Program-made: the position numbers and the translations under genes
Assembly: GCA_947474565.1 (NCBI GenBank)
Contig: CANJIS010000001.1
Span: 1-64,000, forward strand
Length of the DNA: 64,000 bases
Direction of reading: 5' to 3'
Origin: Alphaproteobacteria bacterium
GTDB taxonomy: Bacteria > Pseudomonadota > Alphaproteobacteria > Micropepsales > Micropepsaceae
The notes under the pieces: model-generated
The model's input: only the letters and a program-made list of their open reading frames with translations
What the model was told of the DNA's origin: nothing
Database searches by the model: none
In this document: one piece after another, positions 1 to 64,000 of the stretch
Layout: every line of letters starts with the position of its first letter
How positions within the stretch are numbered: the first letter of the stretch is position 1

Positions 1-93
1 CGCATCCGCGACCGGCTTGCCCTGTGCCATCAGCACATCGACCTGCCGTAGCTTCGCGACAATCTCTTCTGCTGTGTGCCTCTTCCTTGCCAT
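1..93 (-). CDS. IS3-family transposase OrfA, N-terminal part (cut by window edge)
   Basis: The 31 visible codons begin MARKRHTAEEIVAKLRQVDV, a start typical of the small helix-turn-helix OrfA protein of IS3-family elements. OrfA binds the element's ends and is normally fused by -1 frameshifting to the OrfB integrase. The start is well supported: AAGGAGG lies about eight bases upstream of the ATG. The helix-turn-helix and all of OrfB are outside the window, so it is unknown whether the element is intact. The call rests on recognising the N-terminus. Confidence 0.75.
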   Translation of the reverse strand, partial: MARKRHTAEEIVAKLRQVDVLMAQGKPVADA

Positions 94-156
94 CTATCCA
101 ATCCTCCTTGGTCAAAACCATACTTCAGGGAGGACCAGTTCAAAGGGGGTAGGACA
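1..156 (-). mobile_element. End of an IS3-family insertion sequence (runs off the left edge)
   Basis: The first 93 bases encode the start of an IS3-type OrfA transposase on the minus strand. The following 60 or so bases are the usual short leader between orfA and the element's end. The outer boundary is not certain: IS3 elements end in 5'-TG...CA-3', and a CA at 155-156 (minus strand begins TGTCCTACCCCC) or the TGAACTGG start near 142 would both fit. The other end lies outside the window, so the inverted repeat and target duplication cannot be checked. The insertion lies just upstream of gltX. Confidence 0.6.
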
Positions 157-235
157 GGTGCCTTTCGGCCCCCGCCAATCCCCACAGCATCAGCACTAGG
201 CGCATTGTCTTCAGTTTGCTAAAGCCTCCCCAACC

Positions 236-1648
236 ATGACCGAAAACGCCAAACCCGTCCTGCGCTTCGCGCCCTCGCCCACAGGCATGCTGCATATCGG
301 CGGCGCGCGCACCGCCCTCTTCAACTGGCTTTATGCCCGCCATAGCGGCGGAAAATTCCTGCTGCGCATTGAAGATACCGACCGCGAACGCTCCACCCCG
401 CAAGCGGTGGCGGCGATCCTGAACGGCATGCGCTGGATGGGCCTGGACTGGGACGGCGACGAGATTTATCAATTCGCCCGCGCCGCCCGCCACCGCGAAG
501 TGGCCGAGCAGTTGCTGGCCAAGGGCCGCGCCTATCGCTGCTACGCCACGCCCGAAGAACTGACCGAAATGCGCGAGGCCCAGAAACGGGAAAGCAAGCC
601 CCTGCGCTATGACGGGCGTTGGCGTAACCGCGATCCCAAGGAAGCGCCGCCCGGCGCGCCCTTTGCGGTGCGGCTGAAGGCGGAAGATAGCGGCGAGACC
701 ATCGTGCACGATCTGGTGCTGGGCGATGTGCGCTTCGCCAATGACACGCTCGACGACATGGTGCTGCTGCGTTCCGACGGCACACCCACCTACATGCTGG
801 CCGTGGTGGTGGACGATCACGATATGGGCGTGACGCACGTCATTCGCGGCGCCGATCATCTCAACAATGCCGCGCGCCAGTTGCAGATCATCACCGCGAT
901 GGGCTGGCCCATTCCAGCTTATGGCCACCTGCCCCTGATCAACGGCCCGGATGGCGCCAAACTGTCCAAGCGCCATGGCGCACTGGCGGTCGAAGCGTAC
1001 CGTGACATGGGCTATCTGTCCGAGACCATGCGCAATTACCTGCTGCGCCTGGGCTGGAGCCATGGCGATGAGGAAATCATCTCCACGGCGCAAGCGATTG
1101 AATGGTTCAATTTCGAATCCATGGGCAAAAGCGCGGCGCGGATGGATTTCAAGAAGCTGGACAATCTCAACGGCCATTACATCCGCAGCACGTCCGATGA
1201 CGTGCTGGTGGCGGAAATCACCGCCTTCCTGGAGCGGCAAACCCCGCCGCGCATTCTGTCGGACAAGGCGAGGCGCCGCCTTCTCACCGCCATGCCGGCC
1301 CTGAAGGAGCGTGCCAAGACCGTGGTCGAACTTATTCAAAGTGCGGAATTTCTGTTCACGGACGGTATCCGCGATCTGGACGAAGCCGCCGCCAAGCTGT
1401 TGACCCCCGAAGCCCGCGCTACCCTGACCGCCACCCTGCCCGTGCTGGAGGCAACCGACTGGTCCGGCGCCGCCCTGGAAGCCGCCGCCCGCGCCCATGC
1501 CGAAGCAACCGGGCTCAAGCTGGGCCAGGTGGCGCAGCCGTTGCGTGCCGCACTCACGGGAAAGGGAATTTCCCCCCCCCTGTTCGAGATGTTGGCACTG
1601 CTGGGCCGCGAAGAATCCCTCGTCCGATTAAGGGCTTACGCGGGTTAG
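236..1648 (+). CDS. gltX: Glutamate--tRNA ligase
   Basis: A 470-residue class I aminoacyl-tRNA synthetase that attaches glutamate to tRNA-Glu in the cytoplasm. The class I signature FAPSPTG..HIGG is at residues 11-23. The second ATP-binding motif appears as KLSKR at about 242-246, in place of KMSKS, as is usual for GluRS. The C-terminal anticodon-binding region is complete and length is normal. Many alphaproteobacteria carry two GltX paralogues, one of which may charge tRNA-Gln for later amidation; which type this is cannot be told here. The gene follows an insertion sequence end and precedes gltA in the same direction. It ends with TAG, showing that TAG is a normal stop in this genome. Confidence 0.95.
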
Positions 1649-1746
1649 CAAAAAATCCTCACACAGGGTATGGAATGGGTGACGAGGCGCAAATTCCACG
1701 CTTATATTGCGCCGCATTATAATTTTCGCGTTTGGGGAGTGGGGTT

Positions 1747-3057
1747 ATGAGAGAGAGCAAAATGAAGCCCGCCGGCACGGCGAGCTTGAAATATGACGGC
1801 AAGGAATACGAATTCCCGGTGCTGTCGGGCACCCAGGGCCCCAACGGCTTGGACATCCGCAAGCTGTACGACCAGACCGGCGCCTTTACCTATGACCCCG
1901 GCTTTACCTCGACCTCATCCACCGAAAGCAACATCACCTTCATCGATGGCGACAAGGGCGTGCTGCAGTATCGCGGCTACACCATCGCCGACCTGGCCGA
2001 GCATTCGACCTTCCTGGAAAGCTGCTACCTGCTGCTCTACGGGGAACTGCCGACCAAGAGCCACATGGATTCCTTCACCACCTCGATCACGCGCCACACC
2101 ATGGTGCATGACCAGATGGCCAGCTTCTTCCGCGGCTTCCGCCGTGACGCGCACCCCATGGCGATCATGTGCGGCGTGGTCGGCGCGATGGCGGCCTTCT
2201 ATCACGACAGCACGGACATCACCGATCCCAAGCAGCGCGAAATCGCCAGCCACCGCCTGATCGCCAAGATTCCGACCCTGGCCGCGATGGCGTACAAATA
2301 TTCCATCGGTCAGCCCTTCGTGTATCCCAAGAATGATCTTGGCTATACCGAGAACTTCATGCGCATGTGCTTCTCGGTCCCGGCCGAGGAATACAAGCCC
2401 AACCCCGTGCTGACCAAGGCGCTGGATACCATTTTCATCCTGCACGCTGACCACGAACAGAACGCTTCTACCTCCACGGTGCGTCTGGCCGGTTCGTCCG
2501 GCGCCAACCCGTTTGCCTGCATCGCGGCGGGCATCGCCTGCCTGTGGGGCCCTGCCCATGGCGGCGCCAATGAAGCGGCGCTGAAGATGCTGGAAGAAAT
2601 CGGCACCGTCGACAAGGTTGCCGACTATGTGAAGAAGGTGAAGGACAAGACCCAGGGCATCCGCCTGATGGGCTTTGGCCATCGCGTCTACAAGAACTAC
2701 GATCCGCGCGCCAAGGCGATGCAGATCCAGGCCCATGCCGTGCTCGACGAACTCGGCCTGCATGACGATCCGCTGCTGAAGGTGGCGATTGAATTGGAAA
2801 AGATCGCCCTGTCCGATCCCTACTTCATCGAAAAGAAGCTCTATCCCAACATCGACTTCTATTCGGGCATCACCCTGAAGGCGCTGGGCTTCCCCACTTC
2901 CATGTTCACCGTGCTGTTCGCGCTGGCCCGTACCGTCGGCTGGATCGCGCAGTGGAAGGAAATGCTGGAAGACCCGCACCAGAAGATCGGCCGTCCGCGC
3001 CAGATCTATACCGGCGCGACCGAACGGGCCTATATCCCGCAGGACAAGCGCAAGTAG
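1747..3057 (+). CDS. gltA: Citrate synthase (type II)
   Basis: Condenses acetyl-CoA and oxaloacetate to citrate, the entry step of the TCA cycle. The protein is 436 residues from the ATG at 1747. An in-frame TTG at 1732 is possible, but the GGGGAG at 1734-1739 is correctly spaced for 1747. The catalytic residues are recognisable: His near 271 ([10 protein letters not shown]), His near 312 (MGFGHRVY) and Asp near 369 (PNIDFYSG). The [10 protein letters not shown] segment is also present. Length and the N-terminal domain fit the large hexameric enzymes of Gram-negative bacteria, which are usually NADH-inhibited. It ends three bases from the convergent lpxB stop, with no obvious terminator between them. 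Confidence 0.96.
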
Positions 3058-3060
3058 CGT

Positions 3061-4212
3061 TTAAGAAACAAAATCCAGAAGCACACGCGCAGCGCGAAGC
3101 GAGGGGGCATCCTGCCCCTCGCCCAGCGCGGCTGCGAATTCATCCATGCCGGCCACCTGGGCGGCGCGGGCATCTGCGTTGCCGAAAAGCTTTTCCACTT
3201 CCGCCGCCAGCACATCGGGCTTGGCGGCATCCTGCTTGAATTCGGGCGCAACCATCCGGTTCAGCAGAATATTGAGCAGCGTGAAATAGCGCGCCGTCAT
3301 CATCCAGTTGGCCAGCGCATAGGTCAGCCCGCCGACCTGATAGAACACCACCATCGGGGTGCGGGAGAGCGCCAATTCCGCCGTCACCGTGCCCGATGCC
3401 GCCAGCGCCACATCGGCGGCATCAAACGCGGCATACTTGTCGGCCTCGCCTTCAATGATGTGCAGTGGTGTCGGCCAGTTTTCCGTCTTCTCTTTCACCC
3501 GTGCCGCGACATGCGGCACGGTGGGCAGGATCGTCACCAGGCCGGGAATCTTCTTGGCCAGGATTTCCGCCGTGGCGCGGAAGGTGGGAAGCATCTGGCG
3601 GATTTCGCTGCTGCGGCTGCCCGGCAGCATGGCCAGCAGCGGCGCATCGGGCGCGATACCAAGGCGGGCGCGCAATGCCGAACCGCCGGTCATGAACTTG
3701 GTGCGCTCGATCACCGGATGGCCGGTGAACACCGCCTTCAGGCCGTAAGTTTGGAAGAACGGCACTTCAAAGGGAAACAGCGCCAGCACCAGGTCAAAAT
3801 ACTTGGCCATCGCCTTGGCGCGATAAGCGCGCGATGCCCAAACCTGGGGGGCGACATAATTCACCGTGCGGATGGCTGGATCGGTTTCTTTAAGGGCGCG
3901 GGCGATGCGATGGGTGAAATCCGGGCTGTCGATCAGCACCACCGCATCGGGCTGGGTCTGGTGCGCGAAAGTCACCACATCCTGCACCCGGCGCAGAATG
4001 GCGGGAATGGCGGGTACCACTTCGCGCAGGCCCATCACCGCCGTGGTGTCCAGCGGGAACAAGGACTGAAGACCCTGGGCGCTCATGGCGCGGCCACCCA
4101 CGCCGCTGATGTCGACATCGGGCGCAAGCTGTTTCAAAGCCGCCATCAACTGGCCGCCCAGCTGGTCGCCGGAAGGTTCGCCCGCCACCAGCATCAGGCG
4201 CTTTTTGCTCAC
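3061..4212 (-). CDS. lpxB: Lipid-A-disaccharide synthase
   Basis: A GT19 glycosyltransferase that joins UDP-diacylglucosamine to lipid X at the inner membrane, forming the lipid A disaccharide. The protein is 383 residues, starting at a GTG that overlaps the lpxI stop in a GTGA, so translation is probably coupled. The N-terminus (VAGEPSGDQLGG), the NYVAPQVWASR segment and PGSRSSEI near the nucleotide-binding cleft are all typical. Longer upstream open frame exists but lies over lpxI in another frame. It is the last gene of the 15-gene envelope/translation run and converges on gltA. Confidence 0.95.
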   Translation of the reverse strand: MSKKRLMLVAGEPSGDQLGGQLMAALKQLAPDVDISGVGGRAMSAQGLQSLFPLDTTAVMGLREVVPAIPAILRRVQDVVTFAHQTQPDAVVLIDSPDFTHRIARALKETDPAIRTVNYVAPQVWASRAYRAKAMAKYFDLVLALFPFEVPFFQTYGLKAVFTGHPVIERTKFMTGGSALRARLGIAPDAPLLAMLPGSRSSEIRQMLPTFRATAEILAKKIPGLVTILPTVPHVAARVKEKTENWPTPLHIIEGEADKYAAFDAADVALAASGTVTAELALSRTPMVVFYQVGGLTYALANWMMTARYFTLLNILLNRMVAPEFKQDAAKPDVLAAEVEKLFGNADARAAQVAGMDEFAAALGEGQDAPSLRAARVLLDFVS

Positions 4213-5042
4213 GTTTTTACGCCAGCCACGAACAGACCCAACCTGTCGGCTTCGGCGGCCACCGCGTGGCGGTCCACCACCAGGGCATAACCGGCCTGAA
4301 GCGCGATCCCGGCCAGATGCACGGCGTGGGCCTTGCGCACGGTCTCCACGCCAATCACCGGCAAGTCGGTCTTGCCGTCCTGCATCGGCTTGATGGCTTT
4401 GGCCAGCACGCCGCGTTTGTTGTCCGCCGATCCCCGCAAATTGGGGCGCAGGGTGGCGACGCGGGCGATCATGGCGTCGGTGCCTTCGGCGGCTTCGACG
4501 CAAAGCGGCAACCCGTCACACACCACCGCCGCTTGCCCCACATCCAGCGCACCCAAAGCGCGGATAATGGCGAAGGCGCGATGGGCGTCTTGCATCTGAT
4601 CGGCGTCGGGCTTCAGTTTTCCCAAAGCGCCCTCTCCCATCACAAGATCGGGCGCAGCCTCCGGCGCGGTCAGCACCGTAAAGCCTTCCTTGGCGTAGAA
4701 ATCGGAAATGAACCGCAGCAGGGCGTCATCGCCCTTGCGCGCGGCGGCGATCACGGCGGGCAGCATCAACAGGCCCTTGGCGTCCACCTTGATGTCGCTC
4801 CAGTTGGGGCGGTCCACCCTTCCGGCGAAAATCACATCTTGGGCGCCAGCCTCGCGCAGCGTCTTGATCGCCAGGCCCCATTCGCCGATCCCCATCCAGG
4901 TGTGCGAATGATCGTTCAGCCAGCTTTCGTCGGTGCTGCCTTTGATCGCCAGCACATGCAGCGGCCTGCCTTGTGCTTTGGCGCTTTGCGCAACGGCGCG
5001 GGGCAACTCCCCGCCGCCGGCAATGATACCGAGGATACTCAC
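4209..5042 (-). CDS. lpxI: UDP-2,3-diacylglucosamine pyrophosphatase LpxI
   Basis: Hydrolyses UDP-2,3-diacylglucosamine to lipid X and UMP in the lipid A pathway. It is the alphaproteobacterial replacement for LpxH, described in Caulobacter. The 277-residue protein begins with a GTG overlapping the lpxA stop (GTGA), and its N-terminus reads VSILGIIAGGGELPRAVA, matching the family (formerly DUF1009). It lies between lpxA and lpxB, the expected place. No metallophosphoesterase (LpxH) gene is seen in the window, consistent with LpxI serving this step. Confidence 0.92.
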   Translation of the reverse strand: MSILGIIAGGGELPRAVAQSAKAQGRPLHVLAIKGSTDESWLNDHSHTWMGIGEWGLAIKTLREAGAQDVIFAGRVDRPNWSDIKVDAKGLLMLPAVIAAARKGDDALLRFISDFYAKEGFTVLTAPEAAPDLVMGEGALGKLKPDADQMQDAHRAFAIIRALGALDVGQAAVVCDGLPLCVEAAEGTDAMIARVATLRPNLRGSADNKRGVLAKAIKPMQDGKTDLPVIGVETVRKAHAVHLAGIALQAGYALVVDRHAVAAEADRLGLFVAGVKT

Positions 5043-5845
5043 TCGACTTCGCCGCGGCGGCGCGCCAGGCAAAGCGGCTGCTTGGCGTCGGCCAGGATGA
5101 AATCCACGATCTCAACCACTTGGGAAACCTCAGGCCAGCGCGCCTTGGCTTCGCGGGCGCGGCTCTCAATCGAACCGTCCTTGCCATAGAACACCGACCG
5201 GAAGGTGCCGCGCATGGCATTGATGGCATCGCGCGACAGCCCGCGCCGCTTCAGCCCAATCAAATTCAATCCCGCCAGTTCGGCATGGTCACCGAAAGCC
5301 ATGGCATAGGGAATGACATCGCGATTGACGCCGGTGAGCCCGCCGACCATGGCGCCCGCGCCAACCCGGCAGAATTGCTGCACCGCCGACACACCGCCGA
5401 AAATCACGCCATTGCCGATTACCGTATGGCCGCCCAGCGCCACCGAATTGGCGAAGGTGACATCGTCGCCGACATGGCAGTCATGGCCGATATGGGAATT
5501 GGCCATGAAATAGCCGCGCGCGCCCACAGTCGTCAGCCCGCCGCCCTTGCGGCTGCCGACATTCATGGACACCATTTCGCGCAGCACGCAATCGGGCCCG
5601 ATGGTCAGCTTGCCATCAACAAAATCATTGTTGCGGATCTGGCCTTCGCCGCCCAGCGCCACATGGGGATGCACCGTCGTGCGCGCCCCGATGCTGGTAA
5701 TGCCGGTGACGCTGACATGAGACAGAAGCCTGACGCCGTCTTCCAGCACCACGCGCGGCCCGACATGACAGAAGGGACCAATCTCGACGTCAGCGCCGAC
5801 CTGCGCGCCGTCTTCGATGATGGCGGTGGGATGGATGCGCGCCAT
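5039..5845 (-). CDS. lpxA: UDP-N-acetylglucosamine O-acyltransferase LpxA
   Basis: Performs the first step of lipid A synthesis, moving a 3-hydroxyacyl chain from acyl carrier protein to UDP-GlcNAc. The 268-residue protein is built of left-handed beta-helix hexapeptide repeats from about residue 5 to 190, followed by a helical C-terminal domain. The NSHIGHDCHVG segment contains the conserved catalytic histidine region. The chosen ATG overlaps the fabZ stop as ATGA, and the sequence after it, MARIHPTAIIEDGAQVG, matches family starts. Gene order fabZ-lpxA-lpxI-lpxB indicates one co-translated lipid A unit. Confidence 0.95.
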   Translation of the reverse strand: MARIHPTAIIEDGAQVGADVEIGPFCHVGPRVVLEDGVRLLSHVSVTGITSIGARTTVHPHVALGGEGQIRNNDFVDGKLTIGPDCVLREMVSMNVGSRKGGGLTTVGARGYFMANSHIGHDCHVGDDVTFANSVALGGHTVIGNGVIFGGVSAVQQFCRVGAGAMVGGLTGVNRDVIPYAMAFGDHAELAGLNLIGLKRRGLSRDAINAMRGTFRSVFYGKDGSIESRAREAKARWPEVSQVVEIVDFILADAKQPLCLARRRGEVE

Positions 5846-6303
5846 CAGCCTTCGGTGTTTTCTTGGATCATGGCGCTGAATTCCGCTTCGGCGCACAGCA
5901 CGTCATCGACATAAGCCATGCCTTCAAAACGCCAGACCGGACCGCGGCGCTGCAATTTCTTCACCGGCATGCGCAGCAGCACACCGGGTGTCACCGGCTT
6001 GCGGAAGCGCGCCTTTTCGATGGTCATGAAATAAACCACCTTCTTGCCCCGCTCGAAGCCCAGGGAATGCACCACCAGGGCGCCCGCCGTTTGGGCCATG
6101 GCTTCGACGATCAGCACACCGGGCATCACCGGATAATCGGGAAAGTGCCCCCGGAAATGCGGTTCGTTATACGACACGGCCTTCCAGCCGGTGGCGCTTT
6201 CCTCCGGCACGATGTCGGTCACCCGCTCCACCAGCAGCATGGGCGCCCGGTGCGGCAGATACTTCTGAATTTGCTCGATATCGATTTCACTACTGACGGC
6301 CAT
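5845..6303 (-). CDS. fabZ: 3-hydroxyacyl-ACP dehydratase FabZ
   Basis: Dehydrates 3-hydroxyacyl-ACP in fatty acid elongation and so competes with LpxA and LpxD for the same acyl-ACP pool. The 152-residue hot-dog-fold protein contains the motif GHFPDYPVMPGV; the catalytic histidine is at about residue 53 and the glutamate at about 67 (VEAMAQ). The start at 6303 gives MAVSSEIDIEQIQKYLPHR, the normal length, with AGGGG just upstream. It overlaps lpxA by three bases and lies 11 bases downstream of the lpxD frame. Confidence 0.95.
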   Translation of the reverse strand: MAVSSEIDIEQIQKYLPHRAPMLLVERVTDIVPEESATGWKAVSYNEPHFRGHFPDYPVMPGVLIVEAMAQTAGALVVHSLGFERGKKVVYFMTIEKARFRKPVTPGVLLRMPVKKLQRRGPVWRFEGMAYVDDVLCAEAEFSAMIQENTEG

Positions 6304-6314
6304 TGCCCCTAGTC

Positions 6315-7309
6315 CTATTTTTTGCGGCGCGCCAAGGCGTTCACCGCATGCACTTCCCGCATCCACTCTCTTACAGGTTTCGCCGGAACCCCGCCATAAT
6401 CCTGTCCGCCGGCAATGTCCTGGCCCGAAATCATGGCGCAGTGCCCGGCAAAGCGGGCGCCCGCCCGGATATGGCCGTGGTGCCCACCGGGCCGTCCAGA
6501 ACGGCGAAATCCTCGATCACGGTGCCGCCGTCGACGACGGTCTGCGCCGCCAGCACGCAAAGCCGGCCGATCTGCGCGGTGTGGCCGACCTGAACCAGGT
6601 TATCGAGCTTGGCTCCCTCGCCGATCACCGTGTCGCTGAGCGCGCCGCGGTCAATGATGCAGCCGGCACCGATCTGGGCCCGGTCCTGAATGATCACCCG
6701 GCCCAATTGCGAAATGCGGGCATCGCCTTTTTCCGGCTGGCCGATCTGGACCCCGGGCAAAATGGAAACCTTGTCGCCGATATGAGCGTGGCTGATCGTG
6801 ACGTTGCTGCCGATTTCGCAGTCCCGCCCGATGGTGACGCCGGGCGCGATCACACTGCCCGGGCCGATCTTGCAGCGATCGCCGATTTCCGCGCCCGCAC
6901 CGATCACCACGCTCGAACCCAGGATCACATCCTTGCCAAGCCGCGCTTTGGGATCAATTGGCTTGTCCTGCTGCCAGACCGCGACAGAAGCCCCGGGATA
7001 GAATACCGAGGCGGCAGCGGCAAAGGCGTGATGGACGGACGCGCAAGGCAGCAGCGTCATGCCCGGCGGGGCTTTGAGTTGCGTCTCTTCAGCCGGGACC
7101 AGGCAAAAGCCGGCGGCAGAGCGCTGAAAGGATTTCAGCGCTCTGCTGTCGCCTGCAAAAAAACTTAAGTGCTTGGGCCCCGCGCCTTCCAGGCTGGCAA
7201 GATCGGCAATCTCGCCGCTCTTGCCCGCCGGAACACGCACGCCGATCTCCGCGCAAATCGCGACCAGAGTGAAAGGACCGCGATTGTCGTAAAAGCGCGG
7301 ATCGGCCAT
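6315..7309 (-). pseudogene. lpxD: UDP-3-O-acylglucosamine N-acyltransferase LpxD, reading frame broken by a -1 frameshift
   Basis: LpxD adds the second acyl chain (N-linked) to UDP-3-O-acylglucosamine. The first frame runs from 7309 and encodes the N-terminal domain plus the hexapeptide beta-helix, including DNLVQVGHTAQIG with the catalytic histidine. It leaves the family pattern after VLDGPVGT and stops at 6431. The expected C-terminus (GHIRAGARFAGH... GGVPAKPVREW) continues in the next frame from about 6478 to the stop at 6315. One base appears to be missing near 6474-6480. Adjacent lipid A genes are intact and LpxD is normally required for lipid A, so a sequencing or assembly error is the simplest explanation; a real mutation is the alternative. 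No slippery heptamer is obvious. Confidence 0.85.
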
Positions 7310-7315
7310 TGCGCC

Positions 7316-7957
7316 TTACTTCTTGGCGGGCGCCGCCGGAGCGGGAGCCGGACCCTGAGCCGGGGCGGCGTTGCTCAGATTCACTTTCACCGTCGACATT
7401 TTCTGATTGAGCTGGGCAATCGCCGTCTCGGTGATATCGAAGGCCGAGCTGGTGGCGAACACCACCGCCGTCTTGTCCAGGATCATGTTGGCACCGCGCT
7501 GCTGCAGGATGTTCTGCAGGATCGGGCCCATCACGGCCTCAACCTGCTGCTGCGCCTGCATCACGCCGTTCTGAATCTGCGCTTCACGGCGCTGGGCCAT
7601 GCCCTGCAGGTTGGCTTCTTTGCGCTGATATTCCTCAACCTTCTTCTGCTTGACGTCGGGCGCGAGGATGGCGATCTGCTGCTGCAGCGCCTGACCTTCA
7701 GCCTGAAGCGCCTTGGCCTGGCCTTCCATTTCGCGCTTGGCCTGATCGGCATAGGCGCGAACCTGGCGGGCCATATCCTGACCAACCTTGGAAGCCTGCA
7801 TGATCGCCGGGCGATTGATCACCAGGATCTTGGGCGCCGGCAATTGATTGTTCTGCTGCTGCGGCTTCGACGGCAACGCCAGCGGCTTGCCCGCTTGGGC
7901 CATGGCCATGCCGGGAATGAAGGCCAAGACGGCGGCGGCGAGAATGAGTTTTTTCAT
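7316..7957 (-). CDS. skp: Periplasmic OmpH/Skp-family chaperone
   Basis: A 213-residue exported protein of the OmpH/Skp family, which holds unfolded outer-membrane proteins in the periplasm before delivery to BamA. The signal peptide is clear: MKKLILAAAVLAFIPGMAMA followed by Gln. After a Gln/Pro-rich linker, residues about 85-175 form a long Gln/Glu/Lys-rich helical stretch typical of the tentacle helices. The C-terminus is Ala/Pro-rich. It lies between bamA and lpxD, the classic order, five bases from the bamA stop. I start it at 7957 rather than at an upstream in-frame codon because only this start gives a signal peptide at the N-terminus. Confidence 0.9.
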   Translation of the reverse strand: MKKLILAAAVLAFIPGMAMAQAGKPLALPSKPQQQNNQLPAPKILVINRPAIMQASKVGQDMARQVRAYADQAKREMEGQAKALQAEGQALQQQIAILAPDVKQKKVEEYQRKEANLQGMAQRREAQIQNGVMQAQQQVEAVMGPILQNILQQRGANMILDKTAVVFATSSAFDITETAIAQLNQKMSTVKVNLSNAAPAQGPAPAPAAPAKK

Positions 7958-7961
7958 GGTC

Positions 7962-10388
7962 TTAGAGTCCTGTGGCTGTCGAAAGACGGATGAGTTGCGG
8001 CCTATCATAGGGGGCTTTGATGTATGGCAGGGCGAAGTCTATCTGGACCGGGCCGAAGGGCGACGACCAGCTGACACTGAGGCCGGCGGAAGCGCGCAGC
8101 GCCAGATTGTCCTTGTTGCAAACGCCCGTGCTGAAGGCGGTGCTGGCCGAGCAACTGCGGATGACATTGTCCACCCGGCCCAAGGTGCCGATATCGGTGA
8201 ACACGCCCAGCGACACGCCCCAGGCCGCCGGCACCAGATTGGGGAACTTGGCGGCAATGGTGGCGATGCCGAAAACGTTGCCGCCCAGCGCGCCCTGGTT
8301 GGCGGGCGCGGCGATATCGCGAGGGCCGATGCCGGCCAGCTTGAAGCCGCGGAAGGTGTCGCCGCCTTCGAAGAAGCGCTGGTTGATCGGCACAAAGGCG
8401 CCGTCATACCCGGTGATGTAGCCGGCGTTGAGTGTGAGGGAGCTCACAACGTTGGAATTCAGCCACGGCTTGTAAGTGGCGAAGGTGCCGGTGGTTTTGA
8501 TGAATTTCAGATTGCCGCCGAAACCGGCAAAGCCCTGACCGAACTGCGCCGAGATACCGTTGGTGGGTTTCCGCGCGTCATCCAGATTGTTGTAGGCGTA
8601 GGTATAGCCGAAGATCGAACCATAGGTCTGCCCCGCGGCGAGCCGGATCTGCAGCGGCGCGTTAGAGTAAGGCAGCACTTCGGCGATTTCGTAGGTGTAG
8701 TTGACGCCCACCGCCGAGAATTCCGAAACCGGGAAGTTCAGCGACAGCGTCAAGCCGGTCATGCTGCTCTGATAGGTGGCTTGCAGATAATTGGTCTGCG
8801 CCCGGAACAGCCGCACGCCCGCAGCCAGCGGCCGGTCCAGGAAGTAAGGCTCGGTGAAGGCGAGCGTGTATTCCTTGGAAATCTGCGAAACCGTCACCGC
8901 CGCCTTGAGGAACTGGCCGCGGCCGAACAGGTTCTGCTCTGTATAGCTGAAGTCGCCGACGATGTTGGAGACCGAGGAATAACCCAGGCCCAGCTGCAGC
9001 GAGCCGGTGGACTGTTCGGTGACGGTGACCGTGACATCGGTGCGGTCGGGCTGGGTGCCGGGCGTGTTCTTGACGTCCACATCCTTGAAGAAGCCCAGCG
9101 AACGGATACGGGTGCGCGAACGGTCGATCAGCACGCGGTTGAAGGCATCGCCTTCCACCAGGCGGAATTCGCGGCGAACCACCTTGTCGAGCGTGCGGGT
9201 GTTGCCCTGAATGTCGATCTTTTCGATATAGACGCGCGGGCCCTGAACGATGTCGAAAGAAAGATCGATGGTTTTCCTGGCGCGGTCGCGCTGCACGCGC
9301 GGGCGCACTTCAGCAAAGGCATAACCCTTGGTGCCGGCCGCGTTGGTGATGGTGTCGATCACCTTGGTCACCACATCGGCGTTATAGACTTCGCCAACTT
9401 CGATCGGGATCAGCGGCCGCAGATCCTTGTCCGACAATTCCTTGATCCGGGAATTGATGGTGACCTCGCCGAAATTGTAGCGCTGGCCCTCGTCCACCGT
9501 GAAGGTGATGTAGAAACCGCTGCGGTCGGGCGACAATTGCGCCACCGAGCTGACCACCTTGAAATCGGCATAACCGCGATTCACGTAATAGCGGCGCAGT
9601 TGTTCGCGGTCGAATTGCAGCCGGTCAGGATCGTAGCTGTCGTTGGCGGCGAAGAATTTCCACCAGGCGCTTTCGTTGGTGGCGATATTCCCCTTTAGCG
9701 TGTCGCTATCGAACACCTTGTTGCCCACGAAATTGATGCGGGAGATGCCGGTGGTCGGGCCTTCATGGACGGAGAAGATCAGGTCCACGCGGTTCTGGGG
9801 ACGCTGAATGATCTGCGGGTCTACCGTGGCGGCGAATTTGCCTTGGCGGCGATAGACTTCGATGATGCGGTTGACGTCGGTCTGCACCTTGGCGCGGGTA
9901 AAGACCGAACGCGGCTTGATCTGGACTTCCTTGGTGAGGTCCTTGTTCGAGATCTTGCTGTTACCCTCAAACACCACCTGGTTGATGATGGGGTTTTCAA
10001 CAATCGCAATATTGAGCGTGGCGGTGGCGGGTTCGAAATTGATCCGCACGTCTGAGAACAGGCCGGTGGCGTAAAGCGTCTTCAGCGCCTGATCGACTTC
10101 GGCGGGAACATAATTGTCGCCTTCACGCAGCGCGACATAGGTCAGGATGGTGGACTGTTCGACACGCTGGGTGCCGGTGACGCTGATGTGCTGAATGGTG
10201 CGTATGGGCGCGGCCGGAGCAGCAGGCGCCGGCGCACCGGGGGTGATGATTCCGGACGGGGCGGGAGCCGCAGCGGGAGCGCCACCAGGATTGTTCAACT
10301 GACCGTCGGCGCGCTGAGCCTCGGCTGGCGCGATGAACAGGGCCAGCGCGGCGCAGGCCGAAGTGGCGCGCAGCAATCCCTTATTCAT
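7962..10388 (-). CDS. bamA: Outer membrane protein assembly factor BamA
   Basis: Core of the BAM complex, which folds beta-barrel proteins into the outer membrane. The 808-residue protein starts with a signal peptide ending in APAEAQ near residue 25. A low-complexity Ala/Pro/Gly stretch of about 40 residues follows, then five POTRA repeats (from about 60 to 430) and an Omp85 beta-barrel. The conserved barrel motif appears as FRGF (FEGGDTFRGFKLAG). The Ala/Pro insert between signal peptide and POTRA1 is longer than in E. coli. The last residue is Leu (STATGL), not the usual terminal Phe of the beta-signal. Upstream is rseP, downstream skp. Confidence 0.95.
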   Translation of the reverse strand: MNKGLLRATSACAALALFIAPAEAQRADGQLNNPGGAPAAAPAPSGIITPGAPAPAAPAAPIRTIQHISVTGTQRVEQSTILTYVALREGDNYVPAEVDQALKTLYATGLFSDVRINFEPATATLNIAIVENPIINQVVFEGNSKISNKDLTKEVQIKPRSVFTRAKVQTDVNRIIEVYRRQGKFAATVDPQIIQRPQNRVDLIFSVHEGPTTGISRINFVGNKVFDSDTLKGNIATNESAWWKFFAANDSYDPDRLQFDREQLRRYYVNRGYADFKVVSSVAQLSPDRSGFYITFTVDEGQRYNFGEVTINSRIKELSDKDLRPLIPIEVGEVYNADVVTKVIDTITNAAGTKGYAFAEVRPRVQRDRARKTIDLSFDIVQGPRVYIEKIDIQGNTRTLDKVVRREFRLVEGDAFNRVLIDRSRTRIRSLGFFKDVDVKNTPGTQPDRTDVTVTVTEQSTGSLQLGLGYSSVSNIVGDFSYTEQNLFGRGQFLKAAVTVSQISKEYTLAFTEPYFLDRPLAAGVRLFRAQTNYLQATYQSSMTGLTLSLNFPVSEFSAVGVNYTYEIAEVLPYSNAPLQIRLAAGQTYGSIFGYTYAYNNLDDARKPTNGISAQFGQGFAGFGGNLKFIKTTGTFATYKPWLNSNVVSSLTLNAGYITGYDGAFVPINQRFFEGGDTFRGFKLAGIGPRDIAAPANQGALGGNVFGIATIAAKFPNLVPAAWGVSLGVFTDIGTLGRVDNVIRSCSASTAFSTGVCNKDNLALRASAGLSVSWSSPFGPVQIDFALPYIKAPYDRPQLIRLSTATGL

Positions 10389-10471
10389 GACGCCCCTTTT
10401 TGAGGACAACACTTCGCACGTCCCGGTACTCGTCTTTCGGGGCGTGGCCTTCGTTCGGGCCCGCCAGGGTT

Positions 10472-11608
10472 TCAGAAAAGATTCAGCCGAGCCAAGTCGT
10501 TCCAGGTGGTCAGGAGCACAAGCCCCAGCACCAGCACCAGCCCAAGGCGGAATCCGACGTCCTGGGCCCGCTCACCGAGCGGCCGCCCCAAAACAGCTTC
10601 GCATGCATAGTACAGAAGATGGCCGCCGTCGAGCACCGGAATCGGAAAAAGGTTGGCCAGCCCGATGCTTACGGAAAGTACAGCCGTCAGATTGAGCAGC
10701 GCCAGGAAGCCGAATTCGGCCACCTGCTTGGTCATTCCGGCGATTCCCACCGGACCCCGCAGCTGGTCGGCGCTGGCATAGCCCCGGATCATCTGACCCA
10801 GGCCCAGGATGGTGGTTTTGCAGATATCCCAGCTTTTGGTCGCCGCCGCGACAAAAGCGCCGCCGGGACCATACTTCACAAAGGTAATGGCGGACTTGTC
10901 GGTCGAGGGCCGCACCCCGATCACCACCGAGGTGCTCATGTCCCCCAAGGGATCGCGAACCTTCATGGTCCGGGGCGTGACTTTCAGCGACAGCGGGTTG
11001 CCGTCACGGACCAGATCCATGACCAGGGTCTTGCCGCCGCTGACGGTGATGATCTGCGGCAGTTGCTCGAACTCTGTGATCTTGGCGCCGTCAATCGCGG
11101 TGACACGGTCGCCGCTTTTGATGCCGGCGACATCGGCGGCGCTGCCCTGCACCACCGTGCCGACAATGGGCGCCAGCGCGTAATGGCCGGTGTACATGTT
11201 CAGGCCGGTCAGAAGAATGATGGCGAGAACGAAATTGGCGAAGGGACCGGCGGCGGCGACCAGGGCGCGCTGCCACAGCGGCTTGAAGAACAGGACATGC
11301 TCGCGTTCGGCGGGCGCCATCGCCTCGGCGGCCTTCTGGTCCGGCAACGAAGCGGCGTTGGCGTCACCGGCGAACTTCACATAGCCGCCGATCGGTATCC
11401 AGGACAGGCGCCAGCGCGTGCCGGTCTTGTCGTTGAAGCCGAAAATTTCCTTGCCGAAACCGACGGAGAAAATATCCACTTTCACGCCGCAAGCGCGCGC
11501 CACCAGGAAGTGGCCCAGCTCATGGAAAAACACCACCACGGTGATGACGAACAGGAAAGCGGGAAGACCCAATGGGGTCCAGCTCATGAGGCTATGTAAG
11601 GCTTGCAA
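10472..11608 (-). CDS. rseP: Site-2 metalloprotease RseP (MmpA)
   Basis: A 378-residue inner-membrane zinc protease of the M50 family. It cleaves membrane-spanning substrates such as anti-sigma factors; the Caulobacter member, MmpA, degrades PodJ. The zinc motif HELGH is at residues 29-33 in the first membrane helix. A PDZ region lies in the middle (GSAADVAGIKSGD) and the third ligand motif LFPIPVLDGGHLL lies near 325. The TTG start at 11608 is preferred because GGGAG is correctly spaced before it; the next ATG (11587) has no ribosome site. It lies 12 bases after dxr. Confidence 0.93.
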   Translation of the reverse strand: MQALHSLMSWTPLGLPAFLFVITVVVFFHELGHFLVARACGVKVDIFSVGFGKEIFGFNDKTGTRWRLSWIPIGGYVKFAGDANAASLPDQKAAEAMAPAEREHVLFFKPLWQRALVAAAGPFANFVLAIILLTGLNMYTGHYALAPIVGTVVQGSAADVAGIKSGDRVTAIDGAKITEFEQLPQIITVSGGKTLVMDLVRDGNPLSLKVTPRTMKVRDPLGDMSTSVVIGVRPSTDKSAITFVKYGPGGAFVAAATKSWDICKTTILGLGQMIRGYASADQLRGPVGIAGMTKQVAEFGFLALLNLTAVLSVSIGLANLFPIPVLDGGHLLYYACEAVLGRPLGERAQDVGFRLGLVLVLGLVLLTTWNDLARLNLF

Positions 11609-11620
11609 ATCAGTGCTCCC

Positions 11621-12859
11621 TTAGGTCCCCACCCGTTGACAGATTTCTTCGGCCAGCACACGCGCGCGTGCGTCGGTGCCCATCACGGTATCCAGATCAT
11701 TGGCGACGCCGTTGCTGCCATTGTCGGCATCCAGCGTTGCGCCGACGACGCGGCTGATATCGAGGAAGCCGATGCGGCGGTCGAGGAACGCCTGCACGGC
11801 GATTTCATTGGCGGCATTGAGCACGGTCGGCGCCAGGCCGCCGGATTTCATGGAATCGATGGCGAGGTTCAGAGCCGGGAAACGGTCATGCGCCGGGGCG
11901 TGGAACACCAGTTGGCCCAGCGCGGCGAGATCAAGCCGGCGCGATGGCGAGGCGATGCGGCGCGGCCAGCCCAAGGCATGGGCGATGGGCGTGCGCATAT
12001 CGGGCGCCGACAGATGCGCGATGGTGGTGCCGTCGTCATACCCCACCAGGCAATGAACGATGGATTGGGGATGCACCAGCACCGCCAGCTTTTCCGGCGG
12101 CAGGGCGAACAGGAAATGCGCCTCGATCAATTCGAGGCCCTTGTTCATCAGCGTGGCGCTGTCGAGTGAGATCTTGCGGCCCATCGCCCAGTTGGGATGG
12201 GCAACCGCCTGCTCGACCGTGGCAACGCGCATCTTTTCCAGCGGCCATTCGCGGAACGGACCGCCCGAGGCGGTGATGGTGACGACATCGACTTCGCTGG
12301 CGTCGCCGGAGCCCAGCACCTGGAAGATGGCGTTGTGCTCGCTGTCCACCGGGATGACCTGCGCGCCCGACTGGGCCAGCGCATCATGGAAGACCTTGCC
12401 GGCGGCAACCACACATTCCTTGTTGGCCAAGGCAACGATCACGCCGCGCTTGATCGCGGCCAGGGCGGGCTGGATGGCAGCGGCGCCCATGATCGCCACC
12501 ATCACAAAATCGGACGGCATGGTGGCGGCTTCGATCACGGCCAGGCGACCGGCGGCAATTTCAATGCCGGTGCCGGCCAAGCCTTCTTTCAAAGCGCCAT
12601 GGAGTTTTTCATCGCCGATCACGGCGCGCTTCGGCAGAAAAGCGCGCGCCTGCTCGATCAGCTTTTCGACATTACCGCCGGCGGTCAGCGCCGTGATGGG
12701 AAAGGCGTGATCGCCATAATGTTTACGGGCATGGGCGATGACGTCGAGCGTGTTGACGCCGATGGAACCGGTCGAACCCAGAATGGTGACTTCGCGCGCC
12801 AGCACGGCGTCCAGGCCGGGCGCTTCGTCGAACAGACGGGTGGACGCGATAGGGATCAT
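11621..12859 (-). CDS. dxr: 1-deoxy-D-xylulose 5-phosphate reductoisomerase
   Basis: Converts DXP to methylerythritol phosphate with NADPH, the committed step of the MEP isoprenoid pathway. It supplies, among others, the lipid substrate for UppS encoded two genes upstream. The protein is 412 residues with the nucleotide-binding motif GSTGSIG at 28-34. Metal- and substrate-binding segments VDSEHNAIFQ and the ASGGPFR loop are present. The ATG overlaps the cdsA stop as ATGA. About 15 extra residues precede the Rossmann strand compared with E. coli Dxr. Confidence 0.95.
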   Translation of the reverse strand: MIPIASTRLFDEAPGLDAVLAREVTILGSTGSIGVNTLDVIAHARKHYGDHAFPITALTAGGNVEKLIEQARAFLPKRAVIGDEKLHGALKEGLAGTGIEIAAGRLAVIEAATMPSDFVMVAIMGAAAIQPALAAIKRGVIVALANKECVVAAGKVFHDALAQSGAQVIPVDSEHNAIFQVLGSGDASEVDVVTITASGGPFREWPLEKMRVATVEQAVAHPNWAMGRKISLDSATLMNKGLELIEAHFLFALPPEKLAVLVHPQSIVHCLVGYDDGTTIAHLSAPDMRTPIAHALGWPRRIASPSRRLDLAALGQLVFHAPAHDRFPALNLAIDSMKSGGLAPTVLNAANEIAVQAFLDRRIGFLDISRVVGATLDADNGSNGVANDLDTVMGTDARARVLAEEICQRVGT

Positions 12860-13710
12860 GCCTGCAATCCGAACAAGGGATGGAATTTTGCTACAAAAAC
12901 CAGAAGCGCCATGACCGGCGCCGCCGCCAAAGTGGAATCCATGCGGTCCAGCACGCCGCCATGACCGGGAATGGCCGAGCCGGAATCCTTGATGCCGAAA
13001 CGGCGCTTGACGAAGGATTCGAACAGATCGCCGCCATGGGCGACCACGCTGAAGACAAAGGCGAACAAAGCCGCGCTCAGCGCCGTGCCGCCCAGAAATC
13101 CGATATAGCCGGCATAGACCAAAGCGGCGATGGCGCTGCCGCCGACGGTGCCGGCCCAGGTCTTGCCGGGCGACAGCTTCGGCGCGATGCGCGGACCGCC
13201 GATCAATTTTCCGAAGATCAGCGCGCCGGTATCGGTGGCCCACACGATCAGTAACAGGCCGATCACCACCAGAACGCCGCGCTCGGCATTGGCTTGCAGC
13301 ATCAAAAGGCAAAGCGAGGGCAGCGCCAGATACGGCAAGCCTGCCGCCTGCCAGAGCGGATGCTTTTCCTGCCGCGCCACAACGAAGGCAGCGATGGTGC
13401 CCACCGCCACCACGGCGGCGGCATAGGCGAAATTGCTGGTGTACAGCAGCACCGCTTCGGCCAGCACCAGGCTGACAAAGGCGATGAGAATTTCAAAATT
13501 CTGCGACGCAGCCGCGCCGACACAGCGCTGCCATTCGCGCGCCGCGATGATGGTGCCCAGCGCCAGCACGACGGCCAGATAGCCCGGCGGCAACGCCACG
13601 ACGAACAGCGCGAACAGCGCCAAAAGGATTCCGAACACCGGGCGCAGCACCCAGCCGCCATCCAGGCGAATGGCGCGAAAGCCCGGGGCGTGTTCTTCAC
13701 CCGCGCTCAT
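12856..13710 (-). CDS. cdsA: Phosphatidate cytidylyltransferase
   Basis: Makes CDP-diacylglycerol from phosphatidate and CTP at the inner membrane, the branch point for phospholipid synthesis. The 284-residue protein is mostly hydrophobic with about seven or eight membrane segments. The family signature lies near the C-terminus: SPGKTWAGT and, further on, GDLFESFVKRRFGIKDSG with the acidic and Lys-Asp residues. It overlaps uppS upstream and dxr downstream by four bases each, so all three are probably co-translated. Confidence 0.94.
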   Translation of the reverse strand: MSAGEEHAPGFRAIRLDGGWVLRPVFGILLALFALFVVALPPGYLAVVLALGTIIAAREWQRCVGAAASQNFEILIAFVSLVLAEAVLLYTSNFAYAAAVVAVGTIAAFVVARQEKHPLWQAAGLPYLALPSLCLLMLQANAERGVLVVIGLLLIVWATDTGALIFGKLIGGPRIAPKLSPGKTWAGTVGGSAIAALVYAGYIGFLGGTALSAALFAFVFSVVAHGGDLFESFVKRRFGIKDSGSAIPGHGGVLDRMDSTLAAAPVMALLVFVAKFHPLFGLQA

Positions 13711-14441
13711 GCCACCTGTTCCGAATTGACGCCGCCATAGCGGCGGTCACGGGCAGTGAAGCTTTCAATCGCCTTGACGAGCGCCTCGCGCCCGAAATCG
13801 GGCCACAGCGTGTCGACGAACAGAAGTTCGGCATAGGCCGATTGCCAGAGCAGGAAGTTGGAAAGCCGGTGCTCGCCAGACGTGCGGACCACAAGATCGG
13901 GTTCGGGCAGCGCGCTGGTGAAAAGCCGCTGGGCGAAAAGTTCGGGGGTGATGGTTTCCGGGTCCAGGCGGCCATCAGCGGCGGCGCGGGCCAGTTCGCG
14001 CGCCGCAGCAACGATCTCTTCCTTGCCGCCATAGTCGAAGGCGAAGGTCAGGTTCATGCCGGTGTTGTCGGCGGTGCGGCTTTCCGAGTCCAAAATCATC
14101 TGATGGATATCGCCGGCCACACGGCCGCGATTGCCGATGACGCGCATGCGGACATTGCGCTCCACCAGTTCATCCATGTCGCTGCGGAAATAGGCGCGGA
14201 ACAGGCCCATCAAAGCGCCGACTTCGGTCTTGGGCCGCTTCCAGTTCTCGGACGAGAAGGCGAACAGGGTGAGATTTTCCAGCTTGAGATCGCAGGCGGC
14301 GCGCACGGTTTCGCGCACCGCGGTCATGCCGGCATAATGGCCCGCCTCGCGCGGCAAGTGCCGCTTCTTCGCCCAGCGTCCATTGCCGTCCATGATAATG
14401 GCGACATGCTTGGGAAGATGGTTGGGCTCCGTACTCACCAT
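13707..14441 (-). CDS. uppS: Isoprenyl transferase (undecaprenyl diphosphate synthase)
   Basis: A cis-prenyltransferase that extends farnesyl diphosphate to undecaprenyl diphosphate, the carrier for peptidoglycan and O-antigen precursors. The 244-residue protein carries the signature IIMDGNGRWAKKR, with the catalytic Asp at residue 18. FAFSSENWKRP and the C-terminal LVVRTSGEHRLSNFLLWQ segment complete the family pattern. Its start codon shares a base with the frr stop (TGATG), and its stop overlaps the cdsA start. Confidence 0.95.
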   Translation of the reverse strand: MVSTEPNHLPKHVAIIMDGNGRWAKKRHLPREAGHYAGMTAVRETVRAACDLKLENLTLFAFSSENWKRPKTEVGALMGLFRAYFRSDMDELVERNVRMRVIGNRGRVAGDIHQMILDSESRTADNTGMNLTFAFDYGGKEEIVAAARELARAAADGRLDPETITPELFAQRLFTSALPEPDLVVRTSGEHRLSNFLLWQSAYAELLFVDTLWPDFGREALVKAIESFTARDRRYGGVNSEQVA

Positions 14442-15001
14442 CAGACCTGCATGATTTCCTGCTCCTTGGAATGGAGCGCGGCATCGATGTCTTTGATGTT
14501 CTGGTCGGTGAGCTTTTGCAGCTCGTCACCCTTGGTGTGGTGGTCGTCCTGGCCGATCTTGCCGTCCTTCTCCAGGCGCTTGAGCATGTCCATGCCATCG
14601 CGGCGGACATTGCGCACCGAGACGCGGGCGGCTTCGGCATATTTGGAGCCCATCTTGGAAAGCTCCCTGCGGCGTTCTTCGTTCAGTTCGGGAAGCGGAA
14701 TGCGCAGCAGCTGGCCGTCCATCTGGGGGTTGAGGCCGAGGCCGGAATCGCGGATCGCCTTGTCCACCGCCTTGGCCAGACCCTTGTCCCACACCTGCAC
14801 CGTGATCATGCGGGCTTCGGGAGTGGAGACGGTGCCGACCTGGTTGATGGGCACGGTGTTGCCATAGGCCTCAACCTTCACCGGGTCGAGCAGCGCGGCA
14901 GAGGCGCGGCCGGTGCGAAGGCCGCCCAGTTCGTTCTTGAGGGTTTGGACCGCCCCAGCCATGCGCCGGGCAATCTCGTCTTTGCTGTAAACGTCCGCCA
15001 T
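14441..15001 (-). CDS. frr: Ribosome recycling factor
   Basis: Splits post-termination ribosomes together with EF-G. At 186 residues it has the standard length, giving a start at 15001 ([14 protein letters not shown]). Family segments visible are [14 protein letters not shown], the hinge region after it, [13 protein letters not shown], and the coiled-coil C-terminus. It lies 66 bases downstream of pyrH and overlaps uppS by one base. Confidence 0.95.
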
Positions 15002-15067
15002 TTCGACCTTATTTCCTGAAAAGCGCTCCCTCACCAACCCTAGCCCAAACCGGGCGGGGATGGGGGG

Positions 15068-15790
15068 TCACTTTTCTTCGATTATGGTTGCCCGGCCACG
15101 GCCAGCCAGGACCTGCCGGAGCGCGCCCTGGTCGTGGAGCGAGAACACCAGGATGGGGATGCGGTTTTCCCGGGACAGGGAAATAGCGGATGCATCCATT
15201 ACCTGAAGATTCTTCGCTAACACATCGTGATAGCTGAGAGAATCGTAACGCTCGGCCTTGGGATCCTTCTTGGGGTCGGCGCTGTATACACCGTCCACAT
15301 TGGTGGCTTTGAGCATGGCGTCACAGGACATTTCTGCGGCCCGCAGCGCCGCCGCCGTGTCGGTGGTGAAGAAGGGATTGCCGGTGCCGGCGGCGAAAAT
15401 CACCACCCTTCCCTTCTCCATATGGCGAATCGCGCGGCGGCGGACATAGGGCTCGCACACCGTGCTCATGGGGATGGCGGACTGCACGCGCGAGGGAAGC
15501 CCGGCCCGTTCCAGGGCCGCCTGCATCGCCAGGGCGTTCATCACCGTGGCCAGCATGCCCATATAGTCGGCGGTGGCCCGGTCGATGCCCTTGGCCGCGC
15601 CCGCCAACCCGCGAAAGATATTGCCGCCGCCGATCACCATGCAGATCTGGCTGCCGGCGTCGTGGGCCTCTTTCACGTCGGAAGCGATGCGGTCGACGGT
15701 GGCGACATCAATGCCGAACTGGCCGCCGCCCATCAAAGCCTCGCCGGAGACTTTGAGCAGGACGCGGCGGTATTTCGGCGTGGGTGTCAT
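15068..15790 (-). CDS. pyrH: Uridylate kinase (UMP kinase)
   Basis: Phosphorylates UMP to UDP in pyrimidine synthesis; the bacterial enzyme belongs to the amino acid kinase family and is a hexamer. The 240-residue protein starts [19 protein letters not shown], with the glycine-rich [10 protein letters not shown] and a later [10 protein letters not shown] loop. [20 protein letters not shown] is also typical. The leader contains a CTCATGC/GCATGAG hairpin (15803-15822) only a few bases upstream of the GGAGG ribosome site, and a terminator-like hairpin further up. Expression may therefore be set apart from the abundant EF-Ts transcript. Confidence 0.95.
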
Positions 15791-15830
15791 CGGTCCTCCG
15801 GTCTCATGCTTCTGGGCATGAGGACTTGGT

Positions 15831-15865
15831 AAAAATCCTCACCCCAAGCGTGACGAAGGGTGAGG
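15831..15865 (-). terminator. Terminator or attenuator between tsf and pyrH
   Basis: On the minus strand CCTCACCC pairs with GGGTGAGG (stem of eight, loop about 13 bases) and is followed by ATTTTT. It begins eight bases after the tsf stop. It probably lets only part of rpsB-tsf transcription continue into pyrH and the envelope genes. Confidence 0.65.
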
Positions 15866-15872
15866 AAGGCTC

Positions 15873-16796
15873 TTAGCGCGTGCCCGCCATCTGGGCGACT
15901 TCATCGGCGAAGTCGCTTTCGACCTTCTCGATGCCCTCGCCCACCTGGAAGCGGACAAAGGCTTCGATGACGACCGGCGCGCCCAGATCCTTGGACGCCT
16001 TTTCCAGCACCTTGCTGATCTGGGTTTCGCCGTCGATCACAAAGGTCTGGTGCAATAGCACGGTCTCTTCGAAGTATTTGCGCATACGGCCGACCATCAT
16101 CTTTTCGACAACGGCTTCCGGCTTGCCCGACTGCAACGCCAGATCCTTCTGGATGGCGTATTCGCGGTCCACGACGTCCTTGGACATATGTTCTTCCGTC
16201 AACGCCAGGGGCGATGCGGCAGCGATGTGCATGGCGATCTGCTTGGCCAGGGCCGACAGCTTGTCCTTGTCGGCGGTGGACTTCAGCGCCACCAGAACGC
16301 CGATCTTGCCCAGTTCAGGCGAGGTGGCATTGTGGACATAGGCTACGACCACGCCGGGATCGACGGTGAGCGCGATGGTGCGGCGGACCGACATGTTCTC
16401 GCCGATCTTGGCGACCATTTCGGTGAGCACTTGCTGCACATTGGAGCTGCCATGCTTGGCGGCCAGAAGCTTGGCGAGATCGCCGCTTTCCTTCAGGGCG
16501 ATTTCCGAGGCCGATTTGACGAAGGATTTGAATTCCTCGTTGCGGGCCACGAAGTCGGTTTCGGCATTCACTTCGACCAGGGCGCCGGCATTGCCGGACA
16601 CCGCAACGCCCACCAAACCTTCGGCAGCAGCGCGGCCGGCCTTTTTGGCGGCCTTGGAAATGCCCTTCTTGCGCAGCCAATCGATGGCGGCTTCCATGTC
16701 GCCGGCCGTTTCGCTGAGAGCGGTCTTGCAATCCATCATGCCCGCGCCGGTCTTGTCGCGCAGGTCTTTCACCATTCCGGTGGTGATATTGGTCAT
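15873..16796 (-). CDS. tsf: Elongation factor Ts
   Basis: Nucleotide exchange factor for EF-Tu. The 307-residue protein has the UBA-like N-terminal domain with the signature VKDLRDKTGAGMMDCK at about 9-24, followed by the core dimerisation domain containing VEVNAETDFVARNEEF. Length fits the alphaproteobacterial family. It follows rpsB after about 96 bases that include a strong hairpin, and precedes pyrH. Confidence 0.96.
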   Translation of the reverse strand: MTNITTGMVKDLRDKTGAGMMDCKTALSETAGDMEAAIDWLRKKGISKAAKKAGRAAAEGLVGVAVSGNAGALVEVNAETDFVARNEEFKSFVKSASEIALKESGDLAKLLAAKHGSSNVQQVLTEMVAKIGENMSVRRTIALTVDPGVVVAYVHNATSPELGKIGVLVALKSTADKDKLSALAKQIAMHIAAASPLALTEEHMSKDVVDREYAIQKDLALQSGKPEAVVEKMMVGRMRKYFEETVLLHQTFVIDGETQISKVLEKASKDLGAPVVIEAFVRFQVGEGIEKVESDFADEVAQMAGTR

Positions 16797-16853
16797 GTTT
16801 TTCTCCAGTGGGTCATCGCCGGACGTGGGGACGCCAAGCGGTACGGCTATCGG

Positions 16854-16887
16854 ATAAAGACGCCCGCGCGTCAGAACGCGCGGGCGT
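16854..16887 (-). terminator. Strong hairpin between rpsB and tsf
   Basis: An 11-base perfect stem (ACGCCCGCGCG with CGCGCGGGCGT, six-base loop) starts six bases after the rpsB stop. On the minus strand it is followed by CTTTAT, a weak U-run. It may act as a partial terminator or as an RNA 3'-end stabiliser that tunes the S2 to EF-Ts ratio. Confidence 0.5.
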
Positions 16888-16892
16888 GTACT

Positions 16893-17669
16893 TTAAGCGG
16901 TGACGGCAACCGGTTCGGCGCGGGACGCGGTGTCCACGATTTCTTCCGCCGCACCGGTATCAACACCGGCTTCGGTCTGCTGCTGGCCCAGGCCATCAAT
17001 GATGGCGCGCGCGGCCAGGTCGCAATACAGCGCGATGGCGCGGGCGGCGTCGTCATTGCCCGGGATCGGATAAGCGATGCCGTCCGGATCGCAATTGGAA
17101 TCCAGAATGGCGGTGACCGGAATGCCCAGCTTGCGGGCTTCGGCGATGGCGATCGCTTCCTTGTTGGTGTCGATCACGAACAGCATGTTGGGCAGGCCGC
17201 CCATTTCCTTGATGCCGCCCAGCGACTTTTCCAGCTTGTCCTGCTCGCGCAGCAAGCCCAGCAATTCCTTCTTGGTCAGGCCCGACTGGTCGGCGGTGGT
17301 CAGCGTCTCTTCGATGGTGCGCAGACGGCGGATCGAATGGCTGATGGTCTGCCAGTTGGTCAGCGTGCCGCCCAGCCAGCGATGGTTCACATAATATTGG
17401 GCGCTGCGCTTGGCCGCGGCCGCGATGGGCTCGGAAGCCTGGCGCTTGGTGCCGACGAACAGGATGCGGCCGCCGCCAGCCGCCACTTCGCGCAAGGCCA
17501 CCAGGGCCTGGTGCAGCAGCGGGACGGTCTGGGTCAGGTCGAGAATGTGGATGTCGTTGCGCGTGCCGTAGATGTAGGACGCCATCTTCGGATTCCAGCG
17601 CTGCGTGCGATGGCCGAAATGGGCGCCGGACTCGAGCATTTGGCGCATGGAAAATTCAGGCAAAGCCAT
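16893..17669 (-). CDS. rpsB: 30S ribosomal protein S2
   Basis: Small-subunit ribosomal protein that binds late in 30S assembly and contacts S1. The 258-residue protein begins [20 protein letters not shown] and contains the S2 signatures [10 protein letters not shown] and [11 protein letters not shown], plus the coiled-coil insert rich in Lys/Glu near 120-145. GGAG lies eight bases before the ATG. It heads the 15-gene minus-strand run; the candidate promoter lies at 17781-17810. Confidence 0.96.
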
Positions 17670-17780
17670 GGATCAGTCTCCTTTACCGGTTGGCCAGACG
17701 TGTGGGTTACCCCCTTGAGGGCACCGGACGGGGACGACAGAACACCTGCCGAAACCCACCCACACGCGCGAGATGGGCGG

Positions 17781-17810
17781 CTTATAGGGTAAGGGCCGCC
17801 CTTCGGGCAA
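17781..17810 (-). promoter_or_regulatory. Candidate sigma-70 promoter for rpsB
   Basis: Minus strand TTGCCC (-35, 17810-17805), an 18-base spacer, and TATAAG (-10, 17786-17781). It would give a leader of about 105 bases before rpsB. Picked by eye; the surrounding DNA is GC-rich, which makes this AT-rich hexamer stand out. Confidence 0.4.
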
Positions 17811-17888
17811 CCCTTCCCGTTACCCCCTCCGCCTTCGCTGGCTGTCGGGCGCGCGGACGTAGCCCGCGCCCTCGGCCAGCTACGGCAC

Positions 17889-17923
17889 CTCCCCCTTCCA
17901 GGCGCTCCGCGCGGAAGGGGGAG
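17889..17923. repeat. Palindromic intergenic element
   Basis: CTCCCCCTTCC and its complement GGAAGGGGGAG flank a GC-rich loop (AGGCGCTCCGCGC). It lies in the 324-base gap between the divergent rpsB and aminotransferase genes. This kind of hairpin is common between genes in GC-rich alphaproteobacteria. No U-run follows on either strand, so it is not an obvious terminator. The rest of the gap holds the rpsB promoter and no visible gene. Confidence 0.5.
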
Positions 17924-17993
17924 AAGGGCCTGATTTTGCTTCAAAAAAAGCCTGGTATTGGGGCAGTAACCAAGTGGGTGCTATGAGGAACTT

Positions 17994-19196
17994 ATGACCG
18001 GAAAAAAGCCCTATCCTGCCAATATCACCGGCCTGGACCTTAGCGGCATCACCAAGGTGGCCATGCTGGGGATGGGCGATCCCAATATCCTGCCCCTGTG
18101 GTTTGGGGAGACCGACCTGGTCACCCCCAAATTCATCCGCGACGCTGCGACCAAGGCGCTGGAAGACGGCAAGACCTTTTATATCCATGCAAGGGGCATT
18201 CAGGCGCTGCGCGAAGGTTTGGCCGCCTATCACAAGCGGACAAGCGGCGCGGACGTTTCCGTGGACCGCATCACCGTGCCGGGCGCCGCCATGCTGGCCA
18301 TCACCTGCGCCCTGCAGTCGGTGGTCGAAACCGGCGACAATGTCGTGATCGTTTCGCCGGTGTGGCCCAACATCTTTCAGGCGGTGAAGCTGGCCAGCGC
18401 CGTGCCGCGCATGGTGCGGCTGGATGAGAATTGGGAGACCGGCAAATGGTCGCTCGATCTGGAGAAGCTGTTCGGCGCCTGTGACGAACGCACCAAGGCG
18501 ATTTTCATCGCCTCCCCCGGTAACCCCACCGGCTGGATGATGTCGGCGGCGGAGCAGAAGCAGGTTCTGGCCTTTGCCCGCGAACGCGGCATCGCCATCA
18601 TCAGCGACGAGGTTTACGGCACGCTGGTTTATGACGGCAGCGTCCATGCGCCGTCTTTCCTTTCCATTGCCGAACCGGATGACGCCGTGTTTGTGATCGG
18701 CAGTTTCTCAAAGCCCTGGGCGATGACGGGCTGGCGTATCGGCTGGCTGGTGCATCCCACATCGCTGGCCACCGCCATGGGCGTGATGGCCCAGGCCAAC
18801 AACACCGGCGCGGCGCATTTTCTTCAGTATGGCGCGCTGGCCGCGTTGTCGCCCCAGGGCGAAGAATTCCGCAAAGAACTTCTGGCGCGCTGCGCCAAGG
18901 GCCGCGAGGTGGTGGACCGGTTCATCAACGGCCAGAACCAGATCCGCTGGATGAAACCGGACGGTGCTTTCTATGGCTATCTGCATGTCGAAGGCCTGGA
19001 AGACAGTTTGGCCTTTGCGCAGCAGATGGTGAAAAGCGTTCAAGTGGGCGTGGCCCCGGGCGCGGCGTTCAGTTTAGGCGACCCGCTGGATGAATCCTAT
19101 TTGCGCATCTGCTTTGCGCAGGATGCGGAGAAACTGGCGGATGGATTGAACCGCATCTCCGCCGCGCTGACGCCGACCAGCGTTTCGCTGTTCTAG
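17994..19196 (+). CDS. PLP-dependent class I/II aminotransferase
   Basis: A 400-residue fold-type I aminotransferase of the aspartate aminotransferase superfamily. The PLP-binding lysine is at about residue 240 in SFSKPWAMTGWRIGW. ASPGNPTGW, ISDEVYG and a C-terminal LRICFA segment complete the pattern. The substrate cannot be read from sequence; the motif with SFSKPWAMTGWR resembles general aspartate/aromatic-type enzymes. The ATG follows AGGAAC. The gene converges on dnaE; a palindromic repeat lies between them. Confidence 0.85.
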   Translation: MTGKKPYPANITGLDLSGITKVAMLGMGDPNILPLWFGETDLVTPKFIRDAATKALEDGKTFYIHARGIQALREGLAAYHKRTSGADVSVDRITVPGAAMLAITCALQSVVETGDNVVIVSPVWPNIFQAVKLASAVPRMVRLDENWETGKWSLDLEKLFGACDERTKAIFIASPGNPTGWMMSAAEQKQVLAFARERGIAIISDEVYGTLVYDGSVHAPSFLSIAEPDDAVFVIGSFSKPWAMTGWRIGWLVHPTSLATAMGVMAQANNTGAAHFLQYGALAALSPQGEEFRKELLARCAKGREVVDRFINGQNQIRWMKPDGAFYGYLHVEGLEDSLAFAQQMVKSVQVGVAPGAAFSLGDPLDESYLRICFAQDAEKLADGLNRISAALTPTSVSLF

Positions 19197-19206
19197 TTAT
19201 CCCAAA

Positions 19207-19288
19207 TCCTCCATGGCCGGGCTTGACCCGGCCATCCAACTTTTGGTCAGCAAAGAAGTTGGATGACCGGCTCGGAGGCCGGTCATGG
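19207..19288. repeat. Paired palindromic repeat (REP-like doublet)
   Basis: Two hairpins in opposite orientation. The first (19207-19242) holds ATGGCCGGG-loop-CCCGGCCAT; the second (about 19252-19288) holds GACCGG-loop-CCGGTC. They are flanked by the complementary arms CATCCAACTT and AAGTTGGATG, so the whole unit can fold as one cruciform. The first half recurs base for base, inverted, at 31726-31761. It separates the convergent aminotransferase and dnaE genes. Confidence 0.8.
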
Positions 19289-19301
19289 TGATGTGTATGG
19301 G

Positions 19302-22300
19302 TTAGACAGCCTCGACCGACAAGACGCCCGGAATCGCGGCAATGTTGCTGCGGAGCGCGGGTGTAATCGTGTGGCGTTTGGATAGCGCGATTTCCACTTC
19401 TTCGCCGGGATTGCCGGGCACAATGAAAGTGACCATGCCTTTGCCCGAGCCTTGAAGCTGGGCTGCCACGGCGCCGAGCGGCTGAGGGGATTCCAGCCGC
19501 ACCACCATGCCTTCGCCCGCATCGGCGGCGGCCTTGTCGAGGTCGATGATGGAGGCGGCGCGCAGTTTCAATTCATCGCCATCCCAGTCGGCGCTGGCGG
19601 TGATCAGCAGCGACTTGCCCGCTTCCAGAAGATTGCGGCACGCCGTCAGCACTTCCGGGAACAGCATGACTTCGAACATGCCGGTGGGATCGGAGAAGGA
19701 AACGAAGGCATACATCTGGTCGTTGCGGCCACGCCGTTCCGATTTGCGGATCATGGTGCCGGCGATGCGGGCCTTGAAACCGGCGCGCCGGTCTTCCAGC
19801 AGATGGGCGTAGCTGGAAGCGCCAAGCCGCTTCAGCGCCGGGCCATAAGCATCGAGCGGATGGCCGGAGAGATAAAAACCCATGGCGGAGAATTCTTCGG
19901 CCAGCTTTTCATGCGACGGCCAGTCGGGAATATTTGTCAGGCGCAATTCTTCGACCGCACCGCCACCGAACATGTTGGATTGGCCGCTTTCGCGTTCCCG
20001 CGCCGCCGCCTGGGCACCGCCGAGAATACGGTCGGAGTTTTCCACTACCTGACGTCGGTTCTTGTTGAGACTGTCGAACGCCCCTGCCCGCGCCAGATTT
20101 TCAAAGGCGCGCTTGTTGACCAGACGCGGATCAATGCGGCGGGCGAAATCGCTAAGGCTTTTGAACAGTCCGCCAGCCTTTCGCACCTCAAGAACATGAT
20201 CCATGGCCTGGCGGCCCACGCCCTTCACGGCGGCCAGCGCGTAAAACACTTCACCGGCACCGGCATCGCAGGTGAACACCGAACCAGAGCGGTTGATGTC
20301 GGGCGGCACCAGCTTGACGCCCAGGCGCGAGGATTCCTGACGGAAGATATTCAGCCGATCGGTGTTGCCGATATCGAGCGTCATGGAGGCGGCAAGGAAT
20401 TCGACCGGATAATTCGCCTTGAGGAAAGCGGTCTGATAGGCGACTTGGGCGTAGGCGGCGGCATGGCCCTTGTTGAAGCCGTAACCGGCGAATTTTTCCG
20501 CCTGTTCGAAAATCTGTTCGGCGACGTTCTTGGCAATGCCGCGCTCGCCTGCGCCCTTCATGAATTTTTCGCGGTGGGGAATCATTTCCGACACGATTTT
20601 CTTGCCCATGGCGCGGCGCAAAAGATCGGCCTCGCCCATGGTGTAACCGGCCAGCTCGCGGGCGATGCGCATGACATCGTCCTGATACGTCATCACGCCA
20701 TAGGTTTCTTTCAGGATCGGTTCCAGCAGCGGATGCAGATACTCCGTCGCTTCCTTGCCGTTCTTGCAGGCGATGTATTTGGGAATGGAATCCATCGGGC
20801 CCGGGCGATACAGCGCCACAAGCGCCACCAGGTCGTTGATGTGGTCGGGCTTCATCTTGCGCAGCAGGTCGCGCATGCCGGAGCCTTCCAGCTGGAACAC
20901 GCCGACAGAGTCGCCCCGCGCCAGCATTTCAAACGCGGCGGGATCGTTGAAATCAATCGTCTGGGTGTTGATCTCGACGCCCCGCGCCTTGAGCAATTCT
21001 TCCGCCTTGGCGATGACGGTGAGCGTTTTCAGACCCAAAAAGTCGAACTTCACCAGCCCGGCTTTTTCCGCGTCTTCATAGTCGAACTGCGTTACCGGCA
21101 TGTCGGAACGCGGATCGTGATAGAGCGGCAGAATCTGGTCCAGCGGCCTGTCGCCGATCACCAAGCCCGCCGGATGGGTGGAGGCGTGGCGATACAGCCC
21201 TTCGATCTTGCCGGTGATTTCAAACAGCCGCTTGGCCATCGGTTCCTGCTCGGCGATCTGCTGCAGGCGCGGTTCGCTTGCGATGGCGTCTTCCAGCGAC
21301 ATCGGCTTGCCCGGCGGATTGGGGATCAGCTTGGCGATGCGGTCCACCAGCCCCAGCGGCATTTGCAGCACGCGGCCGGCATCGCGCACCGCGGCGCGGG
21401 CCTGCAGCGAACCCAGCGCGATAATGCTGGCGACGCGGTCCGCGCCATATTTGTCGCGGACATAGCGGATCACTTCGTCCCGCCGCTCCTGACAGAAATC
21501 GATGTCGAAGTCCGGCATCGAAATACGTTCGGGATTGAGGAAGCGTTCAAAGAACAATTCAAAGCGCAGCGGATCGAGGTTGGTGATATCGAGCGCCCAG
21601 GCGACCAGCGATGACGCGCCCGAACCACGAACGCCGACAGGAATGCCCTGCCCCTTGGTCCATTTCATAAAGTCGGAGACGATCAAAAAGTAGCCCGGAA
21701 AGCCCATCCGGTTGATGATCGAGAGTTCATAGGCCAGGCGTTCGTCATAGACGTTGCGCTCGGCGAACAGCTTGGCGGTGGTGAGGCGGCGTTTGAGGCC
21801 ATCCTCCGCCTGCACTTTCAATTCTTCTTCGGGGGCGCGGCCGGATTCCGGCACGAACACCGGCAGGATGGGTTTGCGCTTTTTGGGGCGGAAGGCGCAG
21901 CGGCGGGCAATCTCCACCGTGTTCTCAATCGCTTCCGGCAGGTCGGCGAACAGCATCGCCATTTCGCCGGCGGTCTTGAAGCGATGCTCACGGGTCACGC
22001 GGCGGCGGTCATCCTGGGAGACGAAGGCGCCATCGGCAATGCAGAGCAGCGCGTCATGGGCTTCGTACATGTCGGAGCGGCCGAAATGCACATCGTTGGT
22101 GGCGACGATGGGAATGTCTTTGGCATAAGCCATATCGAGCAGCCCCGGCTCGACCGCGCGCTCTTCGGGCATATTGTGGCGCTGGAGTTCGACATAAAGC
22201 CGGTTGCCGAACATGGCGTGCAGCCTGTCGAGCTGGGAAGCGGCCAGATCCTTCTGGCCATCCAGCAGCGCGGCATTGATCGGCCCGCCCACCCCGCCGG

Positions 22301-22829
22301 TCAGGCAGATCAGATCCTGCGCATGCTTGGCGAGATTGTCGGCCTTGATGTGCGGCCAGTCCCCGGCTTCGACTTTCAGATAGGCGTCGCTGAGAAGCTT
22401 GGTGAGGTTTTGATAGCCCGCTTCGTTCTGCACCAGCAGCGCCAGATGCGGCGGCTTCTTCTTGGAGGCCGACATGCCGGAAGTGGGTGCATTGGCGGAT
22501 GTGCCCATATCCACCGAGATCAGAACCCCGACAATCGGCTGCACCGGGTTCAGGGCAATCTTGCCGCCGCTGCGGGTTTCTTTTTCTTTCTGGGTGAGCT
22601 TGTCGGAAAGCTCATAGATGCCGAACATGTTGTTGGTGTCGGTGACCGCCACCGCCGGCATGTTGTTGTCGCGGGCCAGTTCGGCCAGCTCATCCGGACG
22701 GATCGCGCCTTCCAGCAGCGAATAGGCGCTTTTCACCCGCAGATGGATGAACCCCTTCTGATTGGAAGAGAGGGAATTTTTGCCGGAAGGCATTTTGCGA
22801 GTCTCGGCCATGGCGGGACTATCGGCCAA
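19302..22829 (-). CDS. dnaE: DNA polymerase III alpha subunit DnaE
   Basis: The replicative polymerase, 1175 residues. It contains an N-terminal PHP domain (from about residue 25, FIHLRVKSAYSLLEGAI), the C-family polymerase core with PDFDIDFCQERRDEVI carrying catalytic aspartates, the YQDDVMRIARELAGYTMGEA fingers region, a helix-hairpin-helix, and an OB-fold nucleic-acid domain near 1000-1080. Length and complete PHP domain fit DnaE1 rather than the DnaE2 mutagenesis polymerase. Start may be 22829 or the ATG at 22811; neither has a strong ribosome site. A 33-residue SOS-type peptide gene lies about 40 bases upstream on the same strand, so LexA-controlled readthrough into dnaE is possible. Confidence 0.95.
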   Translation of the reverse strand: MADSPAMAETRKMPSGKNSLSSNQKGFIHLRVKSAYSLLEGAIRPDELAELARDNNMPAVAVTDTNNMFGIYELSDKLTQKEKETRSGGKIALNPVQPIVGVLISVDMGTSANAPTSGMSASKKKPPHLALLVQNEAGYQNLTKLLSDAYLKVEAGDWPHIKADNLAKHAQDLICLTGGVGGPINAALLDGQKDLAASQLDRLHAMFGNRLYVELQRHNMPEERAVEPGLLDMAYAKDIPIVATNDVHFGRSDMYEAHDALLCIADGAFVSQDDRRRVTREHRFKTAGEMAMLFADLPEAIENTVEIARRCAFRPKKRKPILPVFVPESGRAPEEELKVQAEDGLKRRLTTAKLFAERNVYDERLAYELSIINRMGFPGYFLIVSDFMKWTKGQGIPVGVRGSGASSLVAWALDITNLDPLRFELFFERFLNPERISMPDFDIDFCQERRDEVIRYVRDKYGADRVASIIALGSLQARAAVRDAGRVLQMPLGLVDRIAKLIPNPPGKPMSLEDAIASEPRLQQIAEQEPMAKRLFEITGKIEGLYRHASTHPAGLVIGDRPLDQILPLYHDPRSDMPVTQFDYEDAEKAGLVKFDFLGLKTLTVIAKAEELLKARGVEINTQTIDFNDPAAFEMLARGDSVGVFQLEGSGMRDLLRKMKPDHINDLVALVALYRPGPMDSIPKYIACKNGKEATEYLHPLLEPILKETYGVMTYQDDVMRIARELAGYTMGEADLLRRAMGKKIVSEMIPHREKFMKGAGERGIAKNVAEQIFEQAEKFAGYGFNKGHAAAYAQVAYQTAFLKANYPVEFLAASMTLDIGNTDRLNIFRQESSRLGVKLVPPDINRSGSVFTCDAGAGEVFYALAAVKGVGRQAMDHVLEVRKAGGLFKSLSDFARRIDPRLVNKRAFENLARAGAFDSLNKNRRQVVENSDRILGGAQAAARERESGQSNMFGGGAVEELRLTNIPDWPSHEKLAEEFSAMGFYLSGHPLDAYGPALKRLGASSYAHLLEDRRAGFKARIAGTMIRKSERRGRNDQMYAFVSFSDPTGMFEVMLFPEVLTACRNLLEAGKSLLITASADWDGDELKLRAASIIDLDKAAADAGEGMVVRLESPQPLGAVAAQLQGSGKGMVTFIVPGNPGEEVEIALSKRHTITPALRSNIAAIPGVLSVEAV

Positions 22830-22870
22830 AGCCCGCGTCTGCGGGTCTTCGGCGTCCGCCTATCCACAAG

Positions 22871-22972
22871 TCAGATCGCCGAGAGCACCGAATGCGCCGC
22901 GCCCGCCAGGACAAAGGACGACACCATGAAAATGATGAGGCCGGCACCCGCCATTGCATCCTTGATCCACAT
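22871..22972 (-). CDS. Small single-span membrane peptide, candidate SOS-induced division inhibitor (SidA-like)
   Basis: A 33-residue open frame starting MWIKDAMAGAGLIIFMV and ending SVLSAI. Residues about 8-28 form one hydrophobic segment after a short charged N-terminus (Lys4, Asp5). The start has GGGAG nine bases upstream. A consensus alphaproteobacterial LexA box lies about 30 bases upstream and covers the -10 of a candidate promoter. In Caulobacter, SidA is a 29-residue, LexA-repressed inner-membrane peptide that blocks division through FtsW/FtsN; from memory its gene also lies beside dnaE. Size, topology, regulation and place all agree, so I infer the same role. No sequence alignment with SidA was possible here. 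The gene is in the same direction as dnaE, with only a weak CCCGC/GCGGG hairpin between. Confidence 0.75.
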   Translation of the reverse strand: MWIKDAMAGAGLIIFMVSSFVLAGAAHSVLSAI

Positions 22973-23001
22973 AACCGCGATCTCCCTGTTCGTCGGGATT
23001 T

Positions 23002-23030
23002 GTTCTATTTCCGTTCTACACGGGATGCAA
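23002..23030 (-). promoter_or_regulatory. LexA (SOS) box overlapping a promoter
   Basis: GTTC-TATTTCC-GTTC at 23002-23016 is an exact match to the alphaproteobacterial LexA site GTTC-N7-GTTC. Read on the minus strand, TTGCAT (23030-23025), a 17-base spacer and TAGAAC (23007-23002) form a promoter whose -10 lies inside the LexA box, as expected for repression. The first start codon downstream is that of the 33-residue peptide at 22972. No plus-strand gene follows the box. Confidence 0.8.
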
Positions 23031-23170
23031 GAACAAAAGGTGATCTAACTCACCGGAACCGGGCTTTGCGCGCCCCGAAACGCGGGCTGTGGATAACTCA
23101 TACCAAGACAAGGGCTTAGCGGGGATTTGGTTGCCGGGAAAAGCGTTAACGCCCCCCAGCCGAACTGAGA

Positions 23171-23482
23171 TCAGTTCACATGAACCGTCAGCAGCATCTT
23201 GGGATGGATGTGGCAGCGCACCTGGAAGGTGCCCGCGACGGTGAAAGCCTCGGTGACGTTCTGGCCCGGCGATTTTTCCGCCGTGTCGAAACTGAAGCCC
23301 GAGACGTTCAGGAAAATCTGATGGATGAACTGATCGTTGTTGGTGACGGTCAGGGTATCGCCTTTGGCGATGGTGATGTCACCGGGATGAAAGCGGCGGC
23401 CCTGCTGCACAATAAGATGATCGGCGGCAAAGGCCGGAATTGCTTGCGCCAGCAGCAGACCAACGGCGAAAAGGGCCTTCAT
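23171..23482 (-). CDS. Exported cupredoxin-domain protein
   Basis: A 103-residue protein with a signal peptide (cleavage after AIPAFA near residue 19) and a plastocyanin-like fold. The type 1 copper ligands can be placed: His54 (DQFIHQIF), Cys90, His93 and Met96 (VRCHIHPKM). It probably acts in the periplasm as an electron carrier or copper-binding protein. Such proteins are sometimes labelled methylamine utilisation protein, but no methylamine genes are nearby. Its ATG overlaps the stop of the globin gene upstream (ATGA), so the two are co-translated. Confidence 0.8.
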   Translation of the reverse strand: MKALFAVGLLLAQAIPAFAADHLIVQQGRRFHPGDITIAKGDTLTVTNNDQFIHQIFLNVSGFSFDTAEKSPGQNVTEAFTVAGTFQVRCHIHPKMLLTVHVN

Positions 23483-23895
23483 CGCGTCACGACCTGGTGC
23501 TGGTATGGCGCCAGCCGCGCCAGAAAGCGGTTCTGGGTGGCAAACCCGATGCTGCATGTGTCCATCGCGGCCTGAAGGTCTTCGACCACGGCGTTGAAAT
23601 CGGCATTGGTGAGATGCAGGCCTTTGTGCGCTTCGGTCATGTCATGGCCCGTATAGGTGCAGGGCCCGCCTGCCACCTGGCAGAACTGGACTTTGAACTC
23701 GGCGCGCAGCCGGTCGAGATTGGTCTCTTCGAACACGACCTTGATACGGCCATCGGCCAGGTAATTGTCGACCGAGAGATCCACCAGCCGGTCTATGCCG
23801 GACTGGCCGCCCATATCGGCGAACAGCGTGTCATCGGCGAAAGCCGGTGTCGCCATGCAGGCGAGCCCCAGCAGGAATGCGGAAAATATTTTCAT
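23479..23895 (-). CDS. Exported group 1 truncated hemoglobin
   Basis: A 138-residue protein with a signal peptide (MKIFSAFLLGLACMATPAFA) followed by a truncated globin fold: TLFADMGGQSGIDRLVD at the start and GHDMTEAHKGLHLT with the probable proximal haem histidine near residue 90. Two cysteines at 72 and 79 flank a GG-rich loop and could form a disulfide. Export is unusual for this family, which is mainly cytoplasmic. Functions known for the family include NO and O2 binding; here a periplasmic redox or NO role is only inferred. It overlaps both neighbours, giving an operon DUF3034-globin-cupredoxin. Confidence 0.82.
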   Translation of the reverse strand: MKIFSAFLLGLACMATPAFADDTLFADMGGQSGIDRLVDLSVDNYLADGRIKVVFEETNLDRLRAEFKVQFCQVAGGPCTYTGHDMTEAHKGLHLTNADFNAVVEDLQAAMDTCSIGFATQNRFLARLAPYQHQVVTR

Positions 23896-24803
23896 CAGAA
23901 ACCTGCCTGCAGGGACACGTAGAAACCGCCCTGATGATTGTGGATCGCGATATTGCCAAGATCGGCATAGGCCAGCGTCGCCGAGAAATTCTTGTTCAAG
24001 AACCACGCGGCGAAAATGTCATAGGCACTGCCTTCATGGGCAATGCCCAGATTGCTGGGCTTGGTGCGGACATCGGCGCCGATGGCGAAGTTACGGCTGA
24101 ACAGATAAGCCGCCGAGCCTTCGAACTGCGTGGAATAGGCGTTGTGCTTGTCGCCGCCGAAACCCAGAAGGCCAAACTGGTTGGCCTTGGTTTCGCGCAC
24201 CGTTGCATTCACCAGCAGGCTTTGCGCCAGGAACAATTTGGTGGCGGCGAGATAGAAATCGGTGCCGACAGAACCCTTGCCGCCTACGGCAGCGATCACG
24301 GCGCCACGGTCATTTTCCTTGTGCTGAATGCCAAACGCAATCTGCGGCAGCCAGCTATCCTGATCATAGACCGCATCGCCAGTCAGCTTGAGCTTGGCGC
24401 TGTAGATATTCTGATGAAACGTAAAGCCGTACCCTACGCCCAGCGCAGCCCCGGTCGCGCCGGTGTCGAAGGCTTGCCAGGCATAGGAAAGCTCAAGCCG
24501 GTCGAACAGACCGACGGTGATGCCGGGCGATGTAAGCTTGTAATCGGGCAGACTGAGAACTGTGACATGGGTATTGACCCCGATGGCGTCGCGGCTGCCA
24601 TAACCGCTGATCAGCGCCCAGGCTGCCAGCCCGCCGCCGCCTTCACCTTCCACCGCACTGACGCCGCCGGTCGCTAGAAGCTTGCCCTGATCAAACAGGC
24701 CGCTGCTTCGCTACGAAAGGTCCGCAGCGGCATCTTCCTGTGCCAAGGCAGGTGAAGCAATGAACAACAGGGCCGCGATAAGCGGCGCTCGCAACAACAA
24801 CAC
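23895..24803 (-). pseudogene. DUF3034-family exported protein interrupted by an in-frame TAG
   Basis: From a GTG at 24803 (GGGAA seven bases upstream) the frame encodes a signal peptide, LLLRAPLIAALLFIASPALA, then QEDAAADLS and a TAG at 24713-24711. The same frame continues without a further stop for 272 codons with the DUF3034 pattern: GKLLATGGVSAVEGEGGGG, then a Gly/aromatic-rich outer-membrane-like body ending in Phe. CAG at the TAG position would restore a normal protein of about 302 residues. Without readthrough only a piece lacking the signal peptide could be made from a later start. Function of the family is unknown. It is first in the operon with the globin and cupredoxin. Confidence 0.75.
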
Positions 24804-24878
24804 GCGATCATTCCCAATAAACCGGAGATCACGCTAACGGCGCGCGGTTAACTGCCAGTAAAGCCTGAAAAATCGGCC

Positions 24879-24944
24879 TTAAGCCCGGGCCATATCTGCG
24901 GGAACCAGCTTGCCGTCCTGGAGAACCAAGGCGCGGTCCATGCG
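24879..24944 (-). pseudogene. Remnant of a duplicated lolD 3' end
   Basis: 24901-24944 matches 25014-25057, the 3' part of lolD, at 39 of 44 bases, on the same strand and 113 bases apart. Translated, it reads [21 protein letters not shown] followed by a stop, against [19 protein letters not shown] in LolD. Nothing of the ATPase core is present. This looks like the relic of a tandem duplication or of an alternative lolD end. It lies in the 344-base stretch between the DUF3034 body and lolD. Confidence 0.75.
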
Positions 24945-24997
24945 GCCCCGCGGCGGAGGCGTTAGCCGAAGCCGCAATCAAACAAATACGGCGCGCA

Positions 24998-25684
24998 TCA
25001 ACTCAATGTGGCGGGGACCAATTTGCAGTCCTGCAGAACCAAGGCGCGGTCCATGCGCGCCGCGAGATCGAAGTTATGGGTGGCGATCAGCGCCGCCAGC
25101 CCTTCGGCTCGCACCGTGGCGATCAAGGCGTCGAACACCCCGCCCGAAGTCCGGGGATCGAGATTGCCGGTGGGTTCATCAGCCAGAAGGATGCGCGGCT
25201 TGTTGGCGAGCGCACGGGCGATGGCGACACGCTGCTGCTCGCCGCCCGACAATTGCGCCGGGCGATGGGTGAGACGCGCGCCCAATCCCAGCGTGGTGAG
25301 CAAGCGTTTGGCTTCCACCGAAGCATCGGTGCGCGATTTGCCCGCGATCATCTGGGGCAGCACCACATTTTCCAACGCATTGAATTCCGGCAGCAGATGA
25401 TGGGCCTGGTAGACAAAGCCGATGGTGTCGCGGCGGATGCGGGTGCGTTCGTGATCGCTGAGGTTTGAGACTGCCTGGCCGTTGATATGGATTTCGCCGC
25501 CCGACGGCGCTTCCAGCAAACCCGCCATATGCAGCAGCGATGACTTGCCCGCGCCGGACTGGCCGACCAGGGCGACAATCTCGCCGGCCTGAAGTGTCAA
25601 TTCCACGCCGGAGAAAATCTCAAGCTGGCCGCCGCCTTCGGTATAGCGGCGCGAGACATTGGAAAGCTTCAGCACGTCACTCAT
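24998..25684 (-). CDS. lolD: Lipoprotein-releasing ABC transporter ATP-binding protein LolD
   Basis: The ATPase of the LolCDE complex, which extracts lipoproteins from the inner membrane for delivery to LolA. The 228-residue protein has Walker [10 protein letters not shown] at 41-49, signature LSGGEQQRV at about 145-153, Walker B ILLADE at 165-170, and the switch histidine in ATHNFD. The start at 25684 overlaps the end of lolC by eight bases. The LolD-type segment [17 protein letters not shown] supports this assignment over other MacB-like ATPases. Confidence 0.93.
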
Positions 25685-26942
25685 AGCGCAGCGCTTCCAC
25701 CGGATCGAGGCGCGCGGCCCGCCAGCTTGGATACAGCGTGGCAAGGAACGTTAGCACCAGCGCCATCACCACCACGCTTGTCACCTGCCAGGGATCAAGA
25801 TCGGCGGGCAGCTTGGAAAGGAAATAGATGGTGGAATCGAACAAGGGCGTGCCGGTGAGCCTTGAGACAACATCCTTGATGGCATTGATGTTCTGGCAGA
25901 ACAGAACGCCCAGCACGAAACCCAGGAAGGTGCCGGTAACGCCGATGCTCATGCCAGCGATCAGGAACACCCGCATCACCGCGCCGCGCGTGGCGCCCAT
26001 GGTCCGCAGGATGGCGATGTCGGAGGACTTGTCCTTCACCAGCATGATCAGGCCGGAGATGATGTTCAGCGCCGCCACCAGAATAATCAGCGACAGGATC
26101 AGGAACATCACATTGGATTCCACCTGGATCGCCTGCATGAACGAACTGTCGATATCCTGCCACGGCACCATCCGCGTGTTCGGACCGGCGGCTTTGGAGA
26201 CGGCGGGCAGCATGGCCATGTCGTCATCCGGCCGCTCGACCATCACCTCGACGCCGGTGACGGCGGTGTCGCCCAGATTGAAGAAGCTCTGCGCTTCCGT
26301 CAGCGGCATGAAGACAAAGGCGCTGTCATAAAGACTGTTGCCGACCTTGAAGGTGCCCGCGACGGAATAGGTCTTGATGCGCGGCGTGGTGCCGAAGGGC
26401 GTGATTTCGCCCCGGGGCGCAATCAGCGTGATCGAACCGCCACGGCGAATGCCCAGCTTGCGCGCCAGCCCGTCGCCGATGATCACCGTGTCGTCCTGGC
26501 CGAACAGCGGCAGTGCGCCTTTGCTGGTGTTATCCGCCACCGATTTCAGGGTGGCCAGATCATCCGGGCGCATGCCGCGGATATAGACGCCGGTATTGGC
26601 CCCGTTCTGGGTGGCCATAACCTGCCCGTCCACGATGGGAGCGGCGCGCACAACCCCGGACACGGCCCGCAATCGTACCGTCATGGCGTCGTAATCGGGC
26701 AAGGTGCCGGCGGCGGCCGTCACCGTGATGTGGCCATTGAAGCCCAGGATGGAGCTGAGGAATTCCTTGCGGAAGCCGCCCATCACCGACATCACGATAA
26801 TAAGCGTGGCCACCCCCAGGGCGATGCCTACCAGCGAAAAGCCGGAAATGACCGAGACAAAGCCTTCGGCGCGGCGGGCGCGCAGATAGCGCAGCGCGAT
26901 CATCCACTCAAAGGCGGCAAAAGGGCGGGTCGAGGAAGACAT
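25677..26942 (-). CDS. lolC: Lipoprotein-releasing system transmembrane protein LolC/LolE
   Basis: The membrane subunit of the lipoprotein-releasing ABC transporter, 421 residues. One membrane segment lies at about 28-55, a large periplasmic domain at 55-270, and three membrane segments toward the C-terminus (about 275-400). It ends in the family's [12 protein letters not shown]. Alphaproteobacteria usually carry one such gene next to lolD, the protein acting as a homodimer; that fits here. It is transcribed away from proS across a 109-base gap that should hold both promoters. Confidence 0.92.
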
Positions 26943-27051
26943 TGCTGGGCGCGACCTTAAAGGTGTTTGGTTTCGAAATCGCTTCGGCTATTTCTAGGGT
27001 AACCCGGATAGAGGCGCAAAAGGCGCTTTTTCGGGGCATCTGGAGCAGATA

Positions 27052-28578
27052 ATGCAGCGCGCCCTTTCCGTATCCCGTGACCGATTCGCCGACTGGTATC
27101 AGGCCGTGGTGCGTGAGGCCGATATGGCCGAGACCAGCCCGGTGCGCGGCGCCATGGTGATCAAGCCCTGGGGCTGGGGCGTGTGGGAGCAGATTCAGGG
27201 CGAGTTGGACCGCCGCATCAAGGCGACGGGGCATGAGAATGCCTATTTCCCGCTTTTCATTCCCCTCTCCTTCATCGCCAAGGAAGCCGAGCATGTCGAA
27301 GGCTTCGCCAAGGAAATGGCGGTCGTCACCCATCACCGTCTGAAGAATATTGACGGCAAGCTGGTGCCCGATCCGGACGCCAAGCTGGAAGAGCCGCTGG
27401 TGGTGCGGCCCACCTCGGAAACCATCATCGGCGACGCGTTTTCGCGCTGGATCAAAAGCCATCGCGACCTGCCGCTGCTGATCAACCAATGGGCCAATGT
27501 GGTGCGCTGGGAAATGCGGCCGCGCCTGTTCCTGCGCACCACCGAATTTCTCTGGCAGGAAGGCCACACCGCCCACGCCACGGTGCAAGATGCCGTGGAA
27601 GAGACCCATCGCATGCTGGAAGTCTATCGGGCCTTTTCCGAAGATGTGCTGGCCATGCCGGTGATCGCGGGCGAGAAGCCGGAGAATGAACGCTTCCCCG
27701 GCGCGGTTAACACCTATTCCATCGAAGCCATGATGCAGGACGGCAAGGCCTTGCAAGCCGGCACCAGCCATTTCCTGGGCACGCATTTCGCAGAAGCCCA
27801 GAACATCAAATTCCAGAACGATGCCGGCGGCATGGATTTCTGCAACACCACAAGCTGGGGCGTTTCCACCCGCCTGATCGGCGGCGTGATCATGACCCAT
27901 GGCGATGACGATGGGCTTCGCCTGCCGCCCGCCATTGCGCCGCGCCAGATCGTGGTGGTGCCGATGCTGCGCGACAAGCCGGAAGATGCCGAGGTGCTGG
28001 CCTATTGCGAGCATCTGGTGAAGGCGCTGAATGGCCTGACCGTGTTCGGCCAGCCGGTGCGCGCGCTGCTGGACATCAAGAAAATCAAATCCGCCGAAAA
28101 GCGCTGGAACTGGGTGCGCAAGGGCGCGCCCCTGATCGTGGAAGTGGGCCCGCGCGACGCGGCGGGCGGCAATGTCACCTATATGCGGCGCGATGATCTG
28201 CGTGACGGCGACAAGGTCAAATCCATCGTCAAGCCGCGCGTGGATTTCATCGAAGGCGCAGTGCAGTTGCTGGCCGAGATTCAGGCCGGGATGTATGCCG
28301 ACGCCAAGGCGCGGCTCGATAACAACATCAAGCGCGACATCACCAGCTGGGACGGCCTCACCGCTTATTTCGGTGACGACGAAGACAGTTTCAAAGGCTG
28401 GGTGCGCGTGGCGTGGGGCAAGCCCACGGGCGCGGACCTGGAAGCCATCGGCCAGAAGCTGAAAACCTTGAAGCTGACCATCAGGAACGCTCCCGGTGAT
28501 CAGCCCAAGGAATTCGCTGCGTGTATCTTCAGCGGCAAGCCGGGTGTGGAAGAAGTGCTGATCGGGCGGGCGTATTAA
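27052..28578 (+). CDS. proS: Proline--tRNA ligase, archaeal/eukaryotic type
   Basis: A class II synthetase of 508 residues. Unlike the bacterial-type ProRS, it has the archaeal/eukaryotic layout: a short N-terminus leading straight to motif 1 (VIKPWGWGVWEQIQ), motif 2 RWEMRPRLFLRTTEFLWQEG, motif 3 GGVIMTHGDDDGLRLPP, then an anticodon-binding domain and an extra C-terminal domain ending in the conserved Tyr (GRAY). No bacterial editing (INS) domain is present. GGAG lies seven bases before the ATG. In related alphaproteobacteria the bacterial-type proS lies beside lolC-lolD, so this gene appears to have replaced it in the same place. It overlaps the convergent pirin stop by four bases. Confidence 0.93.
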   Translation: MQRALSVSRDRFADWYQAVVREADMAETSPVRGAMVIKPWGWGVWEQIQGELDRRIKATGHENAYFPLFIPLSFIAKEAEHVEGFAKEMAVVTHHRLKNIDGKLVPDPDAKLEEPLVVRPTSETIIGDAFSRWIKSHRDLPLLINQWANVVRWEMRPRLFLRTTEFLWQEGHTAHATVQDAVEETHRMLEVYRAFSEDVLAMPVIAGEKPENERFPGAVNTYSIEAMMQDGKALQAGTSHFLGTHFAEAQNIKFQNDAGGMDFCNTTSWGVSTRLIGGVIMTHGDDDGLRLPPAIAPRQIVVVPMLRDKPEDAEVLAYCEHLVKALNGLTVFGQPVRALLDIKKIKSAEKRWNWVRKGAPLIVEVGPRDAAGGNVTYMRRDDLRDGDKVKSIVKPRVDFIEGAVQLLAEIQAGMYADAKARLDNNIKRDITSWDGLTAYFGDDEDSFKGWVRVAWGKPTGADLEAIGQKLKTLKLTIRNAPGDQPKEFAACIFSGKPGVEEVLIGRAY

Positions 28579-29441
28579 CCCGCGCCGACTTGCCCAAAGC
28601 GCCCATTGTTGAAATCCGTGATGGCCTGGCGGATTTCCGCTTCGCTGGTCATCACAAACGGGCCATAGCCGACCACCGGTTCGCCCAGCGGCGCGCCGGT
28701 CATCACCAATATCACCGCATCGCTTTGGGCGCGCAGCACAACCTGCGTCCCCTCGCGGGTCAGCCGCACAATTTCAGCATCCTGTGCCGCCGCACCATTG
28801 ACCGTGAGTTTGCCGGACAGGACCGCGATCATGGTGGTGTGGCCTTCCGGCACATCGAACGCGGTTTGTTTTCCCGCCTTCAAACGCAGGTCCCACAGAT
28901 TAACCGGACTGAAGGTGCGCGCCGGACCTTTGGCAGCATCGAACTCGCCCGCGATGACGCGCACCCTGCCCGCATCACCCCGAAGGTCCAGCGCGGGAAT
29001 GCTGGCATTGGTGATGCCCTGGTAGCCCGAAGCGTCCATCTTGTTGCGGGCCGGCAGGTTCACCCAAAGCTGCACGGCATGAAACAACCCGCCCCGGCTG
29101 GTGAAGGCTTCGGAGTGGAATTCCTCATGGATGATGCCGCCTGCGGCCGTCATCCATTGCACATCGCCCGGGCCGATGGTGCCGCCATTGCCCGTGGAAT
29201 CCCGGTGACTGACTTCGCCGTCATAAACGATGGTGACAGTTTCAAAGCCGCGATGGGGATGCTGGCCGACGCCGCGCGGCTGCTTGGCCGGGGGAAAATC
29301 ATGCGGTCCGGCATAGTCGAACAACAGGAAGGGGCTGATCGCATCCGTGTCGCCCTGATAGGAGAAAAGCGAACGGACGGGAAAGCCATCACCCACCCAA
29401 TGGCCGCCCTGCGACCGCATGATTTCGGCAACCTGTTTCAT
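28575..29441 (-). CDS. Pirin-family protein
   Basis: A 288-residue bicupin of the pirin family. The N-terminal cupin carries the metal site with PHRGFETVTIVYDGEVSHRD and an acidic ligand in IIHEEFHSE. The C-terminal domain has the GKLTVNG turn. Some pirins act as quercetin 2,3-dioxygenases and others affect redox metabolism, so the substrate is open. The start at 29441 is chosen because the protein then begins MKQVAEIMRSQGGHWVGDG; a longer frame is open upstream but shows no family sequence. Confidence 0.85.
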   Translation of the reverse strand: MKQVAEIMRSQGGHWVGDGFPVRSLFSYQGDTDAISPFLLFDYAGPHDFPPAKQPRGVGQHPHRGFETVTIVYDGEVSHRDSTGNGGTIGPGDVQWMTAAGGIIHEEFHSEAFTSRGGLFHAVQLWVNLPARNKMDASGYQGITNASIPALDLRGDAGRVRVIAGEFDAAKGPARTFSPVNLWDLRLKAGKQTAFDVPEGHTTMIAVLSGKLTVNGAAAQDAEIVRLTREGTQVVLRAQSDAVILVMTGAPLGEPVVGYGPFVMTSEAEIRQAITDFNNGRFGQVGAG

Positions 29442-29499
29442 TGGCGTCTGTCCCTTGACCGGCCTTCTATGTTGGGTGCGGGGCACGGGGTTGCAAGGG

Positions 29500-30042
29500 C
29501 TAGAAATTGCCCTTGCCGGACGCCAGAAGGGCTTCTTCTTCCGGTGTCGAGGTGCGGCCCAGCGCCTTGTTGCGTCCGGGGAAGCGGCCGAAGCGGTCCA
29601 CGATATCGGCATGCGCTTGCGCGAATTTGAGGATGCCGTCGGCTTCCTTTTTCAGTTCGATGAATTTCTCCAGGCTCAATGCTTGAAGCGCTGGGTCTTC
29701 GGCATGCATCAGCGGCATGTAGAGAAATTGCCGTTCGGCAAAGGTCAGCGCCTTGTCCATACCCTCGCGAATGGCGCGTTGTGATAGCGCTTCGGCCTGA
29801 ACATGCCCGGCGAAAGCCTCGGGCTGCCCACGGAAAATATTCCGCGTGAACTGATCCAGAAGAATTATAAGCGCCAGGCATCCGCGCGGGCTCGCCGCCC
29901 AATCGTCCAGCGTACCCTGCATGGCTTTTTCCACCAGCGCGCCGAAGCGGGTGCGGATCACATCATCGAGTTCGGGGCCGCCGCCGAACCATCGGCGGGG
30001 CGCGAGTTCCCGGAACCAGAAATTCAATACATCTTCCATCAT
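29500..30042 (-). CDS. DUF924 family protein
   Basis: A cytoplasmic, all-helical protein of 180 residues. It matches the DUF924 pattern: VLNFWFRELAPRRWFGG at the N-terminus, LIILLDQFTRNIFRG in the middle, and FGRFPGRNKALGR near the end. No catalytic function is established for the family. Either of two tandem ATGs (30042 or 30039) could start it. It ends with TAG, 58 bases upstream of the pirin start on the same strand, so the two may be co-transcribed. Confidence 0.85.
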   Translation of the reverse strand: MMEDVLNFWFRELAPRRWFGGGPELDDVIRTRFGALVEKAMQGTLDDWAASPRGCLALIILLDQFTRNIFRGQPEAFAGHVQAEALSQRAIREGMDKALTFAERQFLYMPLMHAEDPALQALSLEKFIELKKEADGILKFAQAHADIVDRFGRFPGRNKALGRTSTPEEEALLASGKGNF

Positions 30043-30221
30043 ATCGGATTCATTCCATGACCTGTTGCACTGTGCAATTGCAGCATCGGGAATGTTAGCG
30101 CTGGTCGCGGGGAAAATTCCCATTTGCGCCTTAATCGCTCCCCATCTCCGCCACACTGCGCGCCCAGCGTTGGATGGCTGTCGGGGCAATGAGGGAATCA
30201 ATTTCCATGCAGGGAGTCTCT

Positions 30222-30812
30222 ATGCACAAAGCAAAATCCAGCCTTTTCGCCGCCGCCGCCATTACCATCAGCGCCATTGCACTGAGCGGCTGCGCCACCA
30301 AAGACTTTGTTCAGGAACAAGTGTCTGTTGTGGATGCCAAGAACCAGGCCACACAATCCAAAGTCGATCAGCAGGAACAACATCTGGCCAAGCTTGATAA
30401 GGGCACCCAGGACGCGCTCGATCGCGCCACGGCTGCCGGCAAGCTGGCCGAGGGCAAGTTCCTTTATGAAATGGTGCTGTCGGACGATTCCGTGAAGTTC
30501 GGGCGTGACAGCTCCAAGCTCACCCCGGAAGCGGTGCAGCGGCTTACCGATTTTGCGGAAAAGCTCAAAGGCGACAACCGCAACATCTATCTGGAAATCT
30601 AGGGGCACACCGACAATACCGGGCCGGATGCGACCAACGTCAAGCTGGGCGAGGAACGCGCCGAAGCCGTGCGCCTGTTCATGAACCAGCACGGCGTGCC
30701 GCTGAACCGCATGTCCACCATCTCCTACGGCAAGGCCAATCCGGTGGCGGACAACAAGAACAAGACCAACCGCGCGCAGAATCGCCGCGTTGTCCTGATT
30801 GTGATGACGTAA
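30222..30812 (+). pseudogene. OmpA-family lipoprotein interrupted by an in-frame TAG
   Basis: The frame starts at an ATG with AGGGAG five bases upstream. It encodes a lipoprotein signal (IALSGC, lipidated Cys24), a coiled-coil-like Gln/Lys-rich segment (30-80) and an OmpA C-terminal peptidoglycan-binding domain. A TAG at codon 127 (30600-30602) falls in NIYLEI-stop-GHTDNTG; family members normally have Gln there, so CAG has become TAG. The same frame continues cleanly for 69 more codons to a TAA, with the expected GHTD and NRRVVL motifs. If not read through, the product loses most of the peptidoglycan-binding fold. Sequencing error, true mutation and suppression are all possible. Confidence 0.85.
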
Positions 30813-30820
30813 TTAAAAAG

Positions 30821-30851
30821 GGGAGCGGTCTTCGAGATCGCTCCCGTTTTA
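30821..30851. terminator. Rho-independent terminator after the OmpA-family lipoprotein
   Basis: Seven-base stem GGGAGCG/CGCTCCC with an 11-base loop, followed by GTTTTATTT on the plus strand; the minus strand has CTTTTTAATT after the stem. It lies between convergent genes and probably serves both. Confidence 0.85.
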
Positions 30852-30855
30852 TTTC

Positions 30856-31680
30856 TCAGCGCAGCTCAAGCAAATCCGACCAACGCCAATCATTGGAGCC
30901 GATCAGGAAGCGCGCGGCTCCATCGGCCAGTGACAGCAACACCGGACCCTTGACCCGTTTCTCGCGGCAGGCTGGCGGCGAAAAGGCCAGCTCCCACACA
31001 ATCGCTTCGCGCACCGCCGACAGGCCTTTGCCTTCCTGCACGCCGCTGCGCACCCAATCGCCATTCCACAGCATCACGGCCTTGCCCAGGCGGTTGGCAT
31101 CGCGCACCGCGGTGCGCACCAAGGGATCCTTGCGCAGCGCCTGCTGCACGATGCGTGCGGTGTCGCAACAGCCGCCACCACCGCCACCTCCTCCACCGCT
31201 GCCATTGCCTTCGCTTTCCGCGCTGGCGGCGCCGGCAAGCTGAGAGGTACTCAGCACATCGGCGAATGTGTCCACTGGCGCAGGCTCGGCATCTTCCTTT
31301 GCGATGGACGCGCTACGCACCGGCGGCGTGGGGCGCACAATCGGTTGCGGCACTGGAATGACGGGTTTGGGAATTTCCGCCACTGCCGCTTTGGGCGCTT
31401 CTGGCGGACCGACTGGGCCCGGCGGTCCCGGTGGGCCTACAGGTCCAGGCGTTGGTTCTTCGGGCATCTGCACCATGGTGATGGGAATGGCCTGCGGTTC
31501 CTGCGGCTGAGCCGCGACCACAAAGAAAAGACTGCCAATGACCGCCAGATGCGCGGCGCCACTCAGGGTCCAGACCAGCGCACGGCGACGGGGCGGCACG
31601 GGTGCCGCCTCACGGGCCAGCGGGCCACGGTCTTTCGCGGGCCGTTTTTTATGGGGCGGGATTCCGCTCATGGTCATCAT
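30856..31680 (-). CDS. TonB-like protein with proline-rich and poly-glycine linkers
   Basis: A 274-residue protein with a cytoplasmic basic N-terminus, one membrane segment (about 34-56), then a long periplasmic region. Residues 75-125 are Pro-rich and include a collagen-like GPVGPPGPPGPVGPP run, as in TonB/TolA-type spacers. At 162-172 a run of nine Gly leads into Cys-Cys. The C-terminal domain (about 173-274) is not a recognisable TonB domain. The function is unknown; an energy-transducer-like scaffold is a guess from layout. The start at 31680 is preferred, because the open frame further upstream runs through a palindromic repeat. Confidence 0.6.
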   Translation of the reverse strand: MMTMSGIPPHKKRPAKDRGPLAREAAPVPPRRRALVWTLSGAAHLAVIGSLFFVVAAQPQEPQAIPITMVQMPEEPTPGPVGPPGPPGPVGPPEAPKAAVAEIPKPVIPVPQPIVRPTPPVRSASIAKEDAEPAPVDTFADVLSTSQLAGAASAESEGNGSGGGGGGGGGCCDTARIVQQALRKDPLVRTAVRDANRLGKAVMLWNGDWVRSGVQEGKGLSAVREAIVWELAFSPPACREKRVKGPVLLSLADGAARFLIGSNDWRWSDLLELR

Positions 31681-31725
31681 CGGAGCATGACGCCAAGGCA
31701 AGATCGTGGCGAGAGGGTGGCGAAG

Positions 31726-31761
31726 AAGTTGGATGGCCGGGTCAAGCCCGGCCATGGAGGA
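31726..31761. repeat. Palindromic repeat, inverted copy of 19207-19242
   Basis: All 36 bases are the exact reverse complement of 19207-19242. The core GGCCGGG-TCAAG-CCCGGCC forms a hairpin. It lies just upstream of the TonB-like gene and just after the stop of the next gene on the minus strand. Confidence 0.9.
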
Positions 31762-31767
31762 ATTAAA

Positions 31768-33339
31768 TTAGTCGCCCGGATAGCGCTGCACAAAAGGCAG
31801 ACTGTCCGGCATGGACGCGATCAGACCGCGAATATCCACATCCTGCGGACCGGCCAGCTGCGTTGCGGCGCCCTGCTCATCGCGCTCGATTTCATTGCGC
31901 GCCTGTTGTTCGCGTTGATACCAGCCGCGCTTGGCGTCTTGATCCGGGCAGCCGGAGCCATCGCTGCCCCAGCGCAGCTCCACGCAGTGATAGGGATCGA
32001 ACGACATGGCGAAAAGGCGCTGCGTCACATCGGTGAAGCTCAGCGATACCGGGCGCTTGTCGGTGGACAGGAACGTGGTGGTGCGGCGGCGGCTTTCCGC
32101 GTCATAGACCTTCATCAGATCGGCCTTGAGGAATTGGCCGTCATAGACAATGCGCGGATCGTGATGGACCCAAAGCTGGATCATGCTGCCCAGATCGCGG
32201 CGGAACTGAACAAAGGCCGCGCGCATGCGGGCGTCGCGCGACGGCGTGGCATAGCTTTCCCAGTCGCCATCGTCGGACAGATAAATGTTGGACGGAATCG
32301 ATGTGGGATGATTGCGCGCGGCAAGGCCGGCCTGCGCCGCCTGATCCACCGCCTGGCGGCGGTCTTCCAGATCGTTGCACAGGGTGCGCATGGTGGCCTG
32401 CAATTCATACAGCGGATTGAAATCCGCCTTGCCGCCGGATACCGCCACCCGCGCATATTCATAATAGCCCAGCGAGGCGCCGTTATAGGTGAAGCGGGCG
32501 TTGCGGACATCGCCGCTGGGATTGGGCTGCGTGCCCAGATATTGCACCAGGGAAAAATCGGGAATGTCGCGCTGGCGCGTCATCTGCATATGGCCGCCGA
32601 CCAGCGCGCCATTTTCCATGCGCGCGCCCACGACCTGAAACGGCCGCCAATTTTTTAAGCCCCCACCCAGCATGGCCTGGCTTTGGCCGAATTGCGCGCC
32701 ATAGACGCTGCGGCTGATGGCGAAATCGGGATGCGCATCCATGTAATAGATGCGCCCCGAACCATCGACGCGATAGACGATGCCGACATGGCCGTTGGGA
32801 TCATAGATCGTGGTGCCGGGGCGGATGCTGCCCGGCTGCAGCGCCGGCGAATAAAAGTCCGACGCCATGCCATCGGTGGCGATCACATCAACACGGAAGG
32901 TGCCGGAATAGACATTCTCCAGCATGGCGCGGATGGCGCGCGCCGCATCAATGCCACCGCCATGATCCACGATGTCTTCGCGGCTGACGACGCGGTTGCC
33001 ATTCTTGGAAAAGCGCCCGCCGCTGACGCCATCGGCATAGGTGAACGGCAGACCGTTCTTCCAGGCGTAATAGGCGCGCAGCAGATAGGGCAGCTTGGCG
33101 CAGTCGACATCAATATCGAGAAAGGCGCGGTCTTCACTGGCGGCCCAGGGATTGGCGGCGGAACGCAGGCAGCTTTGCGATGAGGTGCAGCCGCTATCGC
33201 CCAGGGCGGTGACAAAACGGCCAAAGCCCGCCTCATCCATCTCGCTCCAATGATCCTTGGTAATACGCCACGGACCAGCCAGTGCCGGAACGGCGCTGAA
33301 CAGAGCGAGGCTCAAGGCTGCGGCAAGGATAACGCGCAT
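31768..33339 (-). CDS. Secreted protein with a putative papain-like (NlpC/P60-like) fold
   Basis: A 523-residue protein with a signal peptide (cleavage near AVPALA, residue 21). Residues 75-205 suggest a cysteine peptidase or amidase fold: Cys80 at the start of a helix (DVDCAKLPYLLRAYYAWKNG), His184 in PNGHVGIVYRV on a strand, then an acidic/His pair at 201-203 (YYMDAHPD). The order Cys, His, polar residue fits NlpC/P60 or CHAP enzymes, which cut cell-wall peptides. The remaining 300 residues are not recognised. This is an inference from local pattern only. Conserved Cys51 and Cys57 may form a disulfide. Confidence 0.5.
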   Translation of the reverse strand: MRVILAAALSLALFSAVPALAGPWRITKDHWSEMDEAGFGRFVTALGDSGCTSSQSCLRSAANPWAASEDRAFLDIDVDCAKLPYLLRAYYAWKNGLPFTYADGVSGGRFSKNGNRVVSREDIVDHGGGIDAARAIRAMLENVYSGTFRVDVIATDGMASDFYSPALQPGSIRPGTTIYDPNGHVGIVYRVDGSGRIYYMDAHPDFAISRSVYGAQFGQSQAMLGGGLKNWRPFQVVGARMENGALVGGHMQMTRQRDIPDFSLVQYLGTQPNPSGDVRNARFTYNGASLGYYEYARVAVSGGKADFNPLYELQATMRTLCNDLEDRRQAVDQAAQAGLAARNHPTSIPSNIYLSDDGDWESYATPSRDARMRAAFVQFRRDLGSMIQLWVHHDPRIVYDGQFLKADLMKVYDAESRRRTTTFLSTDKRPVSLSFTDVTQRLFAMSFDPYHCVELRWGSDGSGCPDQDAKRGWYQREQQARNEIERDEQGAATQLAGPQDVDIRGLIASMPDSLPFVQRYPGD

Positions 33340-33393
33340 TCACCAAGCCTAGCCCGGATGTGGGGCAGCAAGGCGGCGGATCAGTTCTCTGGG

Positions 33394-33759
33394 TTAATGG
33401 CAGGCGGGCTGGGGGTTCAGCAGCGGGTCGAGCTTGCGGCCGTCCACCACCACATAAGCCGAGTTGCCGGCATAGCCCGGCCTGGGCTTCAGCGGCACCA
33501 GCACCTGGCCGTTAAACGCAGGCTGGGCGGCCAGGTCGGCGGAGGCGACCTGGTGGCCATCCACGTCGGTGCCCGGGGTCAGGTCGGGCGAGGCCAGGAC
33601 CGGGTCACAGGGGCCGTCAGCCTGGGGGTTCAAGATAGGGTCCGGTTTGCCCCGGTCGGCCATGCCGGCAGAAAACGCGGTTTTCCCGGCAAAAATCAGC
33701 GCCACAAGGACCAATGCGGCCAGGGCAGCAATATGGTAATTTTCTTGCGCGCGCCGCAT
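33394..33759 (-). CDS. Hypothetical single-span protein
   Basis: A 121-residue protein with an N-terminal membrane segment (about 9-27) and a periplasmic, Pro-rich tail. Two similar motifs, KPDPILNPQADGPC near 39-51 and KLDPLLNPQPAC at the C-terminus, may be a short internal repeat, each ending in Cys. I do not recognise the family. The gene is separated from its neighbours by about 55 and 130 bases. Confidence 0.55.
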   Translation of the reverse strand: MRRAQENYHIAALAALVLVALIFAGKTAFSAGMADRGKPDPILNPQADGPCDPVLASPDLTPGTDVDGHQVASADLAAQPAFNGQVLVPLKPRPGYAGNSAYVVVDGRKLDPLLNPQPACH

Positions 33760-33890
33760 GGCGTTACCCCTAAATATTGCGTGACTTGGGCATCCGACTC
33801 CAGTATCAACCCAAACGATAAAAATACCGCCAACAAGGCGGATCAGGACGCCAAATTAGAGCGGCCAAGTTCAGGGACGGGAATTAGCGA

Positions 33891-33924
33891 AAAAGGCCGG
33901 GTCTCCACCCCGGCCTTTTTCTTT
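33891..33924 (-). terminator. Rho-independent terminator ending the nuo-to-GNAT run
   Basis: AAAAGGCCGGG pairs with CCCGGCCTTTTT around a six-base loop; on the minus strand CCGGCC is followed by TTTTTCGC. It lies about 70 bases after the GNAT stop and is the first strong terminator after the nuo cluster. The A/T arms on both sides let it work in either direction. Confidence 0.85.
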
Positions 33925-33994
33925 TGGCGAGAGGCTGCCGCGTAGCGGGCAAATCGGTTCCGCTTGAAGGCGAACGGCACCACGGCGCGTTGAC

Positions 33995-34453
33995 CTAGTA
34001 GGCCACCCGTAACATGCCCATTCTTTGATAGAGACGGAGCGCGGTGTGATTATCCGCGGCAGTTTTCAGATCGACCGACAAAACACCGCGCTGCCGGAAG
34101 GCGTGAAAGGCGGTCAGCAACAGCGCCGCGCCCAGACCGCGCTCACGCCAATCCGGATGAACAGCGAGATCCTTCACGAAACCCGAACTCCAGCATTGCG
34201 CACCGCCCACCAATCCGTTTGGACCAAAGGCCGTGAAACAAAGCGCGGGATCATATTCGGTGTCGGATGAAAGGCCGCTCCACCATTGCGCGAAGGACGC
34301 CACGCGGCTGCGGCCGTAAGAAAGTTGCAGCACGGCATGCAGCGGCGCGGCGTCCGAAGCGGAAAAGGGTTGGAGAACAACGCCGTCGGGGAAAACAGGC
34401 AGAGCGAGTGGGTGGCTGAGGTTCGGGCGCAGACGGACAGGCGCTGCTGTCAC
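33995..34453 (-). CDS. GNAT-family N-acetyltransferase
   Basis: A 152-residue protein with the acetyl-CoA-binding core of the GNAT fold: VKDLAVHPDWRERGLGAALL at about 98-117 (motif A, R/Q-x-x-G-x-G/A) and DNHTALRLYQRMGM near the C-terminus (motif B). The substrate is unknown. It starts at a GTG two bases after the DUF1467 stop; no clear ribosome site precedes it, so translational coupling is likely. Last gene of the long minus-strand run. Confidence 0.75.
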   Translation of the reverse strand: MTAAPVRLRPNLSHPLALPVFPDGVVLQPFSASDAAPLHAVLQLSYGRSRVASFAQWWSGLSSDTEYDPALCFTAFGPNGLVGGAQCWSSGFVKDLAVHPDWRERGLGAALLLTAFHAFRQRGVLSVDLKTAADNHTALRLYQRMGMLRVAY

Positions 34454-34455
34454 AA

Positions 34456-34689
34456 TTAAAACCAGCCAAAGGTGATGGCGGCGAAAAAAGCCAGCCACAG
34501 CACCGTGGCGATGGCGGTGGCGATCAGCATTTTCTTGCCCAGCATGGGCTTCAGCGGCGCGCCACTTTCGGGGTCGCGTTCCGAACCCAGTCCCACCGGC
34601 AACAGGCAAAACAGGCACAGGAACCACAGCACCGCATAGGCGCTGAACAGCACGACGTAATGGATGCCGTTGCTCATGGAAGCGTCCAT
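34456..34689 (-). CDS. DUF1467 family membrane protein
   Basis: A protein of 77 residues (or 73 from the ATG at 34677) with two membrane segments (about 8-30 and 54-76) separated by a polar loop with GSERDPESGAP. This is the usual layout of DUF1467, a short alphaproteobacterial protein of unknown function commonly found just downstream of mce. The start at 34689 is preferred because GGGG lies upstream; the later ATG has no ribosome site. Confidence 0.7.
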   Translation of the reverse strand: MDASMSNGIHYVVLFSAYAVLWFLCLFCLLPVGLGSERDPESGAPLKPMLGKKMLIATAIATVLWLAFFAAITFGWF

Positions 34690-34704
34690 CAGCACCCCCA
34701 CGTG

Positions 34705-34804
34705 TCATGGCCCACCGGAGTGTGGGCCATCCAGGTGAAACAAGCCAAAATATCGACAGATGTATCCGTGTCATCTGGATGGCCCGCATTTGCGGGCCAT
34801 GACA
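34705..34804. repeat. Second paired palindromic repeat
   Basis: Two hairpins in opposite orientation: 34705-34734 (TCATGGCCC ... GGGCCATCCAG) and 34775-34804 (CTGGATGGCCC ... GGGCCATGACA). They are mirror images of each other, about 40 bases apart, with the same layout as the doublet at 19207-19288 but different loop bases. They lie between mce and DUF1467 inside a transcribed run. Confidence 0.8.
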
Positions 34805-34831
34805 GCGAGGGGGTGATGGCCAGGGTGTCCA

Positions 34832-35230
34832 TCACGCCTGCTCCAGTTCGATCAGCACGCCGCCAAAGTCTTTCGGATGCAGGAACAGCACCGGCTTGCC
34901 ATGCGCCCCGAGTTTCACGTCGCCCAGAACGCGCGCGCCTTTGGCTTTCAGCGTGTCGCGGGCAAGGCCGATGTCCGCCACCTCGAAACAAAGATGATGC
35001 ACGCCACCTTCGGGGTTGCGCTTGAGGAAATTGGCGATGGGTGAATTTTCACCCAGCGGCGCCAGCAATTCCACCTTGCTGCCGGGTAATTCGACAAACA
35101 CGGTGGTGACGCCATGTTCGGGTTGGGCCTCGGGCTTGGAAACCTTCGCGCCCAGCGTGTCGCGATACAGCGCGCTGGCTTTTTCAAGATCAGGCGTGGC
35201 GATGGCAACGTGGTTGAGTTTGCCGATCAT
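34832..35230 (-). CDS. mce: Methylmalonyl-CoA epimerase
   Basis: A glyoxalase-fold enzyme of 132 residues that interconverts the 2R and 2S forms of methylmalonyl-CoA, on the route from propionyl-CoA to succinyl-CoA. Metal-site residues can be placed at His7 (LNHVAIATPDL), His79 (GGVHHLCFEV) and Glu128 (GVLIELEQ). It overlaps the rnj stop by four bases. No methylmalonyl-CoA mutase gene is in the window. Confidence 0.93.
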   Translation of the reverse strand: MIGKLNHVAIATPDLEKASALYRDTLGAKVSKPEAQPEHGVTTVFVELPGSKVELLAPLGENSPIANFLKRNPEGGVHHLCFEVADIGLARDTLKAKGARVLGDVKLGAHGKPVLFLHPKDFGGVLIELEQA

Positions 35231-36879
35231 GTTTCGACAACCGTTACCCGTGTGATGGGCTTTTTACCCCACGCGTCGTGCGCGGCGCGGCGGGCGGCGC
35301 GGCGAACGCTTTCTGCCAGCTCGTCCGGGTCGGCGCGCTTGGTGCGGCGAGTGACATCATCGACCGCCGTGCGAATGGCTTCGTGCACCGGCTTGGGAAT
35401 ACCTTCGAGCAGGATAGCGGGCTCAGCGCAGACACGGCCTTTGCTATCCACCACCAAAGTAATGGCGATCAGCCCGGCGAAGGCCATGGCGCGGCGGGCC
35501 TTCGTCAGCCCCTCGCCTTCGCCCACCAGCACCCGGCCATCCAGATGCACGCGGCCTGACGGCACTTCGTCGATCAATTCGGCGGGGCCGGGCGCAAGCC
35601 GGTAAAGCTGGCCGTTCTGCGGCACCAGCGCTTCGGGCACCTGCAGCGATTTGGCCAGCCGCGCATGTTCGGCCATGTGGCGCAGCTCGCCATGCACCGG
35701 CACGGCGATGCGCGGCCGCGTCCAGCGATACATCTGGGTCAGTTCATCGCGCGCCGGATGGCCGGAGACATGGACGAAATGATCCTGCTCGGTCAGCACT
35801 TCCACGCCCAGCGCCGACAATTCGTTATGCAGCGCGAAGATCGGCAATTCATTGCCGGGAATGATGCGGCTGGAAAAGACCACGGCATCGCCTTTGCCCA
35901 GATGGACATTGGGATGATTGCCGGACGCGATGCGGGCCAGCGCGGCGCGCGGCTCGCCCTGGCTGCCGGTGACGAGATACAGCACCTGACGCGCCGGAAG
36001 ATCGGCGGCATCGGCTTCATCCAGCAGCGGCGGAAAATCCTTGAGATAGCCCGTGTCCTTGGCCGCCTGCACCATCTTGTGCATCGAGCGGCCCACCAGC
36101 GCGATCTTGCGCTTACTCCGCCGCGCAGCCTCGCCGATGGATGACAACCGCGCCACATTGGAAGCAAACGCCGTCACCGCGATCCGGCCTTTCAAGGTGC
36201 CGATCAATTCAATCAGGCTGTCGCGCACTTTGACTTCCGAGCCGGAATGGCCGGCTTGCAGCGCATTGGTGGAATCGCAGACCAGCGCCAGCACGCCTTC
36301 ATCGCCAAGCTTTTCAATCGCGGCGGCATCGGTGACTTCGCCCAGCATCGGCTCGGGGTCGATCTTCCAGTCGCCGGTATGGGCGACCACGCCCAAGGGC
36401 GTGCGTATCGCCACCAGATTGGGCTCGGGAATGGAATGGGTGATGGAAATGAAATCCAGCTGGAAGGGACCCAGCGTCAGCGATCCGCCCAGCGGGACTT
36501 TTTTGACTTTCGCCCGCTCGCGCAGGCCCTGCTCTTCCAGCTTGCCTTCGATAAGGATGGCGGTGAAGGGCGTGGCATAGATGGGGCATTTCAGCATCGG
36601 CCATAAGAGGCCGATGGCGCCGATATGATCTTCATGCGCGTGGGTGGCGACGATGCCCAGCACATTGTCTGCCTGCTCCGCCAGGAAGCGGATATCGGGC
36701 ATGATCACATCCACGCCGGGGGTATCGGCCTCGCGCCCGAACAACACGCCGCAATCCAGGATGATCCATTTGCGGCGCGACGGCGGGCCGAAGCCATAGG
36801 CATTGAAATTCATGCCGATCTCGCCCGACCCGCCAAGGGGCAGGAAGACCAGTTCGTCGCGGGAATTGGGTTGCAGCAT
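35227..36879 (-). CDS. rnj: Ribonuclease J
   Basis: A metallo-beta-lactamase/beta-CASP ribonuclease, 550 residues, with 5'-to-3' exonuclease and endonuclease activity in RNA decay and rRNA maturation. The metal-binding motif THAHEDHIG is at 79-87; the N-terminal LPLGGSGEIGMNFN is typical of RNase J. The beta-CASP domain lies in the middle, and VHVSGHPARDEL contains a later histidine motif. The cluster coaX-rnj-mce after nuoN/birA is a standard alphaproteobacterial order. Its start overlaps the coaX stop by one base. Confidence 0.94.
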   Translation of the reverse strand: MLQPNSRDELVFLPLGGSGEIGMNFNAYGFGPPSRRKWIILDCGVLFGREADTPGVDVIMPDIRFLAEQADNVLGIVATHAHEDHIGAIGLLWPMLKCPIYATPFTAILIEGKLEEQGLRERAKVKKVPLGGSLTLGPFQLDFISITHSIPEPNLVAIRTPLGVVAHTGDWKIDPEPMLGEVTDAAAIEKLGDEGVLALVCDSTNALQAGHSGSEVKVRDSLIELIGTLKGRIAVTAFASNVARLSSIGEAARRSKRKIALVGRSMHKMVQAAKDTGYLKDFPPLLDEADAADLPARQVLYLVTGSQGEPRAALARIASGNHPNVHLGKGDAVVFSSRIIPGNELPIFALHNELSALGVEVLTEQDHFVHVSGHPARDELTQMYRWTRPRIAVPVHGELRHMAEHARLAKSLQVPEALVPQNGQLYRLAPGPAELIDEVPSGRVHLDGRVLVGEGEGLTKARRAMAFAGLIAITLVVDSKGRVCAEPAILLEGIPKPVHEAIRTAVDDVTRRTKRADPDELAESVRRAARRAAHDAWGKKPITRVTVVET

Positions 36880-37655
36880 TACTTCCCGGCTTGGGCGCGG
36901 GCATGGATCAACGCCAGCCCGCGAATGGTGAGGTCGGAATCCAGATGCTCAATCGCCGGGGTCTGCTTGTAGAACAGATTGGCCAGCCCGCCGGTTGCGA
37001 TCACTGTCATGGGCTTGCCGTACTCTTCCTTGATCTTGGCGACGATGGTTTCAATCAGGCCGATGTAACCCCAAAACAGGCCCGACTGCATGGCGGGAAC
37101 CGTGTCCTTGCCGATCACGGCCTGGGTGCGCTGAATGGCGACGCGCGGCAGCAGCGCGGCGGCCTGGTGCAGCGCCTCGGCCGACAGATTGGCGCCCGGC
37201 GCGATGACGCCGCCTTCATAATCACCGGCCTCGCTCACCACATCGAAGGTGGTGGCGGTGCCGAAATCCACCACGATCAGCGCGCCTTTGTAGCTGGCAT
37301 GCGCCGCGATGGCGTTGACCAGACGGTCGGCGCCCACGGCGCTGGGACGGTCAACGTTGATGGTCAGGCCCAGATCAAGGCTGGGGTCTTTGACCACCAG
37401 CGGCTCGGCCTTCAGATACTTGCGGCAGAACAGGCGCAAATCGAACAGGGCAGCGGGCACCACCGTTGCGATGATGGCGGCATCCAGATCGCCGAAGGAA
37501 AGACCTTCCAGCGCCAGCAGCGGCCCCAACATCACGGCATATTCATCGGCGGTGCGCGGCGTCTGGGTGGTCGCACGCCACTGGCCACGGATCGTATCGC
37601 CCTCACAGGCGGCGAAGGCGATATTCGTATTGCCAGCATCTATCGCCAAAAGCAT
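36879..37655 (-). CDS. coaX: Type III pantothenate kinase
   Basis: Phosphorylates pantothenate in the first step of coenzyme A synthesis. The 258-residue protein starts with the ATP-binding motif MLLAIDAGNTN (Asp6), and has the GADRLVNA segment and VVDFGTATTFD of the ASKHA fold. It shows no resemblance to type I CoaA. It lies nine bases after birA and one base into rnj. Confidence 0.94.
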   Translation of the reverse strand: MLLAIDAGNTNIAFAACEGDTIRGQWRATTQTPRTADEYAVMLGPLLALEGLSFGDLDAAIIATVVPAALFDLRLFCRKYLKAEPLVVKDPSLDLGLTINVDRPSAVGADRLVNAIAAHASYKGALIVVDFGTATTFDVVSEAGDYEGGVIAPGANLSAEALHQAAALLPRVAIQRTQAVIGKDTVPAMQSGLFWGYIGLIETIVAKIKEEYGKPMTVIATGGLANLFYKQTPAIEHLDSDLTIRGLALIHARAQAGK

Positions 37656-37664
37656 GGACGCATC

Positions 37665-38387
37665 CTACCCGAAAAATACTTCGCCCGCCGCGATGGTTCG
37701 GACGGTCTGACCCTGGTTTAGAAGCAGGGCTCCCTCCCCATCAATGCCTTCAAATACCCCCCGATGTTCCGTATCGGTGAGGCGCGCCCGGATGGGATGG
37801 CCCAGATGGGCGGCCCGGGCCAGCCAGGCATCGCGCAGGGGCGCAAAACCCTGGGCTGCCCAAGCCTCGTACCAGCGGCCGAAATGACCGGCGAGCACGG
37901 CAAGCGCCTCGTGGGGCTTCGGGGCTTTCACCCCCAGCACCGGCAGCGAGATGGGGGGGAATTCGGTGCCTTCGGGATGGCTTTTGAGATTGACGCCGAT
38001 GCCGATGGCGAGCCCTGCGCCAGATGTTTCCAGCAGAATGCCCGCCAGCTTGCGCCCTTCCGCCAAAACATCATTGGGCCATTTGACCGCGATGGCGGCA
38101 TGGGGCGCGTAATGCGCCGCCAGATCAGCCACCGCAATGGCGGCGGCGAAAGACAGTTGCGCCCATTCGGGGCGCGGACGTTCCGGCGTGATCAGCAGCG
38201 TGGTCATGAGATTGCCCTCACCGCCTTCCCAGGCGCGGCCACGGCGGCCACGGCCCGCGCTTTGGCGGTCCGCGCGCAGCCATAGTGGGCCGGTTTCGCC
38301 CGCCGCGGCACGGCGCAAGGCTTCGGCGTTGGTGGAATCTATCTCTGGAAATTCGGCAGTGCCGCCAAACTTCAGATTTAACGTCAA
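37665..38387 (-). CDS. birA: Biotin--[acetyl-CoA-carboxylase] ligase
   Basis: Attaches biotin to carboxylase carrier domains. The 240-residue protein has the adenylate-forming motif GRGRRGR at 45-51 and KWPNDVLAEGRKLAGILLE. The N-terminal DNA-binding domain of E. coli BirA is missing, so it is a ligase only and not a repressor of biotin genes, as usual in alphaproteobacteria. It overlaps the nuoN stop as ATGA. Confidence 0.93.
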   Translation of the reverse strand: MTLNLKFGGTAEFPEIDSTNAEALRRAAAGETGPLWLRADRQSAGRGRRGRAWEGGEGNLMTTLLITPERPRPEWAQLSFAAAIAVADLAAHYAPHAAIAVKWPNDVLAEGRKLAGILLETSGAGLAIGIGVNLKSHPEGTEFPPISLPVLGVKAPKPHEALAVLAGHFGRWYEAWAAQGFAPLRDAWLARAAHLGHPIRARLTDTEHRGVFEGIDGEGALLLNQGQTVRTIAAGEVFFG

Positions 38388-39817
38388 GGGAGCAAGGCCT
38401 TGGCGGCAGCGTCAGCGATGGTGATGACCGGCGAAGCCGTGAAGATGAACAGCAGCGCGAAGGCTCCAGACAGGATAATGATCAGTTCCGAGCCGATGCC
38501 GATTTCGCTGTCGAACGGTTCGGCCGGTTCGTCGAAATACATGACCTTGACCAGCTTGAGATAGTAAACCAGCCCCACCGTGCTCGCCAACACGCCCAGC
38601 ACCGCCGGCCAGATCAGGTTCGCCTGGATCGCGGCCAGGAAGATATAGAATTTGGCGAAGAAGCCGGCCAAAGGCGGAAGTCCTGCCAGCGACAGGAACA
38701 GCATCGAGAAGACCAGACCCAGCTTGGGGTTGGTGCGCGCCAGACCGGCAAGGTCGGAAATATTCTCAACCGGCTTGCCCTGACGCTTCATCGCCTGGAT
38801 GCAGGCAAAGACGCCGATATTGGTCATCACATAGATGGCCAGATAAATCAGGATACCGCGCGCACCCAGCGCGGTGCCCGCCGCCAGGCCCAGCAGCGCA
38901 TAACCCATATGGCCGATGGAGGAATACGCCATCAGGCGCTTGATGTTCTTCTGGCCCAGCGCCGCGAACGCGCCCAGCGCCATGGAAAGCACCGAAATGA
39001 AGATGATGATCTGCCGCCATTGTTCGATGGCGTGCGGGAACGGAATGACGATGGCGCGCAGGAACAGGCACAGCGCCGCGACCTTGGCAGCGGTGGCGAA
39101 ATAGGCTGTTACCGGCGTGGGCGCGCCTTCGTAAACGTCGGGCGTCCACATATGGAACGGCACCGCCGAAACCTTGAAGGCCAGGCCCGAGATCAGGAAC
39201 ACCAAGCCGAAAATCAGGCCGATGGAAACGCCACCATGGGCGATGACATCGCGCACGATGTAGAAATCCACCGAGCCGGTGAAGCCGTAGATCATGGAAA
39301 TGCCGTAGAGCAGCATGCCGGAGGACAGCGCGCCCAACACGAAATACTTCAGGCCCGCTTCGGTGGAGCGCAGATGGTCGCGGTTGAACGCGGCCAGCAC
39401 ATAGAGCGCCAGGCTTTGCAGCTCCAGCCCCATATAGAGCGCCAGGAAGCTGTTGGCCGACACCATCAGCATCATGCCCAAGGTGGCCAGCAGGATCAGC
39501 ACCGGCAGTTCGAAACGCGACTGCTTGGTGTTGGCGAAGAACTCTTCCGTCAGCAGCACCGACAGCGCCGCCGAGATCAAGATCAGCAGCTTGGCATAGC
39601 GGGCGAAATTGTCGGCCATGAAGGCGCCGCCGAACGCCGGCCCGCCGGTGCCCATCGCCACCGCCAGTTCGGCCAGAACCATCACGCCGATGGCGGCCCA
39701 GCTGATCGGGGTTGCCGTCTTCTCGCCGCCCGCCGCGCCGGCCAGCAGCAGCACCATGGCGCCGATCGCCATGATGATTTCGGGCAGAAGCACCGTGAGG
39801 CTGGTGGTGAAACTCAT
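38384..39817 (-). CDS. nuoN: NADH-quinone oxidoreductase subunit N
   Basis: One of three antiporter-like proton-pumping subunits of complex I (with NuoL and NuoM). The 477-residue protein has about 14 membrane helices. Family residues include [19 protein letters not shown] with the conserved Lys, and [12 protein letters not shown]. It overlaps nuoM and birA by four bases each. Confidence 0.95.
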
Positions 39818-41355
39818 GGCATGCCCGCCTTCATGATAATGATGCGGCCCTCTTCGGTGCCGGCCAGGCGGGCTCGGACATGTTCCATCGCCACGGCTTT
39901 CTGATTGTCCTGCACCAGCTTGGCGACGGCGGGGCTGGTCACGTTGGTGACCACATTGGGATAGACGCCCAGCGCGATGGTGATGATGACCAGCGGCGCC
40001 AGAATGGCGATTTCGCGGGCGGTCAGGTCTTCAATCGTCTGCAGCGCCGGCTTGACTAGTTCGCCGAAGATGATGCGGCGATACAGGAACAGAGCATAGG
40101 CCGCCGACAGAATGACGCCGGTGGCGGCGAAGATGGCGATCCAGCTGTTATGGACAAAGGCGCCCAGCATGGTGAGGAATTCACCGACAAAGCCGCTGGT
40201 GCCCGGCAGGCCGACATTGGCCAGCGTGAAGACCAGGAAACAGCCGGCATACATCGGCATGCGGTTCACCAGGCCGCCATACGCGGCGATCTCGCGGGTA
40301 TGCATGCGGTCATAGATCACGCCGACGCAAAGGAAGAGCGCGCCCGAAACCACGCCATGGCTCAGCATCTGGAAGATGCCGCCTTCAACACCCTGATGGG
40401 TGATGGTGAAGATACCCATGGTGACAAAGCCCATATGGGCGACGGAGGAATACGCGATCAGCTTTTTCATATCCTCCTGCGCCAGGGCGACCAGCGAGGT
40501 GTAGATGATCGCCACAATGCTCATCACGAACACCAGCGGCGCGAACATCTCGGTGGCGTGCGGGAACATGGGCACCGAGAAGCGCAGGAAGCCGTAACCG
40601 CCCATCTTCAACAGAATGCCGGCCAGGATCACCGAACCGGCGGTGGGGGCTTCGACGTGCGCATCGGGCAGCCAGGTATGAACCGGCCACATCGGCATCT
40701 TCACCGCGAAGCTGGCGAAGAAGGCCAGCCATAGCCATACCTGCATGCCCGGCGGGAAATGCGGATTGGCCAGAATGGCGGCGATGTCGGTGGTGCCGGT
40801 GTACCAATACATGCTCATGATCGCGAGCAGCATCAGCACCGAGCCGATGAAGGTGTAGAGGAAGAATTTGAAGCTGGCATAGATGCGCCGCTTGCCGCCC
40901 CAGATGCCAATGATCAGGAACATCGGGATCAGGCCGGCTTCGAACAGCACATAGAAGAGAACCAGATCGAGCGAGCAGAACACCCCGATCATCATGGTCT
41001 CCAGCACCAAGAAGGCGATCATGTATTCGGCAACGCGCTCTTCAATGCTTTCCCAGCTGGCGGCGATGCAGAAGGGCATCAGGCCGGCGGTGAGCACCAC
41101 GAACAGCATGGAAATGCCGTCCACGCCCATATGGTAGGAGATGCCGCCCCCCAGCCAGTTCATCTTTTCCACCAGCTGGAAGCCGGGGTTGGCATTGTCG
41201 AACGACGCCCACACCGCCAGCGATACCACGAAGGTGACGATGGTGGTGATCAGCGCGATCCAGCGCGCGTTTTGCGCAGCTGGCATCAGCAGGATAGCCG
41301 CCGCGCCCAGCAGCGGCAGGAAAGTGACGAGAGAAAGCAGCGGCAGCGAACTCAT
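39814..41355 (-). CDS. nuoM: NADH-quinone oxidoreductase subunit M
   Basis: Antiporter-like subunit of complex I, 513 residues, about 14 membrane helices. The conserved Glu of helix 5 lies in [17 protein letters not shown], and the lysine helix in [33 protein letters not shown] is also typical. The chosen start overlaps the nuoL stop as ATGA. Confidence 0.95.
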
Positions 41356-43376
41356 GGCGTGCCCCCCATCGCCAGGAACCATGTGGCGAGCGCAACCACG
41401 CCCAGCAGCATCGCCAGGGCATAATGATAGAGATAACCCGATTGCAGTTTGACCGCGCCGCGCGCCGCATCCAGCACCCGCGCCGAAATGCCGTCCGGAC
41501 CCATGCCGTCGATCACCATGCCGTCACCCTTCTTCCACAGGAAGCGGCCGATGAAGAAAGCGGGTTTGACGAAAAGGAAATCGTACAGCTCGTCGAAGTA
41601 CCACTTGTTGAACAGGAACAGGTACAGCATGCCTTTGCGGTCGGCGAACTTCTTGGGCAGCGACGGATGCAGGATGTAATAGTAGAAGGCGATGGCGAAA
41701 CCGATGATGGTGACGACCAGCGGCGCCAGCTCGACCCAGACCGGCAACTCGCCCTCCTCGCCACCGGCGACGAACAGCGAAGCCTTCCAGAATTCATGCG
41801 CGCCTTCGCCGATGAAGAAGTGCGTAAAGGCGATACCTGCGAACACCGCGCCGAATGCCAGGACGCCCAGCGGCACCAGCATCACCAGCGGCGATTCATG
41901 GACCTCTTCCAGCTTGGGGGCGTGATGGCCGTGGTCGTCGTCAGCCGCCGGTTCATCGTGCGCGTCATCATGATGCGCGTGGGCGGCATGATGATGGTCG
42001 TGATCCAGACCGCGATAGCGGCCATGGAAGGTCATCAGGAACTGACGCCAGGAATAGAAGCTGGTCATGCCCGCCGACACGATCAGCAGCGTGAAAGCAT
42101 AGGAGCCGATGCCGGTATGGGCGGCGTAGGTGGCGTTGATGATGGCGTCTTTGGAATAGAAGCCCGCCAGGCCGATGCCCAGATAGGGAATGCCCACGCC
42201 GGTCAGCGCCAGATTGCCGATCAGCATCATCGCCCAGGTGAAGGGAATGGCCTTGGCGAGGCCGCCCATCTTCCGCATGTCCTGCTCGTGATGCATGGAA
42301 TGGATCACCGCGCCCGCGCTTAAGAACAGCAGCGCCTTGAAGAAGGCATGGGTGAAGAGATGGAACATGGCGGCGTCATAGGCGGCGACGCCCGCGCCGG
42401 CGAACATGTAGCCAAGCTGCGAGCAGGTCGAATAGGCGATGACGCGCTTGATGTCGTTCTGGAACAGACCGACCGAGGCGGCGAAGAAGGCCGTGGTGGC
42501 GCCGATGATGGTGACGAAATCGGTGGCGACCGGGGCCAGATGGAACATGGGCGAGCAGCGGCAGCACAGGAACACGCCTGCCGTCACCATGGTGGCGGCA
42601 TGGATCAGGGCCGAGACAGGCGTCGGGCCTTCCATCGCGTCCGGCAACCAGGTGTGCAGGCCAAGCTGCGCCGACTTTCCCATCGCGCCCACGAACAGCA
42701 GCAGGCAGAGGCAGGTGAGAATATCGACGCTATGACCGGCGAAGATGAAGCTCTTGCCGACAAAGCTGGGGGCAGCGGCGAACACGACGTCAAAATCCAG
42801 CGTGCCGAAGACATACCAGACGCCGAAAATCCCTAAGGCAAAGCCGAAGTCACCGACGCGGTTGACGACAAAGGCCTTGATGGCGGCGGCATTGGCGGAC
42901 GGCTTTTTGTACCAGAAGCCGATCAGAAGATAAGACGCCAGACCCACGCCTTCCCAGCCGAAGAAAAGCTGGAGGAAGTTGTTCGCCGTCACCAGCATCA
43001 GCATGGCGAAGGTGAACAGCGACAGATACGAGAAGAACCGCTGGCGGTGCGGGTCTTCATGCATGTAGCCGATGGAATACAGGTGAACCAGCGACGACAC
43101 GCCGGTCACCACCACCAGCATCACGGCGGTGATGGTGTCGATCCGCACCGTCCAGTCGGCGACGAAGCTGCCGGAATGAATCCAGGCCAGGATGGGGATG
43201 ATGTATTTATGGCCTTCAATCGCCACGTCAAAGAAAGCCACAACCGACAGGGCGAGCGACGTGAACAGCGCCACCGTCGTGATGAGCTCGGACAGGCGCG
43301 CGCCGATAATGCGGCCGAACAGCCCGGCGATGGCCGAAGCTATGATGGGGAGGAAAACGATGGCGGCGTACAGCAT
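41352..43376 (-). CDS. nuoL: NADH-quinone oxidoreductase subunit L
   Basis: The distal antiporter-like subunit of complex I, with the long lateral helix at the C-terminus; 674 residues. Motifs include [38 protein letters not shown] and [16 protein letters not shown] His/Asp-rich stretch ([17 protein letters not shown]) sits in the loop before the C-terminal helices. The ATG at 43376 is preferred to an in-frame TTG at 43385, because AAGGG is correctly spaced for it and family members begin near [10 protein letters not shown]. Confidence 0.95.
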
Positions 43377-43381
43377 GATGC

Positions 43382-43693
43382 TCAACCCTTCATCATGTTG
43401 ACGTCCTCAACCGCGATGGTGCCGCGGTTGCGGAAATAGATCACCAGAATGGCCAGCCCGATGGCGGCCTCGGCGGCGGCGACCGTCAGAATAAAGAGCG
43501 CGAAGACCTGGCCCACCAGATCGCCCAGATAGGCCGAGAAGGCGACGAAGTTGATGTTCACCGCCAGCAGGATCAATTCCACCGACATCAGGATGACGAT
43601 GATGTTCTTGCGGTTGAGGAAAATGCCGACCACGCCGATGGTGAAAAGGATCGCGGCCACGGCCAGGTAATTGGAAAGCCCGATGGTCAACAT
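43382..43693 (-). CDS. nuoK: NADH-quinone oxidoreductase subunit K
   Basis: Small membrane subunit of complex I, 103 residues with three helices. The two functionally important glutamates can be seen in [17 protein letters not shown] and [13 protein letters not shown]. The start shares a base with the nuoJ stop (TGATG); a GTG one codon upstream is also possible. Confidence 0.95.
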
Positions 43694-44301
43694 CACGCGC
43701 CCTCCCCTGGCTTGATGTCATGCATATCGACCGCCATGGCGGCGGTGCGCGCGTTCTGCACCGAAATCACCTGGCGGCGCACGCCCGGGCGCGCGCGCAG
43801 GGTAAGCACAATCGCGCCGATCATCGCCACCAGCAGCACCAGACCTGCGATCTGGAAGTAATAAACGTAATCGGTATAGAGGATGCGCCCTAGCGCCTCG
43901 GTATTGGTGATGCCTTGCGGCGTGGCGTTGGCGACGGCGCCCGAGGCCAGCGGCTTGATCACCCACACGCTGCCCGCCATCAACAGTTCGGCCACCAGGA
44001 TCAAACCGATGAGGCCGCCGAACGGCAGATATTGCAGCGAGCCGCGTTTCAGCTCGGCAAAATCCACATCCAGCATCATCACCACGAACAGGAACAGCAC
44101 GGCGACGGCGCCGACATAGACCACCACCAGCAGCATGGCGATGAACTCGGCCCCCAGCAGCACCAGCAGACCCGCAGCATTGAAGAAGGCCAGGATCAGG
44201 AACAGCACCGAATGCACGGGGTTGCGCGCGGCCACCACCATCACCGCCGAAGCGATGAGGACTGCCGAGAACAGATAGAAGGCTAGTGCCTGCAACAACA
44301 T
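43693..44301 (-). CDS. nuoJ: NADH-quinone oxidoreductase subunit J
   Basis: Membrane subunit of complex I, 202 residues with five helices; the third carries the pi-bulge region [26 protein letters not shown]. That segment includes the family pattern [12 protein letters not shown]. The start at 44301 ([15 protein letters not shown]) is 16 bases after nuoI. The open frame extends further upstream but without family sequence. Confidence 0.94.
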
Positions 44302-44317
44302 CTGTGTCTTTCTGCGA

Positions 44318-44806
44318 TTACCGGTACGGGGCGTCCATTTCCAGATTGCGGGCGATTTCCCGCTCCCAGCGGTCGCCATTCGCCAGCAATTTGGACTTGT
44401 CGTAATAAAGTTCTTCGCGTGTTTCGGTCGCGAATTCGAAGTTCGGGCCTTCGACGATGGCGTCCACCGGGCAGGCTTCCTGACAGAAGCCGCAATAGAT
44501 GCACTTCACCATGTCGATGTCGTAGCGGGTGGTGCGCCGCGAACCGTCGTCACGCGGTTCGGCTTCAATCGTGATGGCCTGGGCCGGGCAGATCGCTTCG
44601 CACAGCTTGCAGGCGATGCAGCGTTCTTCGCCATTGGGATAGCGGCGCAGCGCATGCTCGCCGCGGAAGCGGGGCGACAGGGGGCCCTTCTCGAACGGAT
44701 AGTTCAGCGTCGCCTTGGGCGAAAAGAAATAGCGCATCGAGAGCATGAAGCTCTGAATGAATTCCCAGAAGAAAATCTGGCGCGCGGTGCGGTCCAGGCT
44801 GGCCAT
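44318..44806 (-). CDS. nuoI: NADH-quinone oxidoreductase subunit I
   Basis: Peripheral-arm ferredoxin-like subunit that carries iron-sulfur clusters N6a and N6b. The 162-residue protein has two 4Fe-4S motifs: Cys63, 66, 69, 73 ([12 protein letters not shown]) and Cys102, 105, 108, 112 ([12 protein letters not shown]). An amphipathic N-terminal helix docks it to the membrane arm. It lies ten bases after nuoH. Confidence 0.96.
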
Positions 44807-44816
44807 ATCGGTACCC

Positions 44817-45872
44817 TTAGGCGTGATGGTGGAAGACGAGCACCCAGGCTGCCGTCAAAACCACCCAGAGAAGCGAAGTCGGAAGAAACACTTTCCAGCC
44901 CAGACGCATGAGCTGGTCATAGCGGTAGCGCGGCACCATGGCCTTCACCATCGCCATCATGAAGAACAGGAAGGCGAGTTTTCCCAGGAACCAGAAGATG
45001 CCCAGCGCCGGAATGTTCAGCGGCCAGATATTGATCGGTGACAGCCAGCCGCCCAGGAACAACAGGCTCATCAACCCGCAGAGCATCATGACGTTCATGT
45101 ACTCGGCCAGGAAGAACAGCAGGAACGGGCCGGAGGAATATTCCACGAAGAAGCCCGCCACCAGTTCGGATTCTGCTTCCAGAAGGTCGAAGGGCGGGCG
45201 CTGGGTCTCGGCCAGGGACGAGACAAAGAAGATCACCAGCATGGGGAACAGGAACGAGAAGAAGTGCCAGTGGGTGAAGGCCAGGATATCGCCGGTGGAC
45301 TGGGAATTGACGATCTGGGTCAGGTTCAGAGAGCCCGCGAACAACAGCACCGTGATCATCACAAAGCCGATAGAGACTTCGTAGGACACCATCTGCGCCG
45401 CGCCGCGCAGCGCCGACAGGAAGGCGTATTTGGAATTGGAAGCCCAGCCCGCCATCACCACGCCATAGACGCTGAGTGACGAGACGGCAAAGAGATACAG
45501 GATGCCGACATTGAGGTCTGAGATCACCCAGCCCTGATTGAAGGGGATCACCGCCCAGGCGATGAAGGCCAGGATGGCGCTGACCATCGGCGCGATGAAG
45601 AACAGCACCTTGTTGGCGCCGGCCGGAATGATGACTTCCTTCAGCAGGAACTTCACCGCGTCGGCGATGGTTTGCAGCAGGCCGAAGGGACCGACCACGT
45701 TGGGGCCACGGCGCAGCTGCACCGCCGCCCAGATTTTGCGGTCGGCAAGAATGACGGCGGCAACGCCCAGCATCAGCACCAGACAGATGACGGCAATGAA
45801 TACCGCATAGCTGAGGAACCAGGCCCAGCCGAAGGGCAATCCCAGACTTTGCAGGAAGGGGACCAGCGCCAT
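44817..45872 (-). CDS. nuoH: NADH-quinone oxidoreductase subunit H
   Basis: Membrane subunit at the quinone site, 351 residues, eight or nine helices. Characteristic segments are [45 protein letters not shown] (split here for reading: [16 protein letters not shown]) and [17 protein letters not shown] near the end. It ends two bases before... nuoG is two bases upstream on the same strand. Confidence 0.95.
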
Positions 45873-45874
45873 CG

Positions 45875-48019
45875 TTATTCCGCCGCCATTTTGTTGGCCG
45901 CGCCGAATTCACGCGAACATTGCGCCATGGTCTCACTGGCGCGCGCGATGGGATTGGTCAGCCAGTAATCCGTCACCGTGTGGGTGAGCGGGCGGCTGTC
46001 GAGCGGACCGGATTGGCCGATGCCGCCCCAGGTCGCCGCGCTGGTATCAGCATGCACCGGGGCGCTGCCCGGCACGGCGAAATGGGTGACGTCTTGTTCC
46101 AGCGCCTTCAAAAGCTGGGCGCGGCTGTCATACGGCAGCTTGACGCCAAGCACTTCGGATAGCGCACGCAGAATGGCCCAGTCTTCCTTCGCCTCACCCG
46201 GCGGGAACGCGGCGCGGCGAGCCTGTTGTACGCGGCCTTCGAAATTGATGTAGGTGCCATCCTTCTCGGTATAGGCGGCGCCCGGAAGAATAACGTCGGC
46301 GTGATGGGCGCCGGCATCGCCATGGCTGCCCTGATAGACGATGAAGGCGCGGCCCAGATGGGCAACGTCGAATTCGTCTGCACCCAGCAGATACAGGAAA
46401 TCGATTTCGCCCTTCTGCGCGCCGTCGAGGATAGCGGCCAGATCGCGGCCGCCCTCGCCCGGCAGGAAGCCCAGATCCAGACCCGCCACGCGCGAAGCCG
46501 CGGTGTGCAGAATGTTGAAACCGTTCCAGCCGCCATCGGCGTGCGTGCCGGCAGGGCCGATCATGCCGGTGTCACCGGCGATGCGCGCGGCCAAGGCCAG
46601 GATGGCGGCGCTGTCGGAACGGGTGATGGCGCCCGCGCCCAGAATGATCATGGGGCGCTTGGCGTCTTTCAGAACCTTGGCGAAGGCGTGGGTGCCGTTG
46701 ACGATGTTAGCCAGAATGCCGACATCGGTGCCCAGCTGCTCCACCTTATAAGTGAGGTCCACCGCCGGGCCGATATTGGCGATGGCGACCGGGCCGGCCA
46801 GCCAGGCCTTGCGGATGCGGGCATTGAGCACCGGGGCTTCCCAGCGCGGATTGGCGCCGACCAGAAGAATGGCGTCGGCGGCTTCAACACCGGCGATACC
46901 GGTATTGAACAGATAAGTCTGGCGGGGAGCTTTTTCGCCGGAAGAATTGGCGCCGATCTTGGCGCCGTCCTGGCGGCAATCCAGGTTCTTGACCCGGAGT
47001 GACGTCATCAAATCCTTCAGCGCCTTGATCTCTTCGGCTGCCGCCAGATCGCCGACAATGGCGGCCATGCGGTCACCGCTGGCGGATTTCACTTTGGCGG
47101 CGATGGCGGCAAACGCTTCCGCCCAGGTGGCCGGCTTCAGCTTGCCGTTGACGCGAATATAGGGGCGATCAAGCCGCTGGCGCGAAAGCCCATCACAAGC
47201 GTGACGCGCCTTGTCGGAAATCCATTCCTCATTCACGTCTTCATTCAGGCGCGGCAGCACGCGCATCACTTGCGGGCCACGGGTATCGACGCGGATGTTG
47301 GAGCCTTGGGCGTCCATCACGTCGATGCTTTCGGTCTTCTTCAATTCCCAGGGCCGGGCGTTGAAGGCGTACGGCTTGCTGGTCAGCGCGCCCACCGGGC
47401 ACAGATCGACCACATTGCCGGAAAGTTCGGATTCGAACGCCTTCTCCAGATAGGTGGTGATTTCCATGTCTTCGCCACGGCCGGTGGCGCCCAGATCGGG
47501 CACGCCCGCCACTTCGGTGGCGAAGCGCACACAGCGGGTGCACTGGATGCAGCGGGTCATGATGGTCTTGACCAGCGGCCCCATATATTTGTCTTCGACA
47601 GCGCGCTTGTTCTCGTTAAAGCGGTGGAAGTCGGCGCGGCCATAGCCCATCGCCTGATCCTGCAGATCGCACTCGCCGCCCTGATCGCAGATCGGGCAAT
47701 CCAGCGGATGGTTGATCAGCAGGAATTCCATCACCCCTTCGCGCGCCTTCTTGGCGTAAGGCGACGTGGTATTGATCTTGGCCGGGGTGCCGTCCTTGTT
47801 GGGGAAAATGTCTTTAACTTGCAGGGCGCAGCTGGCCTGCGGCTTGGGCGCGCCCACCCATTCCACCAGACACATGCGGCAATTGCCGGCCACCGACAGG
47901 CGTTCGTGAAAACAGAAGCGCGGAATTTCGGCGCCCGCCTGTTCGCAGGCCTGCAGAAGGGTGAGGCCCTCGTCTGCTTCGATTTCCTTGCCGTCAACGA
48001 TGAGCTTGCGCGTGGCCAT
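45875..48019 (-). CDS. nuoG: NADH-quinone oxidoreductase subunit G
   Basis: The largest peripheral subunit, 714 residues, carrying three iron-sulfur clusters. The 2Fe-2S ligands are Cys36, 47, 50 and 64. The [15 protein letters not shown] segment follows, with the His/Cys site between, then the [16 protein letters not shown] 4Fe-4S site. The rest is a molybdopterin-oxidoreductase-like domain without its cofactor. Its start shares a base with the stop of the unknown gene at 48019-48474. Confidence 0.95.
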
Positions 48020-48474
48020 CAGGCGGCTCTCTGTTGCTGAATGAGCTTGCGCATCCGTGGGCTGTAGTGGCTCACATACCCCTGGCGCGCATAATAGTCT
48101 GAAGCGAAATAATGCTTGTGGTTGGAGAGCTGGGTCTTCGCCACGGCGCGCCACTGCTGATAAGGCGCCAGGCGCATGGCGCCGTCCAGCACATAGACCA
48201 GCCGCGCCACATACCATTCATAGCGTTCAAACTCGGTCTTCTCACCGTTATAGGTCTTGTCGCGCAGATCGAACTTGCCCAATTCGGGATTGGAGAATTT
48301 CGGATTGGCCAGAGCGGCATCGCACTGCCCGGCATACAGCATGGTCGCCCAATAAGTGCGCTTGGCCAGCGCGCCGGCCACGGTGGCGACGAAAAGCGTC
48401 ACCGCCGCGAAGGTGGACATCCATTCCACCACGGTGTCGATATGCGCTACCCAATCCACGAGCCCGTCCATCAT
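48019..48474 (-). CDS. Unknown protein encoded between nuoF and nuoG
   Basis: A 151-residue protein with one hydrophobic segment at about 20-40 ([16 protein letters not shown]) and a polar C-terminal region rich in Tyr and Arg ([21 protein letters not shown], read in parts). It overlaps nuoF by four bases at its start and nuoG by one at its end, so it is co-translated with complex I subunits. It matches none of the 14 core subunits. It could be an accessory subunit or assembly factor; that is inference from position only. Confidence 0.65.
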
Positions 48475-49748
48475 TCGGCCGCCACTCGGTTAAATTCCGC
48501 GATGCGCTTTTCGATCTCGGGCCGGAAATGCCGAATCAGACCCTGCACCGGCCAGGCCGCCGCATCGCCCAGGGCGCAGATGGTGTGACCTTCGATTTCC
48601 TTGGACACTTCCTGCAGCAGATCGATTTCCGACGAGCGGCTGTCGCCCTTCATCATGCGGGTCAGCACGCGCCACATCCAGCCGGTGCCTTCGCGGCACG
48701 GCGTGCACTGGCCGCAGCTTTCATGCTTGTAGAAGTAAGCCAGACGCTGGATCGCCTTCACGATGTCGGTGGACTTGTCCATCACGATCACCGCCGCGGT
48801 GCCAAGGCCGGTCTGCACATTCTTGAGACTGTCGAAATCCATCAGCACGTCATCGCAGATGGATTTTGGAATCAGCGGCACGGATGAGCCGCCGGGGATT
48901 ACCGCCAGAAGATTGTCCCAGCCGCCGCGCACGCCGCCGCAATGCCGGTCGATCAACTCGCGCAGCGGAATGCCCATTTCCTCTTCCACATTGCAGGGCT
49001 TGTTCACATGGCCCGAAATGCAGAACACCTTGGTGCCGGTGTTGTTGGGACGGCCGATGCCGGCGAACCAGTCCGCGCCACGGCGAATGATGGTCGGCGC
49101 CACCGCGATGCTTTCGACATTGTTGACGGTGGTGGGGCAGCCATACAGACCGACATTGGCCGGGAATGGCGGCTTGAGACGGGGCTGGCCCTTCTTGCCT
49201 TCCAGGCTTTCGAGCAGAGCGGTTTCTTCGCCGCAAATGTAAGCGCCCGCGCCGTGATGGACGTAGAGGTCGAAATCCCAGCCGTGAATATTGTTCTTGC
49301 CGATCAGCTTGGCGGCATAAGCTTCGTCAACCGCGCGCTGCATGGCTTCGCGTTCGCGGATGAATTCACCGCGGATATAGATGTAACAGGCATGCGCCTT
49401 CATGGCGAAGCTGGCGATCAGGCAGCCTTCGACCAGGGTGTGCGGATCGTGACGCATGATGTCGCGATCCTTGCAGGTGCCCGGCTCGGACTCGTCGGCA
49501 TTCACCACCAGATAGTGCGGACGCTCCTTCACTTCCTTGGGCATGAAAGACCATTTCAGGCCTGTGGGGAAACCCGCACCGCCACGGCCGCGCAGGCCGG
49601 AGCGCTTCATGATGTCGATGATGGTTTCGGGGCCGAGATCGATGATGGCCTTGGTGTTGTCCCACTGGCCTCGCTTCTTGGCGGCTTCAAGACCGGGGTC
49701 CTGCAGGCCATAGAGATTGATGAAGATGCGATTTTTATCGGCGAGCAT
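48471..49748 (-). CDS. nuoF: NADH-quinone oxidoreductase subunit F
   Basis: NADH-oxidising subunit with FMN and 4Fe-4S cluster N3, 425 residues. The NADH-binding glycine-rich stretch is [16 protein letters not shown], the FMN region includes [17 protein letters not shown], and the cluster ligands are in [13 protein letters not shown] plus the later Cys of HTICALGD. It shares a base with the nuoE stop (TGATG). Confidence 0.96.
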
Positions 49749-50425
49749 CAGGCCTCTCCCGGCTTTTTCGGCGGCGGCGGCGGCGCCACCGGCTTGTATT
49801 TGCCGATGATCGAGCCGTCATAAAGCGAGGGTTCGGTCAGAGTGATGGCGCCACCTTCGGGTTCCGAAGAATGGCGCGCATTGGCGGGACCGGCTTTCAC
49901 CGGCTTGCCAGCGCGCAGATCAGCGATCAATTTTTCGGTGATGGGGCCGTCCAAATCTTCATAGAAATCGCTGCCGACTTGCAGCATCGGCGCATTCACG
50001 CAGGCGCCCAGACATTCCACTTCCATCCAGCTCATCTTGCCGTCGGCGGACAACGTCTTCTGATGGGGATGAATATGCTTCTTGCAGGCATCCATCACGG
50101 CGTCGGAGCCCCGCAGCCAGCAGGGCGATGTGGTGCAGACCTGAACCAGAATACCCACCGGCTCCAGATTGAACATGGTGTAGAAAGTCGCCACTTCCAG
50201 CACCCGGATGAACGGCATGTCGAGCTGCCTGGCGATGCTTTCGATCATGGGGTGCGTGACCCAGCCTTCCTGCTCCTGGCCCTTCCACAGCATCGGGATC
50301 ACCGCGCTGGCCTGACGGCCGGCCGGATATTTGGCGATGGTGGCCTTAACCCACTCCGCATTCTCCGCAGTGAAAGCGAAGCTGGGCGGCTGCATGTCGG
50401 GCGGTGCAAGACGGCGGACAGACAT
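49748..50425 (-). CDS. nuoE: NADH-quinone oxidoreductase subunit E
   Basis: Thioredoxin-fold subunit holding 2Fe-2S cluster N1a; 225 residues. Ligands are Cys97 and Cys102 (VCTTSPCW) and Cys138 and Cys142 ([10 protein letters not shown]). The C-terminus has a tail of about 40 residues ending in a proline run and KKPGEA; such tails occur in alphaproteobacterial NuoE. It lies six bases after an unrelated small gene rather than directly after nuoD. Confidence 0.95.
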
Positions 50426-50431
50426 AAGGTT

Positions 50432-50770
50432 CTACTTCGCGAAATCGACGCGGCTGATCAGCCCGTCTTTGAAGGTGTAGATGGCGATAATCTCAAACTG
50501 TTCGCCGCCGGGGGCGCGGATCACCAATTCGTGATCCACCACCGCGTTGCCGACAGCGATGCGGCTTTTCAGTTCGGCCTTGTTCAGCGGAAACTGCGCA
50601 AAGGCCTTGGCATAGCGCACCTTGATGGCGTCGCGGCTAGTTTCGGTGGGCGTGCCATTCAGGCCCGACACCACGCAATCCGGCGCGAAGTAGGAGACAT
50701 AGGTGTCCAGGTCCTGGGCGTTGTAGGCGTCCAGCTGTTTCTGCGCGATGGCGACGTTGGAAGCACTCAC
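50432..50770 (-). CDS. NTF2-like/SnoaL-type protein encoded between nuoD and nuoE
   Basis: A 112-residue protein of the nuclear transport factor 2-like superfamily: [20 protein letters not shown] at the N-terminus and [18 protein letters not shown] at the end match the usual start and final strands. Members include small isomerases, hydrolases and binding proteins, so activity is open. It starts with a GTG overlapping the nuoD stop (GTGA) and ends six bases before nuoE, so it is embedded in the complex I operon. It is not a known complex I subunit. An accessory or assembly role is only a suggestion from place. Confidence 0.8.
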
Positions 50771-51981
50771 CGGTCCACCTCGCCGAACACGATATCCATC
50801 GAACCCAGGATGGCGGACAGGTCGGCCAGCATATGGCCACGGCCCATATAATCCATCGCCTGCAGATGCACGAAGGACGGCGCGCGGATTTTGCAGCGGT
50901 ACGGTTTGTTGGAGCCATCGGCCACCAGATAAACGCCGAACTCGCCCTTGGGCGCTTCCACCACGCCATAGCTTTCGCCGGCCGGGACATGGAAGCCTTC
51001 GGTGTAAAGCTTGAAGTGATGGATCAGCGCTTCCATCGATGTCTTCATTTCGCCGCGGCGGGGCGGCACGACCTTGTTGTCCACCGAAACCACCGGACCG
51101 GACGGCAACTTTTCGATGCACTGTTTGATGATCTTGGTGGATTCGCGCATTTCTTCCATGCGCATGATGTAGCGATCGTAATTGTCGCCGTTTTTGCCGA
51201 CCGGAATCTTGAAGTCGAGTTCGTTGTAGCACTCATAGGGCTGGCTGCGGCGCAGATCCCACTTCACGCCGGTGGAGCGCAGCATCACACCCGACATGCC
51301 CCACATTTCGGCCTGCGCGCGGTTGAGCACGCCGATATCGACGTTGCGCTGCTTGAAGATGCGGTTTTCGGTCAGAAGGCTTTCAATATCGTCGAGCACC
51401 TTGGGGAAGTGATCGCAGAACTTGTAGATGTCGTCGGCCAGGCCCGGCGGCATGTCCTGGTGCACGCCACCGGCGCGGAAATAGGCGGCGTGCAGGCGCG
51501 AGCCCGAAACGCGCTCATAGAACACCATCAGCTTTTCGCGTTCCTCAAAGCCCCACAGCGGCGGGGTCAGCGCGCCCACGTCCATCGCCTGGGTGGTGAC
51601 GTTGAGAAGATGATTGAGAATGCGGCCGATCTCGGACCACAGCACGCGCAGATACTGGCCGCGCCTGGGCACTTCCATGCCCAGCAGCTTTTCCATCGCC
51701 AGGCAGAAGGCATGTTCCTGGTTCATCGGCGCGACGTAATCGAGCCGGTCGAAATACGGGATCGCCTGCAGATAGGTCTTGTGCTCGATCAGCTTTTCGG
51801 TGCCGCGATGCAAAAGGCCGATATGACAATCGACGCGGGTGACGATTTCGCCGTCCAGGTCCGTGATCATGCGCAGCACGCCATGCGCGGCGGGATGCTG
51901 GGGACCGAAATTGATGGTGAGGTTGCTTTCGCCTGCCTCATCCAGCGTGTTGGGAACGGTTTCGATGACCTTCTGGCTCAC
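50767..51981 (-). CDS. nuoD: NADH-quinone oxidoreductase subunit D
   Basis: The 49-kDa-type subunit that forms the quinone pocket with NuoB, 404 residues. Motifs include [15 protein letters not shown] with the pocket histidine, [14 protein letters not shown], and the C-terminal [20 protein letters not shown]. It is separate from nuoC (no CD fusion), as in alphaproteobacteria. It overlaps nuoC by four bases. Confidence 0.96.
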
Positions 51982-52580
51982 GGCTTTTTCTCCGTGGCTT
52001 TTTCATCGCCGGGAAGAATATGCGGCGCGCCTTCCCAGGGGCTCATGAAATCAAAGTCGCGGAATTCCTGAACCAGCTGCACCGGCTGATAGACCACGCG
52101 CTTGAGTTCGTCGTCGTAACGCACTTCGACATAGCCGGTGAGCGGGAAGTCTTTGCGCAGCGGATAGCCGGAAAAGCCATAGTCCGTGAGGATGCGGCGC
52201 AGATCGGGGTGCCCTTCAAAGGCAATGCCGTACATGTCGAAGGTTTCGCGCTCGAACCAGCCGGCAGCGGGATAGATGTCCACGCTCGACGCCACGGCCT
52301 GGCCCTCGCCCACTTCGGCCTTCACGCGGATGCGCAGATTCCGGGTCAGCGACAACAGGTGGTAGACGACATCGAAACGCTTCTCGCGCTGCGGCCAGTC
52401 ATTGCCGCACTGATCGACCAGAATCTTGAAATCGCCCGGACCCTGCAGATAGCGCAGCACATCGAGCAGGCGCTCGGCCAGCACCGTGATGGTGAGTTCG
52501 CCCACCACAAGCTTGGCTTCCTTCACCGCGCAGGGCGCTGCGCCGGAAACTTCTTCTGCCAGGGCGTTCAAGTCAGCCAT
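51978..52580 (-). CDS. nuoC: NADH-quinone oxidoreductase subunit C
   Basis: The 30-kDa-type subunit of the peripheral arm, 200 residues. The family signature appears as [20 protein letters not shown], followed by [20 protein letters not shown]. Its start shares a base with the nuoB stop, and its end overlaps nuoD. Confidence 0.95.
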
Positions 52581-53149
52581 CAGCGTTCAATCGTTCCGGT
52601 GCGGCGGATCTTCCGCTGCAGCATCATCACGCCATAGACCAGCGCCTCGGCGGTGGGCGGGCAGCCGGGCACATAAATGTCCACCGGCACGATGCGGTCG
52701 CAGCCGCGCACCACGGCGTAGGAATAATGGTAATAGCCGCCGCCATTGGCGCAGCTTCCCATCGAGATCACATAGCGCGGCTCGGGCATCTGGTCGTAGA
52801 CCTTGCGCAGTGCCGGGGCCATCTTGTTGGTCAGGGTGCCGGCGACGATCATCACGTCCGACTGGCGCGGTGAGGCGCGCGGCGCGAAGCCGAAACGCTC
52901 CAGGTCATAACGCGGCATCGAAGCCTGCATCATTTCCACGGCGCAGCAGGCCAAACCAAACGTCATCCACATCAAGGAGCCTGTGCGGGCCCAATTGATA
53001 AGGCTGTCGGCGCTGGTGACCAGAAAGCCCTTGTCGGCCATCTCGTCCTGCATCGCCTTGAAATAGGGATCGTTGTCGGTGATGGAGGAAGCGCCGCCTT
53101 CCACACCCGAACGTGCAGCAGTCCCGGCAGGGGTCAGGATCACTCCCAT
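52580..53149 (-). CDS. nuoB: NADH-quinone oxidoreductase subunit B
   Basis: Carries cluster N2, the last electron donor to quinone; 189 residues from the ATG at 53149. Ligand cysteines are 68 and 69 (LACCAVEMM), 133 (GSCANGGG) and 163 ([10 protein letters not shown]). The ATG has GGGAG seven bases upstream, inside the end of nuoA; a GTG at 53170 without such a site is less likely. It overlaps nuoA by ten bases. Confidence 0.95.
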
Positions 53150-53517
53150 TCGAGCGCTCCCTTCTTCCACTCATATATAAAGCCGATGGTCAGCACGCCC
53201 AGAAACACCATCATCGACCAGAAGGCGAAGACTCCGGCGGCGCCGTCCATCTTGGTGAAGCTGATCGCCCAGGGGAACAGAAAGGCCACTTCCAGGTCGA
53301 AGATGATGAACAGCAGCGACACCAGATAGAAGCGCACATCGAATTTCATGCGCGCATCGCCAAAGGCGGGAAAGCCGCACTCATAAGCGGACAGTTTTTC
53401 GGGATCGGGCTTGGAGGGCGCCAGCACCAGCGGCACCACAATCAGCGCCCCGCCCAGAACGCCCCCAATCCCGATGAAAATCAGGATCGGCAGATATTCC
53501 AGCAGCAATTGTTCCAT
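53140..53517 (-). CDS. nuoA: NADH-quinone oxidoreductase subunit A
   Basis: Small membrane subunit, 125 residues with three helices. [20 protein letters not shown] matches the conserved loop with the mobile Cys, and [15 protein letters not shown] the second helix. It is the first gene of the complex I run. Its promoter should lie in the 358-base region upstream, where I could not pick one with confidence. Confidence 0.95.
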
Positions 53518-53875
53518 ACCAAACCCCAGGCGCGGCCAAGCGTTCTTAAAGACGCCCCCCTTTATTTCCCGGGAGAAAATTTGGCCGTGCGTTTGCTTTT
53601 ACGCGCTTGGGCTATGCCCTTGCGTAAGGCGGGTTTAGCGGAAGATTCGCCGTGGCAGAACAGGAAAATTCGGGCGATTGGCCGCTAGCGGAACTGTCGC
53701 AACAACAAGCGGGAATAACTCGCTCAAAGTTGCGAATCGTTCTTATTTTGAATGCGTTGTTGACGGCGCTTACCTGAGCAAAAAGCTCGGCCATTTGAGA
53801 GAACGCATTAGCGTCACCGGCCCACAGAGATGTGGCTGCCGGTCCATCAAAACTATGCCATTTCCAGAAGGAAAA
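53518..53875. other. Gene-free stretch upstream of nuoA
   Basis: I see no supported gene here. Short open frames exist but have no ribosome site or family sequence. A hairpin at 53857-53879 (GCCATTT/AAATGGC, then TAGTTTT on the minus strand) may terminate the tRNA-Asp transcript. The remainder should contain the promoter of the nuo operon. Confidence 0.5.
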
Positions 53876-53952
53876 TGGCGGGAGCGACGGGGCTCGAACC
53901 CGCGACCTACGGCGTGACAGGCCGTCACTCTAACCAACTGAGCTACGCCCCC
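53876..53952 (-). tRNA. tRNA-Asp (anticodon GTC)
   Basis: A 77-base cloverleaf with encoded CCA. The acceptor stem is GGGGGCG/CGCTCCC with one G-U pair. The D-loop has AGCTCAGTTGGTTAGAGT, the anticodon loop CTGTCAC, and the T-arm GGGTTCGAGCCCC. Confidence 0.95.
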
Positions 53953-54048
53953 GCATGCACCCCCTTTTTCAAGAAAAGGGCCGCGCGAAGGGGGCCGATG
54001 TAGGGCCACCCCATTGGCAAGTCAAGCGATTGGAGCGGCCTCCAAAAC

Positions 54049-54585
54049 TTAAGGAGCGCCGCCACCGGGAGGTCTGCTGCCGCCACCCTGGGAACCGCCG
54101 CCACCCGGCCCTGCCCCGGGAGATGCACCGCCGCTGTTGCCATCGCCGGGTCTGCGCCTGGGATTGAGTTCCTGCGCCGTCACCACGCCATCGCGATCGC
54201 GGTCCAGTTCGGCGAACACCGAGACGGGCGCGGCGGCGAATTCCGAAAAATCCACGCACCCGTTCTGCTGAAAATCCTGCAGCGGCGTGGCGGTGGCTTG
54301 ATCAACGCGAATGCGCTCGGCGTTGATCGCCGCCACCTGATCGGGCGAAAGACACCCGGCATGCGCTGTATCGAAGGCATCGAAATCGGCACGCAGCCCG
54401 GCATCCAATTCCGCCTTGGTCACGCGGCCGTCATGGTCTGCGTCGTATTTCAAAACCATTGCGTTGGGGCCGCCGCGAAAAGTCTCTTCGCGGGTGGGAA
54501 AGGCGCCGCGCTGGTTGCGGGGGGGGCGGGTGTTGCTGCAGGCCGCAAGGGCGGCAAGAACGGCTAAGGCAATAAAAACGCGCAA
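54049..54585 (-). CDS. EF-hand lipoprotein
   Basis: A lipoprotein of 178 residues; the lipobox LAALAAC places the acylated Cys at 16. Two canonical calcium loops are present, DADHDGRVTKAE and DRDRDGVVTAQE, with a degenerate one (DFQQNGCVDFSE) between. The C-terminus is Gly/Pro-rich low complexity. It is probably a periplasm-facing calcium-binding protein. A TTG start at 54585 is preferred, with GGAG eight bases upstream; a GTG at 54594 has the ribosome site directly against it. Confidence 0.75.
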   Translation of the reverse strand: MRVFIALAVLAALAACSNTRPPRNQRGAFPTREETFRGGPNAMVLKYDADHDGRVTKAELDAGLRADFDAFDTAHAGCLSPDQVAAINAERIRVDQATATPLQDFQQNGCVDFSEFAAAPVSVFAELDRDRDGVVTAQELNPRRRPGDGNSGGASPGAGPGGGGSQGGGSRPPGGGAP

Positions 54586-54761
54586 ACAATTCACTCCTGC
54601 TGTATCGCCCTGCCCGCCTTGGCCGACCCTAGAGACTTGCCCCGGCTTTGGCGAATGACGGCCCGGTAAGGCTCTGGCGGGGCATTAAAACCCTGATAGA
54701 GTTCCGCCCCGAAGGGCCGCTCCAGAAGGCCCGCACAGGGAATACAATCAGGGAGATTTGA

Positions 54762-55835
54762 ATGAAGACCGCATTGTTTGCATTGCTGGTGACGTCGGCA
54801 ATGACGCTGGCCTCCACCGCTGTCATGGCCCAGGACCCGAACGGCTACCCGGAGCCCTACACCGAAATCAAAAACTATTTCCAGCTTCCGGCCGGCCGCA
54901 CCATGGGCTCGACCAACACCGTGTTCGGCGACTCCAAGGGCAATATCTGGATCGTGGAACGCTGCGGCGGCAATGGCTGCGAAAAAACCCCGGACATTGA
55001 TCCGGTGATGCAGTTCACCAAGGAAGGCAAATTCATCAAGTCCTGGGGCAAGGGCAAGCTGCTCTTCCCGCACGGCATCTTCATCGACAAGGAAGACAAT
55101 ATTTATATCGCCGACAATCATAATGACGGCAAAATCGGCGACACCGTCACCAAGTTCGATCCCAACGGCAAAGTGCTGATGGTGCTGGGCACCCCGGGCA
55201 AGGCCGGCAACGACTATACCCACTTCCATGAGCCCAATGCCGTGGCGGTTGGCCCCGATGGCTCGATCTATGTCGGCGACGGCCACAGCGCCGACGTCGC
55301 CCATGGGCCGGAATTCTCCAACCCGCGCCAGACCCCGACCACCGGCAATGCCCGGGTGTCGAAGTTCGACAAGAACGGCAAGTTCCTCACCGCATGGGGC
55401 GGCCATGGTTCGGGCGATGGCCAGTTCCAGAACCCGCACTGCATCGCCATTGCCCCCAACGGCAATGTCTTTGTCGGCGACCGCAGCAACAACCGCATCC
55501 AGCAGTTCGACAAGAACGGCAAGTTCATCAGCGCCTGGAAGCAGTTCGGGCGGCCCAGCGGCTGCTATATCGACAGCAAGGGCACGCTGTATGTCGCGGA
55601 TTCGGAATCCCACAGCGTCAAGGATTCCTATGGCCTGAACCCCGGCTTCAAGCGCGGCGTGCGCATCGGCAGCGCCACCACCGGCGTGGTCACTGCGTTC
55701 CTCAAGGACGATCCGGAAATTGACCCGGAAAAGAGCGGCACGTCGAACGGCGAAGGCGTCTGGGCCGGCAAGGACGGCGTGGTCTATGACGCCGAAGTCG
55801 GCCAGAAAGCCGTCGTGGTGTTCAAGCCGAAGTAA
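54762..55835 (+). CDS. Secreted NHL-repeat beta-propeller protein
   Basis: A 357-residue exported protein (signal peptide ending near VMAQ, residue 24). Repeats of the NHL type run from about 50 to 350: LLFPHGIFIDKEDNIYIAD, EPNAVAVGPDGSIYVGD, NPHCIAIAPNGNVFVGD and RPSGCYIDSKGTLYVAD. This suggests a six-bladed propeller like that of peptidyl-alpha-hydroxyglycine alpha-amidating lyase. Catalytic activity is not certain. GGAG lies upstream of the ATG, and a strong terminator follows, so it is a single-gene unit. Confidence 0.82.
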   Translation: MKTALFALLVTSAMTLASTAVMAQDPNGYPEPYTEIKNYFQLPAGRTMGSTNTVFGDSKGNIWIVERCGGNGCEKTPDIDPVMQFTKEGKFIKSWGKGKLLFPHGIFIDKEDNIYIADNHNDGKIGDTVTKFDPNGKVLMVLGTPGKAGNDYTHFHEPNAVAVGPDGSIYVGDGHSADVAHGPEFSNPRQTPTTGNARVSKFDKNGKFLTAWGGHGSGDGQFQNPHCIAIAPNGNVFVGDRSNNRIQQFDKNGKFISAWKQFGRPSGCYIDSKGTLYVADSESHSVKDSYGLNPGFKRGVRIGSATTGVVTAFLKDDPEIDPEKSGTSNGEGVWAGKDGVVYDAEVGQKAVVVFKPK

Positions 55836-55848
55836 AGTTTGTTTTTAA

Positions 55849-55889
55849 AATAGGGCGCCCGTCGAAAGATGGGCGCCCTATTCTTTTTC
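55849..55889 (+). terminator. Rho-independent terminator after the NHL-repeat gene
   Basis: ATAGGGCGCCC pairs perfectly with GGGCGCCCTAT around a ten-base loop, followed by TCTTTTT. It starts 14 bases after the stop codon. Its U-run lies next to the tRNA-Val promoter. Confidence 0.9.
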
Positions 55890-55904
55890 CCGGGAGCCGC
55901 AGGC

Positions 55905-55910
55905 TATAAT
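55905..55910 (+). promoter_or_regulatory. -10 element of tRNA-Val
   Basis: A perfect TATAAT lies seven bases before the first base of tRNA-Val. The -35 position (about 55882-55887) falls in the U-run of the preceding terminator and is a poor match. Confidence 0.6.
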
Positions 55911-55917
55911 CGGAATC

Positions 55918-55992
55918 GGGCAGTTAGCTCAGCGGTAGAGCGTTTCCTTTACACGGAAAGGGCCGGGGGTTCGATCCCCTCACTGCCCACCA
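55918..55992 (+). tRNA. tRNA-Val (anticodon TAC)
   Basis: A 75-base cloverleaf with encoded CCA. Acceptor stem GGGCAGT/ACTGCCC, D-arm AGCTCAGCGGTAGAGC, anticodon loop CTTTACA, T-arm GGGGGTTCGATCCCCT. Confidence 0.95.
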
Positions 55993-56002
55993 TTCTGGGG
56001 CC

Positions 56003-56707
56003 ATGATGAAGGCGCATGCCGCCCTCTGTCTTGGGTTTATGCTGCTGGCGGGTTGCGGAGAAAAGCCCGACATCCAGAAAGAAGACGCTTTGCTGCATCA
56101 AATCTACGAGAAGGGCTCACGCAATGCGGAAGGCCCGGCGCTGGCGTCAACCGCCGGCCGGGCGATGCGAAAAGGCGATGACCTGATTCTCGCTTTGGGC
56201 AATGGCCAAAAAGTTTCGTTCCATAGCAATTGCCCGCCCGATTCCGGCTCTTCATGCGATGGCTATGCGTTGATCGCCTATTTGCCGAGCGTCCACTTAT
56301 TTGTAGTCCTGGAATATTTCTACGAAGATGCCGAATATTGGCTGATCAACGATCAAACGGGCCGGAAAACCAATATTCGCTCTGTTCCCATATTCTCACC
56401 CGACAGAGAGCGGTTCCTGGTGCAGGATGATGACATGATCAACGATCATCCCAACAACCTGGAAATCTGGCGCCGCGTGGATGACGGCGCCGTGCTGGAA
56501 TGGGCGCATCCCTATACGCTCATTGATCAGGAGATTCCGGGCTTCAAAGGCCTGTACCATACCGATGCCGATTGGCACGAAGCCGACCGCATCGCTTTGA
56601 ATTTTTCCGCTGATTATGGCGCCACAAAATGGTTGGGCTCCATTACGCGCGAAAAAGGCGGGTGGCACGTTTCCGGGAATTGGCCGAAAGAACCCAATCC
56701 AATATAA
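56003..56707 (+). CDS. Hypothetical lipoprotein downstream of tRNA-Val
   Basis: A 234-residue protein with a lipoprotein signal (MLLAGC, acylated Cys18). The rest is a soluble, mostly beta domain rich in Asp and aromatic residues, with a possible disulfide pair in SNCPPDSGSSCDG. I do not recognise the family. The base composition looks more AT-rich than its neighbours. The start codon is only ten bases after the tRNA-Val CCA, with GGGG between, so the mRNA probably begins at the tRNA promoter and is released by tRNA processing. Confidence 0.65.
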   Translation: MMKAHAALCLGFMLLAGCGEKPDIQKEDALLHQIYEKGSRNAEGPALASTAGRAMRKGDDLILALGNGQKVSFHSNCPPDSGSSCDGYALIAYLPSVHLFVVLEYFYEDAEYWLINDQTGRKTNIRSVPIFSPDRERFLVQDDDMINDHPNNLEIWRRVDDGAVLEWAHPYTLIDQEIPGFKGLYHTDADWHEADRIALNFSADYGATKWLGSITREKGGWHVSGNWPKEPNPI

Positions 56708-56708
56708 A

Positions 56709-56745
56709 AGCCGCGCGGACGTTATCTCCGTCCACGCGGCTCCCA
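56709..56745. terminator. Hairpin between convergent lipoprotein and hupB genes
   Basis: AGCCGCGCGGACG pairs with CGTCCACGCGGCT (one G-T) around a seven-base loop. On the minus strand it is followed by TTTTATATT, a U-rich tract. It probably ends hupB and may also serve the plus-strand gene. Confidence 0.7.
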
Positions 56746-56758
56746 ATTTAAAACTGAC

Positions 56759-57031
56759 TTAATTCAGCGAGTCCTTGAGCTGCTTGCCGGCACGGAAGCG
56801 CGGCTGCTTGGACGGCTTGATGGTGATTTCTTCGCCGGTCTGGGGGTTGCGGCCCTTGCCGCCGGCGCGGGTGGCGACCACGAACACGCCGAAACCGGTG
56901 AGGCGTACTTCCTCACCCGCTTTCAGCGAGGCAGCGATCAAGTCAAACACGCCGTCCACCGCCTTGGCCGCGTCATTCTTGGGCAGGCCGGTATGGTCGG
57001 CGAGCTTCTGGATGAGATCGTTCTTATTCAC
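56759..57031 (-). CDS. hupB: DNA-binding protein HU
   Basis: Nucleoid protein of 90 residues that bends DNA without strict sequence preference. It starts MNKNDLIQKLADHTGLPK and contains the beta-arm region GRNPQTGEEITIKPSKQPRFRAGK, readable as the HU signature. It lies downstream of lon on the same strand, the usual place. A terminator between lon and hupB shows that hupB has its own transcript. Confidence 0.95.
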   Translation of the reverse strand: MNKNDLIQKLADHTGLPKNDAAKAVDGVFDLIAASLKAGEEVRLTGFGVFVVATRAGGKGRNPQTGEEITIKPSKQPRFRAGKQLKDSLN

Positions 57032-57141
57032 TAGACGCTCCCTTTCGATTCTTCCCTGTTGGCGGGGAGTCTAGGGGTGGGGGGACAGGCTTGCCAAGAC
57101 AAAAAAGCCCAATTTTCCGGGTTTTTTGCCTTGAATCGCCT

Positions 57142-57174
57142 AAAAACAAGAGGCCCGGAGTTTCCTCCGGGCCC
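57142..57174 (-). terminator. Rho-independent terminator after lon
   Basis: On the minus strand GGGCCCGGAG/CTCCGGGCCT form a stem with a four-base GAAA-type loop (GGAAAC), followed by CTTGTTTTT. It lies 24 bases after the lon stop. Confidence 0.85.
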
Positions 57175-57197
57175 TGTCTGTTCATATCGACGGCATG

Positions 57198-59699
57198 TCA
57201 GTGCGTGATCAGCGGATCGGGATCGCCCTGATCCAGCGCCACCCGCGGAACATTGCTGTCCGCTTCCGGCTCGACCCAGTCGATCGCGACCGGCTCGCGC
57301 ACCAGGGCGATGGCAAGCACCTCGCCCACATTGGAAACCGGCACGATCTTCAGGCCGGTCTTCACGTTGTCTGGCACTTCGGCCAGATCCTTCTCATTCT
57401 CCTTGGGAATGATCACCGTGGTGATCCCTGCCCGCAGAGCCGCCAGCAGCTTTTCCTTCAAGCCGCCAATGGGCAGCGCCCGGCCGCGCAGCGTCACCTC
57501 GCCGGTCATCGCCACATCGCGGCGGATGGGAATGCCGGTCAGCACCGAGACAATGGACGTCGCCATCGCCAGGCCGGCCGACGGACCATCCTTGGGCGTC
57601 GCGCCTTCCGGCACGTGCACATGGATGTCCACCTTGTCGAAGGTCGGCGGCTTGATGCCGAAGCTGGTCGCCTTGGAGCGGACATAGGACCGCGCCGCGT
57701 CAATCGACTCCTTCATCACATCGCCCAGCTTGCCGGTCGCCTGGAAGCGGCCCTTGCCGGGCAGCATCACGGCTTCAATGGTCAGCGTTTCGCCGCCCAC
57801 TTCGGTCCAGGCCAGGCCGGTCACGACACCAACCTGATCTTCGCCTTCGACTTCGCCATAGCGATACTTGCGGACACCCGCGAAGGTTTCCAGATTTTCC
57901 GGCGTCACTTCGACCGACTTGGCCTTGGACGACATGATCAGCTTCACGGCCTTGCGCGCCAGGTTGGCGATTTCACGCTCCAGGTTGCGCACGCCCGCTT
58001 CCCGGGAGTGATAGCGGATCAGATCACGCAGGCCCGCATCGGTGATGGTCCATTCCTCGGCCTTGAGGGCATGGGCTTCCATCTCCTTGGGGATCAGGTG
58101 GCGCTTGGCGATTTCCAGTTTCTCATCTTCGGTGTAACCGGCGATGCGGATGATCTCCATGCGATCCAGCAACGGCTGGGGCATGCGCAGGGAGTTGGCC
58201 GTGGTGACGAACATCACGTCCGACAGATCGAAATCCACTTCCAGATAATGATCGTTGAAGGTGGCGTTCTGCGCCGGGTCCAGCACTTCGAGCAAAGCCG
58301 AAGACGGATCGCCGCGATAATCGGCGCCCAGCTTGTCGATCTCATCCAGCAGGAACAGCGGATTGGACGACTTGGCCTTCTTCAGCGACTGCACGATCTT
58401 GCCGGGCATGGAGCCGATATAGGTGCGCCTGTGGCCACGGATTTCCGCTTCGTCGCGCATACCGCCCAGCGACATGCGCACGAATTCGCGGCCCGTCGCC
58501 TTGGCGATGGATTTGCCGAGCGAGGTCTTGCCCACGCCCGGCGGTCCCACCAGGCACAGGATCGGACCCTTGATCTTGCCGACGCGGCTCTGCACCGCGA
58601 GGTATTCAAGAATACGTTCCTTGACCTTCTCCAGGCCGTAGTGATCGTCGTTCAGCACCTTCTCGGCGGCGACGATGTCGCGCTTGACCTTGGTCTTCTT
58701 GCCCCACGGCAAGGACAGCAGCCAATCCAGGTAATTGCGCACCACGGTGGCTTCCGCCGACATCGGGCTCATCGAACGCAGCTTCTTGACTTCGGCCTGC
58801 GCCTTTTCGCGCGCCTCCTTCGACAGCTTGGTCTTGCGGATGCGCTCTTCCAGCTCGTTCATCTCGTCGCGGCCTTCTTCGCCTTCGCCGAGTTCCTTCT
58901 GGATCGCCTTGAGCTGCTCGTTGAGATAATACTCGCGCTGGGTCTTCTCCATCTGGCGCTTGACCCGGGTGCGGATCTTGCGCTCGACCTGCAGCACGCC
59001 GATCTCGGCCTCGATCAGCTGCAGAACCTTCTCCAGCCGCTCGGTGGTGGACAGGGTCTCCAGCAAGGCCTGGCGGTCGGAAATCTTCACCGACAGATGC
59101 GCCGCAACCGTGTCGGCCAGCCGCGCCGGTTCTTCAATCTGCGCCACCGCCGCCAAAGTCTCGGACGGGATCTTCTTGTTGAGCTTGATGTACTGCTCGA
59201 AATTGGTCTTGACGGTGCGCAGCAACGCCTCCGTCTCCCGCGCCGCCGGCGCGTCTTCCGGAATCTTTTCGATATTGGCCTGGAAGAATTCGGGGCGGCC
59301 GGTGAAGCCGGTGACCCGCGCCCTGCCCTTGCCTTCCACCAGAACGCGCACGGTCTGGTCCGGCAGCTTCAGCAACTGAAGCACCGTGGCCAGGGTGCCG
59401 ATCGTGTGCAGACCGTCGGCTGTGGGATCGTCTTCCGCCGCCACCTTCTGGGTGAGCAGCAGAATCTGTTTTTCCTCGTTCATCACTTCTTCGAGGGCGC
59501 GCACGGATTTTTCGCGGCCGACGAACAACGGAACGATCATGTGGGGGAATACAACGATATCGCGCAGCGGCAGAACCGGCGCGACGGCGATGGCGGTCAC
59601 CGTTTCCGGGCTTTCCGTCTTTTCGGCCTTCGGCTTTTCAGCCTTCTCGGCCTTATCGGTTTTGTCGATCTTGTCGGTCTTCTTGGCGTCGTCCGCCAT
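57198..59699 (-). CDS. lon: ATP-dependent protease Lon
   Basis: Cytoplasmic AAA+ protease that removes misfolded and regulatory proteins; in Caulobacter it degrades DnaA, CcrM and SciP. The 833-residue protein has an N-terminal substrate domain (VLPLRDIVVFPHMIVPLFVG), a coiled coil, Walker A GPPGVGKTSLGKSI, Walker B FLLDEIDK, and the protease active-site serine in PKDGPSAGLAM with a later Lys. The first 35 residues are an unusual Lys/Asp/Glu/Thr-rich tail made of near-repeats of DKTDKAEKAEK. A sigma-32-type promoter lies upstream. Confidence 0.96.
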   Translation of the reverse strand: MADDAKKTDKIDKTDKAEKAEKPKAEKTESPETVTAIAVAPVLPLRDIVVFPHMIVPLFVGREKSVRALEEVMNEEKQILLLTQKVAAEDDPTADGLHTIGTLATVLQLLKLPDQTVRVLVEGKGRARVTGFTGRPEFFQANIEKIPEDAPAARETEALLRTVKTNFEQYIKLNKKIPSETLAAVAQIEEPARLADTVAAHLSVKISDRQALLETLSTTERLEKVLQLIEAEIGVLQVERKIRTRVKRQMEKTQREYYLNEQLKAIQKELGEGEEGRDEMNELEERIRKTKLSKEAREKAQAEVKKLRSMSPMSAEATVVRNYLDWLLSLPWGKKTKVKRDIVAAEKVLNDDHYGLEKVKERILEYLAVQSRVGKIKGPILCLVGPPGVGKTSLGKSIAKATGREFVRMSLGGMRDEAEIRGHRRTYIGSMPGKIVQSLKKAKSSNPLFLLDEIDKLGADYRGDPSSALLEVLDPAQNATFNDHYLEVDFDLSDVMFVTTANSLRMPQPLLDRMEIIRIAGYTEDEKLEIAKRHLIPKEMEAHALKAEEWTITDAGLRDLIRYHSREAGVRNLEREIANLARKAVKLIMSSKAKSVEVTPENLETFAGVRKYRYGEVEGEDQVGVVTGLAWTEVGGETLTIEAVMLPGKGRFQATGKLGDVMKESIDAARSYVRSKATSFGIKPPTFDKVDIHVHVPEGATPKDGPSAGLAMATSIVSVLTGIPIRRDVAMTGEVTLRGRALPIGGLKEKLLAALRAGITTVIIPKENEKDLAEVPDNVKTGLKIVPVSNVGEVLAIALVREPVAIDWVEPEADSNVPRVALDQGDPDPLITH

Positions 59700-59813
59700 G
59701 GCTTATGCTCCTGCCGGCCAGCCCGCCGGCTTTACTGTGCTACGCCGATTTTGGGGAAAACCCGGCGCTGTGAAGGGGCCGTCTCAAAAGACAACGACTC
59801 CGGACACGTTAAC

Positions 59814-59840
59814 GTGGGGCCACCCGTGTGCGGTTTCAAG
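59814..59840 (-). promoter_or_regulatory. Candidate heat-shock (RpoH) promoter of lon
   Basis: On the minus strand CTTG(AA), a 17-base spacer after CTTG, and CCCCAC. This is close to the alphaproteobacterial RpoH consensus CTTG-N17/18-CCCCAT. It would give a leader of about 105 bases before the lon ATG, in keeping with lon as a heat-shock gene. Confidence 0.6.
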
Positions 59841-59947
59841 CTTTCCGGCGGGTTTGTGATGCTGAAGTTCCCGTCCGCACACAGAAAGCCCTGTCGAACC
59901 TCGCGTTTTTGACGAGGCGTGACGCGAAAGACGCTTAAGGCTGCACG

Positions 59948-61216
59948 TTACGAGGCAGTTTGCTCGCGCGCCTGGCCCTTGTCGGAATAGGTGTACAGGG
60001 GCCGCGCCTTGCCATCCACCACATCGGCGGTGATGACCACCTCCTGCACCCCGTTGAGGGTGGGAAGTTCGAACATCGTCTCCAGCAGAATGCCTTCCAG
60101 GATGGAGCGCAAACCGCGCGCGCCGGTCCGGCGCTGAATGGCGCGCTTGGCGATGGAGTGCAGTGCTTCTTCCTGGAAGCGCAGCTTGACGCCTTCCATC
60201 TCGAACATGCGCTGATACTGCTTGGCCAGCGCGTTCTTGGGACGGGTCAGGATTTCGATCAGGGCCGGCTCGGTGAGATCGCCCAGGGTGGCGAGCACCG
60301 GCAGACGGCCGATGAATTCGGGGATCAGGCCGAACTTCAGCAGATCTTCCGGTTCGATTTCGCGCAGGATTTCGCCGGTGCCGCGTTCGTCCGGACCCTT
60401 CACATTGGCGCCGAAGCCCATGGATGTGCCCTGGGTGCGCGCAGCAATGATCTTGTCCAGGCCGGCAAAGGCGCCGCCCACGATGAAGAGGATGTTGGTC
60501 GTATCCACCTGCAGGAATTCCTGCTGCGGATGCTTGCGCCCGCCCTGCGGCGGCACGGAGGCAACGGTGCCTTCCATGATCTTGAGCAGGGCCTGCTGCA
60601 CGCCTTCGCCCGACACGTCGCGGGTGATGGAGGGATTGTCCGACTTGCGGCTGATCTTGTCGACTTCGTCGATATAGACGATGCCGCGCTGGGCGCGCTC
60701 GACATTATAGTCGGCAGCCTGCAGCAGCTTGAGAATGATGTTCTCGACGTCTTCACCGACATAACCGGCTTCGGTCAGGGTGGTGGCGTCGGCCATGGTG
60801 AAGGGCACATCCAGGATGCGCGCCAGCGTCTGCGCCAACAGTGTCTTGCCGCAGCCGGTGGGGCCGATCAGCATGATGTTGGACTTGGCGAGTTCGACAT
60901 CGCCGTTTTTGCCCGACGAGTTGATGCGCTTGTAGTGATTATGGACGGCGACCGAGAGCACCTTCTTGGCGTGCGGCTGACCGACGACGTAATCGTCCAG
61001 AACCTTGAAAATTTCCTGGGGCGTGGGAACGCCCTCCTTGGATTTCATGAAGGAGGTTTTGTTCTCCTCCCGGATGATCTCCATGCAGAGTTCGACGCAT
61101 TCGTCGCAGATGAACACCGTCGGGCCCGCGATCAGTTTCCTGACCTCGTGCTGGCTCTTACCGCAGAAAGAGCAGTATAGCGTGTTCTTGGACTCGCCGC
61201 CGCTGGCCTTGCTCAT
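59948..61216 (-). CDS. clpX: ATP-dependent Clp protease ATP-binding subunit ClpX
   Basis: AAA+ unfoldase that feeds substrates to ClpP; 422 residues. The N-terminal zinc domain has Cys15, 18, 37 and 40. Walker A is [10 protein letters not shown] near 117-126, the pore-loop GYVGEDVE lies after it, Walker B is VYIDEVDK, and IGF-type ClpP-binding loop is represented by the GFGANV region. Sensor residues in [10 protein letters not shown] are present. It follows clpP after 177 bases. Confidence 0.96.
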
Positions 61217-61393
61217 TTTCCAAACATCTCACAGCTTTGGGGCTTTTTAAGGCCTATGCTGCTTTGCAACATTGCGGGGGCGAAGCACCCCCAACTTCCC
61301 AATATTCGACCATGCTATAGCCCGCCGGATCAAGAATTGTTTAAGGCAGGCCAAGCCCACGAAAAATCAGGAACTTTCGGTGGTTTTCCCGTC

Positions 61394-62023
61394 TCAGGCC
61401 GGGGTTTCGGCTTCCGGCCTACGCACCATGACTTGATCTAAGATCCCGAAAGTCTTGGCTTCTTCGGCAGTCATATAGGTGTCGCGGTCGAGCATTTTTT
61501 CAATAGCCTCGACCGGCTGGCCGGTATGTTTGGCGTAAACCTCATTCAACCGCTTCTTCAATTTGACGATTTCCAGGGCATGCCGGGCGATATCGGCGGC
61601 CTGGCCATAGAAGCTGGCCGAGGGCTGATGGACCATGATTCTGGCGTTGGGCAGGGCAAAACGGTTGCCCTTTTGGCCGGCGCACAGCAGCAGCGACCCC
61701 ATGGACGCCGCCTGGCCGATGCAGAAGGTCTGAACCGCCGGGCGGACATATTGCATCGTGTCGTAGATCGCCAGGCCCGCCGTCACCAACCCGCCGGGCG
61801 AGTTGATGTACATGTGAATTTCCTTCTTGGGGTTTTCGGCCTCCAGGAACAGAAGCTGGGCTGTGATCAGGCTGGCGCCATAATCCTCAATCGGGCCGGT
61901 GATGAAGATCACCCGCTCCTTCAAAAGGCGCGAATAGATGTCGTAGGCGCGCTCACCCCGGGCGGTCTGCTCCACCACCATGGGGACCAGGGTGTTGTTG
62001 TAATACTCAGTCGGGTTGGTCAT
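61394..62023 (-). CDS. clpP: ATP-dependent Clp protease proteolytic subunit ClpP
   Basis: Serine protease barrel, 209 residues. The catalytic triad is Ser107 ([10 protein letters not shown]), His132 (MVHQPS) and Asp181 (DRDTYM). The start at 62023 gives [20 protein letters not shown], the normal N-terminus with the axial-gate propeptide region. Longer open frame upstream lacks family sequence. In Caulobacter ClpXP drives cell-cycle proteolysis, including CtrA. Confidence 0.96.
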
Positions 62024-62110
62024 GGGCGCAGGCCTTTGATTCGGATCGGATGCTCTCAATATAGGGTGCCGAATCCCCAATGTCATTCCCGGCACTCCAC
62101 GGCGCCCGCC

Positions 62111-62143
62111 AAACAAAAAGGCCGGGCTTTCGCCCGGCCTTTT
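62111..62143 (-). terminator. Rho-independent terminator after tig
   Basis: AAAAGGCCGGGC pairs with GCCCGGCCTTTT around a four-base loop. On the minus strand the run TTTTTGTTT follows. It begins three bases after the tig stop and separates tig from clpP. Confidence 0.88.
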
Positions 62144-62145
62144 GA

Positions 62146-63504
62146 TTAGCCCTTGATGCTCTCCGGAATATCATCCGGGTCGTGGAACAGGGTTTCGCGG
62201 TCCACGGCCTTGTCGGTGACCTGGGCCAGTTCCGCGATGAAGTCCACCACCTTGTCTTCGAAGATGGGGGCGCGGATTTCGGCCTGAGCCTGTTGGTTGG
62301 AGCTGTAGAACTTGAACACTTCCTGCTCCTGGCCGGGGAACTGGCGGGCGCGGCTCATGATGGCGCGCTGCACTTCGTCGTTGGCCACGGTGATGCCGTT
62401 CTGCTCACCGATCTTGCCCAGCACCAGGCCAAGGCGCACGCGGCGTTCGGCGATGCGCCGATACTCCTCGCGCAGCTTTTCTTCCGAACCGGCTTCTTCT
62501 TCGGCGGTCTTGCCTTCGCGCTTCAGTTCATCGAGCACCTGGGCCCAGATATTGGCGAACTCGGTTTCCACCATGGCGGGCGGCAGCGGGAAATCATGCG
62601 CTTCGTCCAGCGCGTCCAGAATGCGGCGCTTCAGATGCACGCGGCTGGCGCGGGTGTAATCGGCCTTGATCTGCTCGCGGATGCGTTCGCTGAGCTGGCC
62701 CAGATCGGTCATGCCCAGCTTCTGCGCCAGGGCGTCATCGATCTTGGATTCTTCCGGCGCCTTCACCTCATTAACGGTGACCTTGAACAAAGCGGCTTTG
62801 CCGGCCAGGTCGGGGGCGTGATACTCGGCGGGGAACGACACGTTCACATCGCGGGCTTCACCGGCCTTGGCGCCGATCAGCTGTTCTTCAAAGCCCGGAA
62901 TGAACTGGCCCGAGCCGAGCGTAAGGTTAAAGCCTTCGCCCTTGCCGCCTTCGAATTCCACGCCATAGACGCTGCCGATGAAATCGATCACCACGGTGTC
63001 GTCTTTCTGGGCGGCTTCGCCTTCGGCGCGGGCGACATAGTTGCGGCTCTGCTTGGCGATATTGTCCAGCGCTTCCTTCACATCGGCGTCGCCAACGTCT
63101 GAGGTCAGGCGCTCAACCTTGAGCTGGCTGACATCGGTGGTGGTGAACTCCGGCATAAGGTCCACGGTGACGGTGAACTGAAGGTCGGCCTTGCCGTCCA
63201 CCACTTCCTGCACATCGCCAACCGGCTCGATGCGCGGCGTGATGGCGGGCTTGAGCTGATTGTCGCTGATCGCCTTCTGGCTGCCCTCGTCCACCGCTTC
63301 CTGCACGACTTCGCCCATCACGGACTTGCCGAACTGCTTTTTCAGGAACGAGACCGGCGCCTTGCCCGGACGAAAGCCCTTGAGATTGACGCGGCCCTTC
63401 ATCTCTTCGAGCCGCTTGGTGACGCGGCTGTCGAGCTCGCTGGCGGGGATGGTCACCGCATATACGCGGCGCAGGTCCTCGGAAGCGGTTTGGGTAATCT
63501 GCAT
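62146..63504 (-). CDS. tig: Trigger factor
   Basis: Ribosome-associated chaperone with prolyl isomerase activity; 452 residues. The ribosome-binding signature GFRPGKAP is at about residues 44-51. The FKBP-type domain (about 155-245) contains [19 protein letters not shown] and [16 protein letters not shown] helical C-terminal chaperone domain follows. Upstream (63505-63719) no gene is seen before tRNA-Leu. Confidence 0.95.
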
Positions 63505-63719
63505 GGCTACGTCCCTTACTCTTATATATCTGTGTTGCCCGGCTGGCCCTGGCGGACCCTAAATCCCGGCACCGCCTGGATTTTCGCGGAATTGTTGGAT
63601 TTGGGCGTGCCGATTTACCCGTTTCCCCCTGTCACCGCAACTGGCCGCAACATGCGGGGTTCAAAGGGGTTTGGCCGTCTATGAATGGTGGGATTTCCTG
63701 GCTTATACAGACCCCGCGT

Positions 63720-63802
63720 GCGGTCGTGGCGAAATTGGTAGACGCAGCAGATTTAGGTTCTGCCGGGCAACCGTGGGGGTTCAAGTCCCTCCGACCGCAC
63801 CA
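63720..63802 (+). tRNA. tRNA-Leu (anticodon TAG)
   Basis: An 83-base tRNA with encoded CCA and a short variable arm of class II type (TGCCGGGCAACCGT). Acceptor stem GCGGTCG/CGACCGC; anticodon loop TTTAGGT; T-arm GGGGTTCAAGTCCC. Confidence 0.93.
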
Positions 63803-64000
63803 TTCCGAGTGTCGTGAAACAACGCCGCCAGACTTTCCGGCAACATTTCCGGAATGTCTTCGGCAATCAGTCCCGGGCCGAAGCGGCCCGCCGCATCGCC
63901 ATGCAGCCAGGCGGCGGCGGCGGCGGCGGAGCCGGCCTCCATGCCGGCTGCGAACAAGCCGCCGATCATGCCGGCCAGCACATCGCCCGATCCGGCGGTG
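63781..64000 (-). CDS. nnrD: NAD(P)H-hydrate dehydratase domain, C-terminal part (cut by window edge)
   Basis: The 72 visible codons encode the end of an ADP-dependent NAD(P)HX dehydratase (YjeF C-terminal, ribokinase-like fold), which repairs hydrated NAD(P)H. The signature TAGSGDVLAGMIGGL is at the window edge and contains the catalytic Asp; an Ala-rich helix and GLIAEDIPEMLP follow. Whether an N-terminal epimerase domain is fused cannot be seen. The last seven codons lie antisense to the 3' end of tRNA-Leu (22-base overlap). Confidence 0.85.
   Translation of the reverse strand, partial: TAGSGDVLAGMIGGLFAAGMEAGSAAAAAAWLHGDAAGRFGPGLIAEDIPEMLPESLAALFHDTRNGAVGGT

Follow-up and report, generated by a model that had tools for sequence, protein, structure and literature searches.

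The locus upstream of dnaE

In the window, i.e., the whole stretch of 64,000 nucleotides that was analysed, the gene for DNA polymerase III alpha, dnaE, occupies positions 19302..22811 of the minus strand, when the ATG at 22811 is taken as its likely start. A short open reading frame (22871..22972) lies upstream on the same strand; it begins with the ATG at 22972, ends at 22871 and encodes a peptide of 33 residues (MWIKDAMAGAGLIIFMVSSFVLAGAAHSVLSAI), and 59 nt separate its stop codon from the dnaE ATG. The ribosome-binding site proposed in a previous sequence-only reading, GGGAG (22982..22986, minus strand), was confirmed nine nt 5' of the start codon. A structure calculated with AlphaFold2 without a membrane consisted of one high-confidence helix (residues 2–32, mean pLDDT 96.8), and the peptide is a predicted single-span membrane helix with a presumed topology. 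From its frame, its conservation, profile comparisons and the AlphaFold2 model, the ORF is treated here as a probable divergent member of the SidA type.

A perfect LexA box of the form GAACN7GAAC (GAACGGAAATAGAAC; 23002..23016, minus strand) starts 44 nt 5' of the ATG of the peptide; read on the plus strand it is GTTCTATTTCCGTTC, the sole perfect GTTCN7GTTC in the 64-kb window. The direct repeat GTTCN7GTTC has been published as the SOS box of Caulobacter (PMC9578287). The box extends over a putative -10 element, TAGAAC (23002..23007), which is preceded by a putative -35 element, TTGCAT (23025..23030), both on the minus strand and assigned from the sequence only. The promoter described earlier, TTGCAT-N17-TAGAAC with the box on its -10, is present as written, but a sigma-70 scan did not call it (0 found), and the two hexamers are a weak match.

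Taken by itself, the confirmed box is not significant, since 1 perfect box was found in the window versus 1.63 (sd 1.19) expected by chance, and the own genome contains 38 perfect boxes versus 43 for the reversed control pattern. As sole proof the box was therefore rejected; significance is supplied instead by its conservation (see below). Inspection of 30 of the 38 loci of the own genome revealed perfect boxes between divergent ssb and uvrA genes (G000 C3:82660), before a UvrD/PcrA-type helicase (G000 C10:40962) and before a PA0069-type radical-SAM protein (G000 C6:74007), while many of the remaining ones are situated inside ORFs and look like chance occurrences.

Two other short motifs were observed around the ORF. 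TGTGGA[TC], which resembles a DnaA box, is present at 22862-22868, after the stop codon of the peptide, and occurs within 60 nt of this stop codon in 43 of the 47 genus loci with adjacent dnaE. Upstream of the LexA box, a perfect TTATCCACA is found at 23088-23096.

Searches with PF01726 and TIGR00498 did not detect the repressor gene lexA in the own assembly; it was detected in 56 of 60 genus genomes. Four relatives (G015, G016, G027, G035; loci L259–L262) align collinearly with the window from base 220–251 on, in gltX, which was recognised by eye (the L262 alignment is a short overlap). In the same four genomes lexA ends 2.1–3.8 kb before the gltX-like gene and is located about 26–27 kb from the peptide-dnaE pair. 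The place expected for lexA thus falls off the start of the window, which is the start of contig C1. An assembly gap at this contig end is the simplest reading; lexA is probably absent from the assembly because contig C1 breaks beside its place, with loss of the gene as the alternative.

Conservation within the genus

A DNA search that covered 61 genomes gave matches in 15, among them the own genome, and a profile built from these 15 peptides was run against 60 genus genomes, of which 54 were matched at E ≤ 1.5e-4. All 54 frames are open from ATG to stop, with lengths of 30–36 residues, and the 33-residue frame postulated from the single sequence is thereby confirmed. In all 54 genomes the frame precedes dnaE, with which it shares the strand, and an RBS-like tetramer is present within 20 nt 5' of the ATG; a perfect GAACN7GAAC occurs 36–70 nt 5' of the ATG in 53 of them. 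Six genus genomes gave no convincing match. Five show no dnaE start; in the sixth (G074), where the dnaE start is present, a divergent peptide and a perfect box were found by inspection. The peptide is therefore present in 55 of the 55 genus genomes with a dnaE start found (60 searched) and the perfect box in 54 of 55, the exception being G082 (L043) with no box in the 110 nt inspected.

Among 52 close, non-independent pairs the median dN/dS was 0.21, and differences by codon position amounted to 314/137/593; the peptide is under purifying selection. A chance ORF is ruled out by the genus-wide conservation together with the dN/dS of about 0.21. The best-conserved residues in the genus are W2, D5, A8, G9, L12, F15, F20, L22 and A26, and a test for a conserved helical face was suggestive (conservation moment, p 0.015 by permutation, uncorrected). 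Searches of Pfam and NCBIfam with the 15 genus peptides gave no credible match. In G034 (L263) and G078 (L264) a second ORF of the WLKD type was noticed at a distance of about 1.3 kb from the first, without a perfect LexA box in front of it. In the one other genus sampled in the family (G377), the profile found no match and the dnaE region has no box.

The distance to dnaE bears on the question of whether the frame could be a leader peptide or upstream ORF which tunes dnaE by its translation, so that the LexA box would really be that of dnaE. In 47 of the 54 loci the peptide is adjacent, 9–134 nt before the first aligned codon of dnaE and on the same strand, and co-transcription is plausible. 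However, 528–1057 nt lie between peptide and dnaE in the other 7 loci, and these long gaps argue against a leader, for which adjacency would be obligate. Five of the seven were inspected (L040, L050, L053, L060, L062) and contain one ORF each; the two ORFs tested, those of L050 and L053, encode DUF3788 proteins and likewise speak against a dnaE leader, as does the selection at the level of amino acids. Together with the known inhibitor encoded at this place in Caulobacter and a family member without a dnaE match in its locus (both below), these findings leave a leader function with a very small probability.

SidA in Caulobacter

Four Caulobacter genomes, identified at genus level with RsaA as bait, all contain a 29-residue ORF in near-identical forms directly upstream of dnaE; an in-frame upstream ATG would lengthen it to 40 residues. 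In all four, a perfect GAACATCTTGTGAAC precedes it, accompanied by two or more boxes with one mismatch. The three distinct sequences of this ORF align with NF033228, the model for the cell division inhibitor SidA, along the full length of 29 positions with 73–74 bits (cut-off 35) and E about 1e-20. SidA has been described as a LexA-regulated inner-membrane protein of 29 amino acids which acts on FtsW (PMC4211646). The sequence-only reading had placed SidA next to dnaE, and the match to NF033228 shows that this was right. SidA and the peptide of the window have in common their size class (29 versus 33 amino acids), one membrane helix, the LexA box, the position directly upstream of dnaE and a basic-acidic pair before the helix, which is R-E in SidA and K-D in the window peptide. 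They differ in the W-x-K-D start and the A-G at positions 8-9, a form conserved in the genus of the window, and in their primary sequences, as shown below.

Distribution in the Alphaproteobacteria

The regions upstream of dnaE were examined in 110 of 359 dnaE-positive genomes of the class, a non-random sample which comprised the 30 genomes with the best scores and 80 hand-chosen, with some passed over, from further listed places. Four genus members and three unusable regions (L159 and L168, truncated; L164, away from the dnaE start) were set aside, leaving 103. A perfect forward box was present in the 650 nt before dnaE in 18 of the 103 genomes, and in 17 of the 18 it was followed within 95 nt by a membrane ORF of 25–50 amino acids; the 18th (L144) has a related ORF of 46 amino acids with a hydrophobicity of 1.34, below the cut of 1.7. 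By comparison, 60 rounds of shuffling yielded 0.83 boxes on average, 4 at most, and never a box-ORF pair, and the reversed motif occurred in 1 of 103 regions. The contrast is slightly weakened by boxes on the reverse strand in 7 survey regions and by membrane ORFs of some kind in 11 of the 85 box-less regions (shuffles, 4.2 of 103). In both members of group f148 (L097, L105) a box in reverse orientation, GTTCN7GTTC, precedes the coding match to dnaE by about 95 nt.

The 18 genomes represent ten family-level groups (f4, f9, f41, f82, f91, f116, f121, f123, f126 and f171). The clearest bridge to the genus is f121 (MSEWVKDTAALFVLGAVMWSGFALTAAAQAAG), one member of which was a weak match of the genus profile in the class (E 0.004) and is located at dnaE. 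Run against 385 class genomes, this profile detected four genus members and gave five weak matches; among the latter only that of G368 was shown to be at dnaE, three are elsewhere, and the dnaE place of G099 is unlisted. With an E-value below 1e-3, a combined profile recognised 31 of the 385 genomes, ten of them outside the genus and absent from the profile, a count from which G044 and G180 were omitted, being near-identical or identical to profile rows. Loci were available for nine of the ten, with a perfect box in eight and a position upstream of dnaE in seven; the short locus of G260 contains the box and lacks dnaE, and that of G288, the family member referred to above, has a one-mismatch box only and no dnaE match. 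The combined profile added one new group, f70. In most groups, f41 and f116 excepted, a polar and an acidic residue (K-D, Q-D, R-E, etc.; by eye) stand as a pair just before the helix.

Besides Caulobacter, box and peptide are thus found in the family of the window and in 11 further groups at family level. The earlier suggestion of a SidA-type checkpoint in one further alphaproteobacterial group holds at the level of profiles for the SidA type (see below) and was an understatement with respect to its spread.

Relationship to SidA

When the window peptide was compared with NF033228, no match was obtained at a threshold of E 10 (filters drop most matches above 0.1), and therefore the peptide is not filed as an NCBI equivalog. 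Among 29 family members tested, NF033228 matched three, solely those of Caulobacter, and Pfam gave no credible match for the 29-member combined family. The alignment with Caulobacter SidA that had been recommended did not detect direct similarity: hhalign of the genus profile against SidA was null (probability 0.3), and the direct score was 2.4 bits, rank 17 of 141.

These results would be compatible with an independent SOS peptide which converged on the size, topology and address of SidA, and so would the marginal standing of the window peptide alone against the intermediate families (5.0 bits with the profile from other families; 4 of 123 control ORFs scored the same or higher). Several comparisons speak against convergence. 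The f121 peptides match the genus with 18.5–20.5 bits, and in hhalign the intermediates, when pooled, are linked to the genus profile with P 9.6e-8 and to SidA, in effect one sequence, with P 5.1e-6, values which are optimistic because membrane helices are alike in composition. The LexA box and the place before dnaE are also common to both peptides. Convergence therefore appears quite improbable.

Profiles were furthermore constructed by leaving out one family at a time and were compared with 123 membrane-ORF controls, from which four ORFs had been taken out (the genus member L078, the WLKD paralogue-like ORFs of L049 and L056, and an unrelated ORF in L056). In 10 of 12 families the best member scored above all 123 controls; f126 and f82 failed. 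Caulobacter SidA reached 11.2–12.0 bits versus 5.1 for the best control. For the genus of the window the best member reached 17.9 bits versus 8.8 for the best control, a value exceeded by 21 of 55 genus members. Homology to SidA through intermediates is thus supported at the profile level; the link is carried by the genus profile, with the window peptide alone remaining marginal.

Proposed mechanism and comparison with known inhibitors

The best reading, as had been proposed, is one of SidA-type identity, in view of the dnaE address, the size class, the helix, the LexA box and the profile links via intermediates. The peptide is probably a divergent SidA orthologue and as such would block division at FtsW after DNA damage. 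From the literature on SidA (PMC4211646) we infer the division block and the binding to FtsW; LexA binding, damage induction, topology and division arrest would be expected for this peptide in the same manner. In an undamaged cell LexA would occupy GAACN7GAAC across the core promoter and keep it off. Following damage, cleavage of LexA triggered by RecA would free the promoter and lead to a burst of the 33-residue peptide, which would insert as one helix with its short W-x-K-D start in the cytoplasm. The helix could then dock on FtsW within the membrane, as SidA does in Caulobacter, and hold the septal synthase FtsW/I/N inactive, so that constriction would be delayed until LexA returns. The own genome encodes two SEDS proteins (FtsW/RodA type).

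A detailed contact has been described for YneA of Bacillus subtilis, another SOS-induced small membrane inhibitor, whose transmembrane helix binds TM7 of FtsW; changes of the critical residues K5, E6, F10, V11 or F14 almost abolish its toxicity, and AlphaFold 3 models of low confidence place SidA on TM7 of FtsW, too (PMC13396833). From the YneA contact and the SidA models we infer a similar docking of the helix on FtsW for the window peptide. YneA differs in that a LysM domain is needed for inhibition, and B. subtilis possesses a different SOS box (PMC9578287); homology is not claimed. A periplasmic LysM domain is absent from the window peptide, of whose 33 residues 2-32 were modelled as one helix. 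DidA of Caulobacter resembles the peptide as a small single-TM, damage-induced inhibitor which acts on the FtsW/I/N complex, and is unlike it in having 71 amino acids, being SOS-independent and interacting with FtsN (PMC4211646).

Very small membrane peptides under LexA control are also known from TisB and DinQ, and a peptide of this kind would depolarise the membrane and slow metabolism after damage, leaving the divisome untouched. The likeness includes the size class, one helix and the LexA box. TisB consists of 29 amino acids; TisB and DinQ are of the toxin type, RNA-controlled and situated in other genomic contexts. DinQ has been described as a single-TM SOS peptide (PMC3567139). Against such a function are the position and the profiles, which link the peptide to SidA, the fact that it precedes dnaE in every one of the 54 genus loci and a helix devoid of K, R, D or E after D5. 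A toxin of the TisB/DinQ kind is thus regarded as unlikely.

Implications

The peptide is probably a divergent addition to the known SidA kind, and the wider result is the spread of box and peptide over alphaproteobacterial families. In the literature consulted, SidA is described as a Caulobacter protein. In titles and opening parts of abstracts concerning SidA, SOS inhibitors and dnaE/LexA, neither SidA relatives nor a peptide upstream of dnaE were reported for other alphaproteobacteria, and a prior mention in the full texts is possible.

It is conceivable, if somewhat short of an even chance, that LexA-sidA-dnaE represents an ancient alphaproteobacterial checkpoint with a fast-drifting helix, for which the main marks of recognition are the address, the LexA box and, in most groups (f41 and f116 excepted), the polar-acidic pair. 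In a dozen or more groups at family level, division arrest would then be tied to the gene of the replicative polymerase; the pair is reminiscent of K5-E6, which is essential in YneA, and could point to one recurrent docking on TM7 of FtsW.

SidA would become a widely distributed checkpoint of the Alphaproteobacteria. The profile and the dnaE address expose likely relatives in many families of the class, and thus its damage checkpoint should become testable in other organisms. The variation of the helix, when compared with the FtsW of each species, would offer a way to map the contact between inhibitor and FtsW.
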